Source: a virus
Virus record (IMG/VR): IMGVR_UViG_3300043395_001560
Coordinates: 1 to 30,082 of that record
Strand: one strand, 5' to 3'
DNA length: 30,082 nucleotides
Positions 1 to 30,082 of the stretch are shown here, piece by piece. Position numbers and translations under genes: made by a program. The number at the start of each line of letters is the position of its first letter. Positions within the stretch are counted from its first letter, which is position 1. The notes under the pieces were generated by a model. The model searched no databases. It saw only the letters and a list, made by a program, of their open reading frames with translations, and was not told the DNA's origin.

Positions 1-392
1 CCGATTTGTCCGTCAGCATTAGTGCCGCCGATGAAATCCTCCTCGAGAACAACAATGTTTTGCGAGACGAATAAGTCCGTCACGGACGCGATAAGGTTCG
101 CTGATGTTGGAGTTGCGAGAAGCGTGCCGACGCCAGTGCCAAGTCCGGAAACGCCGGTGGAGATTGGCAGTCCGGTGCAGCTTGTCAGAGTCCCGCTTGA
201 TGGTGTTCCCAAAATCGGAGTTGTCAGCGTCGGACTTGTGAGCGTTTTGTTCGTAAGCGTCTGCGAACCTGTCAGCGTCACAAAAGCCGAGGGCATCGTG
301 ATTGTTGCAGCGGAAAGGTTTATAGTCCCGCCCGTCGCAGTGCCGTCAAGCGTTCCCTGAATCAGTCCGTTTTTTATAGGAAATTGAGCCAT
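1..392 (-). CDS. Tail fibre / receptor-binding-type protein, N-terminal part (runs off the window)
   Basis: The frame starts with ATG at 392 and stays open to the window edge, giving about 130 residues; the C-terminus lies outside. The protein starts MAQFPIKNGLIQGTLDGTAT and is extremely rich in Thr, Ser, Gly and Leu. It carries the phrase LTNKTLTSPTLTTPILGTPS followed by GTLTSCTGLPISTGVSGLGT. This repetitive TLTNKTL/GTPxSGTLT/GLPxSTGVSG wording is typical of phage tail-fibre and other virion-surface proteins with beta-structured repeats. It lies last in the tail cluster, one base after the stop of the preceding tail gene, where fibre genes usually sit. The host-binding region would be in the missing part. 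The tail-surface role is fairly secure from motif and position; the exact function is inference. Confidence 0.75.
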   Translation of the reverse strand, partial: MAQFPIKNGLIQGTLDGTATGGTINLSAATITMPSAFVTLTGSQTLTNKTLTSPTLTTPILGTPSSGTLTSCTGLPISTGVSGLGTGVGTLLATPTSANLIASVTDLFVSQNIVVLEEDFIGGTNADGQI

Positions 393-393
393 G

Positions 394-1506
394 TTAAAGC
401 GTTACTTTGTAGTCGAGGCGGTAATCAGTTGTCGCGTCTCCATTGAAATAAACCGTGAATCCCGTGGTAGCTTTATCGTCGATTGTTTGCGGCGACAATT
501 TTAATCCCGGCGAGCCTGCTCCGGTGTAGATGACTTCGAGGCTGATAATGTCATACGTCGAAGCCGAAAGCGCGGTGGAAAACGTAACCGTTGCCGAGTC
601 CGTTGTTGAAAGCGTTACGCTCCCTTCGCGGTAATTGCTGCTCGCTGTTCCAGACGGGAATGTCTGCCCGTCACGGTAAAGGCTATTGACTATTTCGAGC
701 GTGAACAGCGGCGAGATTTGCGGTGCCGTTCCATCGAGGTAAACAAGCTGCCCGTTGTATCCTACGCTCGCAATGTCTGTGTCTGTTTCCGGAACGCTTC
801 CCGCCGTCACCAATATTACGGTAAAGCCTGTCCCGTGAGGTGCGTGATTCCCTTTCAAGCCCCATTCCGAAAAGGTCACGGTCACGGTATCGGTTGCTAC
901 GGAATAACTAGAATTAAATGCAGTATCTATCGCGTCCCCTAGCGCAGTTGCTACCGTGCTGGCTGTCGCATTGTTCGCAACATTGATCTTGTGAAGCGTT
1001 CCTCCGCCTGACGATGGCGGCGTCACCGTGGTTCCAGTAGTCTCAAACCAGAATCGCGTGAAGTCCGTAGCGGTATAGTAAATGTCTATATACTGCCCGT
1101 CCAAACGCATGAGCGTATTGGCTAAACACTGGATTGTAATCTGTTCCTGCGCAAATCCTACGTTTGCGGCAAGTGCCTTCAAAAACACCGGGGCCGCGAA
1201 GTCAATGCTGCCTTCGTAATAATAGTCCCCGAGGTCATCTACCGTCGTGCGAGTGAATACGGGGGATGCAACAACGGGCGCAACGTCAAAGCGATTGTTT
1301 CCAGTAGACGGTTTAACAATAAGCTCAATGGACGGATCCGCGCCTAAGTCGAGATACCGCCGCGTATCTCCGCTTGCGCCACGATAGAAGCCAATCCGGA
1401 ACGTCTGTTGAGACGGCACGGGAACCGTCAACTTGTCCTGCAAAGCCGTGTCGAGTCCCGAAAGGTCGAGTAAATTGTTGTCGAGGTCCCAAGTAATCAG
1501 TGGCAT
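394..1506 (-). CDS. Distal tail / baseplate-associated structural protein
   Basis: 370 residues, rich in Thr, Ser, Gly and Asp, without a signal peptide or membrane segment. It looks beta-rich. The N-terminal ~130 residues (MPLITWDLDNNLLDLSGLDT onward) may be a tail-attachment domain. A Gly/Ser/Pro linker, PPSSGGGT, lies near the middle. The last ~70 residues (SVTLSTTDSATVTFST, then TGFTVYFNGDATTDYRLDYK) resemble the small beta-sandwich modules that often close phage fibre or baseplate proteins. It sits between two tail genes and directly before the fibre gene. The start follows an A-rich leader without SD. I recognise no specific family; the virion-tail role is inferred from position and composition. 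Confidence 0.6.
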   Translation of the reverse strand: MPLITWDLDNNLLDLSGLDTALQDKLTVPVPSQQTFRIGFYRGASGDTRRYLDLGADPSIELIVKPSTGNNRFDVAPVVASPVFTRTTVDDLGDYYYEGSIDFAAPVFLKALAANVGFAQEQITIQCLANTLMRLDGQYIDIYYTATDFTRFWFETTGTTVTPPSSGGGTLHKINVANNATASTVATALGDAIDTAFNSSYSVATDTVTVTFSEWGLKGNHAPHGTGFTVILVTAGSVPETDTDIASVGYNGQLVYLDGTAPQISPLFTLEIVNSLYRDGQTFPSGTASSNYREGSVTLSTTDSATVTFSTALSASTYDIISLEVIYTGAGSPGLKLSPQTIDDKATTGFTVYFNGDATTDYRLDYKVTL

Positions 1507-1533
1507 GGCTATGGTTTCTTCGTAGTCAAAAAA

Positions 1534-2349
1534 TCAGAGGAGTTCGCCGGTCAGAACGCTGCGGAGTTGTGCGCCGGTTGCGGCGTCGTAAATCGGGTGA
1601 GTTCCGTCGGCGAGCGCGTATGGCCACCATGTCTTCGGCGTGAGGTAGATTTCGATGTCACCGATTGCCGTTCCGCCTGTTCCCCAACGGATCGGAATCA
1701 CTTCGCCATCGATGGACATGGTCAAATCTCCATACGTTCCCGCCGCCGTGCTGTCGTAGGTCTGCCCGTCCATAAATCCGGGCGGTGATCCGGATTTCGT
1801 CCAAGCGACATTGATGAAGAAACCTATCTGCGGAATCATTTCCGCGTCGTCAATCGGCGGCTGCGTCGCCGTCATCTTATACTGCGGCGGATAGACTCCG
1901 TATGCACCGAACAGGTAAAGCGTCGGCGTGATTTGCAGCGTATCACCGCTGATGTCTATTTCGACTTGGTTCCCGAAAGCGTTCGATGTGATGATGTGCC
2001 CGTAAGGTGCCCGCTCGTATCCGTCGCACAGGTCGCGTTCGTCGGCGATGTATGCGGTATCCGTGTCTGGTCGTAGCGTGTCCGCGATGAAGAGTTCGAT
2101 ATTCTGCTCCGGAAAACCGTCTGATGGGTCGGTGCCGGTGATTTGCATGTTCCACGTCCTAACTCGCCAATACCACCGCACGCATTTCTGCACGCTGACA
2201 ACTTTCGGCCATCGTGTGAGTCCCGTTGCTGCGTCAAGCGTCGGCTGATATTCTCCCCGAAACGGGAAGAGTAACGCCATCGGGTCGGGCGGCTGAATTG
2301 TCGAAACAGCCTGCGCCGGGTCGGTAGGTAAAAAGTGAGGAACTCTCAT
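1534..2349 (-). CDS. Hypothetical distal tail protein
   Basis: 271 residues starting MRVPHFLPTDPAQAVSTIQP. The start codon overlaps the stop of the preceding gene as ATGA, which supports this start. It is rich in aromatic residues and proline (RWYWRVRTWNMQITGTDP, TLYLFGAYGVYPPQYKM, TPKTWWPYALADGTHP) and appears beta-rich, without transmembrane segments. It lies downstream of the tape measure gene among distal-tail genes, where tail-tip proteins are expected in lambda-like phages. I recognise no family. A tip or baseplate structural role is inferred only from position. Confidence 0.55.
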   Translation of the reverse strand: MRVPHFLPTDPAQAVSTIQPPDPMALLFPFRGEYQPTLDAATGLTRWPKVVSVQKCVRWYWRVRTWNMQITGTDPSDGFPEQNIELFIADTLRPDTDTAYIADERDLCDGYERAPYGHIITSNAFGNQVEIDISGDTLQITPTLYLFGAYGVYPPQYKMTATQPPIDDAEMIPQIGFFINVAWTKSGSPPGFMDGQTYDSTAAGTYGDLTMSIDGEVIPIRWGTGGTAIGDIEIYLTPKTWWPYALADGTHPIYDAATGAQLRSVLTGELL

Positions 2350-2600
2350 GCTGGCGGGTCGGGTTCAACCGTGATTAAGATGGGAATCATCGCTGGCACA
2401 ACTGCGCCGTTTGCGATGATGTAACAAAGCCGCTGAGACGAAAGCCCGATGGAAACGCTGCCGTCGGGGTTCTCTATGACTTCGGTTTGCCCTTGCAAAT
2501 CTTTCACGTCAGTCGAACGGCGCAACAAGTCTTTCAACCTAGCGCCGCTTAGCACGTATGTCTTTTTAACGTCGATATCCTGCCAGTGCGGTTTTTCCAT
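2346..2600 (-). CDS. Small hypothetical tail-region protein
   Basis: 84 residues starting MEKPHWQDIDVKKTYVLSGA. The middle part, QTEVIENPDGSVSIGLSSQR, is polar; the end is hydrophobic and Pro-rich (MIPILITVEPDPPA). It begins one base after the stop of the previous gene, and its stop overlaps the next start as ATGA, so it is firmly built into the tail operon. No family is recognised. It could be a tail-tip component or an assembly factor. Confidence 0.5.
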   Translation of the reverse strand: MEKPHWQDIDVKKTYVLSGARLKDLLRRSTDVKDLQGQTEVIENPDGSVSIGLSSQRLCYIIANGAVVPAMIPILITVEPDPPA

Positions 2601-2601
2601 A

Positions 2602-3285
2602 TTACTCCAAGGCTGGCACTACAATCCATTGCAGGCTTGTGGTTACTTCATAAACGTGCCCTTCCGCAATATCGCCGGGGCATCGGATGTTCAAATCGGT
2701 TCTCACCCATCCTTGAAAAAGTGGAGTGAGTGCCGGATAGAATCCGTTAAATGCCGTCTCGATTGCCGCGTTCTCACTCGCCTGTGTGCCGAGCGGGTTT
2801 GTGACTTCTTCGCCTGATTGCGCGAGCGATGGACGTTGCCCGATGAGGCAAAATACGTAGCTCAACGTGGGCTTCGGCTCGTTGATGATGCTTACGTAGT
2901 TCGTGCCCGGTTTGATGACGGCCTTCTGCTGGTAAGTCGTCGAGCGGATGCACGTCGGTTCTTTTGGCTTCGTGCCGAGCAAGCCGAGAAAGTTCGCCGT
3001 GATATGCGCCGTGCTTCCGTCGTCATACGTAATGTCGGCGGTGTCGAGGCACATATACTTGAAGACCTCCGACGGCCTGCCGTGCGACGTGTTGATGAGT
3101 CCGGCGATGAGTGCAATGTCGCGGTCGCTTCGCCCCGGCGTGAATAGCTTTTCGAGGTAGGTGCGAGCGTTCGAGCTTGCCACCTTGTAAACGCGTTGCC
3201 CTTGGTCGAATCCGCCGCCTTTCGTCCGCGTGAACGAAGGGCGGGCTTGCGGGAGAATTGTGAGTGTGCCGTGTTGAATGTCCAT
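2602..3285 (-). CDS. Hypothetical minor tail protein downstream of the tape measure
   Basis: 227 residues starting MDIQHGTLTILPQARPSFTR. Likely soluble and beta-rich, with two or three scattered Cys and no signal peptide. It is the first gene after the tape measure protein, where lambda-like and other long-tailed phages place a distal tail or minor tail protein that caps the tube. The sequence shows no family motif that I can name. The minor tail role is inference from gene order. Confidence 0.55.
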   Translation of the reverse strand: MDIQHGTLTILPQARPSFTRTKGGGFDQGQRVYKVASSNARTYLEKLFTPGRSDRDIALIAGLINTSHGRPSEVFKYMCLDTADITYDDGSTAHITANFLGLLGTKPKEPTCIRSTTYQQKAVIKPGTNYVSIINEPKPTLSYVFCLIGQRPSLAQSGEEVTNPLGTQASENAAIETAFNGFYPALTPLFQGWVRTDLNIRCPGDIAEGHVYEVTTSLQWIVVPALE

Positions 3286-3288
3286 ACT

Positions 3289-4734
3289 TTAGGCAACGGT
3301 CAATTTGTTGTTGAGCTTCACCATCTCCTTTTCGATTTTGTCGAGAAGCGTGACTGGTCGGTCGTCTTTCTTTTCGGGCGCGGCGATGTTCATTGCCGCG
3401 TCACCTTTGAGCGGCTTTGCGCCACGGTTTTCCGCGTCTTGCTTTTTGATTTTTTCCCGTGCGTCGAGGATGCGTTCTGCGCGTCGCCGGTCGCGCACTG
3501 CTTTGCGCTCTGCGCGAGCTTCGGCATTTGCGGCTGTCGAGCCTTTCATAATGCGCTGAATCTTCGCTTCGCGTGCTTCTGCGAGTCCGCCTTGCGCCTC
3601 GGTAAGGTCTGCGCGTGCTTCGTGCGCTGCTGCTGAATCCTTCCCGAAAAGTCTTTCGGCGACTGAGAATCGCGATTGCGCGTCAGAGACTCGCTTCTTT
3701 GCGATTGCGAGCTTTTCGTCTACGGTCATCAAGTCCTCTTTTGCGTCGGCCTGCTTTTGCAATGCCTTCGTTTCACGTTCCGATGCCGCCGTTGTCCGCT
3801 TCTCCTCATCGATGGATTTTTTGCGGTCTGCGATTTCCTGAAAAGCCTGTTGCCGCGCTTTTTCAGCGGCCTTGATTTCCTCGTCGCTCGCTTTCTTTGC
3901 TTCGGCTGCTTTTTCTTTCACTGCCTCGCTGAGGTCGCCAAGGTTTCTGACAACGGTTTCCGGGTTTGTCGCCTGCTCTTGTTCGGCCTTGTATTTGCTC
4001 CATCCATTTTTTGCGCCGGCAATAATGCCGCCGATTTTGTCGAGCACGGTGTCTTTCAACTGACTGCCCTTTGCCTCTGCCGCGTCAACTGCGTCGTCGA
4101 GAGCTTTGGCGTTCTCTGTCTTGATTGCGCCGGTAGCTGCCGCCATGCCTTCGCGAATTGATGCGCCGCCCTCCTTTAGCCCGCCGATGAGTTTCGCATT
4201 CTTCGTGCCGAAAATGTCCATGACGGCGGATGCCGCTTTGCCTTGGTCGGTGATTCCACGAATGCCGTCTGCGATTTTCAGAAAGAGCGTGAGCGTGTCC
4301 GCGTTCGCCGCTTCGTCTGCGCTGATTCCGAATTGCGCCATTTTCTTCGCGGCATCCTCGCTGCCGTTGCGAACTTCATCCTGCGTGATGATGAGCTTCA
4401 GCATTCCCTTCCGCAAATCTTCGCCGCTGACTCCGCTGCCTTGGAATACACGCTCGAGCTTGCTGAGGTTCTCCGCAGACACTCCAAGCTGGTCTTGCGC
4501 GTCGATGAGTTGCCCGGCACCGTCAACAGCGTTGAGGATTGCGCGGCCTGCCCGCGTTGCTCCCTGTGCAACGAGGTTTCCGCCGAGGACTGCGCCAAAC
4601 ATGCCGCCCTTGCCTCCGACGTTGAATGCTTTTTCTGTGTCACGACGGAATCTTTCAACTGACTGCCGGGCATTTTGAAGCCCTTTGTCCATCTTCGTTC
4701 CGTCTGCTTTGAGTGTGTAGGTTAATCCCGGCAT
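3289..4734 (-). CDS. Tail tape measure protein
   Basis: 481 residues, the longest gene of the tail block. The N-terminal ~75 residues (starting MPGLTYTLKADGTKMDKGLQ) lead into a Gly/Ala-rich hydrophobic stretch, GGMFGAVLGGNLVAQGATRA. The centre has a domain typical of tape measures (QDQLGVSAENLSKLERVFQG, followed by a region with GTKNAKLIGGLKEGG). From about residue 260 to 430 it is a long Lys/Glu/Ala/Arg-rich coiled coil. Tape measures set tail length at roughly 1.5 angstrom per residue, so this protein would imply a short tail of about 70 nm. Internal chaperone partners would be the genes just upstream. The assignment rests on length, coiled coil, motif style and position. Confidence 0.88.
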   Translation of the reverse strand: MPGLTYTLKADGTKMDKGLQNARQSVERFRRDTEKAFNVGGKGGMFGAVLGGNLVAQGATRAGRAILNAVDGAGQLIDAQDQLGVSAENLSKLERVFQGSGVSGEDLRKGMLKLIITQDEVRNGSEDAAKKMAQFGISADEAANADTLTLFLKIADGIRGITDQGKAASAVMDIFGTKNAKLIGGLKEGGASIREGMAAATGAIKTENAKALDDAVDAAEAKGSQLKDTVLDKIGGIIAGAKNGWSKYKAEQEQATNPETVVRNLGDLSEAVKEKAAEAKKASDEEIKAAEKARQQAFQEIADRKKSIDEEKRTTAASERETKALQKQADAKEDLMTVDEKLAIAKKRVSDAQSRFSVAERLFGKDSAAAHEARADLTEAQGGLAEAREAKIQRIMKGSTAANAEARAERKAVRDRRRAERILDAREKIKKQDAENRGAKPLKGDAAMNIAAPEKKDDRPVTLLDKIEKEMVKLNNKLTVA

Positions 4735-4735
4735 T

Positions 4736-5551
4736 TTATTGTTTCCGCTGTTGCTTCTGCGCGATGTAGTCGAGTGCCTTCGTGAGAGACTGCCTCATGC
4801 TTTGGTCGAATGCTTCCATTGCTCGCCTGTCGTCAATTTTCTGAGACACCCACGGAACGCCGCTTGTAAGTTTCGACTCTGCGCTTGTTAGTGTTTTGAT
4901 GAATTGCCCGTTTGCCGGTGCATCCGTGTGTCGAGTTATCCACTTTCCGACTCGTCCGGTTTTTCCGGATACTTGCTTTCCGGCGTTAATCCACGCGGCT
5001 TTTGTCCATCCGACTAGCTTCCGCTTTTTCGTGATGTATGCCTGCAATTCTTTTGGATTCAAAACCACGTCAGGCTTATTGCCTTTTGTCACGCGCCCGT
5101 TTCGCTTTGCCGCTTCGTGCTTTTTGCCGTCATCGAAAAGCATAACTTCCAGCCCTGCAAATTTACTTGTTCGCCTGAGTATCTGTTGAGCCTGCGGAAC
5201 GTCTCCGGCTTTCGCTGCTTTTGTAAATGCACGCGCCATGCTTTCGCCGGTCTTTCCGGCGTGCATTTGCTTTAGGCTGTTGATGATTTTACGGGCGTCG
5301 AGGTAAACACGATTGATGTCACGAAGCACGGCGGACTCGCCTAGACGCTTTGCATCAATCCCGCCGCCGTCCGGCTGGCCTGTTTTGATTCCTGCAACCG
5401 GCATCGTCCATTCCGCCAAGTATCGCGCCATCATCGGTGCGCGGTCTTGGATTATTTGCGCGGCTGTTTTGTTCGTAGCCTTTGCAAGCTCGTTCAAACT
5501 GCGCTTGATGTCGTCCGCGTAAACGTCGCCTCTGATTTGCAGGTCACTCAT
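4736..5551 (-). CDS. Hypothetical minor tail / tail-assembly protein
   Basis: 271 residues starting MSDLQIRGDVYADDIKRSLN. I chose this ATG over an in-frame one 87 bases upstream because it overlaps the preceding stop as ATGA. The protein is basic (many Lys and Arg) and mostly helical. It has a conserved-looking segment KKRKLVGWTKAAWINAGKQV and a Lys/Gln-rich end. It lies directly before the tape measure gene. Basic helical proteins here could be minor tail proteins (gpZ- or HK97-gp10-like) or part of the tail-assembly chaperone system. I cannot decide between these. Tail involvement follows from position. Confidence 0.55.
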   Translation of the reverse strand: MSDLQIRGDVYADDIKRSLNELAKATNKTAAQIIQDRAPMMARYLAEWTMPVAGIKTGQPDGGGIDAKRLGESAVLRDINRVYLDARKIINSLKQMHAGKTGESMARAFTKAAKAGDVPQAQQILRRTSKFAGLEVMLFDDGKKHEAAKRNGRVTKGNKPDVVLNPKELQAYITKKRKLVGWTKAAWINAGKQVSGKTGRVGKWITRHTDAPANGQFIKTLTSAESKLTSGVPWVSQKIDDRRAMEAFDQSMRQSLTKALDYIAQKQQRKQ

Positions 5552-6303
5552 TCCGGCACCTCCGCAAGTTCTCCGGCTTCGATGCGCCGCACGATGTCCG
5601 ATGTCTCTTTTTGGATCTCCGCGAGCATATCCGGGCAAACGATGCCAGCGGCTTTCTTTTCCCGTCGCACCATTGCTTTAGCCACGAGTGCGCGTGTCCG
5701 TTCCTCCGCGTCGATTTCCTCCTGCGTGCGCTCAACCGGCTCGTCGGTGAGCGCGATGTGGCTTTGCTCGTCGCGCAGTTCGCGCAAGCTCCAATAGAGC
5801 CACATGACTTTTGCAACGGGCCATCGGTAAAACAATTCGTCGAATGTGATCCCGGTTGTGCATGTGGTCAAAATCTGCGCGATGACGATGTGCGCGTAGG
5901 TCGAGCGGAGTTCCTTTGTTGGTCCTCCGTTGTCCAGAAACTTCACGAGGCGCGGGCTGCTCCCGTAGCAGGCGCGAACGTATTCGCCAAATCGCGTGCT
6001 CTCCGTGTCCACGTCGAGCGTCGCACATCGGGCGGTAAACTCATCCATCTCCTTTTCCGTTTCCGGAACGCCGATGTCGAGCGATGGAAATTGCTGGCTG
6101 CAAATCTTCGTTACCACTTCAAGCAAAGCGAAGTCGCCGAGGTCTTCGAGCATCACGATTTCGTCGCCAAGCGTTTCCTCCAATAGCTCCCGATGAAAAA
6201 GCGATAGCGGGCGAAGTAACCGCCCCATGCAAACAAACTCGCCAGCGTCTGCCCGGGCTTCAGCGGTGTGTGCGTTTGCGTATCTGGTGAACTTGGTGAG
6301 CAT
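5548..6303 (-). CDS. Hypothetical tail-assembly protein (possible chaperone)
   Basis: 251 residues starting MLTKFTRYANAHTAEARADA. It is acidic and helical, with Trp/Tyr-rich helices (ELFYRWPVAKVMWLYWSLRE) and a charged C-terminal tail. It sits between the putative major tail protein and the tape measure gene, separated by one gene from the latter, where tail-assembly chaperones usually lie. The start has no SD: it comes five bases after the T-run of a terminator hairpin, which is unusual and leaves some doubt about start or expression. The next gene overlaps its stop as ATGA in the -1 frame. No family is recognised with certainty. Confidence 0.55.
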   Translation of the reverse strand: MLTKFTRYANAHTAEARADAGEFVCMGRLLRPLSLFHRELLEETLGDEIVMLEDLGDFALLEVVTKICSQQFPSLDIGVPETEKEMDEFTARCATLDVDTESTRFGEYVRACYGSSPRLVKFLDNGGPTKELRSTYAHIVIAQILTTCTTGITFDELFYRWPVAKVMWLYWSLRELRDEQSHIALTDEPVERTQEEIDAEERTRALVAKAMVRREKKAAGIVCPDMLAEIQKETSDIVRRIEAGELAEVPE

Positions 6304-6304
6304 C

Positions 6305-6346
6305 TAAAAAAGTGGGCGGCACCGGAAACAGAAACCGATGCCGCCC
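6305..6346 (-). terminator. Rho-independent terminator after the putative major tail protein gene
   Basis: On the minus strand a 12-bp stem (GGGCGGCATCGG pairing with CCGGTGCCGCCC, one G-T pair) with a 9-base loop is followed by AC and six Ts. Stem arms are at 6314-6325 and 6335-6346. It lies in the 94-base gap between 6398 and 6303. It would cut transcription after the tail gene at 6398-6826 and reduce readthrough into the tape-measure genes, fitting high expression of a tail tube protein. Confidence 0.85.
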
Positions 6347-6397
6347 TGAACAGAACGCGGAGAACATGAAAACCCCGCGCCCAACACGAGAAGATGA

Positions 6398-6826
6398 TTA
6401 GCTAGGATTCTGCGCGGAGAGCGTCATGCCTGCGTTCCGGCGAAGCGTGAGCGGAAACATCGTCGCGTCGTCGTTGACGTATTCGCGCCCAGCTTCGTCG
6501 ATTTGCCAAACGCCATCGAGCTTCGCGTCGTCCGAGGTTGCAATCGTCACGATTGCGCCCTTCACGAGTCTTGCGCGGTCTGTGAATCCTGTCGGAAGTT
6601 TGAGCGAAAAAGAAAGCGTTTCCACGAGGTCAAAACTGCGCTCGCCGACTAGCACGCCGGACTCGTTTTCGTCCTCGTTCTTTTTGCGATAGTCAGGCTT
6701 GTAACTGACTGGCCCGACGATGCGGCACGTCGAGCCGATTGCCGCGCCTTCGCTATCAAGCGTTACGTCGGCTCCCGTGATTGGAAGCCCTTTTAGAAAT
6801 GCCCATCCGTGTGTAGTATCAGCCAT
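6398..6826 (-). CDS. Putative major tail (tube) protein
   Basis: 142 residues starting MADTTHGWAFLKGLPITGAD. It is a small, beta-rich, acidic protein without Cys-rich or membrane parts; major tail proteins of siphophages form such compact beta sandwiches that stack into the tube. It lies after the neck genes and is followed directly by a strong terminator, the usual arrangement for a high-copy virion protein. The length is at the short end for tube proteins. The leader is A/C-rich without SD. No signature motif is visible, so the call depends on position, size and the terminator; a tail terminator protein is an alternative. Confidence 0.5.
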   Translation of the reverse strand: MADTTHGWAFLKGLPITGADVTLDSEGAAIGSTCRIVGPVSYKPDYRKKNEDENESGVLVGERSFDLVETLSFSLKLPTGFTDRARLVKGAIVTIATSDDAKLDGVWQIDEAGREYVNDDATMFPLTLRRNAGMTLSAQNPS

Positions 6827-6853
6827 AGGTTTGATTATTTCACGTTGTCAAAA

Positions 6854-7558
6854 TCAAGTGAGGTTCGGCGAGTTTACGCCGTCGATTTCGAATTCGAAGT
6901 CTTGTGTGCGGAGGTCGCCCGACACGTTTGCCGACTCGCTCACGAATGCGATGCGCCACACGCTGATTGTGCCAAGGTCGTTGAGGTAGTCGATGAGGTC
7001 TGCGAAGTCGGCTGTCTGCCTGCGGTCGGCTGTCTCCATGAAGACGGGTGTACCTGCCGTGAATGTCGCCGTCGTCGTGAGCGTGATGTCGTATTGTGAG
7101 ATCGCAGGCAGTGGAACTATTGCGACGCTAGCGATGGTGTATTCGTTCCCGTTGATGCGTAGCAGATCGCCGGGCTGCGGTGCAGGGTCATCGAGCAACA
7201 AATAAGTGAGCCGGAAAACTGCGCTTGCGGTCGTGTTGTTCACGATGGTTCCGATGCGGAGGCTTTGTGAAATGATATCCACAAACTCGCCGCAATACTG
7301 GTCGATTGCCGTGCCTTTCATGTGCTCCGCGATGGTCACACGAAGCGTTGTCCGCATTGGTCCGCGAATCTCTCCGCGTCGGTCGCCGTCGCTCCACGGC
7401 ACGGATGAGCCCGAGTAAATTGCAAGCCACGGCGCGTTCGCTGCACCTGCCCGCTTCGGCGTGATGATGTCCACGCCGGAAAGCATGTTTGCCTTTGTCG
7501 CGGTGATGTAAGCGGCAATGCCGTCTTCGAGTCTCCTGCCGAGTCGCTGGAATGCCAT
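6854..7558 (-). CDS. Hypothetical neck / tail completion protein
   Basis: 234 residues starting MAFQRLGRRLEDGIAAYITA. Mixed alpha/beta, with a segment LLLDDPAPQPGDLLRINGNE and a polar C-terminus. It begins three bases after the stop of the preceding head-tail gene and precedes the putative tube gene. Lambda-like phages place tail completion and minor tail proteins (functional equivalents of gpZ and gpU) here. No direct motif supports a particular one. The role as a connector or tail terminator is inference from order. Confidence 0.5.
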   Translation of the reverse strand: MAFQRLGRRLEDGIAAYITATKANMLSGVDIITPKRAGAANAPWLAIYSGSSVPWSDGDRRGEIRGPMRTTLRVTIAEHMKGTAIDQYCGEFVDIISQSLRIGTIVNNTTASAVFRLTYLLLDDPAPQPGDLLRINGNEYTIASVAIVPLPAISQYDITLTTTATFTAGTPVFMETADRRQTADFADLIDYLNDLGTISVWRIAFVSESANVSGDLRTQDFEFEIDGVNSPNLT

Positions 7559-7561
7559 AGG

Positions 7562-7885
7562 TTACGAGTTCCGTGTGTCGAGGTTGATTTGATGCGTGTC
7601 GCCGTCGGTCTGAGTCTGGCCGATGACACGAAAAACTTTTCCGTCGCTCACTCGCGTAATCAGTGCGCCGTGCGTCGGTGCGGTTGCGAGGTCTGCCACG
7701 GCGACTTCGATGGTCGCGGTGATGCTTTCCATCACGCCGTGAACTTCAAGCTCCTGTGTGTAGCCGAGGGAGTTGAAATCGCACGGCACGTTTCCACCAA
7801 CGCCCGGAAAGGTGAAATTGACGGTGCCGAAAACTTCGGTTGTCGCCGTCCATCCGCGTTCCATATAGTCGTCGAATCGTGCCAT
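7562..7885 (-). CDS. Putative head-tail joining protein (gpFII-position)
   Basis: 107 residues starting MARFDDYMERGWTATTEVFG. Small beta-rich protein ending in GQTQTDGDTHQINLDTRNS. In lambda-like genomes the first small gene after the capsid block encodes the head-tail attachment protein (gpFII), and this length fits (lambda FII is about 117 residues). It starts the unit behind a strong terminator, so it probably has lower expression than the capsid genes. The start lacks an SD. The family match is by size, fold impression and position only. Confidence 0.55.
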   Translation of the reverse strand: MARFDDYMERGWTATTEVFGTVNFTFPGVGGNVPCDFNSLGYTQELEVHGVMESITATIEVAVADLATAPTHGALITRVSDGKVFRVIGQTQTDGDTHQINLDTRNS

Positions 7886-7905
7886 TGTGAAATCAAGGAG
7901 TAGTC

Positions 7906-7940
7906 AAAAAGAAAGAGGCTCGCCGTTTCCAGCGAGCCTC
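7906..7940 (-). terminator. Rho-independent terminator after the capsid block
   Basis: On the minus strand a perfect 9-bp stem (GAGGCTCGC / GCGAGCCTC, arms 7915-7923 and 7932-7940) with an 8-base loop is followed immediately by TTTCTTTTT. It lies 25 bases after the end of the gene at 7965 and before the start at 7885. It separates the capsid and its partner gene from the neck and tail genes. Confidence 0.9.
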
Positions 7941-7964
7941 CCCTGATGTTTCCTCCCAACCAGA

Positions 7965-8192
7965 TTATTCCTTCGCCTTTTTCTTCGGCGTCTCCGGTTC
8001 GCCGTCCGTTGATGGAGCGGGACCGGATGCTGCGCTCACCGGAGTGAGCGAGAAGCACGCTACACGCTCGCCGGTCTTTACCGTGCCGCGTGCGTCGATG
8101 ACGGTCTTGCGGTGGATTGCGCCCGGTTTTTCGGGTCCGACGATGATTTCGGACTCGCCGTTTGCTTTGGTTTTGAGCGTGATGAACTTCAT
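7965..8192 (-). CDS. Small hypothetical capsid-associated protein
   Basis: 75 residues starting MKFITLKTKANGESEIIVGP. The first part is beta-like; the end is low-complexity and charged (STDGEPETPKKKAKE). I chose this ATG, three bases after the capsid stop, over an in-frame start inside the capsid gene. It lies between the major capsid protein and a terminator, so it is co-expressed at high level. That placing suggests a decoration or head-completion protein, but no family is recognised. Confidence 0.6.
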   Translation of the reverse strand: MKFITLKTKANGESEIIVGPEKPGAIHRKTVIDARGTVKTGERVACFSLTPVSAASGPAPSTDGEPETPKKKAKE

Positions 8193-8194
8193 GC

Positions 8195-9031
8195 TTAGGC
8201 GGATTTGATGATTTTCAGACGGGTCGCGTCGCCGGAGGCTGCGCCAAACATGACGTTGAACGAAGCCCATGCTGCGCGGGTCGAGGTGCTGCCCCACGTG
8301 GAGAAGCGAACGGACAAGCCGAGCGACGGGATTGTGATGATTTCGTTCGTTCCCATCTGCGCTGCCACTGTCGGGTCGAGGACCGGAAGGCCTGCGGCTG
8401 CGGCGATTGCCTGAGGGTCGCAAAGGAATCCGGTGACGTTTGCCTGTGCGCCGTCCCATCGGTTATTTTCGATGATGCGGTCAAAGCCGTATGCGCCCGA
8501 TTCGCCGAGCTGGAACGAGTTCCGGTCAGTCGGCAGGATGCGTGCGATGTAAGAGCCGTCGAGCACAAGGTGCTTCATGTCGAGGTTCTTTCCAGCGGCA
8601 TACATGGTGATGAGGTCGTCCGTTCCCCAGTCGGCTGCGGCCACGGTTGCGGTCGCCGAGCCGGTGACGGGAGCGAGCGCAATGTCGGCGATTTTGTAAG
8701 CGAGCTGACGCAGATTGATGTCGAAAATCTGCTGGAGCTTGAATCCCTGCTGGAGCTGCGCCGAGGTCAGATGGAACGAAGCGGAATACTCCGAGGGAGT
8801 CACCGCGATGTTCGCGAGCGTGCTGTCGCCGCTTTCGTAGTTGCTCGGGTCCGTTTGAACCGTTGCGCCTGCGGTAGCTTTCGGGACTTGGACGACTTTC
8901 TTCGGCGCGAGTTCATCGGTCGAGAAGTCGGTGGAGTATGCGTTGAGGAAGGCGAGCTTGCTGCCGAGGACGGTGAGAACCCGGTCGCGAGCGACGTCAA
9001 CCACGAGGTCAGATGCGAGTGTATTTGCCAT
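8195..9031 (-). CDS. Major capsid protein (HK97-fold type)
   Basis: 278 residues starting MANTLASDLVVDVARDRVLT. It shows the usual style of HK97-fold capsid proteins: an N-terminal region with FSTDELAPKKVVQVPKATAG, then the strand/helix part PSEYSASFHLTSAQLQQGFK and DINLRQLAYKIADIALAPVT, and a Gly/Ala-rich P/A-domain-like centre ending in VMFGAASGDATRLKIIKSA. It forms the icosahedral shell from many copies. Context is decisive: portal, protease and scaffold precede it, and a terminator follows one gene later. The leader is A/C-rich without SD. The length is close to the mature core of the family, so the scaffold function seems to be provided by the separate upstream gene. Confidence 0.88.
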   Translation of the reverse strand: MANTLASDLVVDVARDRVLTVLGSKLAFLNAYSTDFSTDELAPKKVVQVPKATAGATVQTDPSNYESGDSTLANIAVTPSEYSASFHLTSAQLQQGFKLQQIFDINLRQLAYKIADIALAPVTGSATATVAAADWGTDDLITMYAAGKNLDMKHLVLDGSYIARILPTDRNSFQLGESGAYGFDRIIENNRWDGAQANVTGFLCDPQAIAAAAGLPVLDPTVAAQMGTNEIITIPSLGLSVRFSTWGSTSTRAAWASFNVMFGAASGDATRLKIIKSA

Positions 9032-9080
9032 ATCTTATTTTGGTTATTGGTTGTTGTTGTTTTTGGTTCTGCGTCCCTTT

Positions 9081-9515
9081 TTAGGAGAGCAAAGTGTTTT
9101 TGTGCTTCTGGAAAAATGCGAAGCGGTCTTCGCCTTCCAGTGTCGCATAGTGCGCCTTGATTTGCGTCGGCGTATTGAGTTCGGTCGCGCCGGTGGAGTC
9201 CTGTTTGATTGGTGCTTTCGCGCCAAAGCGTGCGCCGGTTTCGCGGGCCTTTGCCGCTTCGAGCTTCGCGTCATCGCGTGCTTTTTCGGCTTCGAGCTTC
9301 GCGGCTTCTGCGGCTTCGAGCTTCGCGGTGAGGTCAGCGTTTGCAGCTTCGGCAGTTGCGAGCTTTGCGGTTGCTTCGTTCGTCGCGGTGTTCGCGGCTT
9401 CGATGTCTTTCTGCGTCCCGGCGATGATAGCCTTTGCAGCGTCGAGTTCATTTGTCAGGCTCACGATTTGCGCGGCCTTTGCGTCAATGTCAGAAGCGAG
9501 TTCGGAAATGCTCAT
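9081..9515 (-). CDS. Capsid scaffold protein
   Basis: 144 residues starting MSISELASDIDAKAAQIVSL. I chose this ATG because it overlaps the protease stop as ATGA. Residues from about 10 to 105 form a nearly unbroken Ala/Glu/Lys/Leu coiled coil with heptad-like repeats such as AKLEAAEAAKLEAEKARDDA. The basic-to-mixed C-terminus (TQIKAHYATLEGEDRFAFFQ) may bind the shell. Scaffold proteins guide procapsid assembly and are then removed, usually by the head protease encoded just before. Helical content, size and position between protease and capsid support the call strongly. Confidence 0.85.
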   Translation of the reverse strand: MSISELASDIDAKAAQIVSLTNELDAAKAIIAGTQKDIEAANTATNEATAKLATAEAANADLTAKLEAAEAAKLEAEKARDDAKLEAAKARETGARFGAKAPIKQDSTGATELNTPTQIKAHYATLEGEDRFAFFQKHKNTLLS

Positions 9516-10363
9516 TTGCTTTTTCGCGTTGTCAAATAGTTCGCCATTTCCTTCGCAACTTCGCGGGCCATGCTCATGCTGCCGATGTAGTCTGCGAGTC
9601 CCGCTTCGATGCTTTGATAGCCGGTGACGACTTGTCCGCGCATCGCGGAGTCTTTCACTTGCGGGCGATTCTCTTTCACGAAGCCGGTGAACGCTGCGTT
9701 GATGGACTCGATGTGCTCCTGAAACCATGCCGTTTCCGCTGGCGTAGGTGAGCGTAATTCATTTCCCGCCGCTTTCAAGTCGGATTGCGCCGGCGTGAAA
9801 ATGTGAGGCGTGATTCCCATCGCGGAAAGTGCTCCAGCGAAGTCGAGGAATTGAATGCGCGTGCCGATGCTGCCAATCATGCCGCTGCCTTGCGTCACGA
9901 TAGCCGATGCACCTGCCGCGATGTAATACGCTGCGCTCGCTCCGACTTCGCCAACGTGCGCCACGACGGGCTTGATGTTGCGAGCCTCTTTCACAGCCTG
10001 CGCTGCTTCCGGTGCTCCGATTGCGCTGCCGCCGGGCGAGTTGATTTCGAGCACGACGGCGGAAACATTCGGATCGGACATTGCGCGGCCAATCTCTTCC
10101 GTCACCTGCCCGTAATCAGTCATGCCAAGCATCCGGTCGATTCCGGTTGTGTTTTGAGCGAGCACGTCGTTGACGTGGATGGTTGCGATTCCGTCGGACA
10201 CGGCGTAATCTTTGCGCTGATTCACGAAGTCGCCGATGGTGAGATTTTTCGGCATCGCTTCGGCCTTTGCACGAAGGTTTGCAAAGCGTTGCACGAATGC
10301 CGGAATTGCCGTCGGCAGCATCGCCAACGGCTGAGAGAAGATGGATTCGGGAATGTTGATCAT
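9512..10363 (-). CDS. S49-family (SppA-like) head maturation protease
   Basis: 283 residues starting MINIPESIFSQPLAMLPTAI; this ATG overlaps the portal stop as ATGA. It has the SppA/S49 core: the oxyanion-loop motif LEINSPGGS at about 105-113, the nucleophile region GEVGASAAYYIAAGA with Ser about 143, the segment GSGMIGSIGTRIQFLDFAGAL, and a Lys in SDLKAAGN at about 197 as a candidate general base. In lambda-like phages this enzyme (gpC) processes the scaffold and head proteins inside the procapsid. No separate signal peptide or membrane segment is seen, as expected for a phage form. The adjacent portal and scaffold genes confirm the role. Confidence 0.92.
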   Translation of the reverse strand: MINIPESIFSQPLAMLPTAIPAFVQRFANLRAKAEAMPKNLTIGDFVNQRKDYAVSDGIATIHVNDVLAQNTTGIDRMLGMTDYGQVTEEIGRAMSDPNVSAVVLEINSPGGSAIGAPEAAQAVKEARNIKPVVAHVGEVGASAAYYIAAGASAIVTQGSGMIGSIGTRIQFLDFAGALSAMGITPHIFTPAQSDLKAAGNELRSPTPAETAWFQEHIESINAAFTGFVKENRPQVKDSAMRGQVVTGYQSIEAGLADYIGSMSMAREVAKEMANYLTTRKSK

Positions 10364-11883
10364 GGTTCGGTTTGTGGTTCCTGTTTTTGCTGATTGATGT
10401 TCTGCGCTTCCATCGCCGTTCCCGGCGGGAGCGGTCGCCACATGGAGCGAATCCAAATCGTTTCCGATTCGGACAATCCTTTTTCCTGCGCTCGCCTTTT
10501 CAGGTGCTCGAGAAACTCAATCGGCTCCTCGATCCACTGCTCCATGTGCGGGCGATAGTCCTCGCCTTGTTCGTCATAGACTGAGCGCATATTCGCCAGC
10601 CCGTTGTTGATTTCCTCGATGCGCGCTTTCGCGTCCCGTCCGTTGTCGAGCGTCACGCGCCGCGGGCGACGGTAGCTTATTGCATCGCGCCAGCCTTCGG
10701 GCGGTGCGGGCAGGAGTCCGCTTGCAACGCGCCACTCGATGAATCGGATGATGAGCTTCTCGAACCAGCCGTAAATCACTTTGTCCGCTAGAAGCGAGAA
10801 AGCTGCATCCGCCTGCGCGAAGATACCGCGTGCGTTTGCTCCGCCTAGCTTGTCGCGGCTCCAGAAAAACTCGATTGGCACGCCGGTTGCCGCTGCCGCG
10901 TCACGAAGCAAAAGGTCGGTGACGTATTCGTTCACGAGCGGCGATGGAGTGTTGCCGGAAATCAGTTGAACGTCACCGTCTGCGCCGAGTCGGGCGATTG
11001 CTGCTCCCGCACCTTGGTAGAGGTTTTCGACGGCCTGCGTGTCTGCCGCATCTGCCTCGCCATCATTGGAGAGTTTTGCGAATGCGCCGCGTCCTGCGCG
11101 TGCCTTCGTTCCTTTGAGCACGAGAGAAATCAGCCGTTGCGTTTTGGCTGTCTTGGTTTCGAGCCGTTTGAGTTCGTGGATGTCCACGAGGTTGTTGACG
11201 CCCGGCGCGAGCGGCGAAACGCCACGCGATTGATTTGTGCCGTGCGCTTCGAAAATATGCGCCACGTCGCGGGCGTCGTATGGCGCGTAATTGTCAGCCG
11301 AGAGCTTCACGAAGTAGCGGACTGCGCGGCCAAAGTCGCCGATTTCAATTCCGTCGTGAACGGGCACTTTTGCGGTCGGCGGAGTCGCAACGTCATTCGG
11401 GTCGATTGCGTAAAATGCGGGGCACTCTCCAACGCCATTTTTCGGCGACGGGAAGTCAGGGTTTTCCGAATGCAGAACGAACGCCTCGCCGACGATTACA
11501 AGCTGCTCCGCGATGTGCGCCTGCATTTCGTATGCGTTCCGCCGTCCGGCCACGTCGCATTGAGACGGCGAGAGTAGGTAGTGCTCCGCTGCGAGCGTTG
11601 CCGCTCGATTCCATTCTTTGTCGGGCGTGTTGAACGCCGGAATGATACCCTTCCCTACGGTGTGCCGGGCAATGCCTTTTCCCCACTCCTGCACGATGCC
11701 GAAGTTTTGCCGGCACCATTGCACTTTCTCGACGATGCGCTTTCGCGTGAACGCTGACAAATAAAGGCGGGAGTCGTCCGGCGCGACGAATAGCACGTTG
11801 CTTCGGTCGATGCTCGCGGTGACAGTCTCCGCGTAGCTGCGCGTCCCGTTCCCGAGTTTGGCTGGTTTCTTCTTCGGCTTCAT
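10360..11883 (-). CDS. Portal protein (lambda gpB family)
   Basis: 507 residues, usual for lambda-type portals. It shows family landmarks: the N-terminal region with VQWCRQNFGIVQEWGKGIAR, the motif NQSRGVSPLAPGVNNLVDIH, the stretch GVPIEFFWSRD, and the C-terminal RVTLDNGRDAKARIEEINN. The protein forms the dodecameric ring at one capsid vertex that docks terminase and passes DNA. The C-terminal tail is Gln/Asn/Pro/Thr-rich (NINQQKQEPQTEP) because its DNA also forms the A/C-rich leader for the protease gene. The start overlaps the preceding stop as ATGA. Confidence 0.93.
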   Translation of the reverse strand: MKPKKKPAKLGNGTRSYAETVTASIDRSNVLFVAPDDSRLYLSAFTRKRIVEKVQWCRQNFGIVQEWGKGIARHTVGKGIIPAFNTPDKEWNRAATLAAEHYLLSPSQCDVAGRRNAYEMQAHIAEQLVIVGEAFVLHSENPDFPSPKNGVGECPAFYAIDPNDVATPPTAKVPVHDGIEIGDFGRAVRYFVKLSADNYAPYDARDVAHIFEAHGTNQSRGVSPLAPGVNNLVDIHELKRLETKTAKTQRLISLVLKGTKARAGRGAFAKLSNDGEADAADTQAVENLYQGAGAAIARLGADGDVQLISGNTPSPLVNEYVTDLLLRDAAAATGVPIEFFWSRDKLGGANARGIFAQADAAFSLLADKVIYGWFEKLIIRFIEWRVASGLLPAPPEGWRDAISYRRPRRVTLDNGRDAKARIEEINNGLANMRSVYDEQGEDYRPHMEQWIEEPIEFLEHLKRRAQEKGLSESETIWIRSMWRPLPPGTAMEAQNINQQKQEPQTEP

Positions 11884-12182
11884 TGATTTGACGCGACGAT
11901 GTTTTGAAACGACGGCACCGTGAACACCGGATTTCCGTCCGTGTCATCGGTAGTCCTGAGCGCGTCCCGGCAAGCCTTCGCGACGGTCGCCGCGTCCATG
12001 CCGATTTGCATGGTGTAGCTCTTGCCGTTTCGAGATCCGCTTGTCATTGAGTCGATGACTCCGCCGCCTGCCACGATTTTCGCCTTTGCGGACGCGAGTA
12101 AATCCGTGACGAATGACTCGTTTCCGTCGTCAATTTCGTCGATGAGAAAGCTGGTAAACTCTGCCAGAGATAGCGTCGCCAT
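11880..12182 (-). CDS. Small head-tail connector-like protein before the portal gene
   Basis: 100 residues starting MATLSLAEFTSFLIDEIDDG. The centre SAKAKIVAGGGVIDSMTSGS and the following GKSYTMQIGMDAATVAKACR look like small proteins coded between large terminase and portal in many lambda-like phages, in the place of gpW. gpW-type proteins seal the packaged head. The stop overlaps the portal start as ATGA. The relation to gpW is positional; the length is longer than lambda gpW (68 residues). Confidence 0.5.
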   Translation of the reverse strand: MATLSLAEFTSFLIDEIDDGNESFVTDLLASAKAKIVAGGGVIDSMTSGSRNGKSYTMQIGMDAATVAKACRDALRTTDDTDGNPVFTVPSFQNIVASNQ

Positions 12183-12206
12183 TTCTGGCGTGCTCTTGTC
12201 AAAAGG

Positions 12207-12770
12207 TTACTTCATCCCCGCCGCAATAAACGCCTTTGCCTCAACTCTCAACTTCTCCACCTTTTCTGTCCGCGTGAGAAAGTCGATGATGTATTCCCTG
12301 CCCCACTCCGCGACGGGCTTTTCGCTGATGGTGAATGTGAGTTTGAACGGCGGCGGCGGGAGGTCCGGCTTCACGGTCGGCTCCGGTTGCGGGAGAAGTT
12401 CCGCGTGACGGTAGGCGTTCGTGAGCGCAAGCGGTGTTTGGTCCTCCGTGAAGAAAACCCTGTCCCGGTTAATCCACTGTTGCCGGTATCGGTCTGCCGT
12501 CGATTGTGAGATTCCAAGGTTGAGCTTGGCGAATACTTCCGGCCACGACGTGCCCTTGTGCCGGTTGTGGATCTCTTCGAGAAGCTGCCCGAGTTGCGCG
12601 GAGGATTTTAATGCCATTGCAATGCTCGCCATTGCCGCCGGCATCACTTCGCTTTCGTGCTTCGGGAGCTTCGCGAGGATGATGTTGATGACTTCGGTTT
12701 CCGGGAGTCCACGAAGCTCTTTGTCGTCGTAGAAGCCGAGGGTGAGTTGTTGGTTTGTGTTGGTGTTCAT
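12207..12770 (-). CDS. DUF3102-like putative DNA-binding protein
   Basis: 187 residues starting MNTNTNQQLTLGFYDDKELR. I prefer this ATG because it overlaps the preceding stop as ATGA. Residues about 58-98 (AQLGQLLEEIHNRHKGTSWP, then LNLGISQSTADRYRQQW) resemble the DUF3102-type pattern: a helix pair followed by a helix-turn-helix that would recognise DNA. A Pro-rich linker (QPEPTVKPDLPPPP) joins a basic C-terminal helix. It lies between packaging and head genes, so it could be a late regulator or an alternative small terminase subunit. Function is inference; the HTH-like pattern is seen by eye only. Confidence 0.5.
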   Translation of the reverse strand: MNTNTNQQLTLGFYDDKELRGLPETEVINIILAKLPKHESEVMPAAMASIAMALKSSAQLGQLLEEIHNRHKGTSWPEVFAKLNLGISQSTADRYRQQWINRDRVFFTEDQTPLALTNAYRHAELLPQPEPTVKPDLPPPPFKLTFTISEKPVAEWGREYIIDFLTRTEKVEKLRVEAKAFIAAGMK

Positions 12771-13297
12771 GGTGTAAAAAAGTTGAGTCTGCGGACAAAT
12801 CTCCGGTCGGTTCCGTCCCGTTCTTTCCGCTTTCCGCGTCGCCGTTCTGCGGCCTCTTGGCAATAGTCCTCAGCTTTATCAGCCGGGTTGCTGATGCCCG
12901 GATGAAGTGCCTTTATTTGCCGATACGTGTGCGAAACGCTTGCGCGAGTCAGCCCAAACGCCTCCCCGATTTCTTGCACGCTCCGGCCCTCGATGCCGAG
13001 GAGTCTGCCGTAAAGCGTCGCACGAATGGCAAAGCGTTTGTCCTCGTCGGCTGAGATGAGACGAAGCATTTCGCAAGCGACACGGCGGGCGTCCGATTGT
13101 GAACCGTCGCCGAGGTCTGTTTGTTCAACGCATTGTTCGACAAGTTCCCGCGTGAGAGCGTGCCATTGCTGCCGGGTCGTCGGCAACGGACCTTGATACT
13201 CCGCGAACGGCTCGTGGATGAGGTCGGCGGGCGTGTCGAGGTTCATCTGCGGGCGATAACTCGCTTGCGGGTCTGTTGCGGCGTCGTGGTTACGCAT
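12767..13297 (-). CDS. Putative sigma-region-4-like HTH regulator
   Basis: 176 residues starting MRNHDAATDPQASYRPQMNL. Residues about 105-128 (SVQEIGEAFGLTRASVSHTY) form a clear helix-turn-helix of the sigma-70 region 4/LuxR type, followed by a basic end (RRRGKRKERDGTDRRFVRR) that could bind nucleic acid. The N-terminal half is helical and acidic. It overlaps the zinc-finger gene upstream by 8 bases and the next gene by 4. Its place after the large terminase suggests a late transcription regulator, but terminase small subunits also carry HTH domains. The role is open. Confidence 0.6.
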   Translation of the reverse strand: MRNHDAATDPQASYRPQMNLDTPADLIHEPFAEYQGPLPTTRQQWHALTRELVEQCVEQTDLGDGSQSDARRVACEMLRLISADEDKRFAIRATLYGRLLGIEGRSVQEIGEAFGLTRASVSHTYRQIKALHPGISNPADKAEDYCQEAAERRRGKRKERDGTDRRFVRRLNFFTP

Positions 13298-13460
13298 CTG
13301 TTTTCTGTTTCTCGTTTTCTTCGCTCAATTTGTCCGCGAATCCGTTCAGGAAACGCTTCACGCAATCGTCGCAAACCGTGCTGCCGTCCGGCAACTGCCA
13401 TCCGTCTTTCGGACCTTTGTTTCCGAGTTCACCATTACAGGCTTCGCACTTTGTTGTCAT
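13290..13460 (-). CDS. Small zinc-finger protein (56 aa)
   Basis: This short gene has no room in a usual minimum-length ORF list. It begins with MTTKCEACNGELGNKGPKDG and contains two CxxC pairs, Cys5/Cys8 and Cys30/Cys33 (TVCDDC), a probable zinc ribbon. Its start overlaps the terminase stop as ATGA, and its stop overlaps the next gene by 8 bases. This coupling on both sides supports a real gene. The C-terminus EENEKQKTDA is charged. It may be a nucleic-acid or protein-binding accessory factor; no family is recognised. Confidence 0.7.
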   Translation of the reverse strand: MTTKCEACNGELGNKGPKDGWQLPDGSTVCDDCVKRFLNGFADKLSEENEKQKTDA

Positions 13461-15541
13461 GTTTCTGTTTTCTGTTTCGTTGCTCCTTTATCAGCGTCGC
13501 GGAGCGTTTGCAAGCGAGCTTCTACGAGTTCCGAGATGACGAGCTGCATTTTTTCGCAGTCGCCCAAGTGGTTGTTGCTCTTTCTCGAAAGCCACTCGCC
13601 GTTCTCTTGATACTCGTCCGTGAGTTGCGCTTTGTATTCGTCATCCACGTCAACCGGTAGCCACCAGTGGATTGACTCGCCTCCAGCCTGCCCGTGCTTC
13701 ACGCAATCGTAGTAGAGACGGGCGGCGTAGTGGTTTGACCAGCAAAGCCAAAGGTCGAGCTGGTCATCGTAAACCTTGCCCATGCGGATTTTGTTCCATC
13801 GCGTCTGCGCCGGGCCTGCGCCCTTGTAAGGGTCGAAAATGCGCGTGCGTTTGAGGCAAAACTCGTAAACGCGGTCTGCGTCATCGCCTGAGTCAATGAG
13901 TCCTGCGCTTGCGGTGAACTTGTGCTCTTTTCCTGCCGGGTCGGTAAAAGTGAAATGACGAATGCGCCCGCTTGCGTCTGGTTTCTCGCCTGCGAGCACG
14001 CAAAGCTCTTCCATGCTCATTGCAACGCCCCAATCAACCAATGCACTCCACGTCGGCTTGTCTGGGTGTTCTTCGAGGATGCCCCACGCCCGGATGAGAT
14101 ACCACAAGTGGTCTTTTTGTTTGTCTGCGGTGATTGTGAGAAGCTGCGGGAGTCGCGGGAGCTGTCCTTTTACGTAGCGAATTGGCGTCCGCGCCATCAC
14201 GCGGTCGATGTCGCCGATGTTCACGGCGGCTCCGGTGCGGATGAACGGGAGTCCGCACGTGAAATTGTGAAACGTGATGAGCTTGCCCACGTCACCTTTA
14301 CTTTCGAGGAATTGCTTTGCAATCGCTGCGAATCCACCGCCGAGTTCGGGCGGTGCATACGCTCGCCAAAGGTGTGCGCTGATGCGGTCTTTTGCGGCTT
14401 TCGGGTTGTGAGCTACCCAACGGTAACGGTTTAGCATCCATCGGAGGCTTTGCTGCTCGATGTGCTTTTCGCAGTAGGCGCATTGATACGTGGTCGAGGT
14501 CTCGATGATGTCGAAGTCGTAGCCGGTTTTGATGCGCGTCATCTGCGTCGCGTCCCATTGCGCCACCGCGTCAATCCAAATCGCCGCCGTCTCGAAGCTG
14601 ATTTGCCCGGTCTTTTCTTCCCTCGTTCCGTCGATTGGCAAAAGGTTTTCGTCGAACGGCACCTGCGCTGTGCGGTGCGAAAAAGATAGCCGTTGCCAGC
14701 CAGTCAGGTGCGGGTCGCGGCTTTCGTCGCTCCATCCGACGGGCCACTTTTCCGGTTGCGGAAACGTCTGTCCCTTTTCCTTCGCGGATTGCGAACAGTG
14801 CGGACACGGCAAGTAACAATGGTGCTGACTTCCACGCAGAAAGCTCTGCCATATCGGCGAAAACTCGCCAGCCATGCCAGGGCTGCTGTTCTCGATGATT
14901 TTCCGCGTGAACGGGAACATCTGCGTGCGGCCGATGATTTTGTCGGCTGAAGATGAATCCTCTTTTGCTTCACGGTTTCCCTTCGACTTCACCACGGCCT
15001 CTTTGCATCGGTCAAACTCGTTGATGATGGCCAACTCTGCGTTGAATCCGTGCAGGTTTGCTTCCTCGCCGCTGCCCACAAAGCGAAGGATTTTTCCGCG
15101 AAAGGTTTTCCAGAGGCTTGTCCACGTTGTGCGCCCAAAGACGGCGAGCTTCGCAGCCGGTTCGCACGCGAGGATGAACGGGTCGATTTCCGCTTTGCTG
15201 ACTTTCTTTGCGCTTGCTCCGGAAGGGTCTAGCCAGACGATGCTGCCTGCTTTCTCTGCCAGCCAGTAGAGCATGAGCACGATGGAAAACAGCGTCTTTC
15301 CAACGCGAATCGAAGCGCACAATGTCACGAAGTGAATATGCGATTGCTGAGCCAAGTCGAAGAGTCCACGGAATATCGGCAACCGTCCGGTGTTGAGCCT
15401 GCCGGGAATCGGTCCGCTGGCGTCGGGAGGGATTGTAATGTGCCGGTCGGCCCATTCCCAATACTTCACGAGCGGTCGCGGGCGGATGATTCCGCGCACG
15501 ATGCGCTTCAGCACATCGCCAGCGTTACGGTATTGGATCAA
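13457..15541 (-). CDS. Terminase large subunit (GpA family)
   Basis: 694 residues, a usual length for the lambda GpA family. Near the N-terminus is the GpA hallmark EWADRHITIPPDASGPIPGR. The ATPase half has a Walker A-like motif, ASIRVGKT (about 76-83), and a Walker B-like strand, LAIINEFDRC. Two CxxC pairs (CPHC near 246, CAYC in the middle) fit the Zn-binding insert seen in this family. The C-terminal nuclease half includes VDWGVAM and an Asp-bearing SAGLIDSGDDADRVYEF. This enzyme cuts concatemers and pumps DNA into the procapsid. The start overlaps the previous stop as ATGA. The putative small subunit is encoded four genes upstream. Confidence 0.95.
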   Translation of the reverse strand: MIQYRNAGDVLKRIVRGIIRPRPLVKYWEWADRHITIPPDASGPIPGRLNTGRLPIFRGLFDLAQQSHIHFVTLCASIRVGKTLFSIVLMLYWLAEKAGSIVWLDPSGASAKKVSKAEIDPFILACEPAAKLAVFGRTTWTSLWKTFRGKILRFVGSGEEANLHGFNAELAIINEFDRCKEAVVKSKGNREAKEDSSSADKIIGRTQMFPFTRKIIENSSPGMAGEFSPIWQSFLRGSQHHCYLPCPHCSQSAKEKGQTFPQPEKWPVGWSDESRDPHLTGWQRLSFSHRTAQVPFDENLLPIDGTREEKTGQISFETAAIWIDAVAQWDATQMTRIKTGYDFDIIETSTTYQCAYCEKHIEQQSLRWMLNRYRWVAHNPKAAKDRISAHLWRAYAPPELGGGFAAIAKQFLESKGDVGKLITFHNFTCGLPFIRTGAAVNIGDIDRVMARTPIRYVKGQLPRLPQLLTITADKQKDHLWYLIRAWGILEEHPDKPTWSALVDWGVAMSMEELCVLAGEKPDASGRIRHFTFTDPAGKEHKFTASAGLIDSGDDADRVYEFCLKRTRIFDPYKGAGPAQTRWNKIRMGKVYDDQLDLWLCWSNHYAARLYYDCVKHGQAGGESIHWWLPVDVDDEYKAQLTDEYQENGEWLSRKSNNHLGDCEKMQLVISELVEARLQTLRDADKGATKQKTET

Positions 15542-15789
15542 AGTTCCGCCCTCCCCTTGTCCGCTTTCAGCCGTTCGACTTCGGCGCGGGCTTCGTCGCG
15601 TTCCTTTACAACTTTGTCCATGACACGCACGACAGCGGCGGTTTGTTCGCGGGCTTCGTCGCGTTCGCGTTCGAGCTTACGGGCGAAGTCAGCGTCCACG
15701 CTGTCCCCTTGCGCTTCCATCAGCGTGCCGTCGCGACGCCGCCATCTTATTTTTGATGCCTCGTCTGTCTCGGGTGTTGGTGTGCTCAT
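15538..15789 (-). CDS. Small coiled-coil protein
   Basis: 83 residues starting MSTPTPETDEASKIRWRRRD; the ATG overlaps the preceding stop as ATGA. Residues from about 35 onward are an Arg/Glu/Ala coiled coil beginning FARKLERERDEAREQTAAVV. The combination TPxTDxA followed by FAxKLERE also occurs in the protein at 21252-21773, so the two share a module. Such small proteins are common in phage accessory positions. Function is unknown. Confidence 0.55.
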   Translation of the reverse strand: MSTPTPETDEASKIRWRRRDGTLMEAQGDSVDADFARKLERERDEAREQTAAVVRVMDKVVKERDEARAEVERLKADKGRAEL

Positions 15790-16163
15790 AAAAGTTCCTC
15801 CCGCCATGCGGCGATTAGTTGTTTTGCGCGACGGAATGCGTAGCCTTGCACGCTCTCGCCGCTTACTTCGCGGAGCGTGAGGATGGAAATAAGCCCATCA
15901 GATTCCTCCGCTATCGCCCGCCAGCCAGCTTCGGCGGCTCCGGCACATGCGGCGATGTAGGCGGCGTCGGCCATGCCAATGCGCTGGTCACGGGGCTGGG
16001 TGGTATGCGGGTATGCCGTGGACGCTACGGGCAGTCCGTCCGTGCCGTAAATGTCGCGCGGCATGTGGCCCAATTTCCACTTCCCCGGCGTCCGCTTCTC
16101 CGCGAGCGCGAGAAGTTCGACGCACTTCGCTTTGATTTTTTCAAGGTGTTCGGTCGTTGTCAT
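15786..16163 (-). CDS. Hypothetical phage protein of a recurring accessory family
   Basis: 125 residues starting MTTTEHLEKIKAKCVELLAL; this ATG overlaps the preceding stop as ATGA. It has the pattern LLALAEKRTPGKW, then DAAYIAACAGAAEAGWRAI, which I recognise as recurring in phage hypothetical proteins, and a basic end. It is flanked by other accessory genes between the small and large terminase genes. The family is widespread, but I know of no assigned function. Confidence 0.6.
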   Translation of the reverse strand: MTTTEHLEKIKAKCVELLALAEKRTPGKWKLGHMPRDIYGTDGLPVASTAYPHTTQPRDQRIGMADAAYIAACAGAAEAGWRAIAEESDGLISILTLREVSGESVQGYAFRRAKQLIAAWREELL

Positions 16164-17086
16164 TTGTTCTCCTTCTCGCATTTCTGCCACGTCTTGCCGC
16201 CGTCGCGGGAGATTTCGTGAGTGTGTTGGATTTCGGGATACGGGTATCCTCGGTCCGCGCAGACCATTTTTACGCCGGTAACGTAGCTAATCAGCCTCCA
16301 GTGCCATGATTCTGGTTCGCCGATTTTGCGAATCAAAGACATGGGCGGCACGTCCTCCGGTCCGAGCGGGACCATGACGGTAGGCTTGACTCGGTAGCAG
16401 TCGGGCGAAAATCTCCATAGAGGGTTCCTATAATCTTTCCAATTTTCTGTCCCCTCATTGCACTGTATCACCTTTCCCTCAATAAGTGCCTTTTTGCAAG
16501 GCTCGTATGGGTCAGGACGGTATGCGATGATATCGTCATCTTGTCCGGCATGCCTCCATATCCACGAATCCGCCATATCGTCACACGGAATCTTGCCGTT
16601 GCGAAGCATAACGGTCGGGCTGCTATCCAGAAATACCGGGCACTTCCCACCGTGCCACTCCACCCAGCCTTCGGCGATTTGCTCTGGCGTGAGGATGGGC
16701 AGCGGGCGTCGGGTGCGCCAATGATAGCTTTCTGGACTGGGAATCATTTGCACATCTTCCTCTGATTGAGTCTGCCATTTATTTCGCCATGTGTCCGCTC
16801 CCGATGTTGGGAAAAGCATATCCCCTACGTGTGTATATTCGCCAAGCAACAACGGCCTCCACCCATCCGGCAGCATATCCTCCGTCCAATCGGTCCGATG
16901 CCACTCCTGCCCATCGCGGAGCGTATGCCCGTTTACCGAGCGTCCGAGCGTCCATTCCGGCTTGCGGTATTCGGCGATGGTGTCTCTTATCCCATCCTCC
17001 AGTTGTCGTAGTGATAGGTCTGTGTCATCTACCAGACTCTCGATTCTTTCGGCGAGAATGTCGCCTTTGGTTTTTGGTGTGTTCAT
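16160..17086 (-). CDS. Hypothetical protein with Trp-rich repeats
   Basis: 308 residues starting MNTPKTKGDILAERIESLVD. It contains several degenerate modules rich in Trp, Gly, Tyr and Pro, each ending in a similar way: DGWRPLLLGEYTHVGDM, HWRTRRPLPI, DDDIIAYRPDPYEP and RFSPDCYRVKPTVMV. Modules of the type GKVIQCNEGTENWKDYRNP are found in many phage hypothetical proteins. No enzyme motif is seen. Its start overlaps the preceding stop as ATGA. The repeats suggest a binding protein made of small beta domains. Function is unknown. Confidence 0.55.
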   Translation of the reverse strand: MNTPKTKGDILAERIESLVDDTDLSLRQLEDGIRDTIAEYRKPEWTLGRSVNGHTLRDGQEWHRTDWTEDMLPDGWRPLLLGEYTHVGDMLFPTSGADTWRNKWQTQSEEDVQMIPSPESYHWRTRRPLPILTPEQIAEGWVEWHGGKCPVFLDSSPTVMLRNGKIPCDDMADSWIWRHAGQDDDIIAYRPDPYEPCKKALIEGKVIQCNEGTENWKDYRNPLWRFSPDCYRVKPTVMVPLGPEDVPPMSLIRKIGEPESWHWRLISYVTGVKMVCADRGYPYPEIQHTHEISRDGGKTWQKCEKENK

Positions 17087-17736
17087 GTTGTTGGTTTTGT
17101 TGTTTGTTCTGTTCTGAAATTGCCTATCCTCCGCAGCGCGGCCTCGACTTCGGCGCGAATCTCCGCCGGCGTGCCGTCGAGCGCACGCTCGAAGTCGAAG
17201 ATTGCAAGCTGTCCGACGGTCGCCTGCATTTCGCCGTGGAGTATGCGGGAAATCTCCGGCACGTCGGTGAAGCCCTGCACCATCGGAGCCGCCCGGTCGG
17301 GGAATGAGTCGATGCCGTTCTGGATGGATGCCAGCAACGCTCCCAGCGGAACTTCGATTTCCGCCACGAGGACGGCTTTGCCGGATTCGAGATCCGCCTT
17401 GATTCGTTCGCGGCGGACTTTTTCGCGGAGTAATGCCTTTGCAATGTCGTCCTTTGTCAGCATCGGTTCCTCGCCCGGTGCAGTTGTTTCTTCCTTTTGG
17501 ATGCCTTTCGGTTTTCTTCCCCGGTTCGTGTTCGGTCTATCGGCTAGAGCTTTCGCTGTTGCATCTGGGTCGTCCAGCGGAAGCCCCCACTTCATCCATT
17601 GCGCTATGGTCTTGAGCGTTTTTTTGTAGAACTTGGAGTAATAGCGATTTGTCCGTAAGTATTTCGGAATCTCAACATTATCCGTTTTCCCTCCGCGAAT
17701 AGCGGCGATGATGCTTGCAACTCTTTCCGAGTTCAT
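17083..17736 (-). CDS. Putative terminase small subunit (Nu1-like)
   Basis: 217 residues starting MNSERVASIIAAIRGGKTDN. The N-terminal half contains a possible helix-turn-helix (KTLKTIAQWMKWGLPLDD), as needed to bind the packaging site. The centre is a charged helix, AKALLREKVRRERIKADLES, followed by GKAVLVAEIEVPLGALLASI, the order seen in lambda Nu1-type small terminases (helical oligomerisation segment then a GxLV region). The Lys/Thr-rich C-terminus QTTKPTT coincides with the A/C-rich leader of the next gene. It lies upstream of the large subunit with three genes between. The assignment is probable, not certain; the HTH proteins after the large terminase are alternatives. Confidence 0.6.
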   Translation of the reverse strand: MNSERVASIIAAIRGGKTDNVEIPKYLRTNRYYSKFYKKTLKTIAQWMKWGLPLDDPDATAKALADRPNTNRGRKPKGIQKEETTAPGEEPMLTKDDIAKALLREKVRRERIKADLESGKAVLVAEIEVPLGALLASIQNGIDSFPDRAAPMVQGFTDVPEISRILHGEMQATVGQLAIFDFERALDGTPAEIRAEVEAALRRIGNFRTEQTTKPTT

Positions 17737-18416
17737 ATCCCTCCCTCCGCGTGAAGATGGTCAATCCATCCTGCGTGCATTTCGTAAAGTTCCCTATGGT
17801 TTGATATAACGAGCTGCTCGATATTGTTGCAGCTCCTGAGGTTCGCCGATGACTCGATAACTATCCGATCGTCCGGTGCGAATTCAAACGAAATGATTTT
17901 TGCATGTGTCCGGCTTGCAATAAGTGACTGCCCCCTTTCCGCGAATTCGTTTTTCGCGAATTCGTAAAGCGGCCTGCTTGTATCGCGGAAGTAAATACAA
18001 CAGGCAATCGAAATTGCCTTAATGTCTCCGTCGTCGAACATTCGGCACATTTGCCGGATGTTCGACTTGTTAAATCCAAGGGTTGCAATTCTGACTCGTT
18101 CGCAATCTCTGCCTGCAAGCGCGATGATTGCCGGAATGATGTCGCTGCCGTTGTAGTCTCCACCCATGAGGCAATGGAACGATTCATCTTTTTCGGGAAG
18201 TCTTTTGAATTGCTTTTCTGCCGCAGTGATTCTCTGGAAATCAAAAAGTTCACGACGCGAAACCTTGCGTGCGGTTTTTAATTTCATACCGCTTATTCCG
18301 ATCGCTTCTGCCGGCGGAATCTTGCCGAGTTCTTTTTCCAGCAAATCAACTTCATCCGGAGATAAATCGGCAATCATTTGCGCGATCTCACTATCAATGT
18401 TATCCCGATGGATCAT
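17733..18416 (-). CDS. PLD-like (HKD) domain protein
   Basis: 227 residues starting MIHRDNIDSEIAQMIADLSP. The C-terminal part has a phospholipase D-type catalytic signature: HAK (His171, Lys173) in ASRTHAKIISF, then ESSANLRSCNNIEQL at 188-202 with the invariant-like Ser-Ala-Asn-Leu and Asn-Glu. PLD-type proteins often act as nucleases, usually as dimers because each has one HxK. The domain before it (VRIATLGFNKSNIRQMCRMF) may be the beta/alpha half. A weak SD (AGGA) precedes the start. It overlaps the small terminase gene as ATGA, so a link to packaging is possible. The substrate is unknown. Confidence 0.75.
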   Translation of the reverse strand: MIHRDNIDSEIAQMIADLSPDEVDLLEKELGKIPPAEAIGISGMKLKTARKVSRRELFDFQRITAAEKQFKRLPEKDESFHCLMGGDYNGSDIIPAIIALAGRDCERVRIATLGFNKSNIRQMCRMFDDGDIKAISIACCIYFRDTSRPLYEFAKNEFAERGQSLIASRTHAKIISFEFAPDDRIVIESSANLRSCNNIEQLVISNHRELYEMHAGWIDHLHAEGGI

Positions 18417-18581
18417 TTTTGATAATTCCTAAGCGTAAAATGCAGTTTTAGGCCAATTGTGAAAAAGTGCAGGGAGAGAACAAGTCCGCAGGCTCTCAAA
18501 AATGAGAATAGATTCCTTATGGGGCGGGCCTGTGTAAACGCATTGCAAAGTTGATTCATATTGTCGGAAAATCTTACACTT

Positions 18582-18875
18582 TCAGCTTTCGGTCAAAATG
18601 TCCAAAATCTGCCGCAAGTCCGCACAAGGCACGGACGCCCGGCCAGCCATGAGTTGCCGCAAGGTTGTCCGAGCAGACTCGATAACCACCTTGCGCGACT
18701 CCGCTAAACGCCTTGCCATGCCGTTGCTGCCCTCCTTCAGCGGTCTACCCCTACGAACGGCGGGAAAGAGCGAAGGATTAGCCTTCCCGCTTCGCCACGC
18801 GGCCATGTAGCAGCCACGGCACAAGCCCCGGCTGAACGTCGGTTTCCCGCATTTGCATTTGAGTTGTTTAGTCAT
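18582..18875 (-). CDS. Small zinc-ribbon protein
   Basis: 97 residues starting MTKQLKCKCGKPTFSRGLCR. The first ~25 residues are a Cys cluster (CKC, then CRGC at about 19-22), like the small zinc-ribbon modules in phage proteins. The rest is basic and helical (ARRLAESRKVVIESARTTLR). I chose this ATG because an SD, GGGAG, lies five bases upstream. The open frame goes further upstream, but those codons cover minigenes and hairpins. The gene begins the unit after the origin-like block. It may be a nucleic-acid-binding regulator. Confidence 0.6.
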   Translation of the reverse strand: MTKQLKCKCGKPTFSRGLCRGCYMAAWRSGKANPSLFPAVRRGRPLKEGSNGMARRLAESRKVVIESARTTLRQLMAGRASVPCADLRQILDILTES

Positions 18876-18879
18876 GCAG

Positions 18880-18895
18880 ACTCCCTTTCGGGAGT
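18880..18895 (-). promoter_or_regulatory. SD-sequestering GAAA-tetraloop hairpin
   Basis: On the minus strand ACTCCC-GAAA-GGGAGT forms a perfect 6-bp stem with a GNRA-type loop. The 3' arm contains the SD (GGGAG) of the zinc-ribbon gene, whose ATG is at 18875. The hairpin would hide the ribosome site unless opened by a ribosome, protein or alternative fold. A second stem (GCCGG / CCGGC) lies just upstream. Confidence 0.6.
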
Positions 18896-18918
18896 TTCGC
18901 CGGGGTTTCACCGGCTCG

Positions 18919-18952
18919 TCAGTGCATTTAGTTGCGCATTTTGCCACCTCCT
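18919..18952 (-). other. Perfect SD with two minigenes (M-R-N-stop, M-H-stop)
   Basis: AGGAGG (18947-18952) is followed after 7 bases by ATG CGC AAC TAA (18928-18939), then directly by ATG CAC TGA (18919-18927). The spacing is ideal, yet the frame is three codons. No longer frame with an ATG uses this SD. The 97-residue gene begins 44 bases downstream of the second stop. This resembles minigene-type or leader-peptide control elements, for example the lambda bar minigenes. Confidence 0.45.
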
Positions 18953-18999
18953 GTTTGCTGGTTTGTTCGCGCCCTCCGGTTCCCCGGCTGACGGTTGAC

Positions 19000-19028
19000 G
19001 TTTTACGCTCTCCCATTCCCCGTGTCAA
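19000..19028 (-). promoter_or_regulatory. Candidate sigma70-like promoter
   Basis: On the minus strand a perfect -35 TTGACA (19023-19028) and a -10-like TAAAAC (19000-19005, 4 of 6 consensus) are separated by 17 bases. It points towards the minigenes, the zinc-ribbon gene and the packaging genes. An AT-rich tract lies just upstream. Whether the host uses this consensus is not known. Confidence 0.4.
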
Positions 19029-19070
19029 AACTTTTTTCAATTATTTTTCATCCCCTCATCCCCACCCGCA

Positions 19071-19334
19071 ACGGCAGCGAGGGACGGGACTACGGCGCGT
19101 ATATATATATACGCGCCTTGCCCTACTGCCGCGGCACGGCAATTGCCGTGATTGCCGTAGTTTTGCCGTTCTGCCGTAACAGCAATGTTATTTTCTCGCA
19201 TTGCCTTGTGTAATAGAGACTTGCAACGGAAAAAGAGCATCGAAAACAGAGCGATTTCAGAATTGCCGTTCATTTGCCCTATCACTTCTGAGATACCCGA
19301 AAAAAGAGGGTTACGGCAATTCCTTCTCTGCCGT
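19071..19334. repeat. Cluster of nine TGCCGT/ACGGCA repeats (putative origin iterons or operators)
   Basis: TGCCGT occurs at 19144, 19153, 19164, 19172, 19264 and 19329; the inverse ACGGCA at 19071, 19136 and 19313. Four copies stand close together at 8-11-base spacing in 19144-19177. Two pairs form inverted repeats: ACGGCAATTGCCGT at 19136-19149 (perfect palindrome), and TTACGGCA / TGCCGTAA at 19311-19336 with a 10-base spacer. Together with the nearby 24-bp palindrome and the AT-rich tract at 19031-19050, this is the layout of an iteron origin or of operators for a phage DNA-binding protein. It lies directly behind the hexameric helicase gene. The interval 18876-19356 holds no convincing gene: a 107-codon frame (19037-19360) runs through the repeats. 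Confidence 0.65.
19094..19117. repeat. 24-bp perfect palindrome with TA core
   Basis: The sequence is GGCGCG, then six TA steps, then CGCGCC, identical on both strands. The GC arms clamp an easily melted or cruciform-prone core. It stands within the repeat block, 19 bases before the palindromic repeat at 19136. It could be a DNA-unwinding element, a cruciform or a binding site. As RNA it would form a strong hairpin without a T-tract, so it is not a standard terminator. Confidence 0.7.
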
Positions 19335-19356
19335 AAAATATAAAGGTGCGTTAAGT

Positions 19357-20853
19357 TCATTTTGCGAGGGTGTAAATGCCGTGCCTGTCCTTGCTTACGA
19401 CTCCGAGCGCGAGCATTTCAGTGATTCTGTCCCGTGCCGTGCGTTCTCCGACGGATTCACGGTGCTGGACGTGCTTGCAAAGCTCCCCGTGCCTCGCTGA
19501 TTCCCGCAGTGGAGTGAAGAAATCGCTGATGATTTCGCGCAGTTGCGCCCGGGTCTTTTCCGCAATCTCGAAGGCGTTGTTCTGCGCTGATACATGCCGC
19601 TTCTTCTCATCACTCCACACGAATGCCGGCGCATAATCCTTCGGGACCGGCTGCTTCCTCGAATGCGCGCTGGTCACATTCGAAACTCCATCCTCGCCCT
19701 TCTCAATCCGCAGAACGTGCGCCGCCTTGCGATAAAGCTGACTGCCAAGATGCCCGCGAGCCTTTGCAATCTGCGACTTCGAGCTGATCGGGTTGAGATG
19801 CAGCACGGTCACAATCCCAATCCGATGCTCCGCCGCAATCGCCATAAGCCACGCAATGATTTCCTGTGCCGCCACCGGGTCGTTTACGTCCGGCACGAAG
19901 TCCGCGATGCCGTCGATAATGAGAGAGTGAACGCCACCGCATACCCGCTTGCCGAGGTCGAGAGCAATCCGAACGCATTCCCGCAACTCTACCAAGGTAA
20001 ACCCTGTGACGCAATAGGACTGTAGCCATCCGGGATACTGCTCCTTTTCGATACCCGCCCGTGCAACGATACGCTCGTTCAGCATGTCGTGGTCGTCGCC
20101 GCTTTGCTCCGTGTCGAGATGGATTATTGCGTGCCCTTCCGGGTTGCGAACGTGCCAGCCGAGGCAATCAGCCGTCGGATCCGCAATGGCCGCCGCGATA
20201 GCTGCCGAAATGAACGCTGTCTTGCCTGACTTCACCTGAGCTTCGACGCAAAGGATGTCGCCGACGAACAAGACAGGCGTCGGCCCGATGCCGTAAATCG
20301 GAACCGCACCTTCGCGCTTCCTGTCAGGTCGAAACATCGCATCCCGCATCTTGGCCCCGATTGGACGACTCCCTTTTCGAGCACGCTTCCCAACCCGCTC
20401 GACAAGCTCATCAGCCAAGTGCGACGGCTGTTCTGTGCCGTCGTAAGCCCGGGCAGCAATCTCCGTGGCATCGGCGATGATACCCCTTGCCGTGGCCTTC
20501 TCCATCACTTCCTCGATGTAATGCTTGGCGTTCGCCGCCGTTGGCAGGAACATGTAGAGCGACGACAGAAACGCTCCACCGCCAACCGCGTCCAATGCCC
20601 CGAGGTCGCGCAGATGCTGATTCAAGGTGATAAACTCAACAGGCTTTCCGCCGGCAATCAGCGCGTCGATTGCACGGAATACCGTCGCATGGGATGGAAT
20701 GTGAAACGCTTCCGCCGTCATGCCGATGGACGCACACAGCGAATGCGTCTCAACCGGCGCAAGCAATAGCGAAGCCAGAACGCCCTGTTCTGCCTCCGGC
20801 GATTGTGGTAAAAGCCGGTGGATGTCAGGCAGGAAGGATATTTTGTTGGTCAT
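19357..20853 (-). CDS. Replicative helicase: DnaB N-domain fused to RepA-like RecA-fold ATPase
   Basis: 498 residues. The first ~110 residues (PQSPEAEQGVLASLLLAPVE, and IPSHATVFRAIDALIAGGKP) match the DnaB N-terminal helical domain. The central ATPase has a Walker A, AQVKSGKT (205-212), AIIHLDTEQSGDD (about 242-254), a Walker B, SLIIDGIADF (310-319), and a HLN motif at 352, with RGHLGSQLYRKAAHV; this is closer to the RepA/AAA_25 hexameric helicases than to classical DnaB. The end (from about 430) looks like a winged helix. It would unwind phage DNA at the fork and recruit primase. The origin-like repeat block lies directly downstream. The leader is A/C-rich and inside the preceding small gene. 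Confidence 0.85.
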   Translation of the reverse strand: MTNKISFLPDIHRLLPQSPEAEQGVLASLLLAPVETHSLCASIGMTAEAFHIPSHATVFRAIDALIAGGKPVEFITLNQHLRDLGALDAVGGGAFLSSLYMFLPTAANAKHYIEEVMEKATARGIIADATEIAARAYDGTEQPSHLADELVERVGKRARKGSRPIGAKMRDAMFRPDRKREGAVPIYGIGPTPVLFVGDILCVEAQVKSGKTAFISAAIAAAIADPTADCLGWHVRNPEGHAIIHLDTEQSGDDHDMLNERIVARAGIEKEQYPGWLQSYCVTGFTLVELRECVRIALDLGKRVCGGVHSLIIDGIADFVPDVNDPVAAQEIIAWLMAIAAEHRIGIVTVLHLNPISSKSQIAKARGHLGSQLYRKAAHVLRIEKGEDGVSNVTSAHSRKQPVPKDYAPAFVWSDEKKRHVSAQNNAFEIAEKTRAQLREIISDFFTPLRESARHGELCKHVQHRESVGERTARDRITEMLALGVVSKDRHGIYTLAK

Positions 20854-20986
20854 TGGTTCGTTTCTGTTCGCTCAAAGTCAACTCCCACTCATCCGCCTCC
20901 TGCCAAGCCCGCTCTGGCGTTCGTCCGAGGGCAATCGCTTCGTCGTAACGGTATTGCCATTCTGTTTGTATTTCTGCGGGGGTCAT
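20825..20986 (-). CDS. Small acidic protein (53 aa)
   Basis: Too short for usual ORF lists. It begins MTPAEIQTEWQYRYDEAIAL and continues GRTPERAWQEADEWE. It is helical and Trp/Glu-rich. Its ATG overlaps the stop of the preceding gene as ATGA, and its last 29 bases overlap the helicase start, so its translation would lead ribosomes to the helicase gene. No family is recognised. Confidence 0.65.
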   Translation of the reverse strand: MTPAEIQTEWQYRYDEAIALGRTPERAWQEADEWELTLSEQKRTNDQQNILPA

Positions 20987-21255
20987 TGGTTGCACTTGCA
21001 GTATTCAGCATTCTCACCGCACGAGCAACCGCGACGGTAATCGCCGGGCGTAAACTCCACCCATCCGCCTTTCTCTTTCGAGACTCGGTGCATTGCTTCG
21101 TAGCATTCAAGATGCTCCTTCACGGTTCCAGCTTCGCCGTAGGCGAACCAGCGATAACGCTTGTATTTCTCGCCAATCTCAATTCGCGTTCCGCACCACG
21201 AGCATGTGTGCTTTTTCTTCGCTACGTGCGTTTCTGTTTGCGATGATGCGCTCAT
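20983..21255 (-). CDS. Small zinc-binding protein
   Basis: 90 residues starting MSASSQTETHVAKKKHTCSW. It has CSWCG at 18-22 and HLEC at 48-51 as one likely Zn site, and a second Cys group at the end (CSCG at 77-80, CKC at 86-88). The region GEKYKRYRWFAYGEAGTVKE between is typical of small phage and mobile-element proteins with a zinc-ribbon. It is coupled by ATGA to both neighbours. It may be a nucleic-acid-binding accessory of the replication unit. Function is unknown. Confidence 0.65.
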   Translation of the reverse strand: MSASSQTETHVAKKKHTCSWCGTRIEIGEKYKRYRWFAYGEAGTVKEHLECYEAMHRVSKEKGGWVEFTPGDYRRGCSCGENAEYCKCNQ

Positions 21256-21773
21256 TTCAAAGCCTCCTTTGCCGACTCAATCGCAACGTCGAGGTCGTAG
21301 CGGTCGGATACGCTGATAATCAAATCCACGTTTCGCTCTGCGGTGTAAAGGAGCGCGGAGAACGCATCGCGGAGACGTTGATTTTCCTCGCGTAATTTAT
21401 CCCGATATTGGCATGATTTAGACCAGAGCCTGCGGCATTCGCGCCATTTCTGAATCAGCCATTCTACGGTTGGAACGATGTTTACGAAATCGTCCATCGC
21501 CGGGCATTCTTCGTTGACCAGCGCGAGTGCTTCGTCGATTTGATTTGCGAGCTTCACGGCTTGTTCTTGTGCTGCGTTGGGTTCCGCAATCGCGCCCATA
21601 GCCGCGAGCGCAACGCGAAGGTCGGCAATCTCGCGCTCCAATTTCTGAGCGAACTCCTTTTTTACAACTGGATGCGTCGTATCCCATCCACACGGGATAG
21701 TTGCCGCGTCTGTGCGCGGAGTGTCCGATGGATTCAGTCCGAGCGATTGCGCGATTCTCGGGCCGTCATTCAT
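21252..21773 (-). CDS. Coiled-coil protein of unknown function
   Basis: 173 residues starting MNDGPRIAQSLGLNPSDTPR. The N-terminal module TPRTDAATIP followed by FAQKLEREIADLRVALAAMG resembles the protein at 15538-15789, so the two share a domain. The rest is helical, with a second coiled coil (CQYRDKLREENQRLRDAFSA). Both ends are coupled by ATGA. Proteins of this type are frequent in phage accessory regions without a known function. Confidence 0.6.
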   Translation of the reverse strand: MNDGPRIAQSLGLNPSDTPRTDAATIPCGWDTTHPVVKKEFAQKLEREIADLRVALAAMGAIAEPNAAQEQAVKLANQIDEALALVNEECPAMDDFVNIVPTVEWLIQKWRECRRLWSKSCQYRDKLREENQRLRDAFSALLYTAERNVDLIISVSDRYDLDVAIESAKEALK

Positions 21774-21973
21774 TTTGCGCCCTCCATAAAGTCTAGCTTT
21801 GGCACTTCGCCGCGCTGCCTGCGGTATTCGAGTTCGACGCGAAGCGAGGCGATGATTTTACCGCTCGCGTTGCTTACGGCTTCCGCCGCGTCCGGTGTGA
21901 TTGTTTTCTCGCGCACGGCGGCGATTGTGGCGCAAAGGACGGCGCGGAGCTCTGTTGTATTGGTGATGTTCAT
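21770..21973 (-). CDS. Small hypothetical protein
   Basis: 67 residues starting MNITNTTELRAVLCATIAAV. I chose the ATG at 21973 over an upstream in-frame start because it overlaps the preceding stop as ATGA and follows an A/C-rich leader of about 40 bases with hardly any G or T. The protein is helical (TPDAAEAVSNASGKIIASLR). It resembles small regulators found in phage early operons, but no family is certain. Confidence 0.6.
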   Translation of the reverse strand: MNITNTTELRAVLCATIAAVREKTITPDAAEAVSNASGKIIASLRVELEYRRQRGEVPKLDFMEGAK

Positions 21974-22338
21974 TTGTTTTTTATGGTTCGTTGTAGTTGT
22001 AGGTGTGTTCGTTTGAGTTCCAGAAGTTCGGGCGGACATGTTTCCGCCGTAAGGTTGAGACGTTCGGCGACGTAAGCGTCATCGAGGTTCACGCATCTAC
22101 GGTTTGAGTATCTGCGACGATACGCCAGCTTTACAGGGTCAAGCTTGGCTTTCTGCCATTGCTTTTTCGCTGCACGTCGGCTGCTCGCCCGTTTCCTTTC
22201 GAGCTTCGCAGGGTCGAGCTTTTGCGCGAGGTATGTCCGCCTTGAAGCTGCGCGTGTCTTGGCCTGAAATTCCGCATAACGCACTGGGTCAGCTTTCAAC
22301 TTGGCATACCATCGAGCTTGTCTTTTTGGTGTGCTCAT
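21970..22338 (-). CDS. Small basic protein with a recurring phage C-terminal motif
   Basis: 122 residues, very rich in Arg and Lys. Repeated units of the form KLDPxKLxxRR (AQKLDPAKLERKRASSRRAA and KAKLDPVKLAYRRRYSNRRC) suggest a helical, nucleic-acid-binding protein. The end, LDDAYVAERLNL followed by CPPELLELKRTHLQLQRTIK, is a module I recognise at the C-terminus of many phage proteins of unknown function. It is coupled by ATGA to both neighbours. HNH-nuclease-associated proteins have similar tails, but no HNH motif is present here. Confidence 0.6.
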   Translation of the reverse strand: MSTPKRQARWYAKLKADPVRYAEFQAKTRAASRRTYLAQKLDPAKLERKRASSRRAAKKQWQKAKLDPVKLAYRRRYSNRRCVNLDDAYVAERLNLTAETCPPELLELKRTHLQLQRTIKNK

Positions 22339-23825
22339 CTCCTCAACAGCCGTTGCATCAAATGCCCGGCCTGCTCCTTGGTTATGGTTTCAGCCGACGG
22401 GATTTTGAACCGGCGTAAAACGTCAACTTGCTTCGGTGTCGCAAGCCCCATCTTCTCCCGTTTCTCCAGTCGCTCGATGAGCTTCACGGCGAAGCCACGA
22501 GTGACTCTCACGCAAAAGAAGCCAAGCTTTTCCAGCCGGGCCAACTGCTCTTCGGTCGGCGGTTCAAGCTCCCAAGGCATCGCCGGTTCGTATTCCTGCA
22601 AATCCGAGTCGTGGATACCGACGGCATACGCCAATGGGTCAACAGTTCCCCGAGGTGCCTTCTGCTTTTTCTTCGCTTCATCCAGCTTCCGCGCCAATGC
22701 CTTTTCCACTTCGGCGACGGTGATTGCTTCCGCCTCCGTCAACGTCATACCCTCGTCGAGCTTCGCCTGAAGTATCCGCTTATGCTCCACGTTCGGCGCG
22801 GTGAGGTCCGCCGGCGCACAAAGGTCAATCTCCCCGCAAATCCACATCGGATCGAGAATCAGGCAATCCGTCTTTCCTTCCGATGTCCTCGTTCCACGCC
22901 CCACCATCTGCGCGTAAAGTGCCTTCGACTTGGTAGCACGAAGGACGACAACGCAATCAATGGATGGGCAATCGAAACCCTCCGTGAGTAGGACGGCGTT
23001 GCAAAGTGCGGAGTTGTTTCCGGCCCGGGCAAACGCCTTGATCGCTTCGCTTTTTTCCTTCGGCGAATCCGTCCCGGCAACGTGCCAAGCCGATACGCCA
23101 AGCTCCGAGAGAGCCTGAGCGAACCGCTTGGAAACATCGCAACGCGGCAAAAAAACGATGGCTTTTCGGTCCCATATTTCATCGGCGACGGCTCGCGCCA
23201 GTTCCTCGATGAGCGGGCTGATTGCGTTCGTGTTTTCCTCCACGGTCACTTCACGATTTCCCTTCACAAGCCGGGCAATGTTCACTTCGAGCGCAAGCTT
23301 CTTCGCACGAATCGGCGCAAGATGCCCTTCGTGAATCAACCTCAGAAGCCCAATCTCGAACGCAACGCGCTCGAAGTATTGCCCGAGTGCCCGTGCATCT
23401 GTCCTTGAAGGCGTCGCCGTCACTCCGAGGATTCGCGCATTCGGCCACCGGCTGAGAACGCCCTGCCATTCGTCACTCGTGACGTGGTGCGCTTCATCGC
23501 AGAGGATTAGCGAATACTCCGACTCCAGCCAGTTTGCATTCCTCGCCGATTGAACCGTTGAAAACGTAACCTTCTGTTTTCCTGAACGCTCTCCGAATAG
23601 GTATTCGTCCGCCTGCCAGTTTCCAAACGTCCGCATGGCCTGCGCTATGAGTTCCGTCCGATGCGCGAGAAAGAGCACGGGACCATCCGACGCCTTTGCC
23701 ACGTTCGCCATTATGACGGTTTTGCCTGAGCCTGTTGCCGCAATTCCGAGTTGCCGCTTAGCCGTTTCCCAGCCGAGTGCAACGCTGTCGATGGCGTTGA
23801 GTTGATAGTCGCGGAGGTTGGTCAT
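22335..23825 (-). CDS. SF2 DEAH-type DNA helicase
   Basis: 496 residues with a full set of SF2 motifs: LRDYQLNAIDSV at the start, Walker A ATGSGKT (30-36), DEAH (110-113), TATPSR (136-141), the second-lobe stretch LLTEGFDCPSIDCVVVLRAT (from about 279) and motif VI QMVGRGTR (306-313). The C-terminal ~150 residues form an accessory part. This type is common in phage genomes for replication, repair or recombination. It starts one base after the stop of the helicase-methyltransferase gene, so the two enzymes are co-expressed and may work together. Confidence 0.9.
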   Translation of the reverse strand: MTNLRDYQLNAIDSVALGWETAKRQLGIAATGSGKTVIMANVAKASDGPVLFLAHRTELIAQAMRTFGNWQADEYLFGERSGKQKVTFSTVQSARNANWLESEYSLILCDEAHHVTSDEWQGVLSRWPNARILGVTATPSRTDARALGQYFERVAFEIGLLRLIHEGHLAPIRAKKLALEVNIARLVKGNREVTVEENTNAISPLIEELARAVADEIWDRKAIVFLPRCDVSKRFAQALSELGVSAWHVAGTDSPKEKSEAIKAFARAGNNSALCNAVLLTEGFDCPSIDCVVVLRATKSKALYAQMVGRGTRTSEGKTDCLILDPMWICGEIDLCAPADLTAPNVEHKRILQAKLDEGMTLTEAEAITVAEVEKALARKLDEAKKKQKAPRGTVDPLAYAVGIHDSDLQEYEPAMPWELEPPTEEQLARLEKLGFFCVRVTRGFAVKLIERLEKREKMGLATPKQVDVLRRFKIPSAETITKEQAGHLMQRLLRR

Positions 23826-23826
23826 A

Positions 23827-26022
23827 TCAAAACAACGTCAACTGTGATTTCGCGCCCTTCAGATTCTCGCAGGCTGTTTTGAAATAGGACTCTTTGAGTT
23901 CTGCGCCGACGAATCGCCTGCCTTTTTGAAGAGCGCAATACCCTTCACTTCCGATGCCAGCGAAAGGCGAAAAAACAAGGTCTCCCGGGGCGCTCCATAG
24001 GTCGAGAGCGTTGTTGATCACGTCAAGCTGCAAAGGGCAGATGTGACGTTCATCACGATCCTCTTTTGCTTCGCGCCCGTTGAGGACGTTGCCTTGATCG
24101 ATGTTCATCCATACAGGAGATGCCAATTCCTGCCATCGTTCGAGCGGAATGTCATCGGTCGAGTGAGTGATTGGTTTTGGATTGCGCCCCGGCTTCCTGA
24201 ACACGAGAAGATAATCAGGAGCTCCAACGCGGACGTTCGCCGAATCCGTCCGCAGCGTTTTATAGAGCAGCCCATGAGCCTTTGTGCGCTGCATTTCCGT
24301 CACAGGGTCTTTCCATATCGTGACTTTTGAGTGAAGCAACCATCCGCGATCTCGAAACGCTGTGACGATTGCGCCAGAGAAGTCTTTAAACTCAATATCT
24401 CCATCTTTCCATTTCGTTGCGAGCAAGTCGCAGCAATGCACAGCGCACTCTCTGCCGGGCACGGTCACGCGCATGAGTTCGTCGATGAGGAATCCGAATT
24501 GAACCATGAAGTCATCCATTCCTGCGCAGTTGCCCATGTCTGCCACGTCGTCGGAATAGGTGAATAGATCAGCGAACGGCGGAGAAAAGATTGAGAAGTC
24601 GATTGATTCATCTGCGAGTTTTTCGCGAGCTACGCGCACGCAATCTCCGTGGCAAAGCATCCAATCGGTTCCGTTGGCTTCATTGATGTCTGTTTTCATT
24701 TTTATGGTGTGTGTTTTGTTTTTGAGACTCAGCGCGGCTTGCCGCATTTCGATTTTCATTTCCTCATGCTTCGCCATCTTTTCGACAACGGCATCGAGAA
24801 TCGGGCCTTCCGTGTCAGCTTGCACGATGTAAGCATTTACTTCGCGATGCTGGCCGAATCGGTAATGACGGCGGAGAGCCTGATACAAGTCCTCGAACGA
24901 GTAAGACAGCCCGCAGAAGATTGTATTCGCGCAATGCTGCCAATTCAGTCCTCGTCCAGCGATCTCCGGTTTCGTGATGAGCGTTTTAAACTCTCCGTTC
25001 GAGAATTGATTGAGCCGTTTTTCCTTTGTCTCCGGTTTATCACATCCGCGAATCTCCACAGCATCCGGCAATACTCGTTTCAACTCTTCGGCCTCGTAGT
25101 TTGTATTGCACCATACAGTCCATAGCTCATCCGGTTTTTCAGCGATGATCTCAGCAACGCGTTTGCATCGTGACTCGTTTGTCAGTCGCATTTCCTGATG
25201 CAGATTTGTAGCTGAAAGCGTCGGGTTTCTGAACAGCTCTCCGTCTGCGCGCCCTTCCGTTTGTTCGACGTGAACCATCTCCGTCTTGAAGTTTAGCGAT
25301 GGCAGTAAATAACCGTCATCTGGGAAACCGATGTCTGATGGTTTGGATACGCATGCCGCCCAAGTTGCCACCCACTCCCAGAATGCAGTTTTTGCATGCT
25401 TTTTCAAACGCCAATCTCCCGTGTTGAATGTGTCGTTGATGAAGTATGTTGCGAGCATTTGAGCAGGCGAGCACACTCCGAGGAAGTCTGCATGTTGTCC
25501 CATCTCCGTGTAATCGTTCGGTGCAGGCGTAGCCGTGCAGCAAAGTCGGAATGGAGTCTTTGCAAATGAGTTCGTGAGTCCGATTCGCGTCTTCCCTTGG
25601 AATGATTTAAGGATCGAGCTTTCGTCCAGAACCACGCCCGCGAAAAACTCCGGAGTGAACTTGTCCAGTCGTTCGTAATTCGTGATGTTGATTCCGGACT
25701 GAACTTCCGATTGCTCGCGAACGTGAGTCACTTTGATTCCAAACTTCTCGCCTTCTTTCACGGTCTGCGGAGAAACTGCGAGCGGCGCGAGAATCAAAAC
25801 GCTGCCGCCAGTGTAACGGCAAACTTGATCCGCCCACTCAAGTTGCATTGGAGTCTTGCCAAGTCCACATTCAGCGAACAAGGCGCACCGCCCCTGTTTA
25901 ATTGCCCATGATACAATCAGCTTCTGCCACTCGAAAAGGGGCGCGGTAAATGGCAGTGGTTCAAATCCCGAATGCTTAATGGTTGCACGCTTCGCGGCGA
26001 TTACTTCGTCGTAGGTATTCAT
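23827..26022 (-). CDS. SF2/SNF2-like helicase fused to a beta-class DNA methyltransferase
   Basis: 731 residues. The start at 26022 overlaps the preceding stop as ATGA. The N-terminal half is a helicase: Walker A ECGLGKT (51-57), motif II DESS (133-136), TATPAPND (163-170), and motif VI QALRRHYRFGQ (381-391). The C-terminal part (about 450-731) is a methyltransferase: the catalytic motif SPPF (480-483), near the start of the domain, and the SAM-binding motif FAGIGSEG (687-694) near its end, the order of beta-class N4-cytosine/N6-adenine enzymes. SPPF/SPPY is often seen in m4C enzymes. Residue Met442 (ATG at 24699) follows an A/C-rich leader-like stretch, so a separate methyltransferase may also be made. 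It could protect phage DNA from restriction. Target sequence is unknown. Confidence 0.88.
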   Translation of the reverse strand: MNTYDEVIAAKRATIKHSGFEPLPFTAPLFEWQKLIVSWAIKQGRCALFAECGLGKTPMQLEWADQVCRYTGGSVLILAPLAVSPQTVKEGEKFGIKVTHVREQSEVQSGINITNYERLDKFTPEFFAGVVLDESSILKSFQGKTRIGLTNSFAKTPFRLCCTATPAPNDYTEMGQHADFLGVCSPAQMLATYFINDTFNTGDWRLKKHAKTAFWEWVATWAACVSKPSDIGFPDDGYLLPSLNFKTEMVHVEQTEGRADGELFRNPTLSATNLHQEMRLTNESRCKRVAEIIAEKPDELWTVWCNTNYEAEELKRVLPDAVEIRGCDKPETKEKRLNQFSNGEFKTLITKPEIAGRGLNWQHCANTIFCGLSYSFEDLYQALRRHYRFGQHREVNAYIVQADTEGPILDAVVEKMAKHEEMKIEMRQAALSLKNKTHTIKMKTDINEANGTDWMLCHGDCVRVAREKLADESIDFSIFSPPFADLFTYSDDVADMGNCAGMDDFMVQFGFLIDELMRVTVPGRECAVHCCDLLATKWKDGDIEFKDFSGAIVTAFRDRGWLLHSKVTIWKDPVTEMQRTKAHGLLYKTLRTDSANVRVGAPDYLLVFRKPGRNPKPITHSTDDIPLERWQELASPVWMNIDQGNVLNGREAKEDRDERHICPLQLDVINNALDLWSAPGDLVFSPFAGIGSEGYCALQKGRRFVGAELKESYFKTACENLKGAKSQLTLF

Positions 26023-26264
26023 TTCCTCAACTCCTCCAGTTCCGCTTCTTCGAGTTCCGCCGTCGCCTCTTCGAGCTTCATACGAGCCTCGTTGATCTCC
26101 CATTTCAGCGGTGCCGGACACTTGTCATATTCCGGCGACGTGTCGCGAAGTCGAGTGACTTCCGCCTCTGCTTTTTCGACGGCGAGCCGTGCGGCACGGA
26201 GTCTGTTCGGTTTTGTCTCCGGAAAGTCGGAGAATAGTGGTTCGTGGTCTGTGGTCATGTTCAT
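26019..26264 (-). CDS. Small charged helical protein
   Basis: 81 residues from the ATG at 26264 (a second ATG, two codons later, is equally possible). It is Glu/Ala/Arg-rich, with a coiled-coil stretch (RLRAARLAVEKAEAEVTRLR) and a second helix (MKLEEATAELEEAELEELRK). The leader is A-rich (CGAACAGAAAAATGAAC). It opens the unit after the structured interval and overlaps the helicase-methyltransferase start as ATGA. It may be a binding partner of that enzyme; function is unknown. Confidence 0.55.
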   Translation of the reverse strand: MNMTTDHEPLFSDFPETKPNRLRAARLAVEKAEAEVTRLRDTSPEYDKCPAPLKWEINEARMKLEEATAELEEAELEELRK

Positions 26265-26590
26265 TTTTCTGTTCGTTAAAGTGTATCGCCGTCGCTCGCC
26301 TTGAGGTCCGCGAATGGTCGTGAGTCTCTTTCAAATCTCAGCCGGTAATGCTATTATTTGTCTCACGCCACGGGCATTTTGCCCCGGCAAAGTTGTTAAA
26401 GTGGTTGCGGGACGTGATTAGCAAATTCACACACAGGATACGCCTGCTCGGTGGTCCGAATCCCGCAAATTTGTTGAGCGCGGCAGGTTGGCACCTGCTC
26501 CGGGTTAGACGCGGACCGTTTTAACGCCGTCATCTGACCGCACCTTACATTAGGGCTGCTAGGCCGTTGCAGTTTCGCGCTCAAAGTGTT
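26265..26590 (-). other. 326-base interval without a convincing gene, rich in hairpins
   Basis: This is one of the two clear gaps in the otherwise tightly packed operons. It holds a cloverleaf-like fold (26402-26468), a 6-bp hairpin (GCAGGT / ACCTGC, loop of 4, arms 26483-26488 and 26493-26498) and a hairpin with a GGGC/GCCC core and outer GCC/GGC pairs (26367-26388). A 45-codon frame (ATG at 26533, stop at 26396, preceded by AAGG) covers the first two; its product would have three Cys (CRAQQICG) and resembles nothing I know. An 11-codon frame starting at 26594 overlaps the RusA stop as ATGA. A structured RNA, a regulatory leader or a small unrecognised gene are all possible. Confidence 0.5.
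26402..26468 (-). ncRNA. Cloverleaf-like (tRNA-like) structure with encoded ACCA
   Basis: On the minus strand an 8-bp perfect stem (TTGCGGGA / TCCCGCAA, 26461-26468 with 26405-26412) encloses 48 bases with three separate 4-bp hairpins: TCGG/CCGA with loop ACCA, CAGG/CCTG with loop CGTAT, and GTGA/TCAC with loop ATTTGCTAA. If the outer stem is read as 7 bp, the 3' strand is followed by A-CCA, the discriminator and CCA end of a tRNA. The arms are too short for a standard tRNA and the T-loop lacks TTCGA, so it is not a canonical tRNA. It may be a tRNA-like element or a chance fold. Confidence 0.35.
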
Positions 26591-26971
26591 TCATGGTTGA
26601 TTATCCTCCCAAACGTCAATTTCAACCCTTGGCATCGTCGGCACAACGACGAAGCCCGTGCCAGCGATGCGAAGTCCTTTGTCGTTGCGGACAATGCCCG
26701 CGTCCTGAATTCCGTCGATGTAGGGTTTCAGCGCGGCAATGAGATTGTCCTCATCGGGAAACCGTGCCGTCGTCTTGTAGAGCGTGACGTAATACTTCGC
26801 CTGCTCCCACTTCGGCCCTCGCGTCAAGCCGAGGTCCGTGAGGCAACGCATCGCCTCGTAAACCGCCGCGTGCCGTGCCCGGCGGATGGCTTGGCGTTTC
26901 ACGAATGCGTTGATGCGGTCATTCGGCCAAAGTGCCTTTTCGGGAATCGGGAGTTGAAGGGTGATTTTCAT
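26591..26971 (-). CDS. rusA: RusA-family Holliday junction resolvase
   Basis: 126 residues starting MKITLQLPIPEKALWPNDRI; the ATG overlaps the preceding stop as ATGA, which favours it over an in-frame start 54 bases upstream. The RusA core is clear: the acidic signature FPDEDNLIAALKPYIDGIQD (71-90) with DxDN, K82 and D86-G87, then AGIVRND (91-97). These Asp residues bind Mg in the resolvase. RusA dimers cut four-way junctions produced by recombination or replication. The gene lies in the recombination module beside the Sak4-like protein. Length is as usual for the family (about 120). Confidence 0.9.
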   Translation of the reverse strand: MKITLQLPIPEKALWPNDRINAFVKRQAIRRARHAAVYEAMRCLTDLGLTRGPKWEQAKYYVTLYKTTARFPDEDNLIAALKPYIDGIQDAGIVRNDKGLRIAGTGFVVVPTMPRVEIDVWEDNQP

Positions 26972-27600
26972 TCTCCTTGGATGACTCTGTTTCTCGCCAT
27001 AGCCGGTGGATACCCGACGCTCCAAAGAGCGAGGATGATGGTTTCTTTGTCCGGCAACTTCGCCTTAGCCCGGGCCAATGCGCCCTTCGCAATGTCACGG
27101 GTCATCTTGCAGTCTTGCAAACGCTTCCGGTTTGCGTAGCTCCGATTCTTCGAGCAGGCGACAGACGCACACGTGTAAAGGTATTGCGCTGCGGACAGTT
27201 CTTTCTCCGCTTCGGCAATTTCCTTCATCGCTGGCGGCGTGCAATCGTCGCCGAGGTATGCGTCAAGATGGTTCCAACGGTTCGCAACTTCCTGCCCGCT
27301 GAAGAAGTCCCACCATACGATCCGCGCAACTATGACGCGAACGGTCGGGTCGGTGATGCGCTCGATGCGCTCAGCCCAAACTTCCGGACGTGTCCGATGA
27401 ACTGCCGCATTGCGTTTTCCGTTCTCGATGCGAAACTCCCATACGTGCTTTGGAGTGAGAACGACGGTTGATTTGTGCCAGCGTTCTCCTTCGTCCACCT
27501 TGGCGCAATGCTCCAGAAACTCCGCCGGAAACATCCATTCCCGAAGTTCCGCGATGCGCCGGTCCCGCTTGTCCGTGTTGAATCGTGCGTATTGGCTCAT
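26968..27600 (-). CDS. Hypothetical protein of the recombination module
   Basis: 210 residues starting MSQYARFNTDKRDRRIAELR, beginning one base after the stop of the DUF669-like gene; an earlier in-frame start lies inside that gene and is less likely. It contains a Trp-rich part (VRVIVARIVWWDFFSGQEVA, NRWNHLDAYLGDD) and a helical Lys-rich C-terminus with two Cys (LYTCASVACSKNRSYANRKR). No catalytic motif is recognised. It overlaps the resolvase gene as ATGA. It may be a DNA-binding or recombination accessory; function is unknown. Confidence 0.6.
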   Translation of the reverse strand: MSQYARFNTDKRDRRIAELREWMFPAEFLEHCAKVDEGERWHKSTVVLTPKHVWEFRIENGKRNAAVHRTRPEVWAERIERITDPTVRVIVARIVWWDFFSGQEVANRWNHLDAYLGDDCTPPAMKEIAEAEKELSAAQYLYTCASVACSKNRSYANRKRLQDCKMTRDIAKGALARAKAKLPDKETIILALWSVGYPPAMARNRVIQGE

Positions 27601-27601
27601 G

Positions 27602-27994
27602 TTAAAAGCCTTCGTTGAGAACGTAGGTTTCGACTTCGTTCCGCTTGTCGCCCTTGTTGTCTTTGCCGACTCGGAGCTTTGCCGAGACTTCGAGCCCGAT
27701 GAGGTCCGATGCATCGATGTCAACCGGCTGATTCTCGCCGGGCCATTTGTTCGCTGCTTGCAGGAAGGCGTCCACCTTCCACTTCGCGCCGTCCGAAAAG
27801 ACAAGGTAATCGAAGATTCCGCCGCCCCTTGCTTCGCCGTCCTGCACTACGCGAACGCGAAGCTCGATCATCGGGTTGCCGTTGCTGCTTGTTTTCTCTT
27901 TCGCATCGACAATGCGCACGAGGTATTCCCCTGCGGGCCAAGGCCCGAAGGTGGGTTGCTGTTTGCCGTCTCCTGTTGTGAATGTAATAGCCAT
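27602..27994 (-). CDS. DUF669-like putative ssDNA-binding protein
   Basis: 130 residues starting MAITFTTGDGKQQPTFGPWP. The layout fits DUF669-type phage proteins: the opening GPWPAGEYLVRIVDAKEKTS, the polar core NGNPMIELRVRVVQDG, FDYLVFSDGAKWKVDAFLQA and a C-terminal LIGLEVSAKLRVGKDNKGDK. Such proteins have an OB-like beta barrel, are found with Sak4/Erf-type recombination genes and probably bind single-stranded DNA. The context, between a nuclease and a resolvase, agrees. The leader is a clear A/C-rich stretch without SD that also encodes the end of the previous gene. Confidence 0.75.
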   Translation of the reverse strand: MAITFTTGDGKQQPTFGPWPAGEYLVRIVDAKEKTSSNGNPMIELRVRVVQDGEARGGGIFDYLVFSDGAKWKVDAFLQAANKWPGENQPVDIDASDLIGLEVSAKLRVGKDNKGDKRNEVETYVLNEGF

Positions 27995-27999
27995 GTTGT

Positions 28000-29013
28000 T
28001 TATTGGTTGGTTGTTTTTGTTTTGGTTGAAACTTTGGGCCTGCTTACCCGCACGTAAGACGTGCCCGGTGTCTGGACAAATTGCCCGTCGAGGTCGGTGA
28101 TTGGAAATAAGAGCTTCGCCTTTTCTTCGCTAACTGCCCCGATGAGCTTCGCCGCTTCCACAGCCTGAATGCCTTCGTGCTCCGCAATCTCAATCATGCG
28201 CTCCGCTGGCAGCACATATTTGCCTGCCTTGTTCACAACGGAAACGCCCGGCACCTTTGCCGTCGCCGCCTTGTCGAGAAGCACACGTCGCGCCTCTTCG
28301 CGCCAATCGTCCACCGTATCGCACGCAAGAACGAAGTCCCGCAACTTCTCCGGTGTCCACGTTCCAAGTTGAGCCTTTGCTTCCTCGACGACTCCCGACA
28401 ACGGCACAACGGCCAGTTGTTCCCGACGTGCGTCGCAGTCGAATCGAAGCGCACACCATCCGCAATAGTCGCACGGCGTTGCTGGTGCCTGCTCTTTGAC
28501 TGCCGCCACGATGCCGCGCACGATAGCCTCTGCGCTCTCACGAGTGAAACGGTGAGTGACGACTTGCTGAGCATCTGCGAAAAACAGATGCACCGTCCAT
28601 TCGTCCACAAACTCCCTGTCCATGCAACCGAGCGCATAAAGAGCCTGCTGTGCCTCGTAATCGCGGATTTGTCCGGTCTTTATGTCTGCGCTCCAAAGGT
28701 GTTTCCAACATGCCAAGTCCATCGTGCCGGTGATGCCTTGCCACTCCACGCGAAGTTCATCCTCCCGCGATTCGATAGCCTGCCCGAAGGCAAAGGCGTT
28801 CGCCGTCTGGATGGTCCACAGTGCAGCAGTCATATCGAGAGTGTCGAACGTCTTTACCGCGTCATTCGGGATTTCGCCGGATGCGATAGCCGAGCGCACA
28901 AGTGCGTCGATATTCGTTCCTCGTTGCGCTGCGTCGTTTGGCGACTTGTCGCCGACGTAGCGCGGGCACGCTGCGAGTTTTGGGAGAGATGATGGGCGGA
29001 GTTCGATGCTCAT
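28000..29013 (-). CDS. Cas4-like PD-(D/E)XK nuclease with Fe-S-type Cys cluster
   Basis: 337 residues starting MSIELRPSSLPKLAACPRYV. I chose this ATG because it overlaps the stop of the ATPase gene as ATGA; an earlier in-frame start is inside that gene. Catalytic elements are GTMDLACW (Asp99), SADIKTGQ (Asp110, Lys112) and YEAQQALYALG (Gln122), the RecB/Cas4 PD-(D/E)XK pattern. Cys16 and CDYCGWCALRFDC (Cys181, 184, 187, 193) form a Cas4/AddB-like 4Fe-4S cluster candidate. The enzyme would trim DNA ends for the Sak4-type annealing system. The C-terminal tail KTKTTNQ is encoded by the A/C-rich leader of the next gene. Confidence 0.85.
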   Translation of the reverse strand: MSIELRPSSLPKLAACPRYVGDKSPNDAAQRGTNIDALVRSAIASGEIPNDAVKTFDTLDMTAALWTIQTANAFAFGQAIESREDELRVEWQGITGTMDLACWKHLWSADIKTGQIRDYEAQQALYALGCMDREFVDEWTVHLFFADAQQVVTHRFTRESAEAIVRGIVAAVKEQAPATPCDYCGWCALRFDCDARREQLAVVPLSGVVEEAKAQLGTWTPEKLRDFVLACDTVDDWREEARRVLLDKAATAKVPGVSVVNKAGKYVLPAERMIEIAEHEGIQAVEAAKLIGAVSEEKAKLLFPITDLDGQFVQTPGTSYVRVSRPKVSTKTKTTNQ

Positions 29014-30059
29014 TTCGCACCTCCCACTGCCGCGATGAATCCAGCCGGATTTTTGAGCACGCGATCCGCGTAATCCTGCGGCATGTCGAGCCACGTCTGC
29101 GAAGCGGTCAGCTTGCGATTCTTTTGCAAATACGCCGTCACTTTGTCCTCTCCGATGCCCTGCACGATTCGCACAAGGTCCGGGTTGCTGCCGATTCCCG
29201 GCAGCGGGTCCGGGTCGATTTGCGGCGAGGTTGCCGTCGGCGGCTCCGCACTCGCGGAAACCGCCGACGGCTTCTCCTCGTCTCTCACACGAACAAATTG
29301 ATTCGCTCCCCACGGTGCGCCGACGTTGGCAAATGCCTTCCGCACCGTGTCGATATTCCACGGTTCCGAGTCTGCCAAGCCGTGCCGGTTTTTCGCGTCC
29401 CATGCCGAGCACCGCGTCGCGTAAAGCAAACGCTCCCGACCACCGATGCCTTTGAGCTTGCCTGAGTCAGTCTCTTTGATCTGCGTCCGGTAGTTGCCGA
29501 AGAGCACGGCATCCGACCACTCCTTGATGAGCGGTTCGACGTGCTTTGAAAGTTTGAGCGTGTATCTGTCGAACGCACCCTGCCCGTCCGGCGGCTCAAA
29601 CTTGGCCACTTTCGAATGTGCCAACAGCACGACGTTGATGCCGGCGTGAATTACGGCGTCAAACCGTGCGAGCACAAGGGCCATCCGCTCTTTGACCGCG
29701 ATGTAGCCTTTTCCGTAGCCGAAGTCCTCGATGCCCTTGATTTTATCGTTGCCAGCCTCTGCCACGACTGCCGCTGAAATCATGTCGTCGAGCCAGTCAA
29801 TCGTATCCACCACGAGTGTCTGGCAGGGTTTGCATTTGACGACTTCCCCGAGCGCGGATTCCACCGTGCGGAGGTCTGGCAGAACGTCCCGCCCGATGCG
29901 CGAGACGTCGAGTTGCGCCGTGCTGCCTTCAAGGTCGAAGAATAGCGGGTCCGGCATGAGGCCGGCGAGCGTCGATTTGCCGAATCCCTCCGGCGCATAT
30001 ATTGTGAGTTTCTGTGCGCGGCCAATTTTTCCGCGAGTTGCTTTTGCGAGTAGGTTCAT
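29010..30059 (-). CDS. Sak4-like RecA-fold ATPase (single-strand annealing recombinase)
   Basis: 349 residues starting MNLLAKATRGKIGRAQKLTI. Walker A is APEGFGKST (22-30); Walker B is TLVVDTIDWL (81-90). GKGYIAVKERMALVLARFDA and VVLLAHSKVAKFEPPDGQGA follow, as in phage AAA_24/Sak4 proteins. A Pro/Ser-rich linker leads to a C-terminal segment (TSPQIDPDPLPGIGSNPDLV and beyond). Sak4 proteins anneal single strands together with a ssDNA-binding protein, which fits the DUF669-like, nuclease and resolvase genes after it. It is the first gene visible in transcription order; the 23 bases before its start are A/C-rich, without SD. Confidence 0.85.
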   Translation of the reverse strand: MNLLAKATRGKIGRAQKLTIYAPEGFGKSTLAGLMPDPLFFDLEGSTAQLDVSRIGRDVLPDLRTVESALGEVVKCKPCQTLVVDTIDWLDDMISAAVVAEAGNDKIKGIEDFGYGKGYIAVKERMALVLARFDAVIHAGINVVLLAHSKVAKFEPPDGQGAFDRYTLKLSKHVEPLIKEWSDAVLFGNYRTQIKETDSGKLKGIGGRERLLYATRCSAWDAKNRHGLADSEPWNIDTVRKAFANVGAPWGANQFVRVRDEEKPSAVSASAEPPTATSPQIDPDPLPGIGSNPDLVRIVQGIGEDKVTAYLQKNRKLTASQTWLDMPQDYADRVLKNPAGFIAAVGGAK

Positions 30060-30082
30060 GTTTTCTGTTTTGGTGTTGGTTG

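Follow-up and report, generated by a model that had tools for sequence, protein, structure and literature searches.

A repeat array with a TA-centred palindrome downstream of a phage helicase gene as a putative replication origin, probably read by the helicase itself

Nine copies of a hexamer are crowded into the non-coding DNA that follows a viral helicase gene, raising the question of whether they mark a replication origin and, if so, which protein reads them. The window analyzed here is the whole of the 30,082-nt viral contig IMGVR_UViG_3300043395_001560 (positions 1 to 30,082), whose main genes are all on the minus strand. A sequence-only reading of this DNA had proposed a putative iteron origin and had found no initiator with a matching domain. 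From sequence comparisons and a structural model, we estimate a probability of about 0.82 that the segment 19071-19336, including a 24-bp palindrome, is the phage replication origin and is read by the neighboring helicase, P0001.

All nine TGCCGT copies that had been reported in about 265 bases were recovered as exact matches spanning 19071-19334. They are located in a 481-bp gap (18876-19356), the largest internal gene-free gap of the window according to our own choice of ORFs, between the helicase stop codon (19357-19359) and a small basic gene (18582..18875, minus strand). As had been claimed, the array directly follows the gene of a DnaB-N/RepA-like helicase, with 22 bp between stop codon and array. 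Starting from the stop codon, the copies are found at 19329..19334 (+), 19313..19318 (−), 19264..19269 (+), 19172..19177 (+), 19164..19169 (+), 19153..19158 (+), 19144..19149 (+), 19136..19141 (−), and, beyond the 24-bp palindrome, 19071..19076 (−), and a tenth copy is present at 19377, inside the last codons of the helicase gene. The four tandem copies, described as spaced by 8-11 bases, are separated by 9, 11, and 8 bases. A 107-aa ORF overlapping the array (19037-19360) gave no family match and was not counted as a gene.

When the gap 18876-19356 was shuffled 2000 times with its dinucleotides preserved, ACGGCA (TGCCGT on the other strand) was found in 0.3 copies on average and never in more than 3, and a 6-mer of any kind reached nine copies in 9 of the 2000 shuffles. 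The chance rate of one copy per about 2 kb given by the sequence-only reading was too low, the actual background being about 1.7 per kb, with 61 copies in the window compared to 22.6 expected. Beyond the array there are 52 copies, 40 of them on the plus strand, and we read this window-wide excess as codon use of the minus-strand genes. Chance or codon use was also considered as the cause of the array itself and rejected: TGCCGT is enriched genome-wide, yet this leaves nine copies in a non-coding gap unexplained. Another hexamer, CGAAGC, also forms a nine-copy cluster (9119-9378), within a coding repeat. A search of viral contigs with an exact 23-mer of the array returned no match, and an Rfam scan yielded only a sub-threshold hammerhead match (E 0.38), which was dropped.

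Beside these copies, the announced 24-bp palindrome proved to be perfect (GGCGCGTATATATATATACGCGCC, 19094-19117). It starts 239 bp past the helicase stop codon, has G+C arms, a (TA)n centre, and no unpaired loop, and is the predicted site of melting or extrusion. Eight copies of the repeat are on one side of it and one on the other; with the in-gene copy included, seven forward and two reverse copies precede the palindrome and one reverse copy follows it. The two inverted-repeat pairs were also found: a 16-bp palindrome (CACGGCAATTGCCGTG, 19135-19150), of which the copies at 19136..19141 and 19144..19149 are the left and right halves, and the pair TTACGGCA/TGCCGTAA (19311-19318/19329-19336), formed by the two copies nearest the helicase. 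An AT-rich tract had been noted as well; the GC content is indeed lower in the array, but mildly so (49% versus 58% in the helicase gene). Cumulative GC skew, one of the checks suggested by the sequence-only reading, did not reverse at the array, and this counts against an origin.

The pair nearest the helicase can fold, on the coding strand and directly past the stop codon, into a terminator-like hairpin with a T run behind it (19311..19336, minus strand), a weak signal by itself given that two terminator-like sites were found and shuffles gave a mean of 2.0. This hairpin, together with the fact that winged helices are common in repressors, would fit a role of the repeats as operators, at which a phage regulator, perhaps P0001 through its own winged helix, controls transcription of the operon, the hairpins being terminators. 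However, the array is 3' of the helicase gene, and in relatives mostly right at the stop codon, the centre of the main palindrome is TA-rich and the T run of a terminator is missing, and no promoter-like site was found between 18300 and 19700. We therefore regard operators as an unlikely explanation when taken in place of an origin, although an operator role could coexist with an origin role.

The helicase P0001 (498 aa, 19357..20853, minus strand) contains a DnaB-N domain (residues 15-118, Pfam PF00772, E 6e-21), a RepA-like/AAA_25 ATPase (about residues 185-415, with a weak AAA_25 match, E 0.014), and, at about residues 424-498, a C-terminal winged helix first spotted by eye in alignments. 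Pfam detected neither a SaPI-type domain (DUF927, Primase_Cterm/D5) at E ≤ 1 nor a Prim-Pol domain in this protein. Elsewhere in the window, a 764-aa protein that joins helicase and DNA methylase domains is encoded at 23827-26121, and a second helicase adjoins it at 22335-23825. P0001 alone as a query retrieved no relatives from viral contigs and genome contigs, and alignments were needed. Among named phages, P0001 matched 81 records and a Prim-Pol relative (L166) matched 36, none of which covers 80% of the query, and thus no isolated phage suitable for a test was found among them. A DNA-level search of 18000-21000 in phages gave no match. The genes of the Akkermansia phage Chambord are in a similar order, but this phage has neither a match to P0001 nor a strong array.

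The relatives retrieved with alignments share a common layout: the helicase stop codon is followed by an array of 6-8 bp repeats and by a palindrome or hairpin with G+C arms and a TATATA-like centre, around which the repeats are oppositely oriented. The closest ATPase in the first alignment scan (L082) belongs to a protein with AAA_25 in which Prim-Pol replaces DnaB-N, and at its stop codon a 24-bp palindrome (CAGGCCGTATATATATACGGCCTG) is surrounded by ACCCTC repeats, ten copies in the two orientations within 127 bp. Only five perfect palindromes of at least 24 bp occur in the 1.56 Mb compared, and those of the window and of L082 share the form CG(TA)nCG. An array was present at the stop codon in 13 of the 15 loci retrieved with the L082 protein, L082 included, and absent from L174 and L175. 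A 44-bp perfect palindrome with a (TA)n centre was also seen upstream of the helicase gene in a Bacteroidetes contig (L195:1263-1306).

A scan of genome contigs with the helicase alignment and a further viral scan added loci from Verrucomicrobiota and Bacteroidota. When a 460-bp segment (from 60 bp ahead of the helicase stop to 400 bp past it) was examined, a 6-mer array with P < 1e-8 was detected in 20 of 123 non-redundant loci compared to 13 of 1315 control windows from the same loci. Twenty-one genome-contig loci were assigned by us to Verrucomicrobiota from the genera in their record titles. Directly downstream of the helicase, 15 of the 20 evaluable loci among them carry an array at P < 1e-5, and a G+C-armed, AT-centred hairpin with a score of 5 or more is present in 16/20, versus 27/604 control windows. 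Among the 38 other genome-contig loci, 35 were evaluable, of which 7 had an array (P < 1e-5) and 5 a hairpin (score 5 or more). In a set of 31 loci, chosen because they had arrays or because their helicase was related, hairpins with a score of 12 or more were found in 26, versus 15/334 control windows; the scoring rule missed L082, though its palindrome is visible. In 27 of 29 loci, the closest repeat on one side of the hairpin and the closest on the other are on opposite strands. The two exceptions include the window, where both of these copies point the same way and the array is less symmetric than most. Arrays of TGAGAA or CCTAAA follow a related helicase in the Bacteroidota loci L225, L226, and L227 and may be origins of this kind. 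In a relative with a 56% identical Sak4, an eight-copy AGGCCA/TTGGCC array (L004:2983-3119) is located near the integrase gene and upstream of the Sak4 gene, with no helicase adjoining.

The layout is kept between these elements and the repeat sequence is not. In addition to the ACGGCA of the window, the repeats include ACCCCG, ACCCTC, AGTCTC, CCGTCA, GGTTCA, GTGCCA, GGTGCA, TACCCT, ACCTAC, GGGACA, CGGGAA, CGTGTC, CTATCA, and CCCTGC, or about 14 kinds rather than 15 because TACCCT and ACCCTC overlap, and most loci have 5-13 copies per array. None of the loci compared carries the repeat sequence of the window itself. The sequence-only reading had named the absence of the repeats from close relatives as a refutation of an origin, which is misleading since it is the layout that persists, with repeat sequences that change. 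The two closest contigs, with a 98% identical terminase, end before the array region and thus neither support nor refute an origin.

The helicases in these loci differ at their N-termini. Of 33 scanned, 32 have AAA_25 (P0001 itself just misses the cut-off of 0.01), 11 Prim-Pol, 8 BT4734-like_N, and 4 DnaB-N, so that window-type DnaB-N helicases are a minority among the relatives. In Chthoniobacter flavus (L185), a further DnaB-N type in which the DnaB-N part and the ATPase are in different frames, seven ACACGG copies and a hairpin (TTTTGCCCATGTATATAGGGCAAAA) directly follow the stop codon. Another DnaB-N locus, L239, is weak (array P 4e-5, palindrome about 320 bp past the stop), and a third, L237, which matches P0001 from residue 70, has no array at the stop. 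The same absence was noted in L174, L189, L229, L234, and L236, among others, and L183 offers no downstream sequence. In L238, also of the DnaB-N type, a strong ATTGCA/GTGCAA array is found 1.6 kb downstream (L238:7046-7235) and not at the stop.

These relatives also bear on whether the array could be a packaging (cos-type) site. Two contigs that are not the same, L002 and L003, with 98% identical terminases, share an exact end at window position 18486, 0.6-0.85 kb away from the array. There, 52 bp (18435-18486) are conserved, though the flanks are not, and 18486 may be a physical (cos) end of virion DNA. However, the array is on the far side of 18486 from the terminase genes, and arrays accompany the helicase in relatives, including genome-contig loci in bacteria; packaging at the array is therefore very improbable. 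L003 also runs past base 1 of the window for about 2.6 kb (L063:4316-6944) and re-enters at base 30082, which points to a probable circular closure of the genome, at about 32.7 kb. By eye, the additional piece contains a peptidase-like lysis gene.

The identity of the reader was approached through the variation of the repeats. Across 31 loci, repeat similarity was correlated, with ATPase identity removed, with similarity in the recognition-helix region (partial r 0.43, P 0.0002), and the corresponding value for the ATPase given the helix was 0.13 (P 0.016). After thinning to an ATPase identity below 65% (n = 16), the helix given the ATPase retained 0.38 (P 0.0006) and the ATPase given the helix dropped to −0.04 (P 0.63). 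These P values derive from Mantel permutations, which are not tree-aware and remove shared ancestry only partly, with seed repeats chosen after the arrays had been seen and loci picked by eye among those with arrays. The Bacteroidota arrays L217 and L225-L227, the near-duplicates L171-L173, and L251 and L238, whose arrays are away from the stop, were left out, and L248 was kept though its array is some 470 bp past the stop. When 71 segments of 22 columns each were scanned, the top six were located at residues 453-496, with a peak at 457-478; the median partial correlation was −0.02. By eye, helices with 'STAED' (L176, L184) pair with ACCCCG, 'AKSRV' (L180, L188) with GGTGCA, 'MQR' (L190, L199, L215) with GGGACA, and 'QK' (L196, L202) with CGGGAA. 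In the sequences compared, the repeat thus varies with the C-terminal winged-helix domain of the helicase and not with its ATPase domain, which makes the helicase itself a likely initiator.

An AlphaFold2 model of residues 413-498 built from a 49-sequence alignment reached a pLDDT of 83, and a single-sequence model of P0001 only 36. The former shows the order helix-strand-helix-helix-strand-strand, and comparison with the PDB returned many winged-helix proteins (YodB, CadC, MecI, BlaI, and IclR types) whose scores are modest (no Foldseek match at E ≤ 0.001; best VIA Z 7.6). A winged-helix fold is likely on account of this secondary structure order, more than of the scores. The segment encoding the domain (19360..19584, minus strand) is the predicted repeat reader, and helix 58-71 of the model (residues 470-483; 19405..19446, minus strand), which falls within the top covariation segments, is the predicted recognition helix. 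Where no matching domain had been noticed before, covariation and model now point to the C-terminal winged helix of P0001 as the probable initiator, rather than a small basic or zinc-binding protein.

Alternatively, the site may be an origin whose repeats are bound by a host DnaA-like protein or by a small basic or zinc-binding phage protein, the helicase being only loaded there. Small basic and cysteine-rich genes do flank the site; the next gene downstream of the array (18582..18875, start inferred by eye) encodes a small basic protein with cysteines, for which family searches gave no match. In contrast, the repeats vary between elements together with the winged helix of the helicase, and binding by a host protein would require the repeat to stay constant. 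Relatives also have another gene at the next position (e.g., HNH in L082). Binding by such a protein thus appears even less probable than an operator function.

An origin read by P0001 builds on the layout, its conservation beside homologous helicases with many different repeat sequences, the winged-helix model, and the covariation between repeat and domain; from these we infer origin activity and, by analogy with SaPI Rep and Cch2, a possible mechanism. The winged helix of P0001 would bind the ACGGCAA/TTGCCGT repeats on both sides of the (TA)n-centred palindrome, and the helicases gathered on either side may bring the AT centre to melt or to extrude as a cruciform. Helicases would then be loaded onto the exposed strands, and the DnaB-N domain may recruit the host DnaG primase.

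The principle is already known, as iterons 3' of a helicase that recognizes them itself in SaPI/PICI and SCCmec Cch2, and as a stem-loop 3' of the replication gene in pRN1. SaPIs and other PICIs are described with short repeats that immediately follow the helicase gene and flank a central melting element, and with a C-terminal helicase domain that reads them (PMC6092414, PMC7581432). The window has its repeats at the same place and a C-terminal domain as predicted reader. However, SaPI Rep helicases are described there as DUF927 or Primase_Cterm/D5 types (PMC7581432), whereas DnaB-N, Prim-Pol, or BT4734-like_N is joined here to AAA_25, and the centre is a G+C-armed palindrome instead of an AT-rich stretch. 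For SCCmec, the same source places a putative origin with 5-nt direct repeats just downstream of the cch2 helicase gene and reports measured binding of the isolated Cch2 C-terminal domain to it (PMC7581432). The position of the repeats is similar here, and reading by the C-terminal domain of P0001 is predicted from sequence; the helicase family is another one, and there are three repeats in that origin versus 5-13 in most of our loci.

The plasmid pRN1 has a stem-loop downstream of ORF904, a replication gene with Prim-Pol, helicase, and winged helix, and a dispensable terminator in between, an arrangement also proposed for phage BIP-1 (PMC4234260). The window likewise has a palindrome downstream of its replication gene, a terminator-like hairpin between the two, and a predicted C-terminal winged helix. 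Unlike ORF904, which that account describes with a superfamily 3 helicase and a looped stem of about 100 nt, no repeat motif having been identified there (PMC4234260), P0001 has neither Prim-Pol nor a superfamily 3 helicase (L082 has Prim-Pol with AAA_25), and its palindrome has no loop. In RSF1010, a separate helicase, RepA, is described as working at an iteron origin (PMC4234260). The RepA-like fold of P0001 is our own reading, and, unlike the three proteins RepA, RepB', and RepC, of which RepC reads the repeats, recognition here seems to reside within the helicase. Within a limited literature search, no description was found of this helicase family with the palindrome-repeat layout and the covariation of repeat and helix in Verrucomicrobiota elements.

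Taken more broadly, and at what we judge to be even odds, these loci would represent an additional class, assembled separately, of replicative helicases that read origins across Verrucomicrobiota phages and other mobile elements. In this class, a winged helix carried by a DnaB-N, Prim-Pol, or BT4734-like helicase would read hypervariable 6-8 bp repeats around a palindrome, with repeat and recognition helix changing together as a swappable specificity code. If so, this code would keep related elements in one cell from firing each other's origins. With these results, an origin and its reader can be predicted for a large group of integrated elements and uncultured phages. They also suggest that the layout described as unique to PICIs has arisen around a different family of helicases as well. 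The approximately 14 repeat sequences with their matching recognition helices offer a natural collection of cases for studying how winged helices select their DNA and how origins are kept separate between replicons.
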